Shown here: positions 1 to 64,000 of the stretch, in pieces
How the letters are laid out: every line of letters begins with the position of its first letter
How positions within the stretch are numbered: the stretch's first letter is position 1
Origin: Pontibacillus sp. HMF3514
Lineage (GTDB): Bacteria; Bacillota; Bacilli; Bacillales; BH030062
Assembly (NCBI RefSeq): GCF_009858175.1
Contig: NZ_CP047393.1
Location: 3,162,001 to 3,226,000, forward strand
Length of the DNA: 64,000 bases
Reading direction: 5' to 3'
The notes under the pieces: model-generated
Seen by the model: only the letters and a program-made list of their open reading frames with translations
Database searches by the model: none
Told to the model about the DNA's origin: nothing
Translations under genes and position numbers: made by a program

Positions 1-528
1 TGTTAATCCGTAAAGGCTAGAACCAGCGTCAATCCCTACAATGTTTCCACCGAATTTATCAGCTTTACCTTTAAGGTCTGGAATACTATTAATATCTTCT
101 ACGTATTCAGGAACATAAAGCCCTAGTTCTGTACCTTCGAACCACGTTTCGTCTTTATGGAATGCTACGTCTTCTTTGTAGCTATCGTATAGAGGCTTAT
201 CTGTATGTGGTAACCAAACTTCAAGTCCTACATCTAAGTCATCATTCTTAAGTGCTTCATAAAGAGCAGCCTTCTCAACTGTTTTAAGTTCTACATTATA
301 GCCCTTGTCATCAAGAATAACCTTCCACATGTTTGAAACGGCAACGTTTTCAGCCCAGTTGTTCAGGCCGATTTGTAGTGTACCTTTTTCTCCTGAAGTG
401 TTCCCTTCGTTATCAGTTGCATTGTCGTTACCTTCACCTTGATCTGTGTCATTGTTGCCGCCACATGCAGCTAGGATTAGTAATAGACCAAGACCTAGAA
501 CAGGTAACCATTTTTTCATCATGTTCAT
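1..528 (-). CDS. Glycine betaine/osmoprotectant ABC transporter substrate-binding lipoprotein (partial, 3' end outside window)
   Basis: The N-terminal 176 codons of an OpuAC/ProX-type binding protein; the reading frame is open through the window edge. The product starts with a lipoprotein signal ending in LAAC (Cys about residue 22), followed by an acidic Gly/Asn/Asp-rich linker. The mature part opens with LQIGLNNWAENVAV and continues with VGLEVWLPHTDKPLY, both typical of quaternary-amine binding proteins of the glycine betaine/proline betaine family. It would sit outside the membrane and deliver osmolyte to a permease. The start at 528 is chosen because AGGAGGG lies 8 bases upstream; two more ATGs follow within four codons. 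A promoter with a dyad in its spacer lies upstream. Ligand specificity cannot be told from this part. Confidence 0.85.
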   Translation of the reverse strand, partial: MNMMKKWLPVLGLGLLLILAACGGNNDTDQGEGNDNATDNEGNTSGEKGTLQIGLNNWAENVAVSNMWKVILDDKGYNVELKTVEKAALYEALKNDDLDVGLEVWLPHTDKPLYDSYKEDVAFHKDETWFEGTELGLYVPEYVEDINSIPDLKGKADKFGGNIVGIDAGSSLYGLT

Positions 529-587
529 ATGTGTGACCCTCCTGCGAATTTTGCTAATTTTTTTATAATCTCTTGAAAACAGAGTCA

Positions 588-616
588 ATTATACAATTTT
601 CATTGTATAAAGTAAA
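588..616 (-). promoter_or_regulatory. Promoter of the betaine-binding protein gene, with operator-like dyad
   Basis: On the minus strand, TTTACT (611-616) and TATAAT (588-593) are 17 bases apart. The spacer and -10 contain a perfect dyad, TTATACAAT-GAAA-ATTGTATAA (589-610), which looks like a repressor site overlapping the -10. A second short palindrome, TTTGTACAAA, lies just upstream (620-629). The regulator is not identifiable from sequence. The rest of 529-840 is AT-rich with no gene seen. Confidence 0.6.
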
Positions 617-840
617 CAGTTTGTACAAAAAGTTTCTTCGACACAATCTTAATATCTTTTAACAAAAATATACAAAAATTTGCTCAAAAACTGTCATGTC
701 AGTAATTTTAGAACACTTACTTTTCAACAAAATTTTTTTATAAATTTATGTTCCTATAGAATATCGAATTCATTGTATATTTTACCCAACACTTTAATAT
801 TGATTCTAAAAAAATAAAATTCTAATCGAAATTAGAATAA

Positions 841-880
841 AAAAATGCTTACCCTTATTTTCTTGGGTAAGCATTTTTCT
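841..880 (-). terminator. Intrinsic terminator, probably bidirectional
   Basis: A 14-bp perfect stem (841-854 with 865-878) and a 10-base loop, with A-runs on one side and T-runs on the other. It lies just after the stop of the small gene at 887-1126. Confidence 0.8.
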
Positions 881-886
881 ATGTCC

Positions 887-1126
887 CTATACTTTTTCTA
901 CAATGTAAGCTTTTTTATCACGATAATATTTTTCTCCGTCTTGAGAAGAGTGTTCGAAAAAGCCATCCAACTCCATGGTTACTTTGTATTCTCTATCAGG
1001 TTCAGTAAACAACTGTGACCCATTATTTGATAAAAGAATGACGTCTGTTGTTGATACAAAACTATCTAATTCTTTAGCGGTATAATTTTCTCCAACATTA
1101 ACGTCACTTAAACGATATTGTGCCAT
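887..1126 (-). CDS. Small hypothetical protein, 79 aa
   Basis: Not recognised. The start is placed at ATG 1126 (MAQYRLSDVN...) because GGAGGG stands 6 bases upstream; an upstream in-frame ATG at 1183 has no ribosome-binding site. The product is acidic and soluble, with no signal peptide or membrane segment. It has a stretch (SFVSTTDVILLSNNGSQLF) that reads like alternating strands. It is a single-gene unit with its own terminator, divergent from the metS leader. Function unknown. Confidence 0.6.
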   Translation of the reverse strand: MAQYRLSDVNVGENYTAKELDSFVSTTDVILLSNNGSQLFTEPDREYKVTMELDGFFEHSSQDGEKYYRDKKAYIVEKV

Positions 1127-1257
1127 TTGAATCCCTCCATCGATTTTGTGAATTGAATTCCCGTTGTGTATTTCATTAAACATGATTGCTTTTACTATTT
1201 GTCATCATGAACAAACTTGTGTAAGATAAATACAATATTTTGAATAGCTATGATGGG

Positions 1258-1570
1258 AAGAGTAATTCTGAACATGCTTTTACAGAGAGCTTCGTTAGGT
1301 GAAAGGAAGCAATGCCATGACAGGATGAACATGGACCCTGAGCTTCACATCGAAATCAAGAGAGAGTAGAATGTGACGAGTTTTGGCACTCGATATCAAT
1401 GCCAGAGTATAAGAACAGAGTAAGGCTGTGGTTGAAAAGATTCACTTTCAATCACTGATCAAATTTCTGTTCCGTACTTAAGGAGCCTGGTGATGCGAAT
1501 TACTAGGAAATTAAGGTGGTACCACGAGTAAAGCTCGTCCTTTGACTATGTCAGAGGGCGAGCTTTTTTT
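1258..1570 (+). promoter_or_regulatory. T-box riboswitch leader of metS
   Basis: The T-box core AAGGTGGTACCACGAG lies at 1513-1528, followed by a terminator (1531-1565, AAGCTCG...CGAGCTT, then T-run). Upstream is the usual stem I material starting AGAGAG (about 1276). A candidate Met specifier ATG at 1331-1333 lies just before a GAGC motif (1340-1343), which fits the downstream methionyl-tRNA synthetase. Uncharged tRNA-Met should favour the antiterminator. The specifier assignment is inference; the T-box core and terminator are plain. Confidence 0.88.
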
Positions 1571-1611
1571 AGGTCGCTGGAGCTAGACAATGAAAAGGAG
1601 GAAAAGAGAAT

Positions 1612-3240
1612 ATGAGTATTTTTATTGGAGGTGCATGGCCATACGCCAACGGCTCTTTGCACTTAGGTCATTTAACGGCACTTTTACCTGGGGATATTTT
1701 AGCCCGCTATTATCGATTAAAGGGTGAAGATGTATTATATGTTTCAGGCTCTGACTGTAACGGGACACCTATAGCTATAAAAGCAAAACAAGAAGGGGTA
1801 AAACCAAAAGAGATTGCAGATCAGTACCATAAGGAATTTGTTGATACCTTTAATAAACTTGGATTTACTTATGATAATTACTCTCGTACCGACTCACTGT
1901 ACCATCATGATGAAGTACAACGCATTTTTCATAAGCTGTTGGATCATGGTCACCTTTATAAACAATCCGTCGACCAAACATTTTGTCCTAGCTGCGAACG
2001 CTTTTTACCAGATCGTTATGTAGAAGGAACTTGCCCTAAGTGTGGTGCAGCTGCACGAGGTGACCAATGCGAATCATGTTCAATCCTCTTAGACCCTGTA
2101 GATATCGTAGATAAGAAGTGTAAATTGTGTGGAGATACACCTGTTGTTAAGCCTACTGAGCATTATTACTTTGCGCTTTCACATTTTCAAAAAGAATTAG
2201 AAGAACTTGTGGAAAAAGCTAAGACTCGAGAAGAATGGCGGCAAAATGCGATTCATCTTACAAAGCGCTATTTAAAAGAAGGTTTACATGATCGAGCGGC
2301 TACTCGGGATTTAGAAGTGGGTGTGCCAGTACCAAGTGAAGGGTTTGAAGGCAAAAAAATTTATGTATGGATTGAAGCTGTTTCAGGGTATTTATCCGCT
2401 AGTAAACAATGGGCAGAACAAAACGGGGCAGACTGGATGCCATTTTGGAAACAGAATACAAAATCCTACTATATTCATGGAAAAGATAACATCCCCTTCC
2501 ACTCTATTATTTGGCCATCTGTTTTAGAAGGTCTCGATGAAGGGTTATCCTTACCGGACCACATACTATCAAGTGAGTATTTGACGATTGAAAAGAAAAA
2601 GCTATCTACAAGTCGGAATTGGGCGGAATGGGTGCCTGACCTATTGGAACGATACAATCCGGACTCAATTCGGTACTTTTTAACGATAAATGCTCCAGAG
2701 TATAGGGATGCTGATTTTTCTTGGAGAGAATTTATCTATAGTCATAACAGCGAACTACTCGGTGCTTACGGAAACTTTGTTAATCGTACGTTGAAGTTCA
2801 TCCAAAAGTCTTATAGCAACAAGATTCCTAGTGGGGTTAGTGATGACTCGATAGATAGACGAATTAAGGAGGTCTATAACCAGGTAGGTACATTCATTGA
2901 AGCAGGAGAATGTAAAAGAGCTTTAGAGGCTGTATTTTCCTTTGTACGAGAAGCTAATAAATACTTTGACGAAAGACAGCCATGGATACAAATTCGAGAG
3001 AATGAGCCTGAATGCCGGAATACATTGTTCACATGCACGAAAATCATCGCTAACTTAGCTCAACTTCTTTCTCCTTTTCTTCCTTTCTCAAGTGAACAAG
3101 TTAGTTCAATTCTAGATATAAAAGAGCTGAAATGGGCTCCAATTGAAAGCTTACCTACTAAACTGGGAGAGATCAAACCTTTGTTTGAACGGATTGATGT
3201 TAGTGTCATAGAAAAAGAACGTGAGAAACTTGGGAAGTAA
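1612..3240 (+). CDS. metG: Methionyl-tRNA synthetase, short form with double zinc-knuckle
   Basis: Class I aminoacyl-tRNA synthetase charging tRNA-Met in the cytoplasm. HLGH (residues 17-20) is the HIGH motif and KLSTS (330-334) the KMSKS variant. Between them, about residues 126-185, are two four-Cys knuckles (CPSC...CPKC and CESC...CKLC). The chain ends at 542 aa, without the C-terminal EMAP/Trbp111-like dimerisation domain of the roughly 660-aa Bacillus subtilis MetS. This is the type found as a second MetRS in some Bacilli and streptococci, where it can give resistance to MetRS inhibitors. Start: AAGGAGG 8 bases upstream. Controlled by the T-box leader. The main metS would be expected elsewhere in the genome. 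Confidence 0.93.
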
Positions 3241-3243
3241 AAA

Positions 3244-3272
3244 ATGAGAGCCAGATTCATCCTGGCTCTCAT
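3244..3272. terminator. Bidirectional terminator between convergent genes
   Basis: An 11-bp perfect stem ATGAGAGCCAG/CTGGCTCTCAT with a 7-base loop, between the metG stop (3240) and the exonuclease stop (3305). Confidence 0.75.
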
Positions 3273-3304
3273 TCACCTAATATTAACATATGCTCTTGTT
3301 TGTA

Positions 3305-4177
3305 TTACTGCAAAATACCATCCAACTTACGAAACTCAAGCTCTTCAAATTTCGCTTTCATCTTCTCTTCATTAATACCAAGGACTGCATCATCTAATGA
3401 ACAGGTTACATCAACCTCGCAATGGATACGAGCTAGCTTTCTAGAAAGATGTAACATTTCTAAGTCCTGTTCAATTTTATTTCGTTGCCCTTTTGTTAAG
3501 GATGGCAAATTCTCAAGAATACCTTCGATTGATTCGTGAGCCTGAAGCAATTTCAACGCTGTCTTTTCTCCAATCCCTTTAACACCAGGATAGTTGTCAC
3601 TGCTATCTCCCATCAAAGCTTTTAAGTCAATCATTTGCTCTGGCGTTATCCCTTTTTCTTCTATAAAAGATGCTGCTTGATATAGGGCATAGTTTCCGTA
3701 TCCTTTTTTCAAGATCGATACAGAAATATTTTCCTTCAATAATTGCAGGATATCCTGGTCACCAGTCAAAATGATCACTTCACCTTGCTCACGATAATGC
3801 TCGGCTAATGTGCCCATACAATCATCCGCTTCATACCCTGCCAAACCAACGTTCGGAATATCAAGTGATTCCGTTACTTCTTTGACAAGATCAAATTGCG
3901 GGATTAACTCGACAGGTGGCTCCCCTCGGTTTGCTTTATATTCAGGAAAAAGTTCATTACGAAACGTTGAGCTTCCCATGTCCCAACAACAGATCACGTG
4001 TGAAGGTTTATAATGATTAATTGCTGTAAATAAGTGCTTAACGAACCCATAGATACCGTTTGTTGGAACACCTTTACTATTTACCATAAAATAATTGCTC
4101 ATCGCCGTCGCATAAAAGGCTCTGAACAATAACGCCATTCCATCTACTAATAAAATTTTATCTTTTGTATTACTCAA
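3305..4177 (-). CDS. ypcP: 5'-3' exonuclease, PolI 5'-nuclease-like (YpcP/ExoR type)
   Basis: A stand-alone homologue of the 5'-nuclease domain of DNA polymerase I; in Bacillus this type removes RNA primers and processes flaps. The product is 290 aa, full length for the family. It shows LLVDGMALLFRAFYA at the N-terminus (metal Asp), an acidic cluster GYEADDCMGTLA, ILTGDQDILQLL, and the helix-hairpin-helix region LMGDSSDNYPGVKGIGEKTA. All are hallmark metal-binding or DNA-contact motifs. It is a single gene, divergent from nos. Confidence 0.9.
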   Translation of the reverse strand: MSNTKDKILLVDGMALLFRAFYATAMSNYFMVNSKGVPTNGIYGFVKHLFTAINHYKPSHVICCWDMGSSTFRNELFPEYKANRGEPPVELIPQFDLVKEVTESLDIPNVGLAGYEADDCMGTLAEHYREQGEVIILTGDQDILQLLKENISVSILKKGYGNYALYQAASFIEEKGITPEQMIDLKALMGDSSDNYPGVKGIGEKTALKLLQAHESIEGILENLPSLTKGQRNKIEQDLEMLHLSRKLARIHCEVDVTCSLDDAVLGINEEKMKAKFEELEFRKLDGILQ

Positions 4178-4283
4178 AATAAGACAACCCCTTTAGAAGC
4201 ATTATAACAAAAACAGACTAGAAATGAGGCGGGAATAAGAGGAATTCCCCATTAGTCGTTTAAGAATTGTCAATTTCCACTTT

Positions 4284-4337
4284 TACGATTATGAGATTTT
4301 GTATGGTACAATCACCCTAGACTGAGCGACGTGGAGG
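4284..4337 (+). promoter_or_regulatory. Promoter and ribosome-binding site of nos
   Basis: An extended -10, TGGTACAAT (TG at 4304, TACAAT 4307-4312). A clear -35 is absent. GGAGG at 4333-4337 precedes the GTG start by 9 bases and decides that start. Confidence 0.5.
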
Positions 4338-4346
4338 TACACCATC

Positions 4347-5438
4347 GTGAATGAGGAATTCTATAAAAAAGCTGAAGCGTTTATTCAACAGTGTTACTCC
4401 GAGTTAGGAAAAGCTGAAGATGAAAAGAAGCAACGCTTACTACAGATACAAGATGAAATTGAAAAACATAACCATTATGAACATACATTTGAAGAATTAG
4501 AATATGGAGCAAAAGTAGCTTGGCGCAATAGCAACCGATGTATTGGTCGCCTGTTCTGGGATTCATTAAAAGTTTTTGACTACCGTCATTTAGACCATGC
4601 TGAAGATATAAAAGATGCTTTAGTTCACCACTTGGACTATGCAACGAATGGCGGTAAAATTCGTTCTACAATCTCCATTTTCAAACCAAAAACAAATGAA
4701 GAAACACCTGTCCGTATATGGAACCATCAACTCCTTCGATATGCAGGATATGTAGAGGATGGTGGCGTAATAGGCGATCCTGCCTCGGTAGAATTCACTA
4801 AAAAATGTAAAGAACTGGGTTGGCAAGGAGAAGGAACATCTTTTGATATTCTCCCTTGGGTCATTCAAGTACATGAACAAGAACCCAAATTATTTGAAGT
4901 ACCAAAAGATCATATTTTAGAAGTCCCTTTAAGACATCCAGAATATGATTGGTTTCAAGAACTGCGCCTTAAATGGTATGGCGTCCCAATTATTTCAGAT
5001 ATGAAACTAGAAGTGGGAGGCATTGAATATGTAGCCGCTCCTTTTAATGGATGGTACATGGAAACGGAGATCGGTGCTCGAAACTTAGCCGATGAGTTCC
5101 GGTACAACATGCTACCAACAGTAGGTGAATACCTCGGCTATAATGTGAGGCGCAATGCAACTCTATGGAAAGATCGTGCTTTGATTGAGTTGAATACAGC
5201 TGTACTCCATTCATTTAAAGAGGATGGGGTAAGTATAGTAGATCATCATTCCGCTGCCCAACAGTTTCATTTGTTTGAACAAAAAGAAAGTGCTTGCGGG
5301 CGTGAAGTAACAGGGGACTGGACATGGCTGATTCCTCCTATTTCCCCTGCTTCAACTCATATTTTCCATAGTTCCTATGATGATACCATGCATTCTCCCA
5401 ATTACTTTTATCAAGACAAGCCATATGAAGAATCATAA
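4347..5438 (+). CDS. nos: Nitric oxide synthase oxygenase domain protein
   Basis: Bacterial NO synthase: oxidises L-arginine via N-hydroxyarginine to citrulline and NO, using heme and tetrahydrofolate/biopterin, with electrons from separate reductases. At 363 aa it is the oxygenase domain only, as usual in Bacilli. The heme thiolate Cys65 lies in [13 protein letters not shown]; the substrate-site segment [19 protein letters not shown] and the C-terminal pterin-side WTWLIPP are present. The start is GTG (4347), from GGAGG spacing. A single-gene unit; no reductase nearby. In Bacillus and Staphylococcus, NO from this enzyme protects against oxidative stress and antibiotics; that role here is inference. 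Confidence 0.95.
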
Positions 5439-5472
5439 AAAGAGGTGCATCTAATTAGGTGTACCTCTTTTT
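5437..5472. terminator. Bidirectional terminator, nos / serpin
   Basis: Stem AAAAGAGGTGCA.CTAA / TTAG.TGTACCTCTTTT with T-runs in both directions, between the two convergent stops. Confidence 0.8.
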
Positions 5473-5473
5473 T

Positions 5474-6712
5474 CTAGTCTCCATAATAGGTTCCCATAAA
5501 GAGAATAGACTCCTTTTGATTGTCCGCTATGATATAAAGAAAGGGGTGATCAGCTTTAAATGTTTTAGGTTGGGAAGCTGAGGCAGATTCAGCCATTCCT
5601 ACAACGGTTGCAGCCGCTGCTTCACTCCCTTTTTCATTTACTTCAATAAAAGCTTTATGAAGAACGCGATCTATACTTAATCCACTGTCTGACATTCCTG
5701 AGAAATCGGCATTGTTAAATGCTTTTTTCATCCCTAAGCTTTGTAAAGATTCGTTTAGATTCTTGGTTCCATATTCCACTTTAAATTTAGGAAAGGATAT
5801 ATTCACTTTTTCTTGTGTTTCCATACCTTCTAAAATGGTATTCAATTTGTTCATCGTCATTCCACTAACAAATGAACGAAGAGTGGTCCCTTCTTTTGGT
5901 AAAACAGCATACATGGAAGTATCTCCTTCTCCATAAGGCATTTCGATCGCTTTATAATCAGAGCCTTCATTATATTGAACTGTTCCTTGCTTATACATCA
6001 TAGGTACGGTCTTTGAGCTCTCACTTGTAACATGAAAGGTTTCTTCTTCTGTATTTTCTATTTTAAACGGGTCCTTCCAATCCCCTTTAAAATAGATCGC
6101 GTTAATTAGAAACACTTTCACATTAGGCTTAATAGGAGGAGACAACATTTCCTTGATCTTTCCGTTGGTTTCTTTGCTAATCCAATTGTTCATCTCTGTT
6201 ACCGTTTGTTCTGAAAAATCTCTTTCGAAGACACCCGCACCATACATGTCTTGATTGGTTTTAATAAAAGTGTCTTTTACAGCGAATCCATCACGTACCC
6301 ATATTGAATTTCCTATATTCACATCTACATCATTCATTTGAGTCACGTATCGTATGTAGTTTTTGTACGTGTCATTAACCTTGTTGATATCAACACCTTG
6401 ATATCCCAATACTTCTTTCATCTCTTCTTTTGTTTCCCCACGCGCTCCTTGATAGGTCATAGAAAGAGCAGTTGATATACTAAAAGGTGAAATAAAGATG
6501 CTTTTCTGCTTTTCTTCTTCACTTAGCTTCTTGAACAGATCCCAAGCAAAAACAGCGTTACCATCCATCACAACTTGATTGATCTTTTCCATTTTGTAAG
6601 GTAAATCCTTTTTATCTGAAGTTTTTGTTTGATCATCTGTAGCACTTGTTCCACAAGCAGTTAGTCCAAGACAAAGAATGATTGTTGAGATAAATCTTTT
6701 ACTGTTCCTCAT
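5474..6712 (-). CDS. Serpin-family protease inhibitor, lipoprotein
   Basis: A full serpin fold (about residues 40-412) behind a lipoprotein signal (lipobox LTAC, Cys20), so it should be tethered outside the membrane. Recognisable segments are NAVFAWDLFKKLS, IFISPFSISTALSM, the breach/shutter motif FLINAIYFKGDW, and HKAFIEVNEKGSEAAAATVV. The hinge (GSEAAAATVVG) has small residues at P16-P9, as needed for loop insertion, so it is likely inhibitory. By alignment to alpha-1-antitrypsin, counting from the hinge Glu as P17, the scissile bond falls at about Ser-Gln within SASASQPK. That would suit elastase- or subtilisin-like proteases rather than trypsin-like ones. Bacterial serpins are sporadic, and neighbours give no target. 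Single-gene unit. Confidence 0.93.
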   Translation of the reverse strand: MRNSKRFISTIILCLGLTACGTSATDDQTKTSDKKDLPYKMEKINQVVMDGNAVFAWDLFKKLSEEEKQKSIFISPFSISTALSMTYQGARGETKEEMKEVLGYQGVDINKVNDTYKNYIRYVTQMNDVDVNIGNSIWVRDGFAVKDTFIKTNQDMYGAGVFERDFSEQTVTEMNNWISKETNGKIKEMLSPPIKPNVKVFLINAIYFKGDWKDPFKIENTEEETFHVTSESSKTVPMMYKQGTVQYNEGSDYKAIEMPYGEGDTSMYAVLPKEGTTLRSFVSGMTMNKLNTILEGMETQEKVNISFPKFKVEYGTKNLNESLQSLGMKKAFNNADFSGMSDSGLSIDRVLHKAFIEVNEKGSEAAAATVVGMAESASASQPKTFKADHPFLYIIADNQKESILFMGTYYGD

Positions 6713-6839
6713 TTTCTCTCCCCCTTTGCCTAATTAGACGCAACAAAGTTTTACAAGTTACATATAATTGAAAATAGCATTTAAGTTCATTTAGACACAT
6801 ACTGTTGTTTTCTGTTTCCTGCTTTTTATAGCAATAAAA

Positions 6840-6872
6840 TATACACGGCCTCTATTTAGAAACCGCGTATAA
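6840..6872 (-). terminator. Weak candidate terminator
   Basis: Minus strand: ATACGCGG / CCGTGTAT hairpin followed by an AT-rich tract, after the gene at 6879-7208. Confidence 0.35.
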
Positions 6873-6878
6873 TCTCAA

Positions 6879-7208
6879 TTACTCTTTCAGTTTTATGGGT
6901 ACAGACGTTATATTTTCTTTTTGCTTAATTTTTTGATCCAAATCACTTAATTGCTCTCTTAAATCTTCCTGATCAAAAGGAAAGGAATCAAGGTCTTTTA
7001 ATTGCTCTAATAACTTTTTATAAAGCTTGTGATACCCAGACCAGCGCTCTTTATTCACTTGTTCAGCAAGTGCTGATAGTGTAGCCAATGTTTTAGCAAG
7101 TGCTTGATTATCACCATTTAACAACATGTCACGACTGATATGGTGACATTCCACATAATCCTTTTTGACGTTAAATGCATCTTTATAGTTTTGAATTTTT
7201 ACAACCAT
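6879..7208 (-). CDS. Hypothetical protein, 109 aa
   Basis: Not recognised. The product is soluble, highly charged and predicted almost all helical. Two long helices occur around residues 35-70 (ALAKTLATLSALAEQVNKER) and 75-100 (a Leu/Asp-rich heptad-like LREQLSDLDQKIKQKEN), suggesting a small coiled-coil. An early CHH segment (residues 21-23) might bind metal, but nothing else supports that. It lies 26 bases after a GNAT gene on the same strand, so the two may be co-transcribed. Function unknown. Confidence 0.6.
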   Translation of the reverse strand: MVVKIQNYKDAFNVKKDYVECHHISRDMLLNGDNQALAKTLATLSALAEQVNKERWSGYHKLYKKLLEQLKDLDSFPFDQEDLREQLSDLDQKIKQKENITSVPIKLKE

Positions 7209-7234
7209 TTTATCACCGTACTTCTAGAGTGAAA

Positions 7235-7708
7235 TTATGTAATCCGCTTCTTCATTACATGATCAGTCATTTCAAAGCCTACTTTTTCATACAAAGCTAC
7301 TGCTCTTTTATTATGAGCGAATACATGTAAACCTATTTGGTGAATCCCTTGTTCTTTCGCAAAATCCTCAAGAGCATTCATTGAATCTTTTCCATATCCC
7401 TTACCTTGCTGTTCCTCATCTAACTTAATATCATAGATAAAGGAATGTTTTTTATCTTGTTTTTCCGTTATATTCAACCAAAGAATTCCGATAGAGTTGT
7501 TCTCTTCATTTACAATTGTAAATAGAATTTGATTTTCTGTCTCTAGACCCTCCGGTAATAATTGTTGAAACTGCTTTTGAGCATTTGGTAACGCCTCTTC
7601 TTCAGTCCAATTCCCTGCTTTCACATGTTCAGCTGCATATTCCTCAATAGACTTTTCATAATATCTTTCGAAGCGCTCTTGTGTCATCGGTTTTAACGTT
7701 ACATTCAT
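7235..7708 (-). CDS. GNAT-family N-acetyltransferase, 157 aa
   Basis: A single GNAT domain. The acetyl-CoA pyrophosphate loop is visible as EEQQGKGYGKDSMNAL (about residues 98-113), followed by the beta5/alpha4 part GIHQIGLHVFAHNKRAVALYEKVGFEM, typical of motif A/B of the superfamily. The substrate cannot be predicted. GGGGGAGGGG precedes the ATG. The 109-aa hypothetical gene follows. Confidence 0.85.
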   Translation of the reverse strand: MNVTLKPMTQERFERYYEKSIEEYAAEHVKAGNWTEEEALPNAQKQFQQLLPEGLETENQILFTIVNEENNSIGILWLNITEKQDKKHSFIYDIKLDEEQQGKGYGKDSMNALEDFAKEQGIHQIGLHVFAHNKRAVALYEKVGFEMTDHVMKKRIT

Positions 7709-7810
7709 GAAACCCCTCCCCCTTCTTCTCTATAGAATATTCGCTTTAACATGTGATATACCCTTTTCATTCGCTACATCAATCATTCACTATATTTATT
7801 AAAATTACAT

Positions 7811-7848
7811 TAAAAAAAGCAAGCACCTAAATTAGGTACTTGCCTTTA
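7811..7848 (-). terminator. Intrinsic terminator
   Basis: Minus strand: GGCAAGTACCTAA/TTTAGGTGCTTGC stem followed by seven T, just after the 51-aa gene. Confidence 0.8.
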
Positions 7849-7854
7849 AAATCC

Positions 7855-8010
7855 TTATTTTTTATTCGCTTGATTTCCACTCTTCTTTTGACTCTGATGC
7901 TCGCTATTCCCTACTTGCATATCATCAGCAAGTTCGGCTTCGTACTTTTTATTTTTTCTTGAGATCTCTTCGGATGTTTGATTACGTTTTACAGGCCCTT
8001 TTTGAGACAT
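7855..8010 (-). CDS. Small hydrophilic protein, 51 aa
   Basis: A short gene with AAGGAG 9 bases before the ATG and its own terminator. The product (MSQKGPVKRNQTSEEISRKN... ending QANKK) is lysine-, glutamine- and asparagine-rich with no hydrophobic segment. That composition recalls minor small spore proteins of Bacillaceae. I do not recognise a named family; the spore link is inference from composition only. Confidence 0.6.
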   Translation of the reverse strand: MSQKGPVKRNQTSEEISRKNKKYEAELADDMQVGNSEHQSQKKSGNQANKK

Positions 8011-8076
8011 GGTTGCCCACTCCTTATTAAGTAGTCATTTCCTAGTATGTTCAAAAAGGAGTGAGGTATGTGGGCT

Positions 8077-8637
8077 CTATTTAACTCTAGAATAAATACA
8101 AGTATCCGTTAAGCGTTTCCCATCTACGGATAGATCATCGTTTTTCAAAATACCGTCTAAGTTATATCCTAATTTCTCTGGAATAGCTCGACTTCTATAG
8201 TTTTCCGATTCACATTGAATCTCTACTCTACGGCACCCTAAATCATCAAGAGCAAAATCAGTTAGCTTTTGTACAGCTTCTTGCATATAGCCTTTGCCGC
8301 TGAGTCTCGTGTCAATCCAATAGCCAATTTCAACCTTTGGAATATCCCAATTTATATTATGAAATCCTGTAGATCCTACAAATTCTTCAGTGTCTTTTAA
8401 GTAAATAAGATAGCGAAGATTCTCGCGCGTCAAAAACTTCGCATGTGCCTGTCGAGTATTAACCTCTGTATCTTCTACACTCGGTTCATCTAAAGCAAAC
8501 CCCAACCAAGGTTTCATTTCTTCAAGTGATGCAGTAATGGCTGCATTGACAGCCGTTCCATCACCTGGCTTAGGCATGCGTAAAATAAGTTGCTCTGTTT
8601 CTAACTCTTCAGCTACATCATTCAAAATTGGATTCAT
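8077..8637 (-). CDS. RimJ/RimL-type GNAT acetyltransferase, 186 aa, behind a T-box leader
   Basis: A RimL/YdaF-like GNAT protein: an N-terminal LETEQLILRMPKPGDG strand, central EIGYWIDTRLSGKGYMQEA (about 126-144), and C-terminal NYRSRAIPEKLGYNLDGIL. These enzymes acetylate N-termini of proteins, small amines or antibiotics; the substrate here is not visible. The unusual feature is the T-box leader directly upstream on the same strand, which would tie its expression to a tRNA's charging state. That suggests an amino acid, peptide or aminoacyl compound as substrate (inference). Confidence 0.87.
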   Translation of the reverse strand: MNPILNDVAEELETEQLILRMPKPGDGTAVNAAITASLEEMKPWLGFALDEPSVEDTEVNTRQAHAKFLTRENLRYLIYLKDTEEFVGSTGFHNINWDIPKVEIGYWIDTRLSGKGYMQEAVQKLTDFALDDLGCRRVEIQCESENYRSRAIPEKLGYNLDGILKNDDLSVDGKRLTDTCIYSRVK

Positions 8638-8670
8638 TTAAATCTCTCCCCCAGACACTATAATTAGATA

Positions 8671-8905
8671 AAATAAAAACTCCCTCCTCAAGATCCGTCA
8701 TCTTGAGGACGAGAGTTATGAACTTCGCGGTACCACCTCAGTTTATTGGTATGTCACCACACCATCCTCATCAGGTACTACTTTTAAATTCAGCTAATAC
8801 TCTATCCCTATAACGGGAGAACCCGTCGTAATTCCACTACCAAATAAAGTGGCCGTTACGAAGCAACCCTTAACTAATAAACTTTACATCGCTCGAATTT
8901 TAAAA
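8671..8905 (-). promoter_or_regulatory. T-box riboswitch leader upstream of a GNAT gene
   Basis: Minus strand: the T-box core AGGTGGTACCGCGAAG (about 8737-8722) is followed by a terminator stem CCTCAAGAT/ATCTTGAGG, extended by AACTC/GAGTT, and T-rich sequence (8718-8672). Upstream are smaller hairpins (for example CCACTT...AGTGG, ACGGG..CCCGT). I could not place stem I or the specifier codon with confidence, so amino-acid specificity is open. The region before it (8906-8938) is short and AT-rich. Confidence 0.8.
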
Positions 8906-8938
8906 TTTCATTTATCATACTGAGATTCTTTTCAATTG

Positions 8939-9427
8939 TCAAACTTTTCTTGTATGTATAATTCTCTCAAACATAACCATGTCTATTGCTCTTATATCAT
9001 TTTCCCAAATGGGCTCAGGGTACTTCAGAAAGAAATCTTTCTTAATCTCTGCTATTCGAAACCCAGCTTTTTGATAAAATGCTAAGTTCGCAATACTAGA
9101 GTTCGCAGTCCCAACGATCATTTTATATACCCCTTGATCACGATAAAGCGAACAAGCCTCTTCTATTACGGACTTTCCCAATCCTTGCCCTCGATAGATG
9201 TGGTCGATTGCAATGTTTTTAAGCTCAACTATTTGGTCAGAGTGAAAGGTAAAAATAGCAACTCCTACAAGCACCTCACCAGTATATATAGCAAACATAT
9301 CCCCTTCATTTATGTACTCTGATACGACTATTTCTGATTCATCCGCAAGAAGTAAATAATTCATAAAATTGCGGCGATGGTCCCCTTGTATGAATGTTAA
9401 TTGAACCTGTTTGTTTACTTGTTTCAT
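8939..9427 (-). CDS. GNAT-family N-acetyltransferase, 162 aa
   Basis: A single GNAT domain with the CoA-binding loop IDHIYRGQGLGKSVIEEA and the downstream NSSIANLAFYQKAGFRIAEI. The start is put at ATG 9427 (MKQVNKQ...) because GGAGGTG lies 6 bases before it; an ATG at 9442 overlaps that ribosome-binding site. It precedes the T-box-controlled GNAT gene on the same strand. The T-box leader between them begins close to its stop. Substrate unknown. Confidence 0.85.
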   Translation of the reverse strand: MKQVNKQVQLTFIQGDHRRNFMNYLLLADESEIVVSEYINEGDMFAIYTGEVLVGVAIFTFHSDQIVELKNIAIDHIYRGQGLGKSVIEEACSLYRDQGVYKMIVGTANSSIANLAFYQKAGFRIAEIKKDFFLKYPEPIWENDIRAIDMVMFERIIHTRKV

Positions 9428-9655
9428 ATTTTTCACCTCCATCTTATCTCTTTATCTACTAACATATAATGACACCTCGTCAATGTTACGTATCAATTTT
9501 GTACAGTTTGTGTTGTATATTTAAGAAAATCAATGAATTAAGACGAAAATACGTGATTTTAAAATCTTATTAACGACTCACGCATACTCATTCGAACTCA
9601 CAGCTATCTATGATATTTAACAATAAGAATAATCAATCTGTATAATTCTATTTGT

Positions 9656-9692
9656 AATAACAAGTTAAACAAAAATAATAACAAGTTAAACA
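9656..9692 (+). promoter_or_regulatory. Direct-repeat operator before the BCCT gene
   Basis: Two identical 16-mers AATAACAAGTTAAACA (9656-9671 and 9677-9692), 21 bases apart, end just before the ribosome-binding site. The core AAGTTAAA recurs twice before the M24 gene (12112 and 12152). This makes the adjacent GntR-type regulator the likely binder (inference). Confidence 0.55.
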
Positions 9693-9706
9693 TAAGGAGA
9701 GATACA

Positions 9707-11277
9707 GTGAACAAGAAACTGATTGATTGGACTACATTTATAGGCTCATTAGTACTGTTAATAACAGTTACATTGCCTTTAGTATTATTCCCGAAAGGCG
9801 GTAAAGAATTTGTCCTATCTTTAAAAGATATTATGACAAGTAACCTCAGTGTTGTCTTTTTAGCTTTTGGATTAGGAACTTTTATCTTTTTACTTTACTT
9901 AGCATACAGTCGGTTTGGAGAAATTCAATTAGGTAAAGATGAAAAGCCAGAGTTTTCGACTCTATCATGGGCAGCCATGCTTTTCTGCGCAGGAATTGGA
10001 GCAAGTATTTTATATTGGGCTGCAATTGAATGGGTTTATTATTACACAGCACCACCATTAGGAATCGAACCTGAGTCATCAAAAGCTATGGAGTGGGCAT
10101 CTGCATATGGAATTTTCCACTGGGGCCTAATCCCATGGGGTATCTTTACTCTCCCAGCTGTACCAATAGCTTACTTCTATTATGTACGAAAGAAACCGAT
10201 TTTGAAAATTAGTGAAGCATGCCGCCCGATTCTTGGCGATAAAACAGATGGTCCAATAGGTAAACTTGTAGACATTCTGTTCTTATTTGGTTTATTAGGT
10301 GGAGCTGGTACAACACTTGGCCTAGCAATGCCTCTAATCGGTTCAGGTATTAATGACCTCACAGGTATCGAGTCAAGCAAAATGATGAAAGCGGGTATCC
10401 TTATCATTTGTACAGTTATTTTCGGCTTCAGTGCCTTTAGCGGTTTGAAAAAAGGAATCCGTGTATTGAGCGATATGAACTTATGGTTATCCGTATTTTT
10501 ACTAGGTTTCATCTTTGTAGCAGGACCAACCCTGTTTATGGCAGAATCTACGTTTAACGCACTAGGTATTGTAGGCTCTAACTTTTTGCGTATGAGTACT
10601 TGGACAGAGCCATTCAATAATTTAGGATCTTTTGAGCGAACAGGATTTCCAGAGAGTTGGACTGTGTTCTTCTGGGCATGGTGGTTAGTATTCGCTCCTT
10701 TTGTCGGCCTTTTCGTAGCAAGAATCTCTAGAGGACGTACAGTTCGTCAGTTGATCGTGGGTACTTTATTGTACGGAACATTAGGAAGCATAATCTTCTT
10801 CGGCATTCTTGGGAACTATGCCATTTTTCTTGAAATGAGCGGTCAATATGGTGTGGTTGAAGCCGTCCAAAACCTTGGACCTCCAGCTGCAGTTATGGGC
10901 ATACTAAATACTCTTCCGTTGGGCAAACTACTAGTAGGTGTATTGTCGTACTAGCTGTAATCTTTACAGCAACTACATTTGATTCAGGCTCCTATATAAT
11001 TGCTTCAGTAGTACAAAAAGAGGTTAAAGGTGAACCGCTTCGTTGGAATCGTTTGTTCTGGGCGTTTGCATTATCCATCCTACCAATTGTCCTCATGTAC
11101 ATTGGTGGCCTCTCAACCCTACAAACAGCCAGTATCGTGGGCGGTGTACCATTACTCATCATTATGCCAATGCTTGGGATCTCCTTTGTTAAAGCAGCCT
11201 CTTACGATTTCGGTTTTAATAAAAAGAAATATAAGCAACCAGAAGTAGATGAGTATGAGGAAACAAAAATAAGCTAA
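9707..11277 (+). pseudogene. BCCT-family betaine/choline/carnitine-type transporter, broken by a one-base frameshift
   Basis: Sodium- or proton-coupled carrier for trimethylammonium or dimethylsulfonium compounds, about 523 aa if read through. The first frame (9707-10954) holds most of the transporter, including AYGIFHWGLIPWGIFTLPA and the family signature FFWAWWLVFAPFVGLFVARI. Near 10946-10948 one base appears missing (TTG TC GTA CTA); the -1 frame then continues as VLAVIFTATTFDSGSYIIAS and on to the last two membrane helices, ending at 11277. Start is GTG with AAGGAGAG. Everything else is intact, so a recent mutation or a sequencing error are equally possible. It neighbours a GntR regulator and a DddP-like protein, suggesting uptake of the substrate for that enzyme. 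Confidence 0.85.
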
Positions 11278-11375
11278 ACCTCTACTAAAGCTTACCTCTT
11301 TTATTGGTAAGCTTCCTATACCTCCTTTAGAATGAAAGATAGTATGAAAAGAGACGTTAGTAAAGGAGTCATAAT

Positions 11376-12086
11376 ATGTCGAACAAGCAAAGAAAGTTAC
11401 CCTTATATGTTCAGATAAAAAATAAAATGGTGAACAATATAAAAAACGGAACATGGAAACCAGGAGAAGCTGTCCCTTCAGAGAATCAACTTATTGAACA
11501 ATATAATGTTAGTCGGACGACCATTCGCCAATCAATCCGTGAATTAGTTCAAGATGGCGTTTTAGAAACGCGCCGTGGTGCTCCCACTCGGGTACGAGAA
11601 GTGCCTCAAGAGGATATCGGGAATCCTGGGATCGTTCACCATGAAATCGGAGATGATATGTCAGTAAAATTGTTGCGCTCTGGAAGAAACATGGACCGCT
11701 ACTACGCAAAAGGACAACTAATGCTTAGCGAAATGGATGAAGTCTATTTCTTAGAACGATTACGAATTGCGGACGGCAAACCTATTGCCTACCAACAGTT
11801 ATTCGTCCCGGTGTCCATTGGAGAAAAGATCAAAGAAGACGCAACTGAAATGTTTGATATATTTCCATCATTAGGTCGCCATGATGTTCATTATAAAAAT
11901 ATAAAAGAAACCGTGTCCGCTTCTAATGCAACCCAATATGAAGCTGATTTACTCGGATTAATCCCTGGGGAAGCTTTAGTGGATATTGAACGAACCACAA
12001 TTGGTATTGATACGATGCCGATCGAGTATAGCCGAACAAAGTATGTAACCAGCGCATTCAACTACAAGGTAGAGATTGGAAGATAA
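11376..12086 (+). CDS. GntR-family (HutC/UTRA) transcriptional regulator
   Basis: N-terminal winged helix (residues 5-70: PLYVQIKNKMVNNIKNGTWKPG, then SRTTIRQSIRELVQDGVLETRRG) and a C-terminal UTRA effector domain (about 90-233, with YFLERLRIADGKPIAYQQLFVP and LVDIERTTIGIDTMPIEYSRT). It lies between the BCCT transporter and the M24 gene on the same strand. Both neighbours have AAGTTAAA repeats in front, so it is probably their local repressor, released by the transported compound or a breakdown product (inference). Confidence 0.9.
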   Translation: MSNKQRKLPLYVQIKNKMVNNIKNGTWKPGEAVPSENQLIEQYNVSRTTIRQSIRELVQDGVLETRRGAPTRVREVPQEDIGNPGIVHHEIGDDMSVKLLRSGRNMDRYYAKGQLMLSEMDEVYFLERLRIADGKPIAYQQLFVPVSIGEKIKEDATEMFDIFPSLGRHDVHYKNIKETVSASNATQYEADLLGLIPGEALVDIERTTIGIDTMPIEYSRTKYVTSAFNYKVEIGR

Positions 12087-12108
12087 TTTTCTTCACATTG
12101 CATATTGC

Positions 12109-12160
12109 AATAAGTTAAAACATGTTATAACATGTTCGGTAGATTAAAAACAAGTTAAAA
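12109..12160 (+). promoter_or_regulatory. Operator-like repeats before the M24/DddP-like gene
   Basis: AATAAGTTAAAA (12109-12120) and ACAAGTTAAAA (12150-12160) flank a tandem palindrome AACATGTTATAACATGTT (12119-12136). The AAGTTAAA core is shared with the BCCT promoter. Confidence 0.5.
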
Positions 12161-12192
12161 TAGATACAGTCAATCAAATAGGGGGAAAAAGA

Positions 12193-13407
12193 GTGAGTAA
12201 ATTAACAAGTATTCGTCATGATAAAACACAAATTGATCTTGTCCGTATGCGCCAATATCGTTTAGGAAGAGTACGAGAACAGCTTAAAGCTCAAGGGTAT
12301 GGAGGTATTGTTATTTTCGATCCAGTAAACTTGCGCTATGCTACTGGAAGCCGAAACATGCAAGTATTCATGCTTCGTAACCCAGCTCGGTACGTGTTTA
12401 TTCCTACAGAGGGACCTATAACATTATTCGATTTCCCTAACTGCGAGCACCTTTCTGAGGGGATTGAGACGATTGATGAAGTTCGCCCTGCAACTACATT
12501 ATCTTACGTTGCTTCTGGCGAAAACCTTTATGATAATGCTAAAGCCTGGGCTAAAGAAATTGCAGACTTGTTTAAGCAGCACGCAGGTGATAATAATAAA
12601 TTAGCAATTGATTACGTACCATCTGTAGGGGCAATTGAACTTGCGAAATTAGGTATCGATGTTGTAGACGGACAAGAACCTATTGAGCATGCACGCAGTA
12701 TTAAAAATGATCAAGAAATTGAAGCGATGAAAATCTCCGTTCGTACTGCTGAAGAAGGTATGATTCGTATGCAGCAAGCACTTAAACCAGGCATCACTGA
12801 AAATGAACTTTGGTCTCAACTTCACCAAACAAACATTGCTCAAGGCGGAGATTATGTAGAAACAAGATTGCTTAGCTCCGGAAATCGTACAAACCCATGG
12901 TTCCAAGAATGTAGTGATAAAGTCATTAACGAAGGGGAGCTTGTAGCCTTTGATACAGACATGAATGGTCCATTCGGTTTCTTCACTGACATCAGCCGTA
13001 CATTCTATTGTGGTGATAGTGAACCATCAGATGAACAAAAACGTTTATATCAAACAGCATATGAACAAATTCAATACAACATCGATTTGCTTAAACCAGG
13101 CATGACATTCCGTGAATATGCTGAAAAGAGTTGGCAAATCCCAGATGAGTTCTTCCCGAACCGTTACTTTACAGTGGCACACGGTACAGGCCTAAGCGGT
13201 GAGTATCCTTATATTGTGTATCCACAAGACTTTGAAGAAAAAGGGTATGACGGCGTAATCCAGCCAAACATGGTGTTATCTGTAGAAAGTTACATTGGTT
13301 CTCCAGGCGGAAAAGAAGGCGTTAAGCTTGAAGAGCAACTTCTAGTTACTGAAGACGGCGTTGAGAACTTCTCTGACTTTCCATTTGAACAAAAGCTAAT
13401 GAAATAA
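12193..13407 (+). CDS. DddP-like M24-fold metalloenzyme (candidate DMSP lyase relative)
   Basis: 404 aa, creatinase/M24 'pita-bread' fold. Distinctive segments LRYATGSRNMQVF, GGDYVETRLLSSG and RTNPWFQEC match DddP, the iron-dependent DMSP lyase of roseobacters, far better than Xaa-Pro peptidases, as I recall those sequences. Metal ligands D254, D256, D266, H330, E365 and E380 fall at exactly the DddP spacings (295/297/307/371/406/421), with no gap needed. Y325 matches DddP Tyr366. The position of DddP Asp377, described as the catalytic residue, is G336 here. The substrate may therefore be DMSP, or another onium, betaine or ectoine-like compound. Genomic context (BCCT carrier and GntR regulator) supports osmolyte catabolism. 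GTG start after GGGGG. Confidence 0.8.
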   Translation: MSKLTSIRHDKTQIDLVRMRQYRLGRVREQLKAQGYGGIVIFDPVNLRYATGSRNMQVFMLRNPARYVFIPTEGPITLFDFPNCEHLSEGIETIDEVRPATTLSYVASGENLYDNAKAWAKEIADLFKQHAGDNNKLAIDYVPSVGAIELAKLGIDVVDGQEPIEHARSIKNDQEIEAMKISVRTAEEGMIRMQQALKPGITENELWSQLHQTNIAQGGDYVETRLLSSGNRTNPWFQECSDKVINEGELVAFDTDMNGPFGFFTDISRTFYCGDSEPSDEQKRLYQTAYEQIQYNIDLLKPGMTFREYAEKSWQIPDEFFPNRYFTVAHGTGLSGEYPYIVYPQDFEEKGYDGVIQPNMVLSVESYIGSPGGKEGVKLEEQLLVTEDGVENFSDFPFEQKLMK

Positions 13408-13412
13408 TAATG

Positions 13413-13449
13413 AAGCTCAAATCTCTACACTGAGATTTGAGCTTTTTTA
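13413..13449. terminator. Terminator after the DddP-like gene
   Basis: A 13-bp perfect stem AAGCTCAAATCTC/GAGATTTGAGCTT with a 6-base loop and a T-run. Confidence 0.85.
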
Positions 13450-13471
13450 TGAAGTAAAAACCTATTAAGGA

Positions 13472-14335
13472 CTAGGGATTAGAAACGGCTAATTGAATTT
13501 TGTTACCGGAAGGGTCTGTTGTATAAATATTTACGCCCTCCTGAATTATTTCATATCCTAAGTTCTCTACTTGTTGAGCTACTTGCTTCCTAACATCCTC
13601 ACTAGGATAGACAAGTGTGAAAAACTTCATGCCAACACTAGTTTCTAAGGGAGCAGGGACCCCTACTCCAGCCCATGTATTTAAACCTATATGATGATGA
13701 TAATTCCCAGTAGACATAAAGAGTGCCTGATTACCATAACGGTTCACAATTTGAAACCCTAATCCTTTCCCATAAAATTCTTCAGATTTAGGTAAATCTG
13801 ATACATGTAAATGAATATGTCCCATAACGGTATCAGATGGTAACCCCGTCCATTCTCCATCTCCTACCTCAGCGAGAAGGTTTTCAAAGTTCAACGGATC
13901 TACAGCCATGTTCACTTCGCCGTTATTCCATTCCCATTCACCTGAATCTCTATCTGAATAGATCTCAATTCCATTTCCATCAGGATCATTTAAATAAAGA
14001 GCTTCACTAACAAGATGATCAGATGCCCCAATTTGAACATGATGTTGATGTAAATGCTTTAGGGCCTTTGCCAGTTCCAAACGATTCGGTAACAATATAG
14101 CAAAATGAAATAAGCCTGAAGTTCGATTTTCTTTTGGTTTTACATTCTCTGGCTGTGTAATGGATAACAAAGTTGTTGTTCCATCAGCTGTAAAAACAAC
14201 CTTCTGATTATTCTCTTTTAATTTTTTAAAACCTATTACATTTTCATAGAAGTTGATCGATTTCTCTAAGTCTTGAACTTTTAATTCAACATGGCCTACG
14301 AACGTAGTAGGAGCACAAAAAAATTGCTTTTCCAT
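13472..14335 (-). CDS. Two-domain VOC protein, catechol-2,3-dioxygenase-like (CatE/YfiE type)
   Basis: 287 aa, two vicinal-oxygen-chelate modules (about 10-125 and 165-280). Domain 1 has VGHVELKVQDLEKSINFYENVIGF and DPDGNGIEIYSDR. Domain 2 has MGHIHLHVSDLPKSEEFYGKGLGF, YHHHIGLNTW, and a degenerate end DPSGNKIQLAV. Ligand candidates His and Glu are in place as in Bacillus CatE, an Fe(II) ring-cleaving enzyme. No aromatic pathway is nearby, so activity on catechols is a family inference. The 14362-14775 VOC gene lies just upstream, 26 bases away, probably in the same transcript. Confidence 0.85.
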   Translation of the reverse strand: MEKQFFCAPTTFVGHVELKVQDLEKSINFYENVIGFKKLKENNQKVVFTADGTTTLLSITQPENVKPKENRTSGLFHFAILLPNRLELAKALKHLHQHHVQIGASDHLVSEALYLNDPDGNGIEIYSDRDSGEWEWNNGEVNMAVDPLNFENLLAEVGDGEWTGLPSDTVMGHIHLHVSDLPKSEEFYGKGLGFQIVNRYGNQALFMSTGNYHHHIGLNTWAGVGVPAPLETSVGMKFFTLVYPSEDVRKQVAQQVENLGYEIIQEGVNIYTTDPSGNKIQLAVSNP

Positions 14336-14361
14336 GAAAAGCCCCCTTTATTTTCCTTCAA

Positions 14362-14775
14362 TTATACACCATGCAATTTTTTAAAGGTTGGGCTTAGCTC
14401 ACTCCACACGTCAAAAGCATTACCATCCAAGTCATAAAAAACGAAATTATTACCTGGATGACCTCGATCCTCAACCTCTCCTACACTTACTTCTTTTGTT
14501 ATCAGCTCTTCTCGTAATTGCGTTAATTCATCATATCCATCCACTTCAAATGTCATTGCAAAATGCTCATTACCATTTATATCTGTAAAATTAGAAGTCT
14601 GACCTCCTTGAGCTTTAACAAGAAACACACTCTGGTTAGCCAAATCAAGAATCGCTTTTTCCTCATTTCGGAAGTTTTCAATAGCGCCGAGCTTTTGCTG
14701 ATACCAATTTGATGAATGTTCTGGATTAACTACAGGGATGTATGTAGTTCCTACTCTTTTTATGAATGAACTCAT
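14362..14775 (-). CDS. Single-domain VOC (glyoxalase-like) protein, 137 aa
   Basis: One glyoxalase/bleomycin-resistance-type module: TTYIPVVNPEHSSNWYQQKLGAI at the start and DLDGNAFDVWSEL at the end, with HFAMTFEVDG in the middle. Metal ligands are not all conserved in an obvious way. It could be a binding/resistance protein or an isomerase; no substrate can be named. GGAGGAAAAC precedes the start. Confidence 0.78.
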   Translation of the reverse strand: MSSFIKRVGTTYIPVVNPEHSSNWYQQKLGAIENFRNEEKAILDLANQSVFLVKAQGGQTSNFTDINGNEHFAMTFEVDGYDELTQLREELITKEVSVGEVEDRGHPGNNFVFYDLDGNAFDVWSELSPTFKKLHGV

Positions 14776-15023
14776 CGTTTTCCTCCTCCGATTAAAATTA
14801 AATAATTAACCTACTTCTACAAAAGAGAAATCCTCTCGAAAATCACCTCACAACTATTTCCACACTGGATATAAATATCCCCCCTAATATTCCCTTTTTA
14901 CCAGCCAATGTTCTCAAGTGAAACATAGGAAAAACTGATGTTGGCAGCATCGAAGACACTTTTACGTATATTCTTATCAGCAACTTCTCATACTAAAAAA
15001 AAAGCAATTAAGGAGAGATGAAC

Positions 15024-15200
15024 ATGTCCAAACGCACCAAGAAAAATGATGCCCAACAAAAAAATAAAGATGGTTTTGATTCCAGTAAACAGGATTCAGA
15101 ATTTGCAGGTGAAATCGGAAGTACTGCAGCAAATCAAGCTCATAAAGAAAAAGCGAAAAGAGCTAGAAAATCAAACAGTAGTAACAGGCCGTTAGATTAA
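15024..15200 (+). CDS. Small basic hydrophilic protein, 58 aa, spore-protein-like composition
   Basis: Start at ATG 15024 (MSKRTKKND...), 7 bases after AAGGAGAG; an ATG at 15018 overlaps the ribosome-binding site. DAQQKNK and DSEFAGEIG vaguely recall gamma-type small acid-soluble spore proteins (AQQVRKQN, GTEFASET), but the likeness is too short to name it. It has its own terminator at 15206-15243. Function not known. Confidence 0.6.
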   Translation: MSKRTKKNDAQQKNKDGFDSSKQDSEFAGEIGSTAANQAHKEKAKRARKSNSSNRPLD

Positions 15201-15205
15201 TCTAT

Positions 15206-15244
15206 AAAGAAAAGACTTCTCAAAATTTGACAAGTCTTTTCTTT
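15206..15244 (+). terminator. Terminator after the 58-aa gene
   Basis: AAAGAAAAGACTT/AAGTCTTTTCTTT, a 13-bp stem with a 13-base loop. Confidence 0.7.
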
Positions 15245-15266
15245 AAACCATTTTTTATATCACTTT

Positions 15267-15761
15267 CTAATACGCGCCTGCTGAATAAGTTAATTCATAA
15301 CTATGAGTATAGATTTCAAAAATTATACCGAAAGGATCCTCTACATAAACCATCTTAAATGGCTTTTCCCCAGGATAATACTCTCTGATAGGCATCCGTT
15401 GTTTCCCACCATGTTCCTTTATTTTTTCCACAATTCCTTCAATATCGGGATCTTGAACACAGAAGTGAAATAATCCAGTTTTCCAGTAGTCAAAATTATT
15501 TTCTGGTTGTTCATTTTCAGGGAATTCAAATAGTTCCACACCAATACGATCGCCGGTTGATAAGTGGGCAATTCTGAATTTGTCCCAATTGTCCCCAAAT
15601 ACATCTCTACACATTTGTCCAATGGGAGTATCATCATTTTCTACTTCGGATGGTTCCATGATGACATACCAACCAAATACTTCTTTATAGAAATTAATAG
15701 CCTCTTCTAAGTTCGGGACAGATAGACCTATATGAGAAAAAGCTCTAGGATATGTTAGCAT
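15267..15761 (-). CDS. VOC-family protein (lactoylglutathione-lyase-like), 164 aa
   Basis: A glyoxalase fold: FSHIGLSVPNLEEAINFYKEVFGW at residues 8-31, GVELFEFPE, a central LFHFCVQDPDIEG, and VEDPFGIIFEIYTHSYEL near the end. The His, Glu, His and Glu pattern fits a metal-dependent VOC enzyme. It is divergent from an HxlR-type regulator, a common arrangement in which the regulator responds to a reactive compound and controls the detoxifying enzyme. The substrate itself is unknown. Confidence 0.85.
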   Translation of the reverse strand: MLTYPRAFSHIGLSVPNLEEAINFYKEVFGWYVIMEPSEVENDDTPIGQMCRDVFGDNWDKFRIAHLSTGDRIGVELFEFPENEQPENNFDYWKTGLFHFCVQDPDIEGIVEKIKEHGGKQRMPIREYYPGEKPFKMVYVEDPFGIIFEIYTHSYELTYSAGAY

Positions 15762-15884
15762 ATTCTTTACTCCTCCTTTTTGTTTTCAGCTTACATCAGC
15801 AAATTATACTTAGAGAATTTCTTCATGTAAGTATGCACTTTTTTGTAAGAAACTAACCTTAAGGTAAGAAAGGACTGTTTTAAT

Positions 15885-16220
15885 ATGGATACCCCAATAG
15901 ATAAAGAAGGAAAACTTAATTGTTCGATTGAATATACATTAAAAAAAATAGGAGGTAAGTGGAAAACCGTTATATTATGGCATTTAGGCGTGGATGGAAC
16001 TTTACGATATAATGAGTTAAGGAAACTACTTCCTGGTGTCACTCATAAAGTATTGAGTCAGCAATTAAAAGAATTAGAAGTGGATGGATTCATAGATCGT
16101 GTTCCATATAATACGATTCCTCCTAAAGTAGAATACTCTATGACAGATAAGGGAAAATCAGTGATGCCTATACTTGAACAAATGCATATTTGGGGAACTA
16201 AGTACGGTGAAGATCTGTAG
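15885..16220 (+). CDS. HxlR-family transcriptional regulator
   Basis: 111 aa, a single winged-helix domain with the family signature CSIEYTLKKIGGKWKTVILWHL (Cys14), followed by LRYNELRKLLPGVTHKVLSQQLKELE and VPPKVEY-like wing residues. Cys14, at the usual N-terminal position, is a candidate redox or electrophile sensor, as in the YodB and HypR relatives. It is divergent from the VOC gene at 15267-15761; the 120-bp gap would hold the operator (TTAC...GTAAG elements at about 15826-15862). Confidence 0.9.
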   Translation: MDTPIDKEGKLNCSIEYTLKKIGGKWKTVILWHLGVDGTLRYNELRKLLPGVTHKVLSQQLKELEVDGFIDRVPYNTIPPKVEYSMTDKGKSVMPILEQMHIWGTKYGEDL

Positions 16221-16271
16221 ATAAGTGTTTATTAACGCTATTTCTTCAACAACTTTAAAATGATTTAGAAA

Positions 16272-16308
16272 AAACTCCTCGAGAAGCTACAAATTCTCAA
16301 GGAGTTTA
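16272..16308. terminator. Bidirectional terminator
   Basis: Stem AACTCCT.GAGAA/TTCTC.AGGAGTT with an 8-base loop between the hxlR-type gene and the convergent glutaredoxin-like gene. Confidence 0.7.
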
Positions 16309-16331
16309 ATTGATTTAATTTAAGATGCTTA

Positions 16332-16613
16332 TTAATTTTTATTCAAAATGCCTTTAATTTCATCTTTATTTTCTTCAAACCCAATGAAATGATTCACCAG
16401 TTTTTTCTTACCAAATAACCCTTTTTTATAAAAGGCAAACAGCGGTACAATTCTCGTACCAGATATACTCTTTAACTCTTCCTCGATTTTCGGATCTTGA
16501 CTAACATCTTTATGTTGATAATCAATACCCACCGAGTTGAGATATGTTTTTGCTTGTTGGCAGTCTGAACAAGTAGGTCTTGTAAAAAGTTTAAGTTCTA
16601 ATTGATCTTTCAA
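16332..16613 (-). CDS. Glutaredoxin-like thiol-disulfide protein, 93 aa
   Basis: Thioredoxin fold: ELKLFTRPTCSDCQQAKTYL (CxxC active site CSDC), then a cis-Pro segment GTRIVPLFAFYKKG. Start is uncertain. TTG at 16613, with AAAGGTGGG about 6 bases upstream, gives a normal-length glutaredoxin; the open frame extends to 16748, but that upstream stretch has no good ribosome-binding site and no similarity to the family. The role may be reduction of protein disulfides or metal trafficking; the divergent copper oxidase is a hint only. Confidence 0.7.
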   Translation of the reverse strand: MKDQLELKLFTRPTCSDCQQAKTYLNSVGIDYQHKDVSQDPKIEEELKSISGTRIVPLFAFYKKGLFGKKKLVNHFIGFEENKDEIKGILNKN

Positions 16614-16814
16614 CCACGATCCCACCTTTCTCACTTCATATGATTTCAATAGTTCATTTCCCCTTATTTTTTTAAGTGTTAAACACTCTATTAACTTACA
16701 TTTAAAATACATAATGATATCAGGATGATGTAACGAAATGTTCACCAATTATCAGCAGTTTCTGCACAATTATATGTTTTAATATACCTCATAACGTATA
16801 TTGAGGTGATGCAC

Positions 16815-18311
16815 ATGAAAGTCAAGATTTTAATAATTCTAGGAATCTTTACTGCTTTATTAGTAGGATGTCAGGAAAATAAGAGTAATAACACCCCTGC
16901 AGTTCAAGACGATATATCTGAAGTGAATTCCTCTCCCTCAAAAGAAGAGCACTCTGATCAAGAACTTACTTTGACGACTTCAAAGGTTAAGTGGGATTTT
17001 GGTAATGATATTGATGGTGAAGCATGGACTTATAACGGGTCTGTACCGGGTAAAGAAATCCGACTTACAGAAGGGCAAACTCTACAAGCTAAATTAATCA
17101 ACAAAATTGATGCCCCTGTAACGATCCATTGGCACGGTATGGTATTACCTAATGAAATGGATGGCGTACCAGGTGTTACTCAAAATGCGGTGATGCCCGG
17201 GGAGGATTTCACTTATACTTTCAAGCCTAAACATTCGGGTACTTATTGGTATCACTCACACCAACAAAGTTCTTCACAGGTAGACAAAGGGTTATATGGC
17301 CCTCTGATTATTGAACCTAAAAACAAAAGCTATGATCAAGATAAAGTGTTTGTTTTAGATGAGTGGCTACTGAACAGAAACTCACAAAATGGTATGGGAA
17401 TGGGCATGGGTACTCATATGGGGAACATGATGAGTGGAGATACAGGCGACATGGACACCCAGATGCTTTACAATACTTTCACAGTAAACGGTAAAACTTC
17501 ACCAGATATTCCGCCTGCTAAGTTTAAGTCTGAGGAACGTGTTCGTCTCCGTTTTATCAATGCAGGGTATCAAAAGCACATATTATCGTTGAGTGATCAA
17601 TCTTACAAAGTTGTGGCACTTGATGCACAGCCAGTAAAAGATACAGCACCCACAACTGACCTGTTAGAAATAGCTCCTGGCGAACGTATTGATATTGAAT
17701 TCACATCTACCGATAGTGAAGATTGGTATATCCAAAGTATGGATAACGATTCAGCAGCTACTGATATGAGAATCCCCATTCAAATTGATGAAGCTGACTC
17801 CAATAAAGCAGTTGCTGAAATTCAAAACCGTCATACTGTGTCTCAAACTTTTTTAGAGTCAAAGGATCCATTATTTAACGAAGACGTAAACGCTGATAAA
17901 ACCTATGATATGTTGTTAGGCGCAGAGATGCATAGAGGCAGAGGCTTGGATTTTACAATTAATCAAGAAGTTTTTCCTAAAACACCAACACTTAACATAA
18001 ATAAAGACGACATCGTAAAAGTGACGTTATCAAATGATAGCCAATTCGACCATCCAATGCACCTTCATGGTCATCACTTTCAAATCATTTCTAAAAACGG
18101 CGAAAAGTTAGATAAACCTATCGTTAAGGATTTAATTAATGTCAAACCGAATGAATCCTATGAAATCATATTTAAAGCAGATAACCCCGGGGATTGGGTC
18201 TTCCACTGTCATGACCTCCTTCATGCTGAAAATGGTATGATGTCGCTTATTCACTATAACGGCTATACCTCACCTGTGAATATTCATGACGAGACAAACA
18301 AGCCGGAATAA
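16815..18311 (+). CDS. Multicopper oxidase, lipoprotein
   Basis: Laccase/CueO-type copper oxidase anchored outside the membrane (lipobox LVGC, Cys19). All four copper-binding blocks are present: HWHG (105-107), HSH (147-149), HPMHLHGHHF, and HCHDLLHAENGM, which gives Cys-His with an axial Met at the type 1 site. A Met-rich insert (GMGMGMGTHMGNMMSG, about residues 193-208) resembles the Cu(I)-binding segment of CueO. Likely role: oxidation of Cu(I), Mn(II) or phenolics. Start at ATG 16815 from GAGGTG; an ATG at 16809 and GTG at 16806 lie inside that site. Confidence 0.92.
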   Translation: MKVKILIILGIFTALLVGCQENKSNNTPAVQDDISEVNSSPSKEEHSDQELTLTTSKVKWDFGNDIDGEAWTYNGSVPGKEIRLTEGQTLQAKLINKIDAPVTIHWHGMVLPNEMDGVPGVTQNAVMPGEDFTYTFKPKHSGTYWYHSHQQSSSQVDKGLYGPLIIEPKNKSYDQDKVFVLDEWLLNRNSQNGMGMGMGTHMGNMMSGDTGDMDTQMLYNTFTVNGKTSPDIPPAKFKSEERVRLRFINAGYQKHILSLSDQSYKVVALDAQPVKDTAPTTDLLEIAPGERIDIEFTSTDSEDWYIQSMDNDSAATDMRIPIQIDEADSNKAVAEIQNRHTVSQTFLESKDPLFNEDVNADKTYDMLLGAEMHRGRGLDFTINQEVFPKTPTLNINKDDIVKVTLSNDSQFDHPMHLHGHHFQIISKNGEKLDKPIVKDLINVKPNESYEIIFKADNPGDWVFHCHDLLHAENGMMSLIHYNGYTSPVNIHDETNKPE

Positions 18312-18315
18312 GATA

Positions 18316-18348
18316 AAAACGAGCTTGGATTTCCAAGCTCGTTTTTTC
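18316..18348. terminator. Bidirectional terminator
   Basis: AAAACGAGCTTGGA/TTCCAAGCTCGTTTT perfect stem, between the copper oxidase and the convergent antiporter. Confidence 0.85.
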
Positions 18349-18356
18349 TGAGTTGA

Positions 18357-19817
18357 TTAAAATATAAGAGGAACAGCTAGAAATGCTAATGCTGCTAATA
18401 CACCTGAACCTAAATTATAAGGAGACATCACTTTAACATATTTCATATGATCTGCCTCAGCAATCCCCGCTGACATCGCCGTCATTCCTGATACTGGTGA
18501 AGTAACATCTCCAAAAGTGCCACCTGATAAAACAGCAGCAATGACAATAGGAAAAGTCGTTCCTGTTGCTGATGCTAACGTGAATGCAACAGGCATCATT
18601 AATGCCCAACTCCCCCAAGAAGATCCAATAAAATAAGCAACAGCCGCTGTAACGATAAATGTGATTACAGGTACTAAATTTTCACCTATGGTACCAGAAA
18701 GAGTATTTTCAATTAATTGAGACAACCCTAAGTCTTGCGAAACTTTGGATATGGGCCAAGCTACAATTAATATACTGATTGTTACGATTAACTGGTTACC
18801 ACCTTTTATAAAATGTTCAACTTGATCACCTAACTTAAGCCCTTGGAACAAGTACAAGAAAAAGGTCACCACTAATGTTATCGATAGTGCTACAAGCATT
18901 GCTTTTGAGGGGTCATCACTACCTATCATAAGAACAAAACTTAACGGTATTAGCGTCAGTAGTGGAATAAGTAGATTCATTATTCTTGGTTTTAATACAG
19001 GATCTTGATCCATATCATGATCATGCTCCATACTGCCTTTCATCGCATTTCCCGTTTGGTCCTTCGTTGTTTCAGCTTTTTGGTGGTTATGAGACATGTC
19101 TTCAGCAAATTCCGTCTGCATGTTCTTTTCATTCATTGCTCCTCGGTTTTTAATGATCTCTTTCATTGGACCAAAGTTAAACCTCGGTATAATCGTAAAG
19201 AGCGTAACAGCGATCGAAAAGAAACTAAAAAACTGATAAGGAAGTGACTGTAAATACAAAGAAAATGCAGATCCTTCTACACCTGTGGCATCCATACCAT
19301 TTTGTACAATCCCTATAATATACCCTACAAATGTTGTTGCGATGGGGATTAACAAGATCACCGGACTAGCTGAATTATTTAACATAAACGCTAGTCTCTC
19401 TTTTGCAATTTTATATTTTTCAGCTAATGGCTTAATAATCGCACCCGTCGCCACGACTCGAAACCCACAGTCAACAAATGTAACAGGTAATAGACCCCAT
19501 AACGACCAGAGTGTTTTCTGTGCATTATCTATGTACTTCCCAACAAACTTGGCGAAACCTTGGATTCCGCCTGAAATTTGAATAAGGGCCACTAACCCAC
19601 TAAAGATGTATAGAAATAAAATAACCTGAACATTTCCAGTAGTGGTTAATACGTCTGTAATATAATCCACTGTCTGACCGAACGAACCTATAAACGACTG
19701 AGCTACTAAAAGACTGCCTACCCATAACCCAACCAATAAAGACGGGATGACCTGTTTCGTCCATATAGCAAAAATAATGGCAATAATAGGTGGCAAAACA
19801 GACAACCATAACTCCAT
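18357..19817 (-). CDS. NhaC-family Na+/H+ (or related ion/organic) antiporter
   Basis: 486 aa with about 11 hydrophobic segments and the family's conserved FVDCGFRVVATGAIIKP, NNSASPVILLIPIAT, and SSWGSWALMMPVAF plus GGTFGDVTSPVSGMTAMSAG in the C-terminal half. A hydrophilic loop of about 60 residues (about 225-280) is rich in His, Asp and Met (HNHQKAE, MEHDHDMDQD), which is unusual. Start at ATG 19817, 8 bases after GGAG; an in-frame GTG at 19826 overlaps it. Transport of Na+ for H+ suits a halophile; some relatives instead exchange malate/lactate or other ions. Confidence 0.88.
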   Translation of the reverse strand: MELWLSVLPPIIAIIFAIWTKQVIPSLLVGLWVGSLLVAQSFIGSFGQTVDYITDVLTTTGNVQVILFLYIFSGLVALIQISGGIQGFAKFVGKYIDNAQKTLWSLWGLLPVTFVDCGFRVVATGAIIKPLAEKYKIAKERLAFMLNNSASPVILLIPIATTFVGYIIGIVQNGMDATGVEGSAFSLYLQSLPYQFFSFFSIAVTLFTIIPRFNFGPMKEIIKNRGAMNEKNMQTEFAEDMSHNHQKAETTKDQTGNAMKGSMEHDHDMDQDPVLKPRIMNLLIPLLTLIPLSFVLMIGSDDPSKAMLVALSITLVVTFFLYLFQGLKLGDQVEHFIKGGNQLIVTISILIVAWPISKVSQDLGLSQLIENTLSGTIGENLVPVITFIVTAAVAYFIGSSWGSWALMMPVAFTLASATGTTFPIVIAAVLSGGTFGDVTSPVSGMTAMSAGIAEADHMKYVKVMSPYNLGSGVLAALAFLAVPLIF

Positions 19818-19975
19818 TTCAATCACTCCGAACTAGTTCTTGATGCGGCTTATGTTGTCCGAAGTACATAAAGTTTATTCTGAAGTTATTCAATGGCGCT
19901 ATGAGCTTCCTCTACATCTTCTTTCTAAAAGTAAAAGTTATGCTTTATGCATAACTCTCAATTTATATTTCTCTA

Positions 19976-21160
19976 TTAAAGAGAATCTTTAAAGGATTCC
20001 TCTTTTGAGTATTTCGTTTTATAAAAAATGAAACAAGTGACCATTAACAATAATAAAATAATTATAGTTAAAGAAGCCTTAAGTAGTGAGTCGTCCTCTT
20101 CTTTTTCTCTTCCATTAGGAGTAAAAGATTTATTTTTTATGTTATCTTTTTTGTTGTCAAAATTTATTAAGGGAGATATCCCTTGAACATCTACCGCATT
20201 ATTGCTTACTTTCAAATTCTCTGTATTTGTCACCTCATAGCTTAACCGCTCTTGAACTGGATGTGTAACATAAAGATTACGAGGTAATTTATCAATATCA
20301 CCATAGTGAAATTCTGACAAACTTGAGATTTTAAAATTGTCAAAACCATAATCAAGAAGTTTCTTTGTATCGTCGTAAGCTATAGATTGCCTTTCACTAT
20401 TCAAAGTGATCACGATAAGACTTAAGTTATTTCTTTTAGCAGAAGTAGCTAATGTAAAACCTGATTCGTCTACATATCCTGTTTTTCCACCTGTAATCCC
20501 TTCATACGGATCCTCTCGCATTAACTTATGATGAGTGTAAAGCGTGGTATCCCATGAATCTCCATCCCACTTTAATGTTTTCGTACCAAATAGCTCTCTG
20601 AAAATTTGATTCTTCATTGCATATTGTGTAATCTTGGCTAGATCTTTAGCAGTCGTAACGTGAGTGGGATTAAATAGTCCATGTGGATTAGCAAACGTTG
20701 TGTTCTCTACACCAACTTCACTAGTTAGATATTCATTCAGATCAGCAGCGAATTGTTCCACACTACCACTCAAATGCTGAGCAATTGCAACACCCGCATC
20801 ATTACCAGAATTGATTAACAGTCCTTGTAGGAGCTTTTTCAGTGTAACTTTCTCTCCTTCATCAAGGTACACTCTCGTACCTTCAATAGATCTTGCCTCC
20901 TTGGGGACAGTTACCATTTCATCTAAGTTCCCTGTTTCAAGTGCGTAAATAGCCGTCGCAATTTTTGTTAAACTAGCCGGATACATTTCTTTTCCTGCAT
21001 TTTTTGTGTAAAGCACTTTTCCAGAATTAAATTCCATCAGTATAGCTGCCTCACTATTTACTTTGGGTGGTAAAGGATCAGGTTTTGCAAAAGATTTCGG
21101 TATAGAAAATAAAAATGAAAAAAAGATTATTGTTATGATCAATAAAAATGGTTTTTTCAT
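19976..21160 (-). CDS. dacF: D-alanyl-D-alanine carboxypeptidase, DacF/DacA type (S11)
   Basis: Trims the terminal D-Ala from peptidoglycan pentapeptides. A signal peptide (residues 1-26) is followed by the S11 catalytic triad of motifs: SLTK (SxxK), SGN in LLINSGNDAGVAIAQ, and KTG in GITGGKTGYVDESG. A C-terminal domain precedes a C-terminal transmembrane helix (ASLTIIILLLLMVTCFIF), so it is membrane-anchored with the catalytic domain outside. 394 aa, normal for the class. It is a lone gene here, not in a spoIIA operon as B. subtilis dacF is; the exact paralogue is therefore uncertain. Confidence 0.87.
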   Translation of the reverse strand: MKKPFLLIITIIFFSFLFSIPKSFAKPDPLPPKVNSEAAILMEFNSGKVLYTKNAGKEMYPASLTKIATAIYALETGNLDEMVTVPKEARSIEGTRVYLDEGEKVTLKKLLQGLLINSGNDAGVAIAQHLSGSVEQFAADLNEYLTSEVGVENTTFANPHGLFNPTHVTTAKDLAKITQYAMKNQIFRELFGTKTLKWDGDSWDTTLYTHHKLMREDPYEGITGGKTGYVDESGFTLATSAKRNNLSLIVITLNSERQSIAYDDTKKLLDYGFDNFKISSLSEFHYGDIDKLPRNLYVTHPVQERLSYEVTNTENLKVSNNAVDVQGISPLINFDNKKDNIKNKSFTPNGREKEEDDSLLKASLTIIILLLLMVTCFIFYKTKYSKEESFKDSL

Positions 21161-21416
21161 GATATCAACCTCTATGAGTTAAATAATAGAAACATATTAT
21201 ATGACTTAATAATTCTATAACTTTAACTAAAATATCTTTTTACTTGATTCTTTAATCCCATCAGGAGGATTATTAGCTTATATTGATCTCTATCTATCTT
21301 CTTTATTTTACAGAAAAATCTTTCAATTTATGAATTTTTTTAAGAAAATATTATCAGAATCCTTATTTTCAGGTACTTCCTCATAGAGATGAGTCATAAT
21401 ATTGGTATAATATGTA

Positions 21417-21461
21417 AAAAAGCTCACTTGATTCAAATGAAAACAAGTGAGCTTTTTTACT
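21417..21461 (-). terminator. Terminator of ssrA
   Basis: AAAAAGCTCACTTG/CAAGTGAGCTTTTTT stem with a 13-base loop downstream of the tmRNA. The remainder of 21161-21512 is AT-rich, with no gene seen. Confidence 0.8.
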
Positions 21462-21512
21462 GTTAGTTTATTTTACTTTTTTTACATATAAAAAAACCAC
21501 CAACATATGTAT

Positions 21513-21871
21513 TGGTGGAGACGGTGGGAGTCGAACCCACGTCCAGAGATATCGTCACAATAGCTTCTACGAGCGTAGTCAGTATATTATGATTCGCTAA
21601 CAATTCGACCTACTGACGGGCTTCCTTGTAGCTAGTCTTATTGGTCTCTTCGTTCATCCTAAGACGGCGAATGAACGCGTAGCCCACTTCAGTTTGAGAC
21701 CCTTCAATCTACCACATGGGCGATGGCAGGAAGGATCCTCTAGGTCAGCTTATGCAGCTGCTAGAGAGAAATTGTTTTCTTTGCCAGTTATTATTGGCGT
21801 GGCACTTGACGCGTGACCATACGACTCGCTACTAAAGCTCGATCTATCCCTGTCGAATCCGTAACGTCCCC
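21513..21871 (-). ncRNA. ssrA: Transfer-messenger RNA (tmRNA)
   Basis: One-piece tmRNA of 359 nt. The 5' end GGGGACGTTACGGATTCGAC and the 3' end GGTTCGACTCCCACC...CCA form the tRNA-Ala-like domain. The tag frame runs 21785-21750 and encodes GKENNFSLAAA, ending TAA; with the Ala from the charged tmRNA, the tag is A-GKENNFSLAAA, carrying the LAA-type degron. It works with SmpB (next gene) to rescue stalled ribosomes. Confidence 0.95.
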
Positions 21872-22001
21872 ATATAAATAGTGGAGCAATTAACGGATAG
21901 GAGCTCTAGGCTCTCTATATTCAATTTGCTTTGTTTTCCTTCAACGACATTTATTATTATAACACGTCAGCACATTTTATCAAAGGAAACTGATGGAAAT
22001 C

Positions 22002-22472
22002 CTATCGTTTCAAGCTATCTTTTACAGCGCGATCGATATCACGTTTAGCCTGCTTACGCTTCAGGTCTTCACGTTTATCATATTTCTTTTTACCTTTTCC
22101 TAGACCAATTAAAACCTTTGCTACACCATTTTTTATATACATTTTTAATGGCACGATGGAATACCCTTGTTGCTGGGTCTCACCGATCAGGCGATTAATT
22201 TCTTTTTTGTGTAAAAGAAGTTTTCGCATGCGGGTCGGTTCATGGTTAAACTGGTTACCTTGCTCGTAAGGAGAAATGTGCAGATTATGAAGGAACACTT
22301 CACCGTTTTTTACACGAGCAAATGAGTCTTTCATATTCACACGACCTGCACGGATCGATTTGATTTCTGTTCCTTGTAGAACTATCCCTGCTTCGAATGT
22401 ATCTTCAATGAAAAAGTCATGATTCGCTTTTTTATTTCTCGCTATTGCATTTCCTTGTTGACCCTTTGGCAT
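22002..22472 (-). CDS. smpB: SsrA-binding protein SmpB
   Basis: 156 aa, full length. Motifs include [20 protein letters not shown], the RNA-binding [27 protein letters not shown], and the basic C-terminal tail [20 protein letters not shown] that enters the ribosomal mRNA channel. It binds tmRNA and delivers it to stalled ribosomes. It lies directly before ssrA on the same strand; GAGGAGG precedes the ATG. rnr, also in trans-translation mRNA decay, is further upstream. Confidence 0.97.
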
Positions 22473-22649
22473 AATCGTTCCTCCTCATATTGCGTAACCT
22501 ATATTGTATCAAATTCCTTTCACCTATTCCAATGAAACCACCTTTTAAGTGGAATGTTTTCTTTTGATTATTTTGATCTTTTAATTAGACTTTTAGGTGC
22601 TGTAAACTCTATTTTCATTTCATTTAAGCCCCCTTATCTGGAAGGATTG

Positions 22650-22900
22650 GAATCGAGATATAGGTTCGGAGGAGTCCTTTGCTATCGCGAGAGTAAGGGG
22701 TTCATTGAAACGGCGATACTCCTGCTGCCCCACACGACGTGGGGTAGGTCGACGTTGCCACACGATGTGGCGGTCTTAGTCGATCTTCATTATTTACTTT
22801 CAGCCTCCTCACTCACTTCGTTCCCTGCGGGGGTCTCGGCCGCCCTTTCTACCACTGGAGTTCGCCGTTTCCTTCACCCCTTGCTGTTATGGAGGTTAAC
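22650..22900. repeat. Degenerate GC-rich intergenic repeat (family I, third copy)
   Basis: Long arms AAGGGGTTC...GAAACGGCGATACTCC (22695-22722) and GGAGTTCGCCGTTTCCTTCACCCCTT-type (22857-22882) are complementary. The inside holds GAGACCCC.GCAGGGA-like sequence (reverse strand), as in the two better copies, plus two local hairpins CCCCACACGACGTGGGG and CCACACGATGTGG. No ribosome-binding site or plausible gene in this stretch. Confidence 0.55.
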
Positions 22901-23035
22901 GGACCAAAGGATAAGATCATGTAATATCATGCTTAAGGTGATTTTATTTTAGAAACTACCCCCCCTCTACATATAAGGCTTAAGATCACTTTAAGGAATA
23001 TTTGATTTAACCACAGATTTTAAATCAGAAAACCT

Positions 23036-23232
23036 TATGATAGCTGCGGTTCCGTTAGTCACCATTCGGCTAAGGTGGGCTGGGAAACGGGCTGACTCCT
23101 CCGGAAAAACGGGCGAGCGAGACCCCGCAAGGAGCGTAGCGGATGAGGAGGCTCGATCGTTCGTCCGGGGAAAGCAGCCCGTTTCCCAGCCCGCCGATCT
23201 CCTCAAAAGCAACGGAACCACTCCGCACTAGC
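23036..23232 (+). repeat. GC-rich structured intergenic repeat, family I, copy 1
   Basis: About 197 bp, bounded by GGTTCCGTT (23048-23056) and AACGGAACC (23211-23219). Inner 18-bp arms at 23077-23094 and 23175-23192 pair perfectly. The centre reads ACTCCTCCGGAAAAACGGGC, then GAGCGAGACCCCGCAAGGAGCG and GAGGAGGCTCGATCGTTCG. A near-identical copy lies in the opposite orientation at 36466-36662. Much richer in G+C than its surroundings. Confidence 0.85.
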
Positions 23233-23406
23233 TTATTCAAGATAACTGCCATTTAACGGAATAAAATAATTAGTATTTTTTAGGGATTAGAGTTTATATA
23301 AGAAAAATTTTAATAATATTTTTAAATTTTGATGTCATTAAATAGACAGCCAAGCTTTCTCTATAATATGATATGGGTGGGAATTTACAGCAAAGGGGTT
23401 ATCGTC

Positions 23407-24264
23407 GTGGAATGCGGGACTTTACACATAAAAGTTTTAACAGAAAGTGATATAAACACCCTGGAACAAATGGACACTGGAATTGAAGATGATTATGTAC
23501 TACGTATTTTCCCCGACTTAATTAAACGGGAAAACAATGTAGTTTATGGTCTATTTGAAGATGATCAAATGATTTCTATTGCAGGATATACATTATTTGC
23601 GAATCAATACGCTATGCTTGGAAGATTACGTAGTGATCGTCGCTATACATCACAAGGGCATGCGACAAATCTTTTACGTTTTATTATTCGTGATTTGGAA
23701 GCGCTACCGAATATTAAATGGATTGGTGCTCATACAGAAGAAAACAACGAAGCAGCCAAAAAAGTAATGAGTAAACTTGGCATTCCTCAGGTTGTTACAA
23801 CCCATCCTCTGATTTTAAAAAAACCATATCAAGTTGTAGGAACAGAGGGACCTATCTGGACCAGCGTTAGAGATACCAAAAGAAAACGTGAACTCTTAAA
23901 AAGTGTTGCGGATATTCCTTTAGGTGTCTTTCCTTATGAAGGCTACTATCCTGTTCCTTTTGATCAAGATTTATTTACAGATGATTATTTAGAAAGATCT
24001 TCATTTTACGTGAATGAGACTGAGGATCGTTTTATTATTGTGCAAGAGGATCAAAAGGGTCATCTTTATGCCAATGTAAAATACCTATGGGATGACCATC
24101 ACGAACAACCTGGTTTTTGGGAAACGATTCAATATGAGCTGCAGCACCATCCAAATATTTATGGTGCATGGATAGATTTTTCACCAAAAGGATATCAAAA
24201 CATCCCTTCCCTCCACCCTTATGAATGGAGTCAGGCTTGGGTTCTTTATGGAAAATGGGTTTAA
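23407..24264 (+). CDS. GNAT-family N-acetyltransferase, 285 aa
   Basis: N-terminal GNAT domain (about 1-150) with the CoA-loop region RSDRRYTSQGHATNLLRFIIRDLE and a following NNEAAKKVMSKLGI. A C-terminal half of about 130 residues (FPYEGYYPVPFDQDLFTDDYLE...) is probably a second, degenerate GNAT-like module. Start is GTG 23407, from AAAGGGG 8 bases upstream; an in-frame ATG at 23329 has no such site. It is inserted between rnr and smpB on the opposite strand. Substrate unknown. Confidence 0.8.
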   Translation: MECGTLHIKVLTESDINTLEQMDTGIEDDYVLRIFPDLIKRENNVVYGLFEDDQMISIAGYTLFANQYAMLGRLRSDRRYTSQGHATNLLRFIIRDLEALPNIKWIGAHTEENNEAAKKVMSKLGIPQVVTTHPLILKKPYQVVGTEGPIWTSVRDTKRKRELLKSVADIPLGVFPYEGYYPVPFDQDLFTDDYLERSSFYVNETEDRFIIVQEDQKGHLYANVKYLWDDHHEQPGFWETIQYELQHHPNIYGAWIDFSPKGYQNIPSLHPYEWSQAWVLYGKWV

Positions 24265-24272
24265 ATTTTAGA

Positions 24273-24318
24273 ATAAGCTTTTCATTTAAAGATTTCTTTA
24301 ATGGGAAGCTTTTTTTTA
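24273..24318 (+). terminator. Terminator of the GNAT gene
   Basis: AAGCTTTTCATTTAAAG/CTTTAATGGGAAGCTT stem (with G-T pairs), then eight T. Confidence 0.7.
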
Positions 24319-24352
24319 TAAATTTATCAGATTAATGAACTCAGTCAATGAG

Positions 24353-24384
24353 AAAGCCATGACAGGCACGCTGTCATGGCTTTT
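24353..24384 (-). terminator. Terminator of rnr
   Basis: AAAGCCATGACAG/CTGTCATGGCTTT perfect 13-bp stem, 5-base loop, 6 bases after the rnr stop. Confidence 0.8.
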
Positions 24385-24389
24385 AATCA

Positions 24390-26726
24390 TTATTTCTTCT
24401 TCTTTTTATTACCTTTTTGGACATTTTGGTAAAACGGCTTGCCACCGTCTTTTTTCTTACCTTGCCCTTTACCTTGGTGTTTGCTTCGACCTTTACCTTT
24501 TTTGTCTCCACCTTTGCCACCTGAGCTCTCTTTCTTAGCATGGATGACTTTTGGTTTGTCAGGACGTGCACTAGGTTTGTTTTTCTTCGGAGGTTCCATA
24601 CCTACGATTTCAAAGTCAACAACTCGTTCGTCCAGGTTAACTTTCTCTACTCGTACAGTTAGCTCGTCACCGATTCGGAAAACATTCCCTGTACGTTCAC
24701 CGATCATGGCATATTGCTTCTCATCGAAATGATAGTAGTCATCTGTTAGATAGCTAACGTGTACAAGACCTTCAACTGTGTTTGGTAATTCTACGAAAAG
24801 TCCGAAGTTTGTAACAGAGCTTACGACACCTTCAAACTCTTGACCGATTTTGTCCTGCATATATTCTGCTTTTTTCAGATCATCTGTTTCGCGTTCAGCG
24901 TCAACGGCACGACGTTCACGCTCAGAGGAATGCTTCGCGATCTCAGGAATTTGATCTTTCCAATGTTGACGCGTTTTTTGGTCAAGCTTCCCTTCGATAA
25001 TATAACGACGTATCAATCGGTGTACCGTTAAGTCAGGGTAACGTCGGATTGGTGACGTGAAGTGCGTGTAAAACTCAGTTGATAGACCAAAGTGACCCAG
25101 GTTTTTGTCGTCATATCGAGCTTGCTGCATGGAGCGAAGCATGAGTTTTGAGATTACCATATCTTCTTCGGTTCCTTTTACCGCTTCTAACACTTCCTGT
25201 AATGCCTTCGGATGCACGTCATCAGCTGAACCTTTTACGTTATAACCAAAGTTTGTAATGAATTCAAAGAAGTGCTGAAGTTTTGATGAATCTGGTTCTT
25301 CGTGCACACGGTGAATGAACGGAACGTCCATCCAATGAAAGTGTTCATCGACGGTTTCGTTAGCAGCTAGCATGAATTCCTCAATTAAACGCTCAGCAAC
25401 AGAACGTTCACGAAGCACTACATCTTCTGCTTTCCCTTCCTCATCTACAAGGACTTGTGCTTCTTTAAAGTCAAAGTCAATTGCTCCGCGCTTTAAACGC
25501 TTCCTACGTAGAATGGAAGCGAGGTTTTCCATTTCCTTAAACATAGGCACAAGGGGTTCGTAACGTTGTTTCAGTTCCTCATCGTCATCTACAAGGATCT
25601 TCTTCACGTCGGAGTACGTCATACGTTCATCCGTCTTAATCACACTTTGGAAGATCTCATGGTTCACGACTTCCCCATCAGGGTTAATTTCCATTTCACA
25701 AGATAGTGTTAAACGATCCACCTGTGGATTCAAGGAACAAATTCCATTGGACAAACGATGTGGAATCATAGGAATGACACGGTCTACAAGATAAACACTT
25801 GTACCTCGTTCGCGCGCTTCTTTATCAATTGGAGAATCTTCCCCTACATAGTACGTAACGTCAGCAATGTGAACACCTAAATGATAGTTTCCATTATCCA
25901 ACTTACGCACAGCTACTGCGTCATCCAAGTCCTTTGCGTCAGCACCATCAATGGTAACAATTTGTTCATCGCGGAGGTCACGACGGTTCTTAATTTCATC
26001 CTGGCTAATTTCATCAGGCGTTTGAGTAGCCTGCTCAATCACTTCATTCGGAAAATCTACCTGAATTCCATGCTTATGAATAATAGCTAAAATATCTATG
26101 CCAGGGTCGTTCTTATGACCAAGGATCTGCGTCACTTCACCCTCAGCACTCATGCGTCCTTCAGGGTATTTTGTTATTCGCACAATTACTTTATGTCCAT
26201 CTACTGCGCCATTCGTAGCGCCTTTTGGAATGAAAATATCATTTGGAATGCGTTTATCATCCGCTATAACAAATCCGAAATATCCATTATCATCGTAAGT
26301 ACCTACGATTTCATTTGTATTTCGTTCAATTATACGAATTACCGTTCCTTCTGGTCGCTTACCTTCATCAACTCGTGAATCAATACGAACAAGTACGCGG
26401 TCTCCATTCATAGCTGACTGAAGATCAGAGTGGTGGATATACACATCATCCTGATCCTCTTTATCTGGAATGAGGAAAGCAAAGCCTTTTGCGTGCATTT
26501 GAACTTTCCCGCGTATTAGGTTCATTTTTTCTGGAAGTCCGTAACGATTTTTACGTGTACGTACAAGCTCTCCTTCTTCCTCTAACTGGTTCAAGGTTTT
26601 CATTAGAGTGGTAAAGTCTTGTTCTTCTTCTATTCCGATTACTTCTTCTATTTCGTGGACAGATAATGGTCGAGCATTATCCTCATTAAAATGATCTAAA
26701 ATTTGTTTTTTCAGCTGATCACTCAT
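24390..26726 (-). CDS. rnr: Ribonuclease R
   Basis: 3'-5' exoribonuclease that degrades structured RNA, including mRNAs released by trans-translation. Domains in order: an N-terminal winged helix (1-70), cold-shock-type domains (75-220), and the RNB catalytic domain (about 250-580) with [14 protein letters not shown] and the [14 protein letters not shown] segment (metal-binding Asp residues). An S1 domain (about 625-710, [20 protein letters not shown]) follows, then a very basic Lys/Gly tail to residue 778. Start at ATG 26726; an in-frame GTG at 26735 overlaps the GGTGG site. It lies 37 bases after est. Confidence 0.96.
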
Positions 26727-26763
26727 ATATTCCACCGTCCTTTTCTACTATTCGTTACCTTTA

Positions 26764-27513
26764 TTATTCCACTGACCAGTCCAAGGATTCTAAGAAGTTG
26801 AAAATATCTTCATGTAATTGTTCACGTTCTTTATCTAACGTGATAACATGTCCTGATTCTTTGTACCATTTGATTTCTTTTTGATCAGCTTCAACATTTT
26901 CATAAATATAATTCGCGCTTTCTGTATTAATCATTTCATCGTTTTCTGCTTGGACTACAAATGTTGGCGCATAGATCATATCAATGTTGTCATGTACGTC
27001 CTTAATCAACTTACCAAGTTCCTCAAAGGTTTTAGAAGGTGTTTCTAATAGTGTGTCAAGTTCTTCTTGGATTGTATCTTCAGATTTTTTCTCAAGCTGC
27101 TTGTATTCCTTTGCGAATTGCTTGAACCCTTTTTTTAGCTCTTCTTCATTGTCAAAAAACATCGGAGAGCACATTGGTGTTACACCTTTAATGGGTTCGC
27201 TATAAGCAAGCTTTAACCCGAGAACACCTCCTAGAGAGAGACCAGCTACAGCAATTTCTTCATAGCCTTTATCCTTTAAATGTTGCAATGCATTCTGAAC
27301 ATCTTTCCACCAGTCAGCTGGTGTGTATTTTAAAATTTCTTCTGCTGGTTGCCCATGTCCGCTCAAAATGGGAGCATGTGAAGTATAGCCTTTCTTTTCT
27401 AAATAACGGCCTAACATTCGAACATCTGCTGAATGGCCAGTAAAACCATGTAATAATAATACCGCACGATTTCCTGCTTCAAACGTAAATGGTTGTGGTT
27501 GTTTTATTTTCAT
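26764..27513 (-). CDS. est: Carboxylesterase (Est/YvaK type)
   Basis: 249 aa alpha/beta hydrolase. The oxyanion/N-terminal motif [13 protein letters not shown], the nucleophile elbow AGLSLGG (Ser about 94), the acid QAENDEMI (Asp about 193) and the late His in ESGHVITLD form the triad. This matches the monoglyceride lipase/carboxylesterase of the secG-est-rnr cluster of Bacilli. Cytoplasmic, with no signal peptide. AAAGGAG precedes ATG. The natural substrate in this cluster is not established. Confidence 0.93.
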
Positions 27514-27716
27514 CTTTCTACATCTCCTTTTATCTTCGCTGCAAATTCTATATATATGGTTAGTTTCGCCTGAACCATGGATTCATGTAAGCCTAATTAA
27601 TTACCTATTGAGGAATATGGTTCCATCCTCTAAGAACGTATCCATATTACCATGAAAAAGTGGGAAAGCATAAGGAGAAGGTATTTAGGTAGGGGAGTTT
27701 TGGGGGAGTCAGCACT

Positions 27717-27856
27717 TATTCGGGCGATCGTGTCCTGGTTTCAGGCGGTCAGGAAGCATGTTCAGGCGATTATTGTGGGTTTTTAGGCGATCTCACCACG
27801 TTTCCGGGCTATCCTAGGACATTTTCAGGCGATTTCCCCCTATTTCCTGGCGAACC
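27717..27856. repeat. Array of seven degenerate 21-bp units (TTTCAGGCGAT-type)
   Basis: The GGCG (one GGCT) core starts at 27723, 27744, 27765, 27786, 27807, 27828 and 27849: six consecutive spacings of exactly 21. Around the core the consensus is TTTCaGGCGAT; the other half of each unit is variable. It lies between the secG terminator and the est start region. 27514-27716 shows no gene. Confidence 0.85.
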
Positions 27857-27859
27857 ATT

Positions 27860-27892
27860 AAAAAAAGCAACGAGTATAAACTCGTTGCTTAG
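27860..27892 (-). terminator. Terminator of secG
   Basis: AAGCAACGAGT-ATAA-ACTCGTTGCTT, an 11-bp stem followed on the minus strand by seven T, touching the secG stop. Confidence 0.85.
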
Positions 27893-28122
27893 CCTACAAC
27901 ATAACCAAGTAAGAATGTTAAAACAAAGAATAAAACAGCAGTCACGATGGTTGCTTTATGCATAACCGCATCAATTCCGCGTGCTTTTTGTTTACCAAAT
28001 AGTTGCTCAGCTCCACCTGAAATCGCTCCAGATAGACCTGCACTTTTACCAGATTGAAGAAGTACTAATGTAATCATTGCTATTGCATCTATTACAAGTA
28101 ATGTAACGACAACTCCGTACAT
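27889..28122 (-). CDS. secG: Protein translocase subunit SecG
   Basis: Small third subunit of the SecYEG channel. 77 aa with two transmembrane helices: [20 protein letters not shown] and [17 protein letters not shown]. The conserved [23 protein letters not shown] loop lies between them. Start at ATG 28122 (MYGVVV), 8 bases after AGGAGG; an in-frame GTG at 28131 overlaps that site. It heads the secG-est-rnr-smpB-ssrA strand block. Confidence 0.96.
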
Positions 28123-28252
28123 GTGATCCACCTCCTATAAGACGTGCAAATACCTACAGATAAATTTAGCATAAAACAAGCATTTGGGCAACAACATCTT
28201 CCATGCGAATTTTTTCAAAATTATTTTATTTTGCATATTAGTTGAACCTTTA

Positions 28253-28290
28253 TTGATTATTTGATATCTTTTGATTGGTTTTGATTGAAT
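28253..28290 (+). promoter_or_regulatory. Direct-repeat operator before fruR
   Basis: TTGAT(T/A) starts at 28253, 28261, 28271 and 28281; the last three are 10 bases apart. Such in-phase direct repeats are typical of DeoR-family sites. FruR autoregulation is the natural reading (inference). Confidence 0.5.
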
Positions 28291-28344
28291 ATGATTATTT
28301 ATGAAAAGGCTTCCTTATTAAAATAATGGATCGGAGGGATTCCT

Positions 28345-29097
28345 ATATTAACACCTCAACGCCATCAAATTATACTAAACCTACTTAAAGAACAAGAAAC
28401 AGCCAAAATTCAGGAGCTAGTGGATGCTACTGGCGCTTCTGAAGCAACTATACGAAGAGATCTTAGTCAGTTGGAGAATGAAAACAAACTTAAGCGGGTT
28501 CATGGTGGTGCATCTGTGCTTCACCAAAAAAGTGAAGAATTAAGCATTCCAGAGAAATCAACGAAATACTTAGACCAAAAGCAACTTATAGCCCGTTATG
28601 CAGCTAGTCTGATACGTGAAGATGATTGTATTTTTCTTGATGCTGGAACAACAACGTATCAAATGATTCCCTATTTAAAAGATCGGAACATCACAGTTGT
28701 AACAAATGGATTATCTCTACTTGAAGCATTGATGGAATATAAGGTTCAGACGTATTTAACTGGGGGTTTTGTAAAATATAAAACAAAAGCCCTTGTTGGT
28801 CAGGGAGCGTATCATACGCTATCCCAGTACCGTTTCGATAAATGCTTCCTTGGCGTAAATGGTGTCCATCCAAGCCATGGTTATACCACTCCAGATCCAG
28901 AAGAAGCATTCATCAAACAGTCTGCTTTGTCACAATCACAGGAAGCTTATGTGCTTGGTGATGCTTCCAAACTAAATGAAGTTACGTTTGCTAAAATTGC
29001 AGACCTATCACAAGCCCAGTTCATAACGAATGAAACACAACAAGAAAGGATAATACCTTTCCAAGAGAAAACGACAGTAAAGGTTGTGACATCATGA
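28345..29097 (+). CDS. fruR: DeoR-family fructose operon repressor, apparent ATA start
   Basis: N-terminal HTH (LTPQRHQIILNLLKEQETAKI, then ATGASEATIRRDLSQLE) and a C-terminal sugar-phosphate isomerase-like sensor domain (DDCIFLDAGTTTYQMI...). In B. subtilis the homologue begins MLTPERHQ. Here the codon before LTPQRHQ is ATA (28345), 6 bases after GGAGGG, so either ATA is used or ATG has mutated. The next usable start (GTG 28420) would cut off half the HTH. It overlaps fruK by 4 bases (ATGA). It should sense fructose-1-phosphate. Confidence 0.88.
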   Translation: MLTPQRHQIILNLLKEQETAKIQELVDATGASEATIRRDLSQLENENKLKRVHGGASVLHQKSEELSIPEKSTKYLDQKQLIARYAASLIREDDCIFLDAGTTTYQMIPYLKDRNITVVTNGLSLLEALMEYKVQTYLTGGFVKYKTKALVGQGAYHTLSQYRFDKCFLGVNGVHPSHGYTTPDPEEAFIKQSALSQSQEAYVLGDASKLNEVTFAKIADLSQAQFITNETQQERIIPFQEKTTVKVVTS

Positions 29098-30008
29098 TTT
29101 ATACCGTTACATTAAGCCCTTCAGTTGATTATATTATGCATGTTGATCAGTTTCATGAAGGAGAGTTAAACCGAGCTTCGAAAACGTTTTATTATGCGGG
29201 AGGAAAAGGGATCAACGTGTCTCGCGTTCTCAAACGATTAGATATTCAAAACACAGCACTCGGTTATATTGGTGGCTTTACTGGCAGATTTATAGAAGAA
29301 TATCTTGAATCTGAACATGTAGAACACCAATTCATAGAAACTAAGCATCCTACACGCGTAAACGTAAAGCTTAAATCAGATGAAGAATCTGAAATCAACG
29401 GGCCTGGCCCTGACATTTCAGAAGAGCAACAAAATCAACTATTACAACAAGTGGATCAACTACAACCTGATGACTATCTTGTAGTCGCTGGAAGTATTCC
29501 GAAAACAATTCCTGCAACCTTCTATAAGGAAATGGCAAAGCGTTGTGATCAAAATGATGCTCATTTCATTGCTGACACCTCAGGTAAAGCATTAGAAGAG
29601 CTTGTTGGACTCCGCACATTTTTACTTAAGCCAAATCATCATGAACTTGGTGAGCTTTTTAACACAAGCATAGAAACCCAGGAGGATGCCATCACATATG
29701 CTCGCAAACTTGTTGATCAAGGTGCTGAGCATGTCATTGTTTCCATGGGGGGACAAGGAGCAATTCTTGTTAGTAAGGATGATACATATTCTTGTAACGT
29801 TCCTAAAGGGACAGTCAAAAACTCAGTTGGAGCTGGGGACTCGGTTGTCTCAGGATTTCTTGCTTCTTACCGCCAAAACAAAGATCTCATCCAAGCATTT
29901 AAACAAGGTGTTGCTGCCGGAAGCGCCACAGCTTTTAATAACGACCTAGGCACCAAAGAAGATATAGAGAAACTTCTATCCGAGATTGAAGTTCAAGAAC
30001 ATGCATAA
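29094..30008 (+). CDS. fruK: 1-phosphofructokinase
   Basis: PfkB-family kinase converting fructose-1-phosphate to fructose-1,6-bisphosphate. 304 aa. MIYTVTLSPSVDYIMHV at the start, the substrate-site YYAGGKGINVSRVLKRL, and the anion-hole/catalytic motif KNSVGAGDSVVSGFLASY (catalytic Asp in GAGDS). It is translationally coupled to fruR by ATGA and sits 15 bases before fruA. Confidence 0.96.
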   Translation: MIYTVTLSPSVDYIMHVDQFHEGELNRASKTFYYAGGKGINVSRVLKRLDIQNTALGYIGGFTGRFIEEYLESEHVEHQFIETKHPTRVNVKLKSDEESEINGPGPDISEEQQNQLLQQVDQLQPDDYLVVAGSIPKTIPATFYKEMAKRCDQNDAHFIADTSGKALEELVGLRTFLLKPNHHELGELFNTSIETQEDAITYARKLVDQGAEHVIVSMGGQGAILVSKDDTYSCNVPKGTVKNSVGAGDSVVSGFLASYRQNKDLIQAFKQGVAAGSATAFNNDLGTKEDIEKLLSEIEVQEHA

Positions 30009-30023
30009 AAGGAGGTAAGAATC

Positions 30024-31982
30024 GTGAAAATTACTGATTTATTAAAAAGAGACACCATGATTTTAGAGCTTGATTCAGACTCAAAGCCTGAAATTATAGA
30101 TGAATTAGTTTCAAAGTTAGATGAAGCTGGTCGTTTGAATGACAAGGAAGAATTCAAACAAGCTATTCAAGCTCGTGAAGATCAGAGTACAACAGGTATT
30201 GGCGAAGGTGTAGCGATTCCACACGCTAAAACAGCAGCTGTAAAAGAACCAGCGATAGCGTTTGCTCGCTCCCAAAATGGCGCTGATTATGAATCACTTG
30301 ACGGTCAGCCTACCCATTTATTCTTTATGATTGCAGCTTCTGAAGGGGCCAACCAAGAGCACTTAGAAACGCTTTCTAGCCTATCTTCCTTATTAATGGA
30401 TGCAAGCTTCCGGGAAAAACTTTTAGAAGCAGAGTCCAAAGATAAAATCATTCAACTTATCAACGATAAAGAATCCGAAGGTGATGAGGAAGAAGAAGCA
30501 GAAGAGGAAACCACTTCAGAAGATCATGAAGAAGCTTATGTCGTAGCTGTTACAGCATGTCCTACAGGAATTGCCCACACGTACATGGCTGCAGATAAGT
30601 TAAAAGAAACAGCTAAAGAAATGGGAATAAAAATTAAAATTGAAACAAACGGTTCAAGCGGTGTAAAAAACGCTCTTACTAGTGAAGACATTGAAAAAGC
30701 TACCGGTGTCATCGTTGCAGCTGATATAGAAGTTGAGACGGATCGTTTTAAAGGAAAACCAACTTTAACAGTCCCAGTCGCAAAAGGAATTCACGAACCG
30801 AAGAATCTAATAGAGAAAGCTGCAAAGGGAGACGCACCGATTTATGAAGGTGGCGGTAATGCAGCCGATGGCGAAGAAGGCGAAGATGGATCCTTTGTAG
30901 GTGGAGGCGAGAAAAAAGGCTTCTACAAACACTTAATGAACGGTGTTTCCAACATGCTTCCATTCGTTGTAGGTGGCGGTATTTTAATTGCCTTATCATT
31001 CTTCTGGGGAATTGAAGCAACGGACCCTGAATCTCCAGAGTATAACCAATTTGCAGCGTGGTTATCGACCATTGGTGGCGGAAAAGCTTTCTTCTTACTT
31101 GTTCCGGTATTAGCAGGCTTTATTGCACAAAGTATTGCTGGTCGACCAGGTTTGGCTCCAGGTATGGTTGGTGGTCTCATAGCCATACAAGAAACTGGTG
31201 GTATTGAAGGTGCAGGAAATGGTTCTGGTTTCTTAGGAGGTCTAATCGCTGGTTTCCTAGCAGGTTATGTTGTGCTACTCATACAAAAAGCATTGACAGT
31301 ATTACCAGAGACATTAGATGGATTGAAACCTGTTCTGTTTTATCCTGTATTCGGCTTACTCATTACAGGTTTAATTATGATTTTAATCAACCCACCTCTT
31401 GTATCCATTTACGCAGGATTACAAAACTGGTTAGATGGATTAGGGAATTTAAATATCGTTCTAGGCTTACTATTAGGCGGAATGATGGCTGTTGATATGG
31501 GTGGCCCTGTTAACAAAGCAGCTTACACATTTGGTTTAGCTATGATTGATGCGAATAACTATGCTCCAATTGCAGCTATTATGGCTGGCGGTATGGTGCC
31601 ACCACTTGGACTAGCACTAGCTACAACATTCTTTAAGAGCAAGTTTACTAAGCAAGAGCGCGAAACAGGAAAAACAGCATATGCAATGGGAGCCTCCTTT
31701 ATAACAGAAGGCGCAATTCCATTCGCAGCAGCTGATCCGGCACGTGTAATCACATCTTCCGTAATTGGTTCAGCTATTACAGGTGCATTAGTCATGTTAT
31801 TTGGCATTACATTGCGCGCTCCACACGGCGGTATCTTTGTATTCCCTTTTGTAAACAGTAACGTTGACGCATTTAGCGGTGGAATTATGGCACCTCTATT
31901 CTACTCCATCGCAATTATTGCAGGCTCTGTTGTTACAGCAGTTTTAGTTGGTTTATTAAAAAAAGATGCTAAAACCGCTTAA
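30024..31982 (+). CDS. fruA: PTS fructose transporter, EIIABC
   Basis: Imports fructose with phosphorylation at C1. 652 aa in the order EIIA (1-150, phosphoryl His67 in AIPHAKT), an acidic linker (EGDEEEEAEEETTSEDHEE), EIIB (172-270, Cys179 in VTACPTGIAHTYMAADKL), and EIIC (about 300-650, many membrane helices). Key EIIC loops such as GLAPGMVGG and ITEGAIPFAAADP are visible. AAAGGAGG precedes the start. Followed by ptsH and ptsI. Confidence 0.97.
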   Translation: MKITDLLKRDTMILELDSDSKPEIIDELVSKLDEAGRLNDKEEFKQAIQAREDQSTTGIGEGVAIPHAKTAAVKEPAIAFARSQNGADYESLDGQPTHLFFMIAASEGANQEHLETLSSLSSLLMDASFREKLLEAESKDKIIQLINDKESEGDEEEEAEEETTSEDHEEAYVVAVTACPTGIAHTYMAADKLKETAKEMGIKIKIETNGSSGVKNALTSEDIEKATGVIVAADIEVETDRFKGKPTLTVPVAKGIHEPKNLIEKAAKGDAPIYEGGGNAADGEEGEDGSFVGGGEKKGFYKHLMNGVSNMLPFVVGGGILIALSFFWGIEATDPESPEYNQFAAWLSTIGGGKAFFLLVPVLAGFIAQSIAGRPGLAPGMVGGLIAIQETGGIEGAGNGSGFLGGLIAGFLAGYVVLLIQKALTVLPETLDGLKPVLFYPVFGLLITGLIMILINPPLVSIYAGLQNWLDGLGNLNIVLGLLLGGMMAVDMGGPVNKAAYTFGLAMIDANNYAPIAAIMAGGMVPPLGLALATTFFKSKFTKQERETGKTAYAMGASFITEGAIPFAAADPARVITSSVIGSAITGALVMLFGITLRAPHGGIFVFPFVNSNVDAFSGGIMAPLFYSIAIIAGSVVTAVLVGLLKKDAKTA

Positions 31983-32033
31983 ATCATGTATCATGTTAAA
32001 GTGAATTTTTAGATTGGTCAGGAGGTTTTTATC

Positions 32034-32300
32034 ATGGTCGAACAAACAATGACAATTACATCAGAAGACGGTGTCCATGCACGTCCTGCAACCGTACTAG
32101 TTCAGACGGCTGGTCAGTATAAAGCGGATGTAAACCTTGAGTATAACGGGAAATCCGTGAACCTTAAATCCATTATGGGCATTATGTCTCTTGGGATTCC
32201 ATCTGGAGCTGAAGTTAAGATCAAAGCTGATGGATCGGATGAAGAAGATGCACTGAATGCTGTTGCGGAATCCATGAAAAAAGAAAATCTGGGGGAATAA
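32034..32300 (+). CDS. ptsH: Phosphocarrier protein HPr
   Basis: 88 aa. His15 in VHARPAT accepts phosphate from enzyme I. Ser46 in KSIMGIMSLG is the HprK regulatory site that links HPr to CcpA-mediated catabolite repression. It sits in the fructose operon rather than with ptsG. GGAGG lies before the ATG; the stop is 3 bases before ptsI. Confidence 0.97.
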   Translation: MVEQTMTITSEDGVHARPATVLVQTAGQYKADVNLEYNGKSVNLKSIMGIMSLGIPSGAEVKIKADGSDEEDALNAVAESMKKENLGE

Positions 32301-32303
32301 TTC

Positions 32304-34025
32304 ATGAGTCACATCAAAGGAATCGGAGCATCCAGCGGTATAGCTATTGCGAAAGCATATCGCATGGAAGCACCTGATCTTTCATACGATAAAAAAGATA
32401 TTGATAGTCCTGAACAAGAAGTTCAACGCTTCCAGGATGCAATCGAGACATCTAAAGGTGAACTTGAAAAGATTAAAGATCACGCTCTAAAAACATTAGG
32501 AGAGGAAAAAGCGGAGATCTTCTCTGCTCATCTACTTGTTTTAAGTGATCCAGAACTACTTCAGCCAATCCAAGATAAAATCAAATCAGACAATGTGAAT
32601 GCTGAAGCTGCACTTGATGAAACAGCAAACATGTTCATCGACATGTTCAAAAACATGGATAATGAATACATGCGCGAGCGCGCTGCAGACATTCAGGACG
32701 TAACGAAGCGTGTTATGGCTCACCTTCTTAACGTTACATTCCCTGACCCTGCATTAATTGATGAAAAAGTTGTTATTGTCGCTGAAGACTTAACACCTTC
32801 TGATACAGCTCAATTAAACAAAGAGTTCGTACAAGGCTTCACAACAGATATTGGTGGTCGTACATCTCACTCTGCTATCATGGCTCGTTCTCTTGAAATT
32901 CCAGCAGTTGTTGGAACAAAAGAAGTAACAGAAACGATTAATCAAAATGATATGGTGATCGTAGATGGTATTGATGGCAACGTAATCGTAAATCCATCTG
33001 ATGAACAAATTGAAGCGTACAAGCAAAAACAAGCAGACTTCGAAAAGCAGAAACAAGAGTGGGCGAAGCTAAAAGATGAGTCTACAAAAACTGCTGATGG
33101 TCAACATGTTGAGCTTGTTGCAAACATCGGTACTCCAGACGATGTAGACGGCGTACATGGTAATGGCGGCGAAGGTGTCGGCCTTTATCGCACAGAGTTC
33201 CTATACATGGGTAAAAGCCAGCTTCCAACTGAAGAAGAGCAATATGAAGCTTACAAATCTGTTCTTGAATCAATGGGATCAGATAAGCCTGTAGTTGTTC
33301 GTACACTAGATATTGGTGGCGACAAAGAGCTTGAATATCTTGATCTTCCTGATGAAATGAACCCATTCCTTGGCTACCGTGCGATTCGCTTATGCTTAGA
33401 ACGTGACGATATTTTCCGTACACAGCTTCGTGCATTACTACGCGCTAGCGTTTATGGAAACTTAAAGATCATGTTCCCAATGATCGCTACACTTGGTGAG
33501 TTCCGTCAGGCAAAAGCAATTCTTGAAGAAGAGAAAGCAAACTTACAATCTGAAGGTACTGAGGTTTCAGATAGTATCGAAGTAGGTATGATGGTTGAGA
33601 TCCCAGCAACAGCTGTCATCGCAAAGCAGTTTGCGAAAGAGGTTGACTTCTTCTCTATCGGAACAAACGACTTAATTCAATATACAATGGCTGCTGACCG
33701 TATGAACGAACGCGTTTCTTACCTATACCAGCCATACAACCCAGCGATTTTAAATCTAATCAATAACGTCATCGAAGCAGCACACGCTGAAGGCAAATGG
33801 GCCGGCATGTGCGGTGAAATGGCAGGAGACGAAATCGCAATCCCTATCCTTCTTGGCTTAGGCTTAGATGAATTCAGTATGAGCGCTACATCTATCCTAC
33901 CAGCTCGTACACAGATCCTTAGCCTTTCTAAAGAAGAAATGGCATCTTATAAAGATGAAATTCTTTCAAAAGATACATCTGAAGAGGTTGTTGAATTTGT
34001 TAAGGAAAAGACGGGTCAGAAATAA
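32304..34025 (+). CDS. ptsI: PEP-protein phosphotransferase, enzyme I
   Basis: First step of the PTS: autophosphorylates from PEP and passes phosphate to HPr. 573 aa. The active His189 lies in [21 protein letters not shown]; the PEP-binding C-terminal domain has [40 protein letters not shown], and Cys in [11 protein letters not shown]. It immediately follows ptsH and ends the operon before a strong terminator. Confidence 0.97.
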
Positions 34026-34038
34026 GACTCTTTCATAT

Positions 34039-34076
34039 GAAAACACCCCTGCAAGCTAGTTTGCAGGGGTGTTTTA
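34039..34076 (+). terminator. Terminator of the fru-pts operon
   Basis: AAAACACCCCTGCAA/TTTGCAGGGGTGTTTT, a 15-bp stem with a 5-base loop, then T-rich. Confidence 0.9.
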
Positions 34077-34160
34077 GTTTTTTTTGGGGGTTCTCTAGGG
34101 TCGGCGCTGCTTTCACTCGTGTCAGCGAATCCTCCCTCAAAAAATATAAAAACTCACATA

Positions 34161-34187
34161 AAAAAACGCTGGCTTCAGCCAACGTTC
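34161..34187 (-). terminator. Terminator of coaA
   Basis: AACGTTGGC-TGAA-GCCAGCGTT then seven T on the minus strand, just after the stop. Confidence 0.8.
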
Positions 34188-34189
34188 CC

Positions 34190-35119
34190 TTACATTTTCC
34201 TCAGCAATATATGATCTACAAAGTGATCGGAGTCTTTTTGCAAAATCAGATCAGCTCGTTTCCGGGTGGTGCGAATGTTTTCACGTAAGTTTTTCAAGTT
34301 AATACGATTCCAGATATCCTCTGCAATCTCTATCGCTTCTTCATCTGTTAAATCCGCATACTTATGGAAATAGGATTTTTCATCCTGGAATGCTGTATCA
34401 CGAAGCTTCATAAAGCGGTTGATGTACCATTTTTTCAAGTAGTCCTCATGAGCATCCACATAAATACTAAAATCGAAAAAGTCGGATACATAGGTTTCAG
34501 GCTCCGCTTTTTTCGGTTTTGGCGTTTGAAGTACATTAATGCCTTCCACAATGACGATATCAGGTTGATCGAGTACTTGTACTTCATCTTCCAAAATATC
34601 ATAAGTGAGATGCGAGTATACAGGTGCTGTAACATGACGATTGCCAGATTTCAGTTCACCTAACACATTAAGAAGCTTCTTGGTATTATAGCTCTCAGGA
34701 AACCCTTTTCGATTCATAATACCGCGCTCTTCAAGCACTTTATTCGGATATAGAAAACCATCCGTTGTTAAAATATCAACATTGGGATGATGATGCCATT
34801 CCTTTAATAGAGCTTGTATGATACGGGAGCTTGTACTTTTACCAACTGCCACACTTCCCGCAATACCAATAATAAAAGGGACTTTCTTGGTCTGTTTCCC
34901 TAGAAAGGTATCTGTGACGGTGTGCAGCTGTTGAGATGCACGTGTATATAAGTTGAGAAGTCGACTCAGAGGAAGATAGACATTTGAGACCTCTTCCATT
35001 GTAAGCGCTTCATTTATACCTTTTAGATTTTCTAATTGTTCAGCAGAAATGGTCATCGGTACATTTGCCTTTAACTTGGACCATTCCTCTTTATCAAATG
35101 ATATATAGGGTGAACTCAT
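34190..35119 (-). CDS. coaA: Pantothenate kinase, type I
   Basis: First step of coenzyme A synthesis. 309 aa, P-loop kinase fold: GSVAVGKS (88-95), the substrate region FLYPNKVLEERGIMNRKGFPESYN, and VIVEGINVL. Type I (E. coli-like, CoA-inhibited) rather than the CoaX type III also found in Bacilli; a second kinase may exist elsewhere. The N-terminal PYISFDKEEWSKL is standard. Convergent with ptsI. Confidence 0.96.
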   Translation of the reverse strand: MSSPYISFDKEEWSKLKANVPMTISAEQLENLKGINEALTMEEVSNVYLPLSRLLNLYTRASQQLHTVTDTFLGKQTKKVPFIIGIAGSVAVGKSTSSRIIQALLKEWHHHPNVDILTTDGFLYPNKVLEERGIMNRKGFPESYNTKKLLNVLGELKSGNRHVTAPVYSHLTYDILEDEVQVLDQPDIVIVEGINVLQTPKPKKAEPETYVSDFFDFSIYVDAHEDYLKKWYINRFMKLRDTAFQDEKSYFHKYADLTDEEAIEIAEDIWNRINLKNLRENIRTTRKRADLILQKDSDHFVDHILLRKM

Positions 35120-35211
35120 CTTCGAACACTTACCTTTTCTTAATTTAAACGTATATCTAATACCATATCACAACATTCTAGTAGTTTGGCAAGTATTTAA
35201 GAAAACTAAAA

Positions 35212-35246
35212 AAAATTCGCCTATGACCAAATCATAGACGAACCCC
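35212..35246 (-). terminator. Terminator after sigma/anti-sigma remnant
   Basis: Minus strand: TTCGTCTATGA/TCATAGGCGAA stem followed by seven T. Confidence 0.7.
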
Positions 35247-35263
35247 GATCTTTTATTCTAATA

Positions 35264-35501
35264 CATGCTTTCAGCTACGTTAATCAATTCTTCCTTGTCT
35301 ATGGAGTTAACTGTGTGTAAGAATACGGGTTATCCATGTTTAAAAACAGCTAGGCTATAATGGTTTCTTGAATCGCATCAGCACAGTCTGAATCTTTTTT
35401 AGAATGCTTTTTGCAGTTCGATAGGGGCTTTCATAGATTTTTATGAGTTCTGTAAAAGCTTGCTGATTCCCTCTCCTAGCTTTTTTCACAAGCTTTTTCA
35501 T
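35264..35501 (-). pseudogene. Remnant of an ECF sigma factor and its anti-sigma factor
   Basis: From ATG 35501, with a good GAGGTGA site, the frame reads MKKLVKKARRGNQQAFTELI and RTAKSILKK, the start of an ECF sigma region 2. It then runs out of frame at A-rich sequence and stops at 35355 (48 aa). In another frame the expected DSDCADAIQETII follows at once, so there is a frameshift. About 100 bases later a different frame encodes SIDKEELINVAESMY and a stop, like the end of a DUF4367/RsiV-type anti-sigma protein. A deletion has evidently removed the middle of the pair. The terminator survives. Confidence 0.65.
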
Positions 35502-35587
35502 TTCGTTCACCTCACTTTACGTTACTTATTAGATTGCGCAAGACTCTTTCTGGTTCAAAAAAAGTTATGTAGTTGTTCTAGTATAAT

Positions 35588-35620
35588 AAAACTCCAACCT
35601 TAAATATAGGCTGGAGTTCA
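35588..35620 (-). terminator. Terminator of the M15 peptidase gene
   Basis: AACTCCAGCCT/AGGTTGGAGTT stem, then TTTATTA, right after the stop. Confidence 0.75.
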
Positions 35621-35625
35621 CTCAT

Positions 35626-36258
35626 TTATGATGCTGAAGATTTAGGATCTTTCTCAAAATTCTCTACTACTGGACGATCTCCATATTTTAATTCACGAAT
35701 GGAAAAACCGAAATCCATTTGAAGATGTGGATAGTCTTTGAAAGAGGACCAATCCCCTCCCCATTCAAAACCGATATCTTTTGCAATAGCGACGACTTCC
35801 ATCCAATCTGCCTCTCCATTGCCATTTCCATCATGTTTCATATCCCAAATTACATTTCCATTGTCTAGCTGTAAAGCAAAATCAATAGCGAGTCCATAAT
35901 TGTGGTAAGACCCTCCACCTTTTACATGGGTTACGATATTCCCTGATTTGGAGCGACCTTTTTCATACAAGGCATTTTGCTCTTCTTTGGAGCGATGACC
36001 ATCCGTAATAATGATTTTGATCCCTTTTTCTTTCGTTAAATCTATTAATCGTTCTTTCGCTTTTTGAACAGTTGGGTGAAGAGTATCTGGTAAAGGAACT
36101 TCCTCTTTCTTAATAGGGGGTGGTGCTGAAGTGGTCTTCGTAATCGTGGTTATATCAGTAGAATCATAGTTCTCTAGTTCAGGCATAAGAACCACAACAA
36201 CAAATCCTACACTTACCAAAAACAGTAGCACCGCAAACAGATTCGATAGGATTCTCAA
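35626..36258 (-). CDS. M15-family cell-wall peptidase, membrane-anchored (CwlK/VanY-like)
   Basis: 210 aa. An N-terminal membrane anchor (about 5-26), a Pro/Thr-rich linker, then the M15 zinc peptidase domain: TDGHRSKEEQNALYEKGR, the zinc-binding GGGSYHNYGLAIDF (His and Asp) and YPHLQMDFG (second His). These cleave L-Ala-D-Glu (CwlK) or D-Ala-D-Ala/D-Asp bonds in peptidoglycan. The size and SxHxxGxAxDF motif fit CwlK-type endopeptidase best; specificity is not proven by sequence. Confidence 0.87.
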   Translation of the reverse strand: MRILSNLFAVLLFLVSVGFVVVVLMPELENYDSTDITTITKTTSAPPPIKKEEVPLPDTLHPTVQKAKERLIDLTKEKGIKIIITDGHRSKEEQNALYEKGRSKSGNIVTHVKGGGSYHNYGLAIDFALQLDNGNVIWDMKHDGNGNGEADWMEVVAIAKDIGFEWGGDWSSFKDYPHLQMDFGFSIRELKYGDRPVVENFEKDPKSSAS

Positions 36259-36465
36259 TCAAACCCGATCCTCTCAACATAATATTTTCATATAATAATT
36301 GTATCATATGATAGAAAGACTAGAAATATTTGAGAATTGGCAAACAAAAAAGAAGCTACTAGTTTGCAGGTTAGCACGGAGCAAGAAAAGTTGTTCGTGT
36401 CCTCAAAAAGAGAAGTAATTGATAAAAGTTATTCAATTAAATGGCAGTTATCTGGAATAACTGTT

Positions 36466-36662
36466 TTAGTGAGAGAGGCGGTTCCGTTGCTATTGTGGAG
36501 TACGGTGGGCTTGGGAACGGGTTGCTTTCCCCGGACGAACGATCGAGCCTCCTCATACGCTACGCTTCTTGCGGGGTCTCGCTCGCCCGTTTTTCCGGAG
36601 GAGTCAACCCGTTCCCAAGCCCACCTTAGCCGAATGGAGATTAACGGAACCGCAGCGATAAT
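36466..36662 (-). repeat. GC-rich structured intergenic repeat, family I, copy 2
   Basis: Inverted relative to copy 1 at 23036. Its 18-bp arms at 36507-36524 and 36605-36622 pair perfectly although they differ from copy 1 at three positions on each side. The centre is almost identical. Ends again carry GGTTCCGTT and AACGGAACC. Confidence 0.85.
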
Positions 36663-36675
36663 GTGAGGAAATGCT

Positions 36676-36870
36676 TGCGGACAATTGTTCCGTTATTTGA
36701 CCTTAAAATGACTTTCTTACGGACATTTATTCCGTTATTTGCATCAAATCACCTTGAATAAGCCCAATTTGTCATAAATAAGGTACCATATGTCCGTAAC
36801 GACTCTCGAAATGCCTTAAAAGTTCAAAATAACGGAACCCCTCCCCCTCATAAAAGCAACGGACCTTCAC
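36676..36870. repeat. TTCCGTTATTTG repeats downstream of family I copy 2
   Basis: GGACA.TT.TTCCGTTATTTG occurs at 36679-36699 and 36721-36741, 42 bases apart. Opposite-strand or partial versions follow (TGTCCGTAAC near 36790, ATAACGGAAC near 36828, GCAACGGACC near 36855). The end motif of family I (GGTTCCGTT) is related. No gene seen in 36259-36978. Confidence 0.6.
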
Positions 36871-36940
36871 CGCACAATATCTCGAAATCAAGTCTTCCAC
36901 ATAAGGGGGCTATAATAGATAAAGATCTTTCAATAAACAA

Positions 36941-36971
36941 AAACGCAACCCTCTTCATAAGGGTTGCGCTT
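36941..36971 (-). terminator. Terminator of the carbonic anhydrase gene
   Basis: AGCGCAACCCT/AGGGTTGCGTT stem with TTTTTG on the minus strand. Confidence 0.8.
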
Positions 36972-36978
36972 ATTACAC

Positions 36979-37536
36979 TTATTCAGGCTTATCAACAACA
37001 GTCAGTTCTCCCGTTTCTGGAGAGATGACTAGACCATGTACTGGTGTGTTTTCAGGTAAGAATGGATGTTTACGAATCATATCAACAGAGTTTTGTACGT
37101 TCTCTTCAACATCATCGAACCCTTTTAACCACTTCTCTACATCTACACCAGCATAACTTAATGTATCGAGACTGTTTTGATCCATACCATTTTGTAAAGC
37201 TTTCTCGATAATCGGATCAGCATTCATCCCTGTCATGCCACAGCCATAGTGGCCGATCACTGCTACCTCATCAGCTTGTAGTTCATAAAGAGCGACAAGA
37301 ATGCTTCTCATCGTACTTCCAAATGGGTGAGAAATAACCGCTCCAGCATTTTTAATTATTTTCGCATCGCCATTTGCTACATTCATGGCTTGTGGAAGCA
37401 GTTCGATTAAGCGTGTATCCATACACGTTAAAATCACAAGCTTTTTGTCAGGAAACTTGGTTGTCTGATATTTTTCATATTCTTTGTTTTGCACAAACTC
37501 TTTGTTGTATTCAAGAATGGAATCCATAATAGACAT
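36979..37536 (-). CDS. Beta-class carbonic anhydrase (YtiB-like)
   Basis: CO2/bicarbonate interconversion. 185 aa. Zinc ligands are visible in VILTCMDTRL (Cys38; Asp40-Arg42 dyad) and IGHYGCGM (His, Cys). The short length and DTRLIELLPQAM are typical of the Firmicutes YtiB-like subgroup. AAGGAGAG precedes the ATG. A single-gene unit divergent from the HAD phosphatase gene. Confidence 0.92.
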   Translation of the reverse strand: MSIMDSILEYNKEFVQNKEYEKYQTTKFPDKKLVILTCMDTRLIELLPQAMNVANGDAKIIKNAGAVISHPFGSTMRSILVALYELQADEVAVIGHYGCGMTGMNADPIIEKALQNGMDQNSLDTLSYAGVDVEKWLKGFDDVEENVQNSVDMIRKHPFLPENTPVHGLVISPETGELTVVDKPE

Positions 37537-37649
37537 ATTTTATACTCTCCTTACTCTTCTAGTATTCACTATGATAATATCCTAATACTTTTTCTCTCTC
37601 ATGTACAGTTTTAACTTGGGCATAATAGGGAAGCGAAAGGAGTTTATTT

Positions 37650-38189
37650 ATGACACGAAAAGCTGTATTTTTGGATCGAGATGGTGTTATTAATGAAGTT
37701 TTAACAGAGCGAGTCAAGTTTGTTAACCGTCCAGAGCACCTTCACTTTTTACCTCAAGTTCCAGAAGCCATTAAAAAGTTAAATGATTCTGAGTTATTTG
37801 AGCTCATTGCTGTAGTCACAAACCAGGGCGGTGTTGGGTTAGGCTACCTTAAAGAAGATATGTTAGATAAAATCCATGAGCATATGGTGTCGGAACTCAA
37901 AAAAGAGGATGCCATTATTCATGAGGTTGCATGCTGTACCCATAAACCAAAAGAAGGCTGCGCTTGCCGCAAACCTGGCAGTCTTATGATTGAAGAATTG
38001 GCTGAAAAGCATGATATTGATCTCGCCTCATCTTATATGGTTGGAGATCGTGAGCCTGATATTCAGGCAGGTCAAAATGCTGGAACAAAGCTTGTGTTTA
38101 TCGGTGATGATTTAGAAGGAGTAGATGCGATTTATTCCAATTTAGCTGAAGCTGTGGATTGGATTATAGAAGATGCTAAAAAGCAATAA
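37650..38189 (+). CDS. HAD-IIIA phosphatase, GmhB/HisB-N-like
   Basis: 179 aa. HAD motif I FLDRDGVINE (Asp9, Asp11), motif II VVTNQGGVG, and motif IV MVGDREPDIQAGQNAG. A zinc loop CCTHKPKEGCACRKPG resembles GmhB, the heptose-1,7-bisphosphate phosphatase. Heptose is not usual in Bacillaceae, so the true substrate is probably another sugar bisphosphate or histidinol phosphate-like compound. AAAGGAG precedes the ATG. Confidence 0.85.
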   Translation: MTRKAVFLDRDGVINEVLTERVKFVNRPEHLHFLPQVPEAIKKLNDSELFELIAVVTNQGGVGLGYLKEDMLDKIHEHMVSELKKEDAIIHEVACCTHKPKEGCACRKPGSLMIEELAEKHDIDLASSYMVGDREPDIQAGQNAGTKLVFIGDDLEGVDAIYSNLAEAVDWIIEDAKKQ

Positions 38190-38217
38190 AAACCCCCCTT
38201 CATTGTAAAAAGGGGGA
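38187..38217. terminator. Bidirectional terminator
   Basis: AACCCCCCTT/AAGGGGG hairpin with a T-run on the minus side, between convergent stops at 38189 and 38224. Confidence 0.65.
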
Positions 38218-38223
38218 TATAAC

Positions 38224-38772
38224 TTACTTGTAAAGTGTTCGTTTTAAACTTTCATATACTTCCGTCCAAAGAGCATTATTTTCTCGATAAGCTTTGGTTA
38301 AAAAGAGGATCATTTCTCGCTGCTTTTCTTCAAAATCTGGACTATCTTGAGAAGGAAGATTCTCGCGAGATTCATCAACTAATTCCTGCAGTTGTGGTGC
38401 TCTAGGTCCCCAAACCGCTTTTTGCTCTCCATCTGAATTGAAGAAAATAAAGATTGGGATGGATCTAGATCCATTCGTTAAATATTGGTCCATTAATTCA
38501 GGGTGTTCGTCTCGTGGTAACATACGCACATTGATGTTCGCAGCTTCACAAATCCGAAGTAAGATCGGGATATTGAGCATCGCATCTCCGCACCAGTCTT
38601 CCGTTATGACGAGTACACTTAGATTCTGATCCTTAAGATATTTGAAAAAGTCCTGATCATCAGGCAGATCAAACGTTTTATATACATACACGAGGTTGTC
38701 TTGGTGCTTATTCATGGCACTCACATATTCTTGGGGAGCCATCCCTTTTTCGAACCATTCTTTTAAATTCAC
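38224..38772 (-). CDS. Thioredoxin-family protein (thioredoxin_9-like)
   Basis: 182 aa. VLVITEDWCGDAMLNIPILL carries a WCxxx active-site variant (WCGDA: only one Cys), then SRSIPIFIFF with the cis-Pro, and WGPRAPQLQELV. With a single active-site Cys it is unlikely to be a classical oxidoreductase. GTG start with GGAGGTGG. It lies 13 bases after the SDR gene, probably in the same transcript. Confidence 0.82.
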   Translation of the reverse strand: MNLKEWFEKGMAPQEYVSAMNKHQDNLVYVYKTFDLPDDQDFFKYLKDQNLSVLVITEDWCGDAMLNIPILLRICEAANINVRMLPRDEHPELMDQYLTNGSRSIPIFIFFNSDGEQKAVWGPRAPQLQELVDESRENLPSQDSPDFEEKQREMILFLTKAYRENNALWTEVYESLKRTLYK

Positions 38773-38785
38773 GCTGCCACCTCCG

Positions 38786-39535
38786 TTAGTCTAGTAGATC
38801 ATTAACGTGATAAACGCTTCCGTTTTCGAAGTCTTGTTGCAGGAGCTTAAGCATGGCTTGAGCTACAACATCAGTATCACGAAGCTTTCCTTGCTCTTTA
38901 AATTCCTTAAATTTATCCACTTCTGCAAAGGCTTCCTCTGATGCAGAGCGAATATCTGCTTGCATATCGGTGTCCATAATTCCTGGACTAAAAGCCACAA
39001 TTTTATGAGAGGAATTATTTCTTTCTAACTCTAATGCAGTTGTTGATGTGAAATAATTGATTCCTGCTTTCGAACTCCCATATGTACTCCAACCATATAC
39101 AGCACGATTGGCAGCACCTGAAGTAATATTCACAGTAGTTACGTCAATCTCACTACATTTTTTCGTGAATAAGTTCGTTATAAGCATTGGGGCAATCAAG
39201 TTTACATGCATGTGCTGAACCACTTCATTTGCTGGAAGATCCCCAACCTTTTGAATCGGCTCTACCACACCTGCATTATTTACGACATACACTTTATTAG
39301 CCTTCTGTTCTTTTATAAAATCTATGATTTGTGTAAACACATTTTCAACTTCATTTTCTGATGATAGGTCACATGTGTAATGCTGGTAGTTGACTTGATG
39401 CTTACCCGCTAAAGATTCGAGATCTTCATTTTTAGAACGAGAGAGTCCAATTACGCTCGTCCCCTGCTCCATCATTTGTTTAGCGATCGATTCACCTAAT
39501 CCGCGAGAAACACCTGTTATCACTGAAAAATCCAT
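38786..39535 (-). CDS. Short-chain dehydrogenase/reductase (benzil reductase/YueD-like)
   Basis: 249 aa Rossmann oxidoreductase: TGVSRGLGESIAKQM nucleotide loop (with Arg, NADPH-type), VNNAGVVEP, and the catalytic YGWSTYGSSKAG (Tyr-x3-Lys) with ITSGAANR before it. Closest to the Bacillus YueD (S)-benzoin-forming benzil reductase and sepiapterin reductase-like SDRs. The physiological substrate is unknown. Confidence 0.87.
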   Translation of the reverse strand: MDFSVITGVSRGLGESIAKQMMEQGTSVIGLSRSKNEDLESLAGKHQVNYQHYTCDLSSENEVENVFTQIIDFIKEQKANKVYVVNNAGVVEPIQKVGDLPANEVVQHMHVNLIAPMLITNLFTKKCSEIDVTTVNITSGAANRAVYGWSTYGSSKAGINYFTSTTALELERNNSSHKIVAFSPGIMDTDMQADIRSASEEAFAEVDKFKEFKEQGKLRDTDVVAQAMLKLLQQDFENGSVYHVNDLLD

Positions 39536-39621
39536 TCTATCCCTCCGTCTTTTTCACATGTTCCTAGTATAGCGAAATGATGGGTTTAATCCTATTGATA
39601 ATGTTCTTTCTATCCATTAAA

Positions 39622-39661
39622 AAAGAACCTACATAGAGCGTACCCTCTTCGTAGGTTCTTC
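39622..39661 (-). terminator. Terminator of the thiamine operon
   Basis: AAGAACCTAC/GTAGGTTCTTTTTT stem on the minus strand, downstream of thiE. Confidence 0.75.
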
Positions 39662-39698
39662 ATGCCTAATCTTTACTATTATTTGAGTGTATTTAGAA

Positions 39699-40358
39699 TC
39701 ACTTTTCTACTGTTAGTCTTCCATCTTCTACTTCCTGTTTCAATTCTTGAGAAGCTTTTACTGCGTTCTCTGCCTGACTAATAGCTGAGATAACGGCAAC
39801 GCCATTTGCACCTGAGGATACTACATCATAGGCATTCTTTTTTGAAATCCCTCCGATCCCTACTATAGGAAAAACAGGAAATACATCACGAATTTCTCTG
39901 ATAACGATGGGACCTCGAACTTGTTCCGTATCCTTTTTCGTGGATGTATGGAACATCGGGCCTACTCCTATGTAGTCAGCTCCTTCCTCTATTGCTTTTT
40001 CCGCTTCTTTTACATTATGAGCAGAGACACCTAGCAATTTTTCCGAACCAATTATAGAGCGAACCTCCTGAACCAGTCCATCCTGTTGGCCAATGTGTAC
40101 ACCATCAGCTTCAAGCTGGATAGCCAAATTCACATCATCATTCACAATAAAAGGAATGCCATAATTGTGGCACACCTTTTTCAAATGGAATCCAAGTTCT
40201 TCCCTTTCAGAACCAACTTTCGCTCCATTTCCCTTCTCTCGATACTGAAAACACGTTACGCCACCTTGGATCGCTTTTCGTAAGACTTCAATTGGATCCT
40301 GATAACAATTTTGACTCCCCATGACCAAATAAACCGGTAAATGTTCAGCGATACTCAT
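39699..40358 (-). CDS. thiE: Thiamine-phosphate synthase
   Basis: Joins HMP-pyrophosphate and thiazole phosphate to thiamine phosphate. 219 aa TIM barrel. CFQYREKGNGAK, PFIVNDDVNLAIQLEADGVHIGQQD, LLGVSAHNVKEAEKA, GADYIGVGPMFHTSTKKDT and GIGGISKKNA are all the expected ThiE loops. It is the last gene of the thi operon and overlaps thiD by 4 bases. It is distinct from the TenI paralogue at 42398. Confidence 0.96.
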   Translation of the reverse strand: MSIAEHLPVYLVMGSQNCYQDPIEVLRKAIQGGVTCFQYREKGNGAKVGSEREELGFHLKKVCHNYGIPFIVNDDVNLAIQLEADGVHIGQQDGLVQEVRSIIGSEKLLGVSAHNVKEAEKAIEEGADYIGVGPMFHTSTKKDTEQVRGPIVIREIRDVFPVFPIVGIGGISKKNAYDVVSSGANGVAVISAISQAENAVKASQELKQEVEDGRLTVEK

Positions 40359-41161
40359 GTGAATGCGCCTCGCTTCTCATAAGCCCAATGATTCGTTGGT
40401 CCATGACCTTGCCCAATATGAAGATCCTCTTCAATAGCTGCTTGAATGAATGCCTTTGCTACTTTAATTGATTCATAAACTGATTTACCTTGAGCTAACT
40501 GAGCCGTAATAGCTGCCGAAAACGTACATCCAGTTCCGTGTGTGTTTTTGGTTTCATACCGATTTGAATCAAAAGATGTGAATTCATTTCCATCGTACAG
40601 AATATCAGTTACTACGGCTGATGAATCATGTCCACCTTTAATCACTACAAAATCAGCTCCAAGTCCATGAATGGCTCTAGCTGCTTCTTTCTTTTTATCT
40701 TCAGAATCAATCTTCATATCTGCCAAAACTTCAGCTTCGGGAATATTTGGTGTCACTACTTTTGATAACGGTAGTAACTTTTCCTTAAGAGCTCGAACTG
40801 CTTGATCTTGAAGAAGTTTCGCCCCTCCTTTAGCAATCATAACGGGATCAACTACAAGGTTCTTCCACCCATAGAAATCAATACAGATTGCTGTGGCTTC
40901 AATAATCTCTTCACTGAATAACATGCCTGTTTTAATGGCATCTGGTGTAAGGTCATCACCGATGGAGTTCAACTGTTCAATGACGCCATCAGCGGAAATA
41001 TCATACACCCCTTGTACGCCTAACGTATTCTGAGCCGTGACAGCAGTAATAGCAGACATCCCATAGACATTGAGCTCTTGAAACGTTTTTAAATCAGCTT
41101 GGATTCCAGCACCTCCACCAGAATCAGAGCCAGCAATGGTTAACGCTTTTGCAACTTGCAT
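40355..41161 (-). CDS. thiD: Hydroxymethylpyrimidine/phosphomethylpyrimidine kinase
   Basis: Phosphorylates HMP and HMP-P. 268 aa ribokinase fold: [22 protein letters not shown] at the N-terminus, [10 protein letters not shown], and the anion hole [18 protein letters not shown]. Start at ATG 41161 with AGGAGG 7 bases upstream; a longer frame to 41185 would overlap thiF. Stop overlaps the thiE start (ATGA). Confidence 0.96.
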
Positions 41162-41172
41162 TTTTGAGCCTC

Positions 41173-42192
41173 CTATCCTACACATTGGTTATATAAAGAT
41201 TTGGCTTTCGCGACATCTTTCGTTCCATGCACTAACACACGACCATCTTGGAAAAAGACAAGACGATAAGGTCCTTGCTGATACATCAACACATAAGGGG
41301 TCTTTTTCACTTCTCCTGATGTCCTTAAAAGAACATGATTCAAAACCTCTAAGTCCCGCTTCATAGGTTCCATCGGTCTAATTTGAACGGTGTCGCGACC
41401 ACATAAAACGGTTGTTTTCGTTTGGGAATCTCCTTTTAAATAGGGGTAATGCTGATTCACTCCACATGAAGGACAAGTTCCCTTTTTTAAAGAGGAGACA
41501 TCCACAGATGAGAATTCATTTTTCCATAAATCAAAAGAGACAATCTTGCTTCGTAAAGCCTCATAGTCCTCTACTAATATCTTCATTGCTTCAGTCACTT
41601 GATGGGCTACCACCATTTGTACGACAGGACTTATAATCCCCGCTGTATCACAAGTAGCACCTTCTGAAGGAAGGATATCGAGTAAGCAATGAAGGCATGG
41701 TGTCTTCTCTGGAACAATTGTGAAGCTTAAGCCATAACTTCCTACACATGCTCCGTAAATCCATGTTTTCTTGTAATACTGAGCTATGTCATTGACCTTC
41801 ATCCGTGTTTCAAAGTTGTCTGTGGCATCTATAATTAAGTCCACTTCTGGTATGATTTCATGAAGTTCATCTACTCCCATATCGCCTACAACTTTATTGA
41901 TCGTGGTACCAGAATTGATTGCATTTAGCCTATTTTTAGCCGCTATAGCTTTTGGCACTGCGTTACTCGCATCTTCTTCTCCATAAAGCTGCTGCCTTTG
42001 AAGGTTACTCCAATCCACGTAATCTCGATCTGCAATCGTTATTTGACCGACGCCTGCTCGAACAAGTTGTTCCGCATTAGCCGTACCCAGAGCTCCAGCA
42101 CCAAGTATAAATACGTGTTTTTGAGAGAGTTTGATTTGCCCCTTCTCGCCAATTGGAGCAAAAAGCTTTTGTCTTGAAAAACGATCTCCCAT
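41173..42192 (-). CDS. thiF: ThiS adenylyltransferase ThiF (MoeB/E1-like)
   Basis: Adenylates the ThiS C-terminus for thiocarboxylate formation. 339 aa. [21 protein letters not shown] nucleotide loop, [10 protein letters not shown], and the zinc-binding pairs CLHC and CPSC. After residue about 250 there is a C-terminal extension (rhodanese- or ubiquitin-fold-like remnant) without a visible catalytic Cys. Start at ATG 42192, 9 bases after AGGAGG; the TTG at 42201 overlaps that site and thiS. Confidence 0.92.
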
Positions 42193-42197
42193 GAGGA

Positions 42198-42401
42198 TCA
42201 ACCTCCTCCAACAAAATGAACGAGCTCTACTTGATCGCCATTTTGTATACGTGTATCTGAATGTAGCTTTTGATCGACTATGGTTTGATTCAATTCCACA
42301 ATGACCTGATTCGATTGCAGGTTATAGTGATGTAAAAGATCGCTAATGTGCTTCACTGTTTGCGGTAAATCAATCTGTTTTCCATTTACTTGAATCGTCA
42401 T
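42198..42401 (-). CDS. thiS: Sulfur carrier protein ThiS
   Basis: 67 aa ubiquitin-like fold ending HFVGGG; the terminal Gly is the site of thiocarboxylation. Start at ATG 42401 (MTIQVNGK), 8 bases after AAAGGA; an ATG at 42410 overlaps that site. Packed between tenI (4-base overlap) and thiF. Confidence 0.95.
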   Translation of the reverse strand: MTIQVNGKQIDLPQTVKHISDLLHHYNLQSNQVIVELNQTIVDQKLHSDTRIQNGDQVELVHFVGGG

Positions 42402-42994
42402 ATAGACCATCCTTTCCGATATTCTTGAGCTACCTGAATAGGGTCTTGAGCATCTAGTAAGCCAGACATGACGGCAACCCCTTTTGCTCCAGTTCTTCTT
42501 ATCTCATGCACATTTTGTGGTGTTATCCCACCAATTGCGATAACAGGAATCGAGATCGCATCCACAACATTTTTTAACGCTTCCATACCTTTAGGCTCTA
42601 GCCCTGGCTTAGAGTTCGATGAAAAGATATGACCAAATAACACGTAATCTGCACCATCTTTCTCGGCTTCTTGAGCTTCCATGAGTGAGTGAACAGATTT
42701 TCCAATTAGCATCTGAGGAAAATGCTTACGAACCTCTCTTGGACCGATACTGTGATATGCCAGTTGCACACCACGAACACCTTCAACACAAGCTATATCG
42801 ACTCTGTCATTCACAATGATATTTTCCGAGGGAACCGATTCTCCCTTCAATCGTTTTACTGCACTTGTGATTTCTTGAGCTGAACGACGCTTTTCCCTTA
42901 GGTGAATACAGTCAACATACGGCGCTAACTGCCCTGCTATCTTTGAAAACTCATTAAGGTCCATCCTCCCGTTTGAGACAAGGTGGAACTCCAT
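42398..42994 (-). CDS. tenI: Thiazole tautomerase TenI
   Basis: Isomerises the thiazole carboxylate phosphate made by ThiG. A ThiE-like barrel of about 198 aa lacking several HMP-PP-binding residues: FHLVSNG, IHLREKRRSAQEI, IIVNDRVDIACVEGVRGVQLA, and GGITPQNVHEI. Start at ATG 42994, overlapping the thiH stop as TAATG; a TTG at 43009 is an alternative. It is separate from ThiE, which is also present. Confidence 0.9.
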   Translation of the reverse strand: MEFHLVSNGRMDLNEFSKIAGQLAPYVDCIHLREKRRSAQEITSAVKRLKGESVPSENIIVNDRVDIACVEGVRGVQLAYHSIGPREVRKHFPQMLIGKSVHSLMEAQEAEKDGADYVLFGHIFSSNSKPGLEPKGMEALKNVVDAISIPVIAIGGITPQNVHEIRRTGAKGVAVMSGLLDAQDPIQVAQEYRKGWSI

Positions 42995-44097
42995 TAGATG
43001 ATCTGCCAATCTTTCATCACAGGCTGATAACCTTTTGAATGAAGAAGATCACGGATTTCTTCAACCGAGCGCTCATCTGATATTTCAAATTGACTTTGTG
43101 TATCGTTTGGGTTCGTATAGCCACCTACTTCTGTAGAGGAGGCAGCAGACATTTTCGTTACCCCTAATGGAATGATCTGATCCCGAAAAGCTGGGTTTTC
43201 TCGAGTCGATATCGTAATCCCTACTCGCGGTAAAAAGATTCTTAAGGCTAGCATGGATTGAACAAGATTTTTATCTGACACATCTACATTAGGTTGGAAA
43301 CCACCAGCATTTGGACGGATACGTGGGAAGGAAGTACCGATTTCCGTCTCTAAATAGGTATCCTGTAAATATTGCGCATGCAAACCAGAGATGAAGCTTT
43401 CCTTTCTCCAATTATCCAACCCTAATAGCGCCCCAATATTTACGGACCTCATACCAGCTCGACAGCCTCGCTCAGGTGTGTCCAAACGATAGTGATAGTC
43501 CCGCTTCGGCCCTTTCGTATGAATCTCCCTGTAAATGTCTTCGTTATAAACCTCTTGATAAACCGTTAATCCATCTATTCCACTATTTACAAGCTCCTCA
43601 TAATCCGCTTGATCCATCGGTTGAATTTCGATGCCTACAGAGGAGAAATACTTTTTGAGCACGGTCATACACTCTTTTAAATACTCGACAGATGAGTGCA
43701 TACGGGATTCTCCAGATAATAAAATAATGTGTTCAATACCTTTATCTCTTATCGCTTTCGCTTCTTGTTCTATCTCTTCCATCGTTAATCTTTTCCGTGG
43801 AAACACGTTATCTACACTGAAGCTGCAGTATTTACATGTATTCACACAGTAATCAGATACATATAACGGTAAGAACAACTGCATGGTCTTACCAAAATGC
43901 TGAACCGTTACTTGATGAGCCCGCTGAGCCATTTCTTCTAGATAGTCTTCAGCGGCTGGGGAAAGCAAGATCATATAGTCATCTCGTGTTAGTCGATCTT
44001 TTTTCAAAACCCGCTCAACATCTTGACTTGTAATCTTTGAAAATAGCTCTTGAAACGGAAGGTCTTTCAATTGTTCATACGTGTGATAAAAACTCAT
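42994..44097 (-). CDS. thiH: 2-iminoacetate synthase ThiH (radical SAM)
   Basis: Splits tyrosine to dehydroglycine for thiazole synthesis, using a 4Fe-4S cluster and SAM. 367 aa. The cluster motif is CVNTCKYCSF (Cys-x3-Cys-x2-Cys). GESRMHSSVEYL and IGTSFPRIRPNAGGF are further family landmarks. B. subtilis uses the oxygen-dependent glycine oxidase ThiO in place of ThiH, so this is an anaerobic-type solution. Lies 10 bases after thiG. Confidence 0.96.
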   Translation of the reverse strand: MSFYHTYEQLKDLPFQELFSKITSQDVERVLKKDRLTRDDYMILLSPAAEDYLEEMAQRAHQVTVQHFGKTMQLFLPLYVSDYCVNTCKYCSFSVDNVFPRKRLTMEEIEQEAKAIRDKGIEHIILLSGESRMHSSVEYLKECMTVLKKYFSSVGIEIQPMDQADYEELVNSGIDGLTVYQEVYNEDIYREIHTKGPKRDYHYRLDTPERGCRAGMRSVNIGALLGLDNWRKESFISGLHAQYLQDTYLETEIGTSFPRIRPNAGGFQPNVDVSDKNLVQSMLALRIFLPRVGITISTRENPAFRDQIIPLGVTKMSAASSTEVGGYTNPNDTQSQFEISDERSVEEIRDLLHSKGYQPVMKDWQII

Positions 44098-44107
44098 GGA
44101 ATCCTCC

Positions 44108-44878
44108 TTATGTTGTTAGAAATCCTGTTAACGGTGAAGAAGCATTGGCTTTTTCTGTAGTTGGTCCAAGTCCGGACAGGTAAGCCATACGTCCAGCTTT
44201 TACTGCCATATCAAAAGCCTGAGCCATTTGTGCTGGATTCTCAGCTGTAGCAATAGCTGTATTCACAAGCACTGCATCTGCGCCCATTTCCATTGCTTCT
44301 GCAGCTTCAGAAGGTTTGCCAATACCAGCATCTACGACGATTGGTAGATTGATTTCATAGATCATGATGCGAATCATTTCTTTCATTTTGATCCCGCGGT
44401 TTGACCCAATTGGTGAACCAAGCGGCATGATCGCTGCTGCTCCTGCCTCCTCCATGCGTTTTGCTGCCATAAGATCAGGGCTCATATAAGGAAGTACGAC
44501 GAACCCTTCATCCGCAAGTGTTTTTGTTGCTTTAATGGTTTCCTCATTGTCCGGTAGTAAGTATTTATGGTCCGAGATCACTTCAATCTTGATCCAATTT
44601 CCCATTCCACTCGCTTTTGCTAATCTCGCAATTCGAATTGCTTCTTCTGCTGTTCTAGCACCTGATGTATTAGGCATTAGTGTCACGTTCTTTGGAATAT
44701 CATTCAAAATATGCTGGTCATCTCCATTGATATCCACGCGACGAAGAGCCACTGTCACCACCTGAGATTGAGATGCCTCAATCGCCTTTTTCATCTCTTT
44801 GTGATCAGCAAACTTTCCTGTTCCGGTAAACAGTCGGTTATGGAGACTAACTCCTCCAATGTGTAAAAGATCGTTCAT
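44108..44878 (-). CDS. thiG: Thiazole synthase
   Basis: Assembles the thiazole ring from DXP, dehydroglycine and ThiS-COSH. 256 aa TIM barrel. [48 protein letters not shown] (Lys Schiff base) and [29 protein letters not shown]. Start at ATG 44878 (MNDLLHIGG), 6 bases after AAAGGATG; the frame is open further up, without support. First gene after TPP riboswitch 1. Confidence 0.96.
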
Positions 44879-44903
44879 GTGTATCATCCTTTCAAAAAAA
44901 TTA

Positions 44904-45048
44904 AAAAAGCTCACCTCATTGGCTAGAGGTGAGCTTCGATTTGTAATAGGTATTACAGATTAATCGATGCTTCCCTCCGTTGGTTTTAACCAATTCAGGT
45001 TCAAAGGGTCGGAACGGATCCTCTCAGCCACTATGTAGCTCCCCTAGC
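44904..45048 (-). promoter_or_regulatory. TPP riboswitch 1, before thiG, with terminator
   Basis: Minus strand 45048-44962 has the THI-box elements: GGGGAGC, GGCTGAGAGGATC, GACCCTTTGAACCTGA, GGTTAAAACC and GGAGGGAAGC. The expression platform is a terminator, AAGCTCACCTC/GAGGTGAGCTTTTTT (44938-44904). It starts about 5 bases after the tenA stop. Confidence 0.95.
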
Positions 45049-45052
45049 TTTT

Positions 45053-45733
45053 TTATGAAGTTGTTTTTTCTTTTTCATTCCATGACTCTAATGTATATGC
45101 CATTTCCCAAAACCTTAATTCATACTGACTGCTAATGAGAAATGCTTCTTTCATGGCTTGTCGTTGCTTTGGAGTACTTTCTTCTGCAATTTGTTCAAGA
45201 CGGTTAATTTGTTCTTCTACTAACGACCTGAACCACTCACTTCCATACGTATTGATCCATTCTTCATATATCGCTACGCCTGGTGTGTAACCCTTGAAGC
45301 GTTGACCAATCTCGTAGTAAAGCCAGTAACAAGGTAAAAGCGAGGCTATGATCATTCCCAAATCACCTAACAGGGCTGAGCGATAAAGGTGTGACGTATA
45401 AGCATATGCAGTAGGAGATGGTTGAAATACGTTCTTTTCCTCTTCTGTAATCCCAAGCTCCTTAGCAAACGTCTCATGCAGCCCTAGCTCAGCTTGATAG
45501 GTCCCTTGTGCATGAGCTGCCAAACGATTCGTCGTTTCTAAATCCTCAGCTTTTGCCCCGGCGAATGACTGTACACGAGCAAATTGACTCAGATAATAGG
45601 AATCTTGTAAAACGTAGTAACGAAATTGATCAAACGATAAAGTCCCTTCTGTAAGCTCTTGAATAAAAGGATGCTGAAAACTCTCTTCCCAAATCGAATC
45701 AGCTTCTTTACGACATTCTTGAGTGAAAGACAT
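45053..45733 (-). CDS. tenA: Aminopyrimidine aminohydrolase/thiaminase II
   Basis: Salvages HMP from thiamine breakdown products (aminopyrimidine to HMP). 226 aa all-helical fold. The catalytic Cys lies in LLPCYWLYYEIGQRF and the late Glu in LRFWEMAY. QDSYYLSQFARVQSFAGAKA is characteristic. It lies between two TPP riboswitches: riboswitch 2 upstream (separated by a structured repeat) and riboswitch 1 downstream. Confidence 0.95.
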   Translation of the reverse strand: MSFTQECRKEADSIWEESFQHPFIQELTEGTLSFDQFRYYVLQDSYYLSQFARVQSFAGAKAEDLETTNRLAAHAQGTYQAELGLHETFAKELGITEEEKNVFQPSPTAYAYTSHLYRSALLGDLGMIIASLLPCYWLYYEIGQRFKGYTPGVAIYEEWINTYGSEWFRSLVEEQINRLEQIAEESTPKQRQAMKEAFLISSQYELRFWEMAYTLESWNEKEKTTS

Positions 45734-45778
45734 GCCTTTTCCTCCCTATTATTCTTATGCTTTCTCTCCAATAAGAAA

Positions 45779-45925
45779 AGCGCAAGCGACCGTTTAGCAA
45801 CGAAGGGACTGGACTGAGCCCGTAGTAAGATAAAGGAAACACTAATTGTGAAACAATTAGATGTTGACTTATCGAACGGAGGCGAGGGAAGTCCATTCGT
45901 TGCTGGGCGCTGGAGCTAGACATCT
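45779..45925 (+). repeat. Structured intergenic repeat, family II, copy A
   Basis: Outer pairing AGCGC (45779-45783)/GCGCT (45907-45911). Main stem 45796-45810 with 45890-45904 (one mismatch). Inside are a hairpin CTAATTGT-GAA-ACAATTAG and conserved segments GGACTGAGCC, GATAAAGGAA, GATGTTGACTTATCG, and CGGAGG.GAGGGA. The tail GCGCTGGAGCTAGACAT follows. Copy B is at 61773-61910. Confidence 0.85.
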
Positions 45926-45943
45926 ATGAGATTTCATAGAACG

Positions 45944-46107
45944 AAAAAAACCGCTTCTGACGTATCAGAAGCGGTTATGTATAGACGAGTCACATTGTTA
46001 TAGCTGTCATGTGTCGCACACAACCACTTCCCTACGCTAGTTCAAGCTAGATCAGGTTCAAAGGGTCGAGGCATAACGCCTCTCTCAGCTTACGCACCCC
46101 TAGTGGA
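45944..46107 (-). promoter_or_regulatory. TPP riboswitch 2, before tenA, with terminator
   Basis: Minus strand 46107-46020: GGGGTGCG, GCTGAGAGAGGC, GACCCTTTGAACCTGATC and GTAGGGAAGTGG. The terminator AACCGCTTCTGA/TCAGAAGCGGTT plus seven T (45978-45944) follows. About 210 bases, largely family II repeat, separate it from tenA. Confidence 0.93.
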
Positions 46108-46158
46108 AAGAAATATAAGATTGATATTTTTTACATATTCATCATATATGAAAGCGTT

Positions 46159-46782
46159 CTAAAGTTCAACCGAATCCTCTAAATTCGCTATCCGGAGAAA
46201 CTCGTCCGCAATTACGCTAGCTTCATAACCAAGATAAAACATCCACTCCCTTAAAAAGAAAGGGACTCTGGTTTCAAGGCTTTTGTAAGCAGAAGTTTGA
46301 GTTGGAGAAGCATGAACATCCATATTACGATCCCTCGCCATAGCCATTGCACGTTTCAAATGAAGAGGGTCACTGACAAGTCTATAAGTCTCAAAACCTT
46401 TCTTCTCCCCTAATTTCTTAGCCTCATCTAGATTTTGCTCAGTGATCTTTGAAGCCGTTTCAATCGATATATCCTTCTTTGGCACACCATTACGAATCGC
46501 ATACATCTTGGCAACTTCAGATTCTGCATACTGAGCACCATCTCCTTTACCTCCAGTAAAAATAAGATGATCGACTTTATTATTTTTATAGAGTTTAAGA
46601 GCGTGATTAATTCTTTCTTGAAAAACTGGAGAGGGCTTATCATAATAAGCAGCTGCACCTAAAACAATCGCTGCATCCGTTTTTTTATTATAATCATTCC
46701 CTGTAAATGTCCATATCGAATAACCTGCATAACCTACATAAACCAATACTAGTAAGAGGAGGAGTTGCAGCAATTTCTTCAT
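46159..46782 (-). CDS. YdcF/SanA-like DUF218 membrane-anchored protein
   Basis: 207 aa. N-terminal transmembrane helix (4-24), then the DUF218 domain: DAAIVLGAAAYYDKPSPVFQERI, HLIFTGGKGDGAQYAESEVAK, the IETASKITEQNLDEAK segment, and LVSDPLHLKRAMAMAR. The family is linked to cell-envelope barrier function (SanA in enterics), with the biochemical activity unclear. AAAGGAG precedes the ATG. A lone gene between the thi and tre loci. Confidence 0.87.
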   Translation of the reverse strand: MKKLLQLLLLLVLVYVGYAGYSIWTFTGNDYNKKTDAAIVLGAAAYYDKPSPVFQERINHALKLYKNNKVDHLIFTGGKGDGAQYAESEVAKMYAIRNGVPKKDISIETASKITEQNLDEAKKLGEKKGFETYRLVSDPLHLKRAMAMARDRNMDVHASPTQTSAYKSLETRVPFFLREWMFYLGYEASVIADEFLRIANLEDSVEL

Positions 46783-46837
46783 TAAAACAGCTCCTTTTCG
46801 TGCTCCCTATCATATAATAAATACCCTTTTTACAAAA

Positions 46838-46876
46838 GAAAAACCTCCCCAACTCAGAGAGTCAGGAAGGTTGGTA
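46838..46876 (-). terminator. Terminator of the trehalose operon
   Basis: AACCTTCC...GACTC/GAGTT...GGGAGGTT stem with internal mismatch, then five T, right after treR. Confidence 0.6.
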
Positions 46877-47593
46877 TTAGCGACGAGCAAAATCAACAAA
46901 TCGGAATTTATCAGGTCGGTGTCTGGATTCAGTAAATTGAAAGAGCGTCGCATCATTTAAATACACGTAGTTTTTAATAACCACAATCGTTGAGAATCCC
47001 TCTAAATCAAGTAAGTTACGGTCTTCTTCAGTTGGGTCCTCTGCTGTAATTTCTTTTTTAGCAAATGAAATATTTAACCCCAGCTCACCTTCTAGATAGG
47101 CATAGATGGAATCTTCACAAATCTCCTTCGTAAGCTTAGGAACTAGATCATAAATAATATAGTCTTTATCCAAAATGACATCATTTCCGCCGATGTTTCG
47201 AATGCGGGACACATGCCACACAAGGCTATTTTCATCAAGGTTCATGGCTTGTTGCACCATGTCATTTGGATGGGACAAGGATAACTCGTGAACCGTTGTT
47301 TTTGGCTTCTCCCCCATCGAATCAGCTAGTTCTTTAAAACTCACCAATCCCGATACAGGAAAATCAAATTTATTTTGATCTAAAACAACGGATCCCTTTC
47401 CTCTAACCTTTTGGATAAAACCGTTTTGAGAGAGCAGGTTCAGTGCCTTACGAATCGTTTCTCTTGAAGTTTGGTAAAGATCAGTCAACTCATTCTCAGA
47501 AGGCAGAGTTGATTGAGCTGGGTACTCTCCATTTTTGATCGCTTCTACAAGCTCATGATATATGGTTAAAAACTTGTTCTGTTTCACACTCAT
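46877..47593 (-). CDS. treR: Trehalose operon repressor (GntR/UTRA)
   Basis: 238 aa. Winged helix (ELVEAIKNGEYPAQSTLPSENEL, SRETIRKALNLLSQNGFIQKVRGKGS) and a UTRA domain that should bind trehalose-6-phosphate. It is third in treP-treA-treR; the paired TTGTATATACA sites before treP match the TreR operator known from B. subtilis. The start is ATG 47593 or GTG 47596; no strong ribosome-binding site, so possibly translated by coupling to treA. Confidence 0.92.
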   Translation of the reverse strand: MSVKQNKFLTIYHELVEAIKNGEYPAQSTLPSENELTDLYQTSRETIRKALNLLSQNGFIQKVRGKGSVVLDQNKFDFPVSGLVSFKELADSMGEKPKTTVHELSLSHPNDMVQQAMNLDENSLVWHVSRIRNIGGNDVILDKDYIIYDLVPKLTKEICEDSIYAYLEGELGLNISFAKKEITAEDPTEEDRNLLDLEGFSTIVVIKNYVYLNDATLFQFTESRHRPDKFRFVDFARR

Positions 47594-47600
47594 CACTCTT

Positions 47601-49274
47601 TTACTTCGTTAAATAATAGACGATGGACTCATACGGACGCAACGAGATGGATTTAAATTCTTCTGGAGAATCCTCATAGTTTGAAATAAGAATTTCGGAT
47701 TTCATGCCATCTACATCTACATGATCTGGTAATGTGAATTGTGTTTCAGTACCATAGAAGTTATTGATCACAAGTAGCTTCTCGCCATCCCCATTTCTTA
47801 CATAAGAAAAGATGGAGTCATGGTCGTCCAGAATAAGTTCGTAATCTCCTGTTGTCATGATATCATATTTTTTACGAAGTTGAATGAGCTTTTGATAATG
47901 ATAAAAAGCTGAATCTTGATCTTCTATTGCGTTTTGAGCGTTTACTTCATCAGCATTAGCAGCTACAGGGATCCATGGTGTGCTTGATGTGAATCCAGCG
48001 TGTTTCTGGTTATTCCACTGCATTGGCGTACGGGAGTTATCACGAGACTTTTGCTTTAAAATCTCCAGAATTTCTTCCTCAGATTTTCCTTCTTGTTTCA
48101 TGATATCGTACATATTCAAGGATTCCACGTCACGATAATCCCCAATACGATTGAACTTAGGATTTGTCATCCCAAACTCTTCACCTTGATAAATGTAAGG
48201 AGTACCGCGCATCATGTGAATCGTTGTGGCTAACATTTTAGCGGACTCTTTTGGGTAGTTTTCATCGTCACCGAAACGAGATACAACACGTGGCTGGTCG
48301 TGGTTACACCAGAATAAAGCATTCCAACCTCCGCCTTGCTGCATCCCCACTTGCCATTCTGTAAGAACGTCTTTCAACTGTTGAAAATCAAAATCTGCTT
48401 TCACCCATTTTTCACCATTCGGATAGTCAACTTTTAGATGGTGGAAGCTAAAGGTTTGGTCTAATTCCTGACGTTCAGGATGGGTGTATTTCACACAATC
48501 ATCAATGGTTGTAGAAGACATTTCACCAACAGTCATCATCTTGTATTGAGAGAATACGTTCTGGTTCATTTCATGCATGAATTCATGAACACGTGGCCCA
48601 TCTGTATAGAACTTACGACCGTCTCCTGTATAATCGTTCGGGAAAGCCTGATCTTTTGAAATTAAGTTAATAACGTCTAGACGGAAACCATCCACGCCTT
48701 TTTGTAACCAAAAGTGCATCATGTCATATACACTTTTACGAACCGCTTCGTTTTCCCAGTTTAAGTCAGCCTGCGTTACATCGAACAAGTGTAAATAATA
48801 TTGGCCTGTTTCAGCATCATATGCCCAAGCATTTCCGCCGAATTTGGATTGCCAGTTCGTCGGTTCTTGACCATCGACTGGATCTTTCCAAATGTAATAG
48901 TCACGATAAGGGTTGTCTTTCGATTTCTTGGATTCCTGGAACCATTCATGCTCTGTGGAGGTGTGGTTCACAACGATGTCCATGATAATTTTAATATCAC
49001 GTTTGTGAGCTTCTTCTAATAGCTCATCGAAATCTTCCATTGTTCCATACTCTTCGTGAATATCGAAGTAATCACTAATGTCATAGCCATTATCTCGTTG
49101 AGGGGATTTATAAATTGGAGTGAGCCATACAACATCCACACCAAGTTCATTTAGATAATCAAGCTTTTGAATGATTCCTTGGATGTCTCCTGTACCGTTT
49201 CCTGTTGTATCATTAAAACTCTTCGGATAGATTTGATAAACGACTGATTTTTTCCACCATGGTTGTTGTGTCAT
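47601..49274 (-). CDS. treA: Alpha,alpha-phosphotrehalase
   Basis: Hydrolyses trehalose-6-phosphate to glucose and glucose-6-phosphate. 557 aa GH13 enzyme: MTQQPWWKKSVVYQIYPKSF start, DIVVNHTS, GFRLDVINLISK (nucleophile Asp), VGEMSS (acid Glu), and FWCNHDQPR. Start at ATG 49274 with AAAGGACGG upstream; the frame is open to 49379, but that part is the treP-treA hairpin. Second gene of the operon. Confidence 0.95.
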   Translation of the reverse strand: MTQQPWWKKSVVYQIYPKSFNDTTGNGTGDIQGIIQKLDYLNELGVDVVWLTPIYKSPQRDNGYDISDYFDIHEEYGTMEDFDELLEEAHKRDIKIIMDIVVNHTSTEHEWFQESKKSKDNPYRDYYIWKDPVDGQEPTNWQSKFGGNAWAYDAETGQYYLHLFDVTQADLNWENEAVRKSVYDMMHFWLQKGVDGFRLDVINLISKDQAFPNDYTGDGRKFYTDGPRVHEFMHEMNQNVFSQYKMMTVGEMSSTTIDDCVKYTHPERQELDQTFSFHHLKVDYPNGEKWVKADFDFQQLKDVLTEWQVGMQQGGGWNALFWCNHDQPRVVSRFGDDENYPKESAKMLATTIHMMRGTPYIYQGEEFGMTNPKFNRIGDYRDVESLNMYDIMKQEGKSEEEILEILKQKSRDNSRTPMQWNNQKHAGFTSSTPWIPVAANADEVNAQNAIEDQDSAFYHYQKLIQLRKKYDIMTTGDYELILDDHDSIFSYVRNGDGEKLLVINNFYGTETQFTLPDHVDVDGMKSEILISNYEDSPEEFKSISLRPYESIVYYLTK

Positions 49275-49330
49275 GTTAGCACCGTCCTTTTGATGTATGT
49301 GGGTCTTGTTAACCATGTAAGATCTAAGAC

Positions 49331-49372
49331 AGACCAAATAGCAACCATGGAGTGCACGGTTGCTATCCGTCT
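49331..49372 (-). other. Intercistronic hairpin between treP and treA
   Basis: Minus strand: AGACGGATAGCAACC/GGTTGCTATTTGGTCT, 13-15 paired positions with a 12-base loop and no U-tract. Likely an mRNA stability or processing element that would allow unequal treP and treA levels (inference). Confidence 0.65.
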
Positions 49373-49379
49373 GATTCAA

Positions 49380-50783
49380 TTATATTTTTTTACGTTTCGC
49401 GATTAGGAATGTAACGACAAATGGTAATACCAATACGATTGCCATACCAACTAGGAACCAAAGCCAGTCTTGAGGCAAGATGGAGAAGATTCCAGGTACT
49501 CCTCCTACTCCAATGGATGAAGCTTGTACATTCATAACCGTGATTACAGTAGCTGCAATGGCAGAGGATACAAGCGCTGCAATGAATGGGAACTTGTAGC
49601 GTAAGTTAACACCGAATAAAGCAGGCTCTGTAATTCCAAGATAGGCAGAAACACCAGAAGAACCAGAAAGTCCTTTAAGGTTGTCGTCCTTTGTAGCCAC
49701 CATAACACCTAATGCTGCAGATCCTTGAGAAATGTTAGATAGCGCAAGGATCGGCCATAAGAATGTTGTACCTGTGTTACCGATTAGCTGAATATCAACA
49801 GCTAGGAACGTATGGTGCATTCCCGTTACAACAAGTAATGGATAAAGGGCACCATAAATGAATCCACCTAGAGCTGCGAACTGATCGAACACGGCAACTA
49901 GACCATCTGTAATTAAGTTACCTAGACCAAACATAAGTGGTCCAATTGCAATAAATGTTAGGAAACCAGTTACAAGTAAAGCAATAGGTCCAACGAATAA
50001 TAGCTGAATAGAATCTGGAATACGATTACGTAGGAAAACATCGATTTTCGCTAATACATAAGATGCTAATAATACAGGTAGTACTTGTCCTTGATAACCA
50101 ATCTTTTCAATTGTTAAGCCAAATAAATCCCATGTTGGAACGTTATTGTTTTTTACCGCTTCACCATAAGACCAAGCATTTAGAAGGTCTGGGTGAACGA
50201 GCATAAGTCCGAGTACAATACCGAGTAACGGATTACCACCGAACTTCTTAACAGCTGACCAACCAATGAGTCCCGGTAAGAATACGAACGCCGTATTGGC
50301 AATAAGGTTAATCATATTCGCAAGGTCAGCCCATTGTGGATAAACCTCAATTAATGATTTCTCATCAAAGAAAATACCTGTTCCACCGAGGATGTTGTAT
50401 ATCCCCATAAGTAAACCTGCCGTAACGATTGCAGGAAGAATCGGAATGAAAATATCTGCTAATGTTTTAATCGCTTTTTGAAGCGGATTCATTTTTTCTG
50501 CAGAAGCACTTTTCACATCGTCTTTGGATGCTTCTCCAACGCCTAGTGCTGTCATTTCTTTATAAACCTTATCTACGGTTCCTTGTCCAATCACAATTTG
50601 GAACTGTCCATTTGTAGTGTATGAACCTTTAACGGACTCGAGCTTCTCGAGCTCTTCTTGATTCACTTTGCTCTCATCATGTAATGATAAACGTAAACGA
50701 GTTACGCAATGCGTGGCCGCTTGTATATTTTCTTGACCACCGATTGCATCTAAAATAGCCTTCGCCTCTTTTTTCAAGTTCAT
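49380..50783 (-). CDS. treP: PTS trehalose transporter, EIIBC
   Basis: Imports trehalose as trehalose-6-phosphate. 467 aa: EIIB (1-85, phosphoryl Cys in AATHCVTRLRLSL) and EIIC (about 105-467) with many helices and GITEPALFGVNLRYKFPF. There is no EIIA domain, so a glucose-type EIIA from elsewhere is needed. First gene of treP-treA-treR. GGGAGG before the ATG. Confidence 0.95.
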   Translation of the reverse strand: MNLKKEAKAILDAIGGQENIQAATHCVTRLRLSLHDESKVNQEELEKLESVKGSYTTNGQFQIVIGQGTVDKVYKEMTALGVGEASKDDVKSASAEKMNPLQKAIKTLADIFIPILPAIVTAGLLMGIYNILGGTGIFFDEKSLIEVYPQWADLANMINLIANTAFVFLPGLIGWSAVKKFGGNPLLGIVLGLMLVHPDLLNAWSYGEAVKNNNVPTWDLFGLTIEKIGYQGQVLPVLLASYVLAKIDVFLRNRIPDSIQLLFVGPIALLVTGFLTFIAIGPLMFGLGNLITDGLVAVFDQFAALGGFIYGALYPLLVVTGMHHTFLAVDIQLIGNTGTTFLWPILALSNISQGSAALGVMVATKDDNLKGLSGSSGVSAYLGITEPALFGVNLRYKFPFIAALVSSAIAATVITVMNVQASSIGVGGVPGIFSILPQDWLWFLVGMAIVLVLPFVVTFLIAKRKKI

Positions 50784-50818
50784 GATGTAACCTCCCTCAA
50801 ACTCTCTCTGTGTATGAA

Positions 50819-50883
50819 ATAAAGCGTTTTCTTAAGAACTTGTATATACATCATATCGCATAATAAAAGATTTGTATATACAT
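50819..50883 (-). promoter_or_regulatory. treP control region: two TreR operators and a cre-like site
   Basis: TTGTATATACAT at 50840-50851 and at 50872-50883, centres 32 bases apart, equal to the TreR box of B. subtilis. ATAAAGCGTTTTCT (50819-50832) resembles a CcpA cre site. The rest of 50784-51153 shows only promoter-like AT-rich sequence. Confidence 0.8.
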
Positions 50884-51153
50884 CTGCATATTTTCCGAAA
50901 ATTTTTTAAGTTCTAGTTCCAATTATTGGGCTGAACTAGCACCACTGCAGTATTTTTACCACTTTTTAGTTCAAACGAAACAACCTCACATCGCTTTCAG
51001 TATCCCCAAAAAGAAGCGAGACATGAATGTATGATTGAAAACAGGTTGTAGAAACTTAGTAATAGAGTATTTCGACAATAATGGATCTGTTTCGGGTCCA
51101 ACCAAGTACGTGATATAATACTGTGAAAGAATAAAACAATCTCTGGAGGTAAC

Positions 51154-51630
51154 ATGCTTACATTTGAAGAGAAGCTTGCTATAATTGAGTCTTTTCCTGA
51201 ACTTACACGCAACGATGTATCGCTTGGTCGTGTAAATTTTCAGTTTGAAGACAGTGTATATGATAAGAAAAACGTGGTTTACCGTTTGCATCCAAATGGA
51301 AACGGATATGTTTATGTGGAGTTGATTGACGACGAGGATTATGATGTTGATGAAAAAGGTATGGTCAACATTCGTAACTATAGTGAAGAAGAACTTCGTA
51401 AAGTTGTCCGAAAATCCATTGATTCTTTAGCTACATTAGATGAAGAAGACGAAGAAGAATTTAAAGAAGAAACGTGGATGAATGGAGAAGGTCACATCCT
51501 AACACTCGTTTACGATTATGATTTATGGAATATTTACGCTGGCGAAATGCTAGATAGTGCTTTCCCTACCTATAATGAAGCTGTGGACTTTTTGGATCAG
51601 GAAGGGTTTGAGCGGATTCGAAAAGGCTAG
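51154..51630 (+). CDS. Hypothetical acidic protein, 158 aa
   Basis: Not recognised. CTGGAGG lies before the ATG and a strong terminator follows. The product is very acidic (DEEDEEEFKEE around 102-112) and soluble. The N-terminal half (KLAIIESFPELTRNDVSLGRVNF) and C-terminal half (WNIYAGEMLDSAFPTYNEAVDFLDQEGF) look like a compact alpha/beta protein. No signal peptide or membrane segment. It stands alone between tre and a transporter. Confidence 0.7.
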   Translation: MLTFEEKLAIIESFPELTRNDVSLGRVNFQFEDSVYDKKNVVYRLHPNGNGYVYVELIDDEDYDVDEKGMVNIRNYSEEELRKVVRKSIDSLATLDEEDEEEFKEETWMNGEGHILTLVYDYDLWNIYAGEMLDSAFPTYNEAVDFLDQEGFERIRKG

Positions 51631-51631
51631 A

Positions 51632-51674
51632 AAAAAGCTGGACTACTCTTTTAATGGAGTGAGTCCAGCTTTTT
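51632..51674. terminator. Bidirectional terminator
   Basis: AAAAAGCTGGACT...AGTCCAGCTTTTTTT with inner ACTC/GAGT pairing; lies between convergent stops at 51630 and 51675. Confidence 0.85.
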
Positions 51675-52109
51675 TTAACGTCTCGTGTATAAAATTATAG
51701 CTACAATCATTAAACCTAACCCAGCCAGCCGATTCCAATCAAGTGGAATTTGCTTCATTCCAAGCCAGCCAAAATGATCTATGAGAGAGCTCATCGTTAA
51801 TTGAGCTACAATCACTGTAAATAGTGCAGCGCCTACACCGACCCTTGGCACTGCAAGGACCATGGAGGATACGAAAAATGATCCTAACACTCCCCCAAGT
51901 AACTGCCACTTTGGTACTTGAAAGGCATCCACGATATTCCCTCGCCCAAAGAATAGCATGATTAAAAATAAGGTCACTGTACCGACTAAAAAGGATACAA
52001 AAGCCCCTTCAAATACACCAATTTTTTGTCCAAGGTTTCCATTAATTGCGGACTGTATCGCTACAGCTAGCCCACCACAGAAAACAAGGATCATCATAAT
52101 CCAGTTCAT
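51675..52109 (-). CDS. DMT-superfamily small transporter (DUF606/YdcZ type)
   Basis: 144 aa, five hydrophobic segments: WIMMILVFCGGLAVAIQSAINGNLG, AFVSFLVGTVTLFLIML, the GGVLGSFFVSSMVLAVPRVG loop, LFTVIVAQLTMSSLIDHFG, and a final RLAGLGLMIVAIILY. This is the half-size DMT family that usually works as a pair or dimer. AGGAGG before the ATG. Substrate unknown. The 21-bp repeat array lies directly upstream. Confidence 0.88.
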   Translation of the reverse strand: MNWIMMILVFCGGLAVAIQSAINGNLGQKIGVFEGAFVSFLVGTVTLFLIMLFFGRGNIVDAFQVPKWQLLGGVLGSFFVSSMVLAVPRVGVGAALFTVIVAQLTMSSLIDHFGWLGMKQIPLDWNRLAGLGLMIVAIILYTRR

Positions 52110-52220
52110 GTTTTATCCTCCTGATCGTTTCACACAAATTATTGGAAATTATAACACTGCATAGAGGAAAAGCCAATTGATCCGGATTGCTTTGTATGGG
52201 GGATCTGTGGTTAACTCCAC

Positions 52221-52572
52221 TTTCAGGCGATCTTACACCATTTATGGGCGCTCCAGTACCAAATGCGGGCGGGTCGAACTCATTTGCGGGCGCTCCGGCA
52301 CCATATGCGAGCGGATCCAATTCGTTTGCAGGCGCTACGGCATCAAATGCGGGCGGATCCAGCTCATTTGCGGGCGCTTCGTACCATGCGAGCGGATACA
52401 ACTCGTTTGCGAGCGCTCCGGTACCATAAGCAGGCGGTTCCAACTCATTTGCAGGCGCTACGGTACCCAATGCGGGCGGATACAACTCATTTGCGAGCGC
52501 TCCGGCACAACATACGAGCGCCTCCACTTCATTTGCGAGCGTCCCGACATCAAATGCGGGCAGACACAGTTC
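52221..52572. repeat. Array of about seventeen 21-bp units in an alternating 42-bp pattern
   Basis: Two unit types alternate: A, TTTGCGGGCGCTCCGGCACC+A, and B, AATGCGGGCGGATCCAACTC+A. The GGCG core falls at 52226, 52247, 52268, 52289 and on at 21-base steps; two neighbouring units (52367-52405) are 20 and 19 long. Lies between the eno terminator and the upstream end of the DMT gene. The segment 52110-52220 shows no gene. Confidence 0.9.
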
Positions 52573-52579
52573 TAGACCA

Positions 52580-52614
52580 TAAAAAAACAGCCCACTCAAA
52601 AGAGTGGACTGTTC
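52580..52614 (-). terminator. Terminator of the glycolytic operon
   Basis: AACAGTCCACTC/GAGTGGGCTGTT then seven T on the minus strand, 16 bases after the eno stop. Confidence 0.88.
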
Positions 52615-52629
52615 CCTAAGCATCTAACC

Positions 52630-53943
<1,314 letters not shown>

Positions 53944-53986
53944 TTAAAAACTCGCCTAAAAGTCGTGCACTACCTTTAGTAAAGTT

Positions 53987-55531
53987 TTATTGATTTTTCT
54001 TAATCAGTGATTCACCTGTCATTTCTGCAGGTTGCTCAATGTTTAATAAATCTAGTAGTGTTGGTGAAAGGTCACCTAAAATACCGCCATCACGAAGCTC
54101 GACGCCTTCCTTCGTTACGATAACAGGCACAGGGTTCGTCGTATGAGCCGTTTGTGGTTTTCCTTCATCTGTGATCATGACATCCGCATTACCATGGTCT
54201 GCTGTGATGATCGCATGACCACCTTTTTCGGAAATTTTGTCGATGATTTTGCCTAAGCATTCATCAACGGCTTCAATCGCTTTGATTGTCGGTTCCATCA
54301 TTCCACTGTGGCCAACCATATCCGGGTTAGCGAAGTTTAGAATGATCGCGTTGTGCTTCTCTGCATCTAATTCACCTAAAAGAGCATCCGTTACTTCATA
54401 CACACTCATTTCTGGCTGCAAGTCATAAGTTGCTACTTTTGGAGAATCAATTAAAATGCGCTCTTCGCCTTTGAATTCTGCTTCACGTCCACCGCTCATA
54501 AAGAATGTAACGTGTGGATATTTTTCAGTTTCCGCAATGCGAAGTTGTTTCATATTGTTTTGCTCTAAAACTTCTCCGACTGTGTTATCCAAGTTAACAG
54601 GCTTGTAAGCTACATAGCCATTAACCGTTTCACTGAAGTTCGTAAGCATAACAAAGTGAAGGTTTTTCGGTGCCTTCTCCCCACGATCAAATTCGCGGAA
54701 ATCATCGTTTGCAAACGTACGGGAAATTTGGATCGCACGGTCTGGACGGAAGTTATAGAAAATAATCGCGTCTTCGTCTTCAACAGTAGCGCGAGGCTCA
54801 CCGTTTTCATCTGTTAAAACAGATGGAAGAACGAATTCGTCGTAAATATCATTCGCATAGTTATCATCAACGACTTCAAGTGGGTCCTGATAGCTAGGGC
54901 CTTCACCATAAACCATAGCACGGTATGCCTTTTCAACACGATCCCAGCGTTTGTCGCGGTCCATGGAATAATAGCGGCCTGATAATGTAGCAAGTTCCCC
55001 TACACCTAGCTCATCCATTTTATCCTGAAGGGCTTTGATATACTTTTTCGCTGACTTTTGACCAACGTCACGGCCATCTAAGAAACCATGAACATATACC
55101 TTCTCAAGACCACGTTTAGCAGCCATTTCAAGAAGCGCATATAAGTGTTCAATATGACTGTGAATACCACCGTCAGACAAAAGACCAAATAAGTGTAATG
55201 CTTTGTTGTTCTTTTTCGCATGTTCCATTGCATCAATGAAGGTATCTTTTTCGAAAAAGTCTCCCTCGCGAATGGACATGTTCACACGAGTCAAGCTCTG
55301 GTACACAATGCGACCAGCACCGATGTTTAAGTGACCAACCTCAGAGTTCCCCATTTGACCTTCTGGAAGACCAACAGCTTCTCCTTTTGCAGTTAGCTGT
55401 GAATGAGGATACTGATTCCAAAAGCGGTCAAAATTCGGCGTGTTTGCTTGCTTTACGGCATTTCCAATCTCATTATCCTCTAGACCAAAACCATCTAGGA
55501 TAATTAACGCAGCTAAACGGTTGTCACTCAT
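53987..55531 (-). CDS. gpmI: 2,3-bisphosphoglycerate-independent phosphoglycerate mutase
   Basis: Interconverts 3- and 2-phosphoglycerate with two Mn(II) ions. 514 aa, alkaline-phosphatase fold: LIILDGFGL (metal Asp), the phospho-Ser in [37 protein letters not shown], and the C-terminal [10 protein letters not shown] and [12 protein letters not shown] overlaps the tpiA stop by 4 bases (translational coupling). Confidence 0.98.
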
Positions 55532-56286
55532 TTTGTACCTGCCTCCACTAACGCTAAGAAAGAGTCAGTTTTTAAGCTTGCACCGCCTACTAGCGCGCCA
55601 TCAATGTCGGACTGACCTAACATTTCATCAACGTTCGCAGGCTTCACGCTACCACCGTACTGGATGCGAACAGCTTGAGCTGCTTCATCACCAGCAAATG
55701 CTTTTACAACGTTACGAATGTGCGTGCACATTGCATTGGCATCTTCTGCTGTAGCTGTTTTACCTGTGCCGATTGCCCAGATAGGCTCGTAAGCAATAAT
55801 TACGTCTTGAACCTGTTCGTTTGTTAAGTCTTTAAGAGCTTTTTTAACCTGGTCTTCAACGATTGTTTCAGCCTGGTTGTTTTCACGTTGCTCATCAGAC
55901 TCACCAACACAAACAATTGGTACAAGATTGTGTTTGAAAGCTGCATGTACTTTTTGGTTAACAGACTCATCTGTTTCGCCAAAAAGCTCACGACGTTCAG
56001 AGTGTCCTAGAACAACGTACTCAACGCCGATGTCTTTTAACATTTCAGGGCTAACTTCGCCTGTGAATGCGCCGCTTTCTTCAGCGTGCATGTTTTGAGC
56101 ACCGACTTTTAAGTCAGTACCTTCTGCTCTTTGAACAAGTGCATGAAGGTGAGTGAAAGGTGCTACCACTACGGATTCTACCTTGTCACTTGATGGAACT
56201 GATTCTTTTACATCTTCAACGAATTGCTCCGCTTCACCTAAAAGCTTATTCATTTTCCAGTTACCTGCAATCACTTTTTTACGCAT
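55528..56286 (-). CDS. tpiA: Triosephosphate isomerase
   Basis: DHAP/G3P isomerase, 252 aa. AGNWKMNK (Lys), [16 protein letters not shown] (His95-type), [15 protein letters not shown] (catalytic Glu and loop 6), YGGSVKPAN and GALVGGASL phosphate loops. AAAGGAG before the ATG; 15 bases after pgk. Confidence 0.98.
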
Positions 56287-56301
56287 AGATGTCTCGCTCC
56301 T

Positions 56302-57492
56302 TTACTTGTCGTTTAGGGCTACAACGCCTGGAAGATCTTTACCTTCCATGAATTCTAATGACGCACCGCCACCTGTGGAAATGTGGTCCATTTGGTCAGC
56401 ATAACCGAATTTTTCAACTGCTGCTGCAGAGTCGCCTCCGCCAATCACAGTATAGCCTTTTGTTTGGCCAAGAGCTTCAGCTACACCTTTCGTTCCTTTG
56501 GCGAATGTTTCAAGTTCAAACACACCCATTGGACCGTTCCAGATAACAAGCTTGGAATCCTTTACGATGTCAGCATACTTTTCAATCGTTTTCGGTCCGA
56601 TATCCATTGCTTCCCAATCAGCTGGGATGCTATCGATATCTACAATTTGAGTGTTTGCATCGTCTGAGAAGTCGTCTCCTACCACTACATCTAATGGCAT
56701 GTGGAATTGAACGCCTTTCTCTTCTGCTTTTTTCATATATTCTCTCGCTACATCAATCTTGTCTTCTTCTAAAAGAGACTTTCCGATTTCATAGCCTTGT
56801 GCTTTTACGAATGTGTAAGCTAGGCCACCACCAATGATGAGGTGATCGACTTTATCAATTAGATTATCGATAACGCCGATTTTGTCCTTAACCTTCGCTC
56901 CGCCAATAATGGCTGTGAATGGGCGTTCAGGATCTTTTAAGGCCTTCCCAAGTACACGTAGTTCTTTTTCCATCAAGTGTCCTGCTACTGCTGGGATATG
57001 ATGTGCAATGCCTTCAGTAGATGCATGCGCACGGTGAGCTGCACCAAATGCGTCATTCACATATACATCAGCTAAGTTTGCAAATTCCTTCGCAAGGTCT
57101 GCATCGTTTTTCTCTTCGCCAGCATAGAAACGTACGTTTTCTAGAAGTAGAATTTCACCTTCACCTAGGTCGGATAGGGCTTTATTTACTTCAGGACCGT
57201 ATGCTTCATCTGTTTTGGTTACTTCTTGTTGAAGTAGGTCGCTTAAACGTTTCGCAACTGGATCTAGACGAAGCTCTTCAACAACTTCACCTTTTGGACG
57301 GCCTAAGTGGCTCGCAAGGATAACTTTAGCACCTTTGTGAGCAAGGTACTGGATGGTTGGCAAAGCAGCGCGAATTCTTGTGTCATCCGTTACTTCACCT
57401 TCTGACATAGGTACGTTGAAATCAACGCGACAGAAAACCGTTTTTCCATTAACATCGATGTCTTGAATGGTTTTTTTCTCATTTACGTTCAT
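56302..57492 (-). CDS. pgk: Phosphoglycerate kinase
   Basis: 1,3-BPG + ADP to 3-PG + ATP. 396 aa. [72 protein letters not shown] and [13 protein letters not shown] are the standard loops. GGAGG precedes the ATG. A 320-base gap with a stable hairpin separates it from gap, so the two may be expressed at different levels. Confidence 0.98.
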
Positions 57493-57504
57493 GGGATGGA
57501 CCTC

Positions 57505-57542
57505 CTTTGTTCAATGTCTAGCTCTGGCACCAGCTACTTAGA
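57505..57542. repeat. Fragment of the family II tail
   Basis: Reverse strand GCTGGTGCCAGAGCTAGACA resembles the family II end GCGCTGGAGCTAGACAT; a similar 15-mer lies at 1575-1590, just before metG. The structured body is missing in both places. Confidence 0.45.
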
Positions 57543-57706
57543 TGCATGGGCTATTGGGTTAATCCTCGCCCCTGTATGTACGTTCCCTCTTAGAAGTTTG
57601 GGACAAACGTGTTCTATTGTTTGTGATGAAGAAACGATCTATCTATACTAGCCTTTTGGTAAAAATATGGTGTAATTCCATTCTTTACAGTCGCTTTTCA
57701 TACAAA

Positions 57707-57748
57707 CATCGCAAAGGAGGAGGCTAGTCTCCCCCACGCTTTGCGATG
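57707..57748 (-). terminator. Hairpin between gap and pgk (partial terminator or processing site)
   Basis: CATCGCAAAG.G.GGGGGA / CCTCC.CCTTTGCGATG, a long stem with a short loop, followed by TTTGTATG. In B. subtilis, much gapA mRNA ends before pgk; a like role here is inference. Confidence 0.7.
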
Positions 57749-57814
57749 AACACCTATACATATATACGGTTAACAGGGGTTATTTTCCTTCCGTTGGGAA
57801 GATAAAACTTTATC

Positions 57815-58822
57815 TTATAGTCCTTTGCTATTAAGGTAAACAGCTAGGTCTACACAACGGTTGGAGTAACCTGTTTCGTTGTCATACCAAGAAACAATCT
57901 TAACCATGTTGTCTTCCATAACAAGTGTAGAAGCAGCATCGATTGTAGAAGAAGCAGTGTCACCATTGTAGTCGCTTGATACAAGCTCTTCTTCGCTGTA
58001 ACCAAGGATACCTTTAAGTTCACCTTCAGCTGCTTCTTTAAGAGCTGCGTTTACGTCTTCTGCAGAAACGTTAGCGTCAAGCTCAGCTACAAGGTCTACT
58101 AGAGAAACGTTCTTAGTAGGAACACGCATAGCCATACCAGAAAGCTTACCTTCAAGCTCAGGAAGTACTTTCGCTACAGCTTGTGCTGCACCTGTCGTTG
58201 TTGGAATGATGTTTTCAGCTGCTGCACGCGCACGACGGTAGTCCTTGTGAGGTAGGTCAAGGATTTGCTGGTCATTCGTGTAAGAGTGAACAGTTGTCAT
58301 CATACCGCGCTTAAGACCGAATTTATCGTTAAGAACCTTAGCATATGGAGCTAAGCAGTTTGTTGTACAAGATGCGTTAGAGATAACGTGGTGGCTATCT
58401 TTGTCGTAGCTGTCTTCGTTAACACCCATAACAACTGTTAGGTCTTCGCCTTTAGCAGGAGCAGAGATGATAACTTTCTTCGCACCAGCATCAAGGTGTT
58501 TCTTCGCATCGTCACGTTGAGTGAAACGACCAGTAGATTCGATTACGATATCTACACCAAGATCGCCCCAACCTAAGTTTGCAGGGTCACGCTCAGAAAG
58601 TACTTTAAGTTCTTTTCCACCGATTACAAGGTTGTCACCATTTACAGTAACTTCTTCTTCGAATTTACCATGCACAGTGTCATATTGAAGTAGGTGTGCA
58701 AGCATGTTTGCATCTGTTAAATCGTTTACTGCAACTACTTCTACTTCTTCGTTTTTCCAAGCTGCGCGGAATACGTTACGTCCAATACGTCCGAAACCGT
58801 TAATACCAATTCTGATTGCCAT
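57815..58822 (-). CDS. gap: Glyceraldehyde-3-phosphate dehydrogenase, glycolytic
   Basis: NAD-dependent G3P oxidation. 335 aa. IGINGFGRIGRNVFRAAW, the catalytic Cys in SNASCTTNCLAPYAKVL, and WYDNETGYSNRCVDLA. Its place directly after cggR marks it as the glycolytic GapA rather than gluconeogenic GapB. 41 bases after cggR; AAGGAGGA before the ATG. Codon use looks biased to preferred codons, as for a highly expressed gene. Confidence 0.98.
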   Translation of the reverse strand: MAIRIGINGFGRIGRNVFRAAWKNEEVEVVAVNDLTDANMLAHLLQYDTVHGKFEEEVTVNGDNLVIGGKELKVLSERDPANLGWGDLGVDIVIESTGRFTQRDDAKKHLDAGAKKVIISAPAKGEDLTVVMGVNEDSYDKDSHHVISNASCTTNCLAPYAKVLNDKFGLKRGMMTTVHSYTNDQQILDLPHKDYRRARAAAENIIPTTTGAAQAVAKVLPELEGKLSGMAMRVPTKNVSLVDLVAELDANVSAEDVNAALKEAAEGELKGILGYSEEELVSSDYNGDTASSTIDAASTLVMEDNMVKIVSWYDNETGYSNRCVDLAVYLNSKGL

Positions 58823-58863
58823 GAAAAATTCCTCCTTAAGGTATCTATCCTTAATGTTTTTAT

Positions 58864-59892
58864 CTAAAGGGAAATACCCTTTATTAACTCTCTTGCTGCA
58901 CCCTCATCGGTAATGAGTACATTGGATTGTCCCTGTTTAAAGTAGGAGTCAATCGCTTCAGCTTTTGATTTGCCACCGGCCACAGCCATAACACAATTAG
59001 TATGGTTTAAGTCTTCCAATTGGATTCCTACTGTGCGCACTTTGTGGACAATTTCTCCTTCTTTATTAAAGTAATACCCGAAAGCTTCACCAACAGCATC
59101 TCCTTCTTGAATAGTTTTCATAACGGATTGAGGCGTCTTTCTTCTTTCAGCCATGGTCATGGCATCCCCAATTCCGTGTACGATCAGATCTGAGCTACGA
59201 ATCAACTCTAGTACTTCACGTACAGAAGGCTCACCGATGATGGTGTGATAGGATTCTTCGCTAAGCGGATCAGGAACATACAACAAACGATATTTCCCAT
59301 TTGCTTTTTTCGCCATTTCAGCACAAATGGTATTAGCTTGCTTTTCCACTTGTTCTCCTAATCCGCCTCGGGCTGGGACAAACAAGCAATTTTGTGCTTG
59401 TTCTAGAGGGGTCATCATTTCAGCTACTGCTGCGACTGTACCGCCTCCGGTTACGGCTACCGTGTTATTCGGTCTTAAAACTTCTTTCATATACCGAACA
59501 CATGCCTTGCCCATTTCCTCTTTTACCCATGAGAGTTCATCGCTATTCCCTGGAACGACGACTACATGATTTAAATTCAACTTTTTCTTCACTTGATTTT
59601 CTAAATCAGAGATCCCCTTTAGCTCATTCATAAATTCTTCGAGCTGCAAGAGAACTTGTCTGCCTTCTGTTGTGAGGTGCATGCCTCTTGTTGTAATCTC
59701 AATCAGGCTTTGCTCCTGAAGAAAATCAATCTCAGATCGAACCGTACGTTCAGCCATGGCCAGATTATCAGCAAGACTGCGACGTCCAATCGGTTCCATT
59801 TGTCGAATGATCTGTAGAATCTCATATCGACGCTGCATAATATCCAGCAAATCGGGGAATAGTTTACTCTGTAAGTCAATTAACGCCCTCAT
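58864..59892 (-). CDS. cggR: Central glycolytic genes regulator
   Basis: SorC/DeoR-type repressor sensing fructose-1,6-bisphosphate. 342 aa. N-terminal DNA-binding part (KLFPDLLDIMQRRYEIL, EPIGRRSLADNLAMAERTVRSEI) and C-terminal sugar-binding domain (VAVTGGGTVAAVAEMM, VPARGGLGEQVEKQA). Start at ATG 59892, 6 bases after AAAGGAGC; the longer open frame to 59964 crosses the operator and is rejected. Confidence 0.96.
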   Translation of the reverse strand: MRALIDLQSKLFPDLLDIMQRRYEILQIIRQMEPIGRRSLADNLAMAERTVRSEIDFLQEQSLIEITTRGMHLTTEGRQVLLQLEEFMNELKGISDLENQVKKKLNLNHVVVVPGNSDELSWVKEEMGKACVRYMKEVLRPNNTVAVTGGGTVAAVAEMMTPLEQAQNCLFVPARGGLGEQVEKQANTICAEMAKKANGKYRLLYVPDPLSEESYHTIIGEPSVREVLELIRSSDLIVHGIGDAMTMAERRKTPQSVMKTIQEGDAVGEAFGYYFNKEGEIVHKVRTVGIQLEDLNHTNCVMAVAGGKSKAEAIDSYFKQGQSNVLITDEGAARELIKGISL

Positions 59893-59928
59893 GGAAAAGC
59901 TCCTTTGCTGTATGTAAGCTTCAGCGGG

Positions 59929-60031
59929 GGCTTTTTTGTCCCGCCGTGACGTATTGTGTCCCACTCAGGGCAAAAAAATACAATAAGCTTACGTACACGT
60001 TTATTGTATCAGTCTGAAAACCCCCGTGCAA
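59929..60031 (-). promoter_or_regulatory. Promoter and CggR operator of the glycolytic operon
   Basis: TTGCAC (60031-60026) and TACAAT (60008-60003) are 17 bases apart. Downstream, TGGGACACAATACGTCACGG followed by CGGGAC (59964-59933) matches the tandem GGGACN6TGTC-type CggR site known from B. subtilis. Confidence 0.85.
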
Positions 60032-60050
60032 CAAAGAAGAAGCGCTATTT

Positions 60051-60287
60051 TTATTGTAAACGCTTCATCACCTTTGTCGGGTCGATTTGGCCATAATCAA
60101 TTTCTTCTCCATCGATTTCGACCACAGGAATCATAAGCTGATACTTCTCCAAGAGATCATCATCTTTATAGATATCTTTTTCCCGTATAACCACATCATA
60201 ATTATGTAAAATTGTTTCCAGTAAGATCTTTGCATCATCGCATAGTGAGCATTTTTCTTTTGTATATAAAATAAGTTCTTTAGTCAC
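60051..60287 (-). CDS. Glutaredoxin-like protein, 78 aa
   Basis: Thioredoxin fold with LILYTKEKCSLCDDAKILLE (CxxC: CSLC) and IPVVEIDGEEIDYG (cis-Pro). Small, cytoplasmic. It overlaps the rpoN stop by 4 bases (translationally coupled). Target protein unknown. Confidence 0.85.
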   Translation of the reverse strand: MTKELILYTKEKCSLCDDAKILLETILHNYDVVIREKDIYKDDDLLEKYQLMIPVVEIDGEEIDYGQIDPTKVMKRLQ

Positions 60288-61561
60288 GTTGTTAGACTTC
60301 CTTTCTTTTTCCGTTTAGATGAGGAAGGAATGTGAAGTGCTTCTCGATATTTTGCCACAGTTCTTCTCGAAATGTAAATGCCAAACTCCCGATGAAGACG
60401 ATCACTGAGGGCTTGATCTGAATACGGTTTCTCTTGATCTTCTGTTTGTACGGTTTCTTTTATGAGTTGTTTAATGGATTGAGAGGATGTTTCCTCTCCC
60501 CCTTTTGCTTGTAACCCTGTTTGGAAAAAGGCTTTTAACGATACAATTCCTTGCGGCGTTTGAACGAATTTATTTTTTACAGCCCGGCTTACAGTAGATA
60601 CGTGAATATTTGTTTCCTCAGCTATTTCACGCATACGTAAGGGACGCATGGCAGGATATCCTTTTTCAAAAAATGGAGACTGTCGATTCACGATTTGCTC
60701 AAGCACTTTTGAAAAGTTGATTGTTCTTTTTAGAATTGCGGTTTGGATACACTGAGCGTGTTGATATTTTTCATGAATATACTCTTTTGCTTGAGTATCA
60801 TGGGTCGTTAGATTTAAAAGTGACTCTTCAATAGAAATAGAAGGTTGATTAAATGGAGATAACTCAAACCTCCACTGTCCAGCTTCTTTATAGATTTTTG
60901 CATCCGGAACGATATAATCTTGTTTAACTGGCGCTACTTGGAGTGCAGGTCTAGGATGGCAAGACTGAATGAGTGATATTGCATGTTCAGCTTCCTGAAT
61001 TGTACACTCATATTTTGCAGAGATAGCGTCCAGGTTTTGCTCTGCTACATCTTGAAGGTCCTCCTGGATGATTTGGGTGATGTACTGTGGTGCGTTTTGG
61101 CGTTGGAGTTGTAATGCAATGCATTCCTGAAGCGTGCGTGCTCCAATACCTGCTGGTTCAAGAGATTGGAGGATTTCTAGTGCTTTATTAGCCTGCTCTT
61201 CATGGATATTACAAGCCACCTGCCACTCTTGTAGTGAAAGGTCTAAGTATCCGTCATCGTTAGTGGAATCGATCCCATACTCCACGGCTGCCTTAAGATT
61301 TGAAGGTATAGATATATGAAGTAACTGATCATGTAAATATTGATGGACTGAACGCTCATTACGATGTAGCTCGGGTTGTATAGCGCCCGAAGCAAATGAT
61401 GTATCCTGTGGTTTGATATGAATTAGGGGATTATCGCTTACTTGATCCTCTAAAAATTGATTAAGTTCAATACCATTGTAGGTCAACATCTCAATTGCTT
61501 GACTCATCTTCTGTGTCATTTTCCATGTAAGCTTTTGTTCCTGAGTCAGTTGTTGATTCAT
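60284..61561 (-). CDS. rpoN: RNA polymerase sigma-54 factor (SigL)
   Basis: 425 aa. Gln/Leu-rich region I that binds activators (LTQEQKLTWKMTQKMSQAIEML), core-binding region with repeated Q-rich helices, HTH (IAEETNIHVSTVSRAVKNK), and the RpoN box SRRTVAKYREAL (about 402-413) that reads the -24 element. In Bacillus, SigL drives levanase, branched-chain amino acid and arginine catabolism genes with NtrC-type activators; none is in this window. Same position beside cggR as in B. subtilis. Confidence 0.96.
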   Translation of the reverse strand: MNQQLTQEQKLTWKMTQKMSQAIEMLTYNGIELNQFLEDQVSDNPLIHIKPQDTSFASGAIQPELHRNERSVHQYLHDQLLHISIPSNLKAAVEYGIDSTNDDGYLDLSLQEWQVACNIHEEQANKALEILQSLEPAGIGARTLQECIALQLQRQNAPQYITQIIQEDLQDVAEQNLDAISAKYECTIQEAEHAISLIQSCHPRPALQVAPVKQDYIVPDAKIYKEAGQWRFELSPFNQPSISIEESLLNLTTHDTQAKEYIHEKYQHAQCIQTAILKRTINFSKVLEQIVNRQSPFFEKGYPAMRPLRMREIAEETNIHVSTVSRAVKNKFVQTPQGIVSLKAFFQTGLQAKGGEETSSQSIKQLIKETVQTEDQEKPYSDQALSDRLHREFGIYISRRTVAKYREALHIPSSSKRKKKGSLTT

Positions 61562-61635
61562 CGCTGAGCCCTCCGTTCGTAAGCGGTTACATACTATTAT
61601 AGCAAAAAACAGCGACCTAGTGGAGGGTCAGAGAT

Positions 61636-61679
61636 ATAAAAAGCCCCTTGAATTCTATTAGAAATTCAAGAGGCTTATT
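61636..61679 (-). terminator. Terminator of tRNA-Arg
   Basis: AAGCCTCTTGAATTTCTA/TAGAATTCAAGGGGCTTTTT long stem directly after the tRNA. Confidence 0.85.
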
Positions 61680-61682
61680 GAG

Positions 61683-61758
61683 CGCGCCCGGAGGGATTCG
61701 AACCCCCGACTGACTTAGGACCGGAACCTAACGCTCTATCCTGCTGAGCTACGGGCGC
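61683..61758 (-). tRNA. tRNA-Arg (anticodon CCG)
   Basis: GCGCCCG acceptor pairs with CGGGCGC; D-arm TAGCTCAGCAGGAT, anticodon stem-loop TTAGG-TTCCGGT-CCTAA (CCG at 34-36), T-arm GGTTCGAATCC. The 3' CCA is not encoded. Reads CGG codons. Confidence 0.97.
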
Positions 61759-61772
61759 ATAAAGAAAGTGGC

Positions 61773-61910
61773 GGCTACCGGTTAGGGGCGTATGAACTGG
61801 ACTGAGCCGCAGTGCGATAAAGGAATCACGAAGAACGTAGTGATTCGATGTTGACTTATCGTGCGGAGGTGAGGGAAGTTCATACGCCCCTGGGAGCCAG
61901 AACTAGACTA
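61773..61910 (+). repeat. Structured intergenic repeat, family II, copy B
   Basis: Perfect 15-bp stem AGGGGCGTATGAACT (61784-61798)/AGTTCATACGCCCCT (61877-61891), with GGCT/AGCC outside. Conserved interior as copy A: GGACTGAGCC, GATAAAGGAA, GATGTTGACTTATCG, CGGAGG.GAGGGA. Lies between the tRNA-Arg and the next + gene. The rest of 61911-62079 has no gene. Confidence 0.85.
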
Positions 61911-62079
61911 GGCTCCACCTGGATAATAAATGTAAGTTGAAATTTTATTTATACGAATTATAAAGACAAGTTTTATTATATGATGCAACTGCTTAAAATT
62001 CAACCAATACTTCGCCTCTGAAACCTCTTGCATGAACGATTCCACTAAAGGAGATGCTAAATTATGAGGTGATTTTTTT

Positions 62080-62490
62080 ATGTCATTAGCTCTCTTATTA
62101 TGGACAGTTGCTATCTTTCTTACCGTACTACTTAGTTCGTACCTTATTTACCGTCAGCCTATCCCTACATTTAATGCATACTCATTTTATCCACCTGTGC
62201 ATTCTCCTGCGCTACGCAAAACGTATTTCACATTGAAAACGTACGGCTTTCTTCCTTATACAAGTGTGCAAGTGGGCCGTGTGACCGTTGATCTAGCCTT
62301 ATTAGATGTAAAGTTAGCTATATTATTTTACAGCCCTGAAGATTTACTTCACCCGGTGAAAAAGCGTAAACTAGAAAAGGAGAAGCGATATTTAATGAAG
62401 CATGGTTGGACAGTTTGGCAAGTTCGGGAGCGAGAATTGAATCGTCATTTCCACCAAACGATGCGTCAGATTGTTTCACTTCGAAAATAA
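62080..62490 (+). CDS. Membrane-anchored protein with a degenerate PD-(D/E)XK-like domain, 136 aa
   Basis: An N-terminal membrane helix (LALLLWTVAIFLTVLLSSYLIY) and a cytoplasmic part. SVQVGRVTVDLALLDVKLAILF and HGWTVWQVRERELNRH resemble the strand-Asp-strand and GW.V..V segments of DUF559/Vsr-type nuclease folds. The expected Glu after the second strand (IEvDG) is replaced by LFYS, so catalysis is doubtful. Function unknown. Upstream of clpP. Confidence 0.6.
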   Translation: MSLALLLWTVAIFLTVLLSSYLIYRQPIPTFNAYSFYPPVHSPALRKTYFTLKTYGFLPYTSVQVGRVTVDLALLDVKLAILFYSPEDLLHPVKKRKLEKEKRYLMKHGWTVWQVRERELNRHFHQTMRQIVSLRK

Positions 62491-62617
62491 TAACCATTTC
62501 TTATGTTTATAACGCATGAAACGGGGAAAAATTGAAAATATGCGCAGTCCCCGCTGCATATACTATAGAGGCAGTGAAGGTCATTCATTTACATAGTTTT
62601 AAGTCAGATGCCTTTTG

Positions 62618-62636
62618 TTTGACCTTCTCTGACCTT
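62618..62636 (+). promoter_or_regulatory. CtsR operator of clpP
   Basis: TTTGACCTTCTCTGACCTT, the reverse complement of the tandem heptad AAGGTCA-GAG-AAGGTCAAA recognised by CtsR. It lies between a TATACT-type -10 (about 62559) and the clpP ribosome-binding site. Confidence 0.85.
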
Positions 62637-62704
62637 GCATGTATGATAAACGTAGTTACTTAAAATTCATTCAGAAAAAGATGAATTTAAAGGAGGAGAA
62701 AAGT

Positions 62705-63292
62705 ATGAATTTAATACCTACAGTTATTGAACAAACAAACCGCGGTGAGCGTGCTTATGATATTTATTCACGCTTGTTAAAAGACCGTATTATTATGCTT
62801 GGAAGTGCAATCGATGATAACGTTGCGAACTCAATCGTAGCGCAGATGCTATTCCTAGCTGCAGAGGATCCGGATAAAGATATTTCTCTATACATCAACT
62901 CTCCAGGTGGTTCTATCACAGCTGGTATGGCGATCTACGATACAATGCAGTTCATCAAACCAAATGTATCTACAATCTGCACAGGTATGGCAGCTTCTAT
63001 GGGCTCATTCCTACTTGCAGCTGGTGAGCCAGGTAAGCGTTATGCTCTACCAAACAGTGAAGTAATGATTCACCAACCACTAGGCGGAGCTCAAGGTCAA
63101 GCAACAGACATCGATATTCATGCTAAGCGTATCCTTCGCATGCGTGAAAAGCTAAATAATATCCTTGCTGAGCGTACAGGTCAATCTATTGATGTGATCT
63201 CTCGCGACACAGACCGTGACAACTTCATGGAAGCTCACGAAGCGCTTGAGTATGGCTTGATCGATAAAGTAATGGAGAAAAAGCCTGAATAG
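62705..63292 (+). CDS. clpP: ATP-dependent Clp protease proteolytic subunit
   Basis: 195 aa serine peptidase that forms the tetradecameric barrel for ClpC/ClpX/ClpE. Catalytic Ser98 (TGMAASMGS), His123 (VMIHQPLGG) and Asp172 (DTDRDNF). Start at ATG 62705, after AAAGGAGGAG; the open frame back to 62639 crosses the CtsR region. Under CtsR control. It would also degrade tagged products of ssrA with ClpX. Confidence 0.98.
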
Positions 63293-63311
63293 TAATTTAA
63301 AAATAATAGTA

Positions 63312-63344
63312 AAGGCTGTCGAGTTACCGACAGCCTTTTTTTAT
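63312..63344. terminator. Terminator of clpP
   Basis: AAAGGCTGTCG/CGACAGCCTTTTTTT, 6-base loop; lies between convergent stops at 63292 and 63347. Confidence 0.88.
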
Positions 63345-63346
63345 TC

Positions 63347-64000
63347 CTAATAATGACCAAGAAGTCCTTTTTTCATCGCAAATTTTTCACAAGCACGATA
63401 CACCACTACCCCTAAAGCTACATAAGCGACACCATTTCCAATTAACGCAATATAATCTATTCCTGAAAAATCACTTAATGTGTACCCGTGTATCATAATG
63501 TGACGGGTCATATCCACTCCTTTTACGAAAGGAGCAAATACAAGATAAGGAGCTACAGATAATGGTATAAAAGCAAATGCCATAATCACAAATTGTAGGA
63601 TTTGTAAGAATGCATTGATCTGTTTCACAATGACCGAGATACCAGCTACAATAAAGCTTACCCCAATCATGCTAATAACAGTAAGAAGCAATATCGGGAT
63701 TACAGCTACAGGATTAATATTTAACCACTGACCTGTGGTAAGCATGGCACTAAAAAGAAGAAATACGATAATGATCATATGATTAAGAACCATTCCAGAA
63801 ACACGAGCCAATAATATTCTCCAAGCAGATACTGGGGACATATATAATTGTTCAAGTGTCCCTCTTTGTGCTTCTTGCGATATCGAGTATCCTAATGATT
63901 GAAGTGTAGCCAAGCCTAGATACCAAAATACATAGTTTACAATTACATATTGCGTATTCGTTGCAGCATTGGCAGGATCCCCCACAACTTGAATACCGAA
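63347..64000 (-). CDS. ABC-2 type transporter permease (partial, 5' end outside window)
   Basis: The last 217 codons of an ABC-2 permease; the frame runs to the window edge. Five to six membrane helices. YSISQEAQRGTLEQLYMSPVSAWRILLAR is the conserved cytoplasmic coupling segment, followed by VLNHMIIIVFLLFSAMLTT and more helices. These permeases export drugs, lipids or polysaccharides with a separate ATPase, expected upstream. Substrate not visible. Confidence 0.87.
   Translation of the reverse strand, partial: FGIQVVGDPANAATNTQYVIVNYVFWYLGLATLQSLGYSISQEAQRGTLEQLYMSPVSAWRILLARVSGMVLNHMIIIVFLLFSAMLTTGQWLNINPVAVIPILLLTVISMIGVSFIVAGISVIVKQINAFLQILQFVIMAFAFIPLSVAPYLVFAPFVKGVDMTRHIMIHGYTLSDFSGIDYIALIGNGVAYVALGVVVYRACEKFAMKKGLLGHY

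Follow-up and report, generated by a model that had tools for sequence, protein, structure and literature searches.

The window, a stretch of 64,000 nucleotides from the chromosome of a salt-loving Pontibacillus, contains secG (80 aa; 27889..28131, - strand), an open reading frame identified from the sequence. The secG intrinsic terminator, a hairpin followed by a T run (27865..27890, -), abuts an array of seven 21-bp units with the core TTCRGGC(G/T) (27717..27860, +), which we characterized by sequence inspection, unit profile and simulation. secG lies upstream of the array in the transcription sense, and a carboxylesterase gene (26764..27513, -) lies downstream, with its start ~200 bp off. 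Between the array and the esterase a single core copy stands in inverted orientation (27565..27577, -; GGTTCAGGCGAAA as read on that strand), and it is identical in P. marinus. The preliminary description had placed the array just behind a terminator, and the secG hairpin does directly precede it in the transcription sense. This placement is a general tendency across arrays of this kind, which are mostly found ~25-155 bp from a gene 3' end, farther from the start of the next gene and clear of the promoter side.

The seven GGC(G/T) cores of the secG array start at 27723, 27744, 27765, 27786, 27807, 27828 and 27849, so that the six exact 21-bp spacings reported earlier are confirmed in the window. 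Counted from the first T of the longer core, the units start at 27719, 27740, 27761, 27782, 27803, 27824 and 27845 (+). An example unit consists of the core TTCGGGCGATCG (27719..27730, +) followed by ~9 bases of unconstrained spacer, as judged from the unit profile and the orthologue comparison. A possible eighth unit upstream at 27703 is doubtful. The earlier view that the units are diverged in everything except their spacing did not hold, since TTCAGG- and a T two bases after the core are common to most units. When the window was simulated 200 times with a first-order Markov model and searched at any period from 10 to 60, the longest equally spaced GGCK chain had two (166 times) or three (34 times) members, compared with seven in the secG array. 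Chance origin is thus rejected, as windows simulated with matching dinucleotide content contained no chain above three units. Tandem Repeats Finder did not report the secG array because its units are too diverged. A second array of the same class and orientation lies near eno (52226..52561, +), with a first unit TTCAGGCGAT, then (A/T)TTGCGGGCG. It has a mixed core and higher-order repeats of 42 and 123 bp, and the earlier reading of its first unit as TTTCAGGCGAT, with later units differing, is correct.

Whole-genome pattern searches and inspection of fetched stretches revealed ~20 intergenic arrays with the core TTCRGGCG in this genome; the other genome-wide figures rest on targeted and sampled stretches of the chromosome. 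Across this family the core TTCRGGCGVT is followed by ~10 variable bases, and the pooled profile of 109 units with a 21-bp step reads T-T-C-(A/G)-G-G-C-G-(A/C/G)-T-(C/T), then ~9 near-informationless positions. The step is 21 bp in 109 cases, 20 bp in 20 and 22 bp in one, and the 20-bp steps beside those of 21 bp fit the helical pitch but not codons. Homologous arrays with irregular spacing, which the preliminary description had named as evidence against its proposal, were looked for among neighbouring cores within 70 bp of each other, with the distance left unconstrained. In the sampled genome, 100/103 such neighbours are in phase (20-22 bp or multiples), so this objection fails. The sister species has 59/60 in phase, and five other genera have 18/18, 18/18, 40/42, 89/90 and 80/94. 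An exact-period scan for chains of at least four identical 5-mers at periods 13-63, covering 464 kb at even intervals plus the window, found three arrays at period 21, three at 42, two at 63 (three times 21) and none or one at any other period.

Other repeats accompany this family. A second, smaller core set, TWTGAGCG, with 20/21-bp steps occurs at 478130, 1097430, 1098933, 3060378, 3396867 and 3540571 of the same genome (G000), sometimes beside an array of TTCAGGCG, and a sister species (G007, L264 17509-17615) carries a TWTGAGCG array with constant 20-bp steps. At 2708992-2709390 (L189) there are 19 copies of near-identical 21-bp units (GAGCGATTCCGTCRCYTACCC). This array approximates the reverse complement of the one at 3647381 (- strand there), indicating that members of one family are scattered over this genome. 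Dispersed repeats of 51/52 bp, GCTTACGGACATTTGTTCCGCTATTTCACCTTAAAATGG... among them, are found at 505520, 2112598, 2918585 (L178, L186, L190) and 3111172 (L191), and these match the published class of 52-nt repeats.

The closest named genome is P. marinus, with 98% protein identity in the neighbouring esterase, and it has an orthologous array at the secG locus with the 21-bp steps kept. At the same locus the array is absent from P. litoralis, and P. yanchengensis has none of this type. Farther afield, we scanned the surroundings of secG in 80 named relatives, picked without regard to repeats, and in these 536 kb found four arrays at period 21 and single cases at 39, 42 and 63. The period-21 architecture thus recurs in related genera with other cores, including CGGACA in Halobacillus locisalis, TTTGAGCACTAA in Aquisalibacillus elongatus and TCCCGTGAA in Gracilibacillus massiliensis. 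Where other genera have GGCG-based cores, the flanks are their own, and the cores are species-specific: TTCRGGCG here and TCGGGCGA, ATCGGCG, GGCG(T/C)GAA, GGCG(C/G)ATAA and others elsewhere. Of 105 sampled genera, 41 contain one or more four-unit GGCG matches, some of these being coding or near-identical repeats. A plasmid search with the secG array gave no match.

Several of these genomes show further variations. In Gracilibacillus massiliensis (L141 2191-2280), the core of a phased array flips its orientation midway (TTCACGGGAA / TTCCCGTGAA). In G012, arrays with a 22-bp period (TGTCGATTNTCTACC) adjoin 20/21-bp arrays (L237 9328-9444, L239, L240, L241). G025 carries a ~45 bp two-unit segment, GGCGTGAAAAGCCGGGGATATGGCGCGAAGGAACAGTCATCTGGCG, at more than 10 loci (e.g. 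C9:70120, C11:38519, C26:89539), as if arrays had been copied between places. In G002 (L168 ~5260-5309 and 9190-9242), a ~50 bp near-palindromic multicopy repeat, probably a mobile element end or MITE, edges a several-kb insertion at an array border.

Comparison between close species separates the constrained from the free parts of the unit. We aligned seven arrays to a sister genome (G002 or P. marinus) and used the six gap-free ones for the counts; array 1099011 was left out at just below 0.6 ungapped identity, its steps agreeing in both genomes except for unit gain or loss. In the six arrays, divergence is 27/336 (8.0%) in the core versus 152/502 (30.3%) in the spacer (Fisher p ~8e-16). The core set was collected by core matching in one genome only, which should not bias its divergence to the other genome. 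In neighbouring genes, 2102/7271 four-fold synonymous positions differ (28.9%), close to the value for the spacer, which therefore evolves as neutral sequence. When indels were weighed against substitutions, as had been proposed, out-of-phase indels numbered 0 in the gap-free arrays, which carry 179 substitutions, versus 22 in the flanks, which carry 169, and array length differences between sister genomes are mostly whole units. Core and spacing are both constrained while the spacer is free. The preliminary suggestion that spacing matters more than sequence is therefore half right: the spacing is conserved, but so, strongly, is the 8-10 bp core. The comparison shows the signature of purifying selection on a short core and its helical phase, and this mode of evolution between species suggests that a protein may bind the motifs.

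In this species the arrays are also oriented. The chromosome is 3.98 Mb long, begins at dnaA (base 1, + strand) and has a GC-skew change at 1.9-2.1 Mb, and 19 of ~20 arrays read 5'-to-3' toward oriC. The core strand is - in the right arm (10/10 arrays) and + in the left arm save for array 3240847, that is, the lagging strand. By units, 84 cores in arrays are on the lagging strand versus 3 on the leading strand (n=87). Single core copies in coding sequence, counted in sampled stretches, are six leading and six lagging, and the strand sign is reversed in two arrays that differ in sequence (3392970, 3647381). The complete genome G012 also begins at dnaA (base 1), and every one of its arrays is on the leading strand, as are 5/5 in G178; G025, G039 and G154 have mixed array orientation. 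The orientation in G039 splits by spacer composition, with purine-rich arrays leading and pyrimidine-rich arrays lagging, and strand-specific mutation bias on a neutral spacer could be the source of this split. A universal polarity with GGCG on one fixed strand is rejected by the opposite sign in G012 and G178 and the mixture in the other three; polarity is strong in some species and is no universal rule. Gene direction confounds this analysis because most neighbouring genes also follow replication. The arrays that separate the two, 771961, 1049693 and 3516189 here and one each in G154 and G178, all follow the replication strand; at the three in this genome the flanking genes are divergent or contrary, and the array orientation still matches the replichore. 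One G025 array (L281) has lagging-strand orientation and runs in the same direction as the genes beside it, and some room is left for gene direction as the source of the polarity.

Arrays of similar dimensions have been described. In 2021 Subirana and Messeguer reported, for many Bacillus species, tandem repeats that keep a fixed size of 20-21 or 52 nt while their sequence varies and is particular to each species (PMC8161180). Repeats of this class share a short signal (TCGCGG in B. weihaiensis) and are abundant in some species only; the authors call the class enigmatic and regard the length of the repeat as the most striking of its conserved features (PMC8161180). They noted that 20-21 nt corresponds to two helical turns and suggested proteins polymerising on DNA or small RNAs (PMC8161180). 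The arrays described here are likewise 20-21 nt, non-coding, of several families per genome and species-specific in sequence with a shared short signal, TTCRGGCG in most arrays. The published class is delimited by a length of 20-21 nt for 60% or more of the repeats and by four or more repeats within 800 nt (PMC8161180), and 6/6 steps of the secG array are 21 bp. Sizes other than 20-21 or 52 are absent or rare in our scan of periods 13-63, and 51/52-bp repeats are present. By every feature tested, the secG array belongs to the published 20-21-nt constant-size class, with the differences that Pontibacillus is not in that paper and that the units here are more diverged than those a score-based finder reports. 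Our analysis adds that core and spacer are calibrated against neutral sites, that indels are depleted and that the arrays of this species are strand-polar. The 2021 paper is without polarity relative to the origin, neutral calibration or indel depletion. An earlier paper on the 20-21-nt repeats by the same authors reportedly appeared in J. Bacteriol. in 2020 and may contain more.

Other known systems resemble the arrays in part. STAR elements of Staphylococcus aureus, another low-GC Firmicute, are likewise short, GC-rich direct repeats that lie between genes and have variable spacers, but the spacers of their 14-bp repeat, T(G/A/T)TGTTG(G/T)GGCCC(C/A), consist of recurring sequence 40 bp or longer, and there is no two-turn phase (PMC3532100); as core and spacing both differ, the secG array is not a STAR element. 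CRISPR arrays, which are accompanied by cas genes, share the tandem arrangement of a constant segment and a variable spacer. In contrast to their near-identical repeats of more than 20 bp and unrelated spacers, the constant part here is only 8-10 bp in a 21-bp unit, many loci are occupied, and orthologous spacers are related by point changes, so that in repeat structure the arrays do not fit CRISPR. Plasmid iterons and the centromere repeats of ParR and TubR are direct repeats about two helical turns apart that align proteins on one DNA face. These are confined to one or a few loci beside their own initiator or partition genes, whereas ~20 chromosomal arrays are found here, with no initiator- or partition-type neighbour genes seen beside them. 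KOPS, SRS and Chi are polar motifs with strand polarity relative to replication. Here, unlike in those systems, only clustered copies are polar and the sign differs between genera, and a genome-wide polar oligomer of that type is not supported.

In our interpretation, the array is probably a non-coding cluster of helically phased protein sites, occupied cooperatively on one DNA face by a lineage-specific DNA-binding protein. The conserved 8-10 bp core, the free spacer and a two-turn step that tolerates 20 as well as 21 bp favor such a protein. Each unit would supply one putative 8-10 bp site (TTCRGGCGVT), and consecutive sites, 20-21 bp or two helical turns apart, would all lie on the same side of the DNA. 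Most likely, a lineage-specific protein would then fill the row cooperatively, and its recognition sequence would drift along with the core from genus to genus. The role may be structural, either in the nucleoid or in association with replication, rather than in secG regulation. We infer the protein, its cooperative occupancy and the structural role from the sequence pattern. Two observations count against a binding-site reading: the arrays are recent, as the differences among Pontibacillus species at the secG locus indicate, and the units of some arrays (e.g. 1042285, 2338154, 2708992) are near-identical and look like fresh slippage products.

The same near-identical arrays, together with higher-order duplications of 41, 42 and 123 bp, could instead reflect a selfish or purely mechanistic minisatellite, in which slippage or strand-specific copying with a two-turn step generates units of no cellular role and the cores are needed for the copying itself. 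The spread of a ~45 bp segment over more than 10 contigs in another genus fits this idea, and a strand-specific process could place 84/87 core units on the lagging strand. Slippage alone is insufficient, however, to explain orthologous units that vary by point changes in the spacer with the core kept and unit number mostly stable, or a period of 21 that persists in old, diverged arrays, and we consider this explanation unlikely. The polarity could also mean that the phased clusters act as a polar signal in replication or segregation, recognized by a DNA translocase or a component of the fork much as KOPS, SRS, Chi or ter are. The near-uniform orientation toward oriC, with dnaA at base 1 and the skew change near 2.0 Mb, the three arrays that follow the replichore amid divergent or contrary genes, and the leading-strand arrays throughout the complete G012 genome would agree with such a signal. 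This is nevertheless improbable: the strand of the core changes from lagging here to leading in G012 and G178, with both orientations present in G025, G039 and G154; array 3240847 is reversed; and single copies outside arrays (6:6 in coding sequence) are unbiased, unlike those of KOPS or Chi.

Transcription of the array as a small RNA or RNA sponge, in line with the 2021 paper (PMC8161180), has a precedent in the 52-nt repeats of B. coagulans, which are transcribed (PMC8625621). The secG array, however, is on the far side of the secG terminator and shows no excess of promoters, a period of two helical turns has no obvious RNA meaning, neither strand folds more stably than its shuffles (z +1.4, +1.2) and Rfam gave no family at cut-off. 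A structured non-coding RNA is rejected on the last two grounds, and an RNA role of any kind is very improbable. A protein with seven-residue repeats might be proposed as well, since 21 is divisible by 3 and one of the forward frames stays open across the secG array. This can hardly be upheld, as no ORF of at least 70 aa covers the array, five of six frames contain stops, the spacer is neutral in rate at all positions and the 20-bp steps of sister arrays break any reading frame, which excludes a shared one; a coding repeat is accordingly rejected.

With a close species pair serving as the neutral yardstick, a conserved core and phase beside a free spacer form the pattern expected of a phased protein-binding array. 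One may speculate, with low expectation, that many Bacillales carry a fast-drifting pair consisting of a DNA-binding protein and its own two-turn-phased arrays across the genome, whose orientation with respect to replication is selected in at least some species, giving oriented nucleoprotein stretches along the chromosome arms. The motif TTCRGGCGVT, repeated every 21 bp, provides a concrete bait for a search for the protein. If the polarity is upheld in more complete genomes, it would tie the arrays to replication or segregation.
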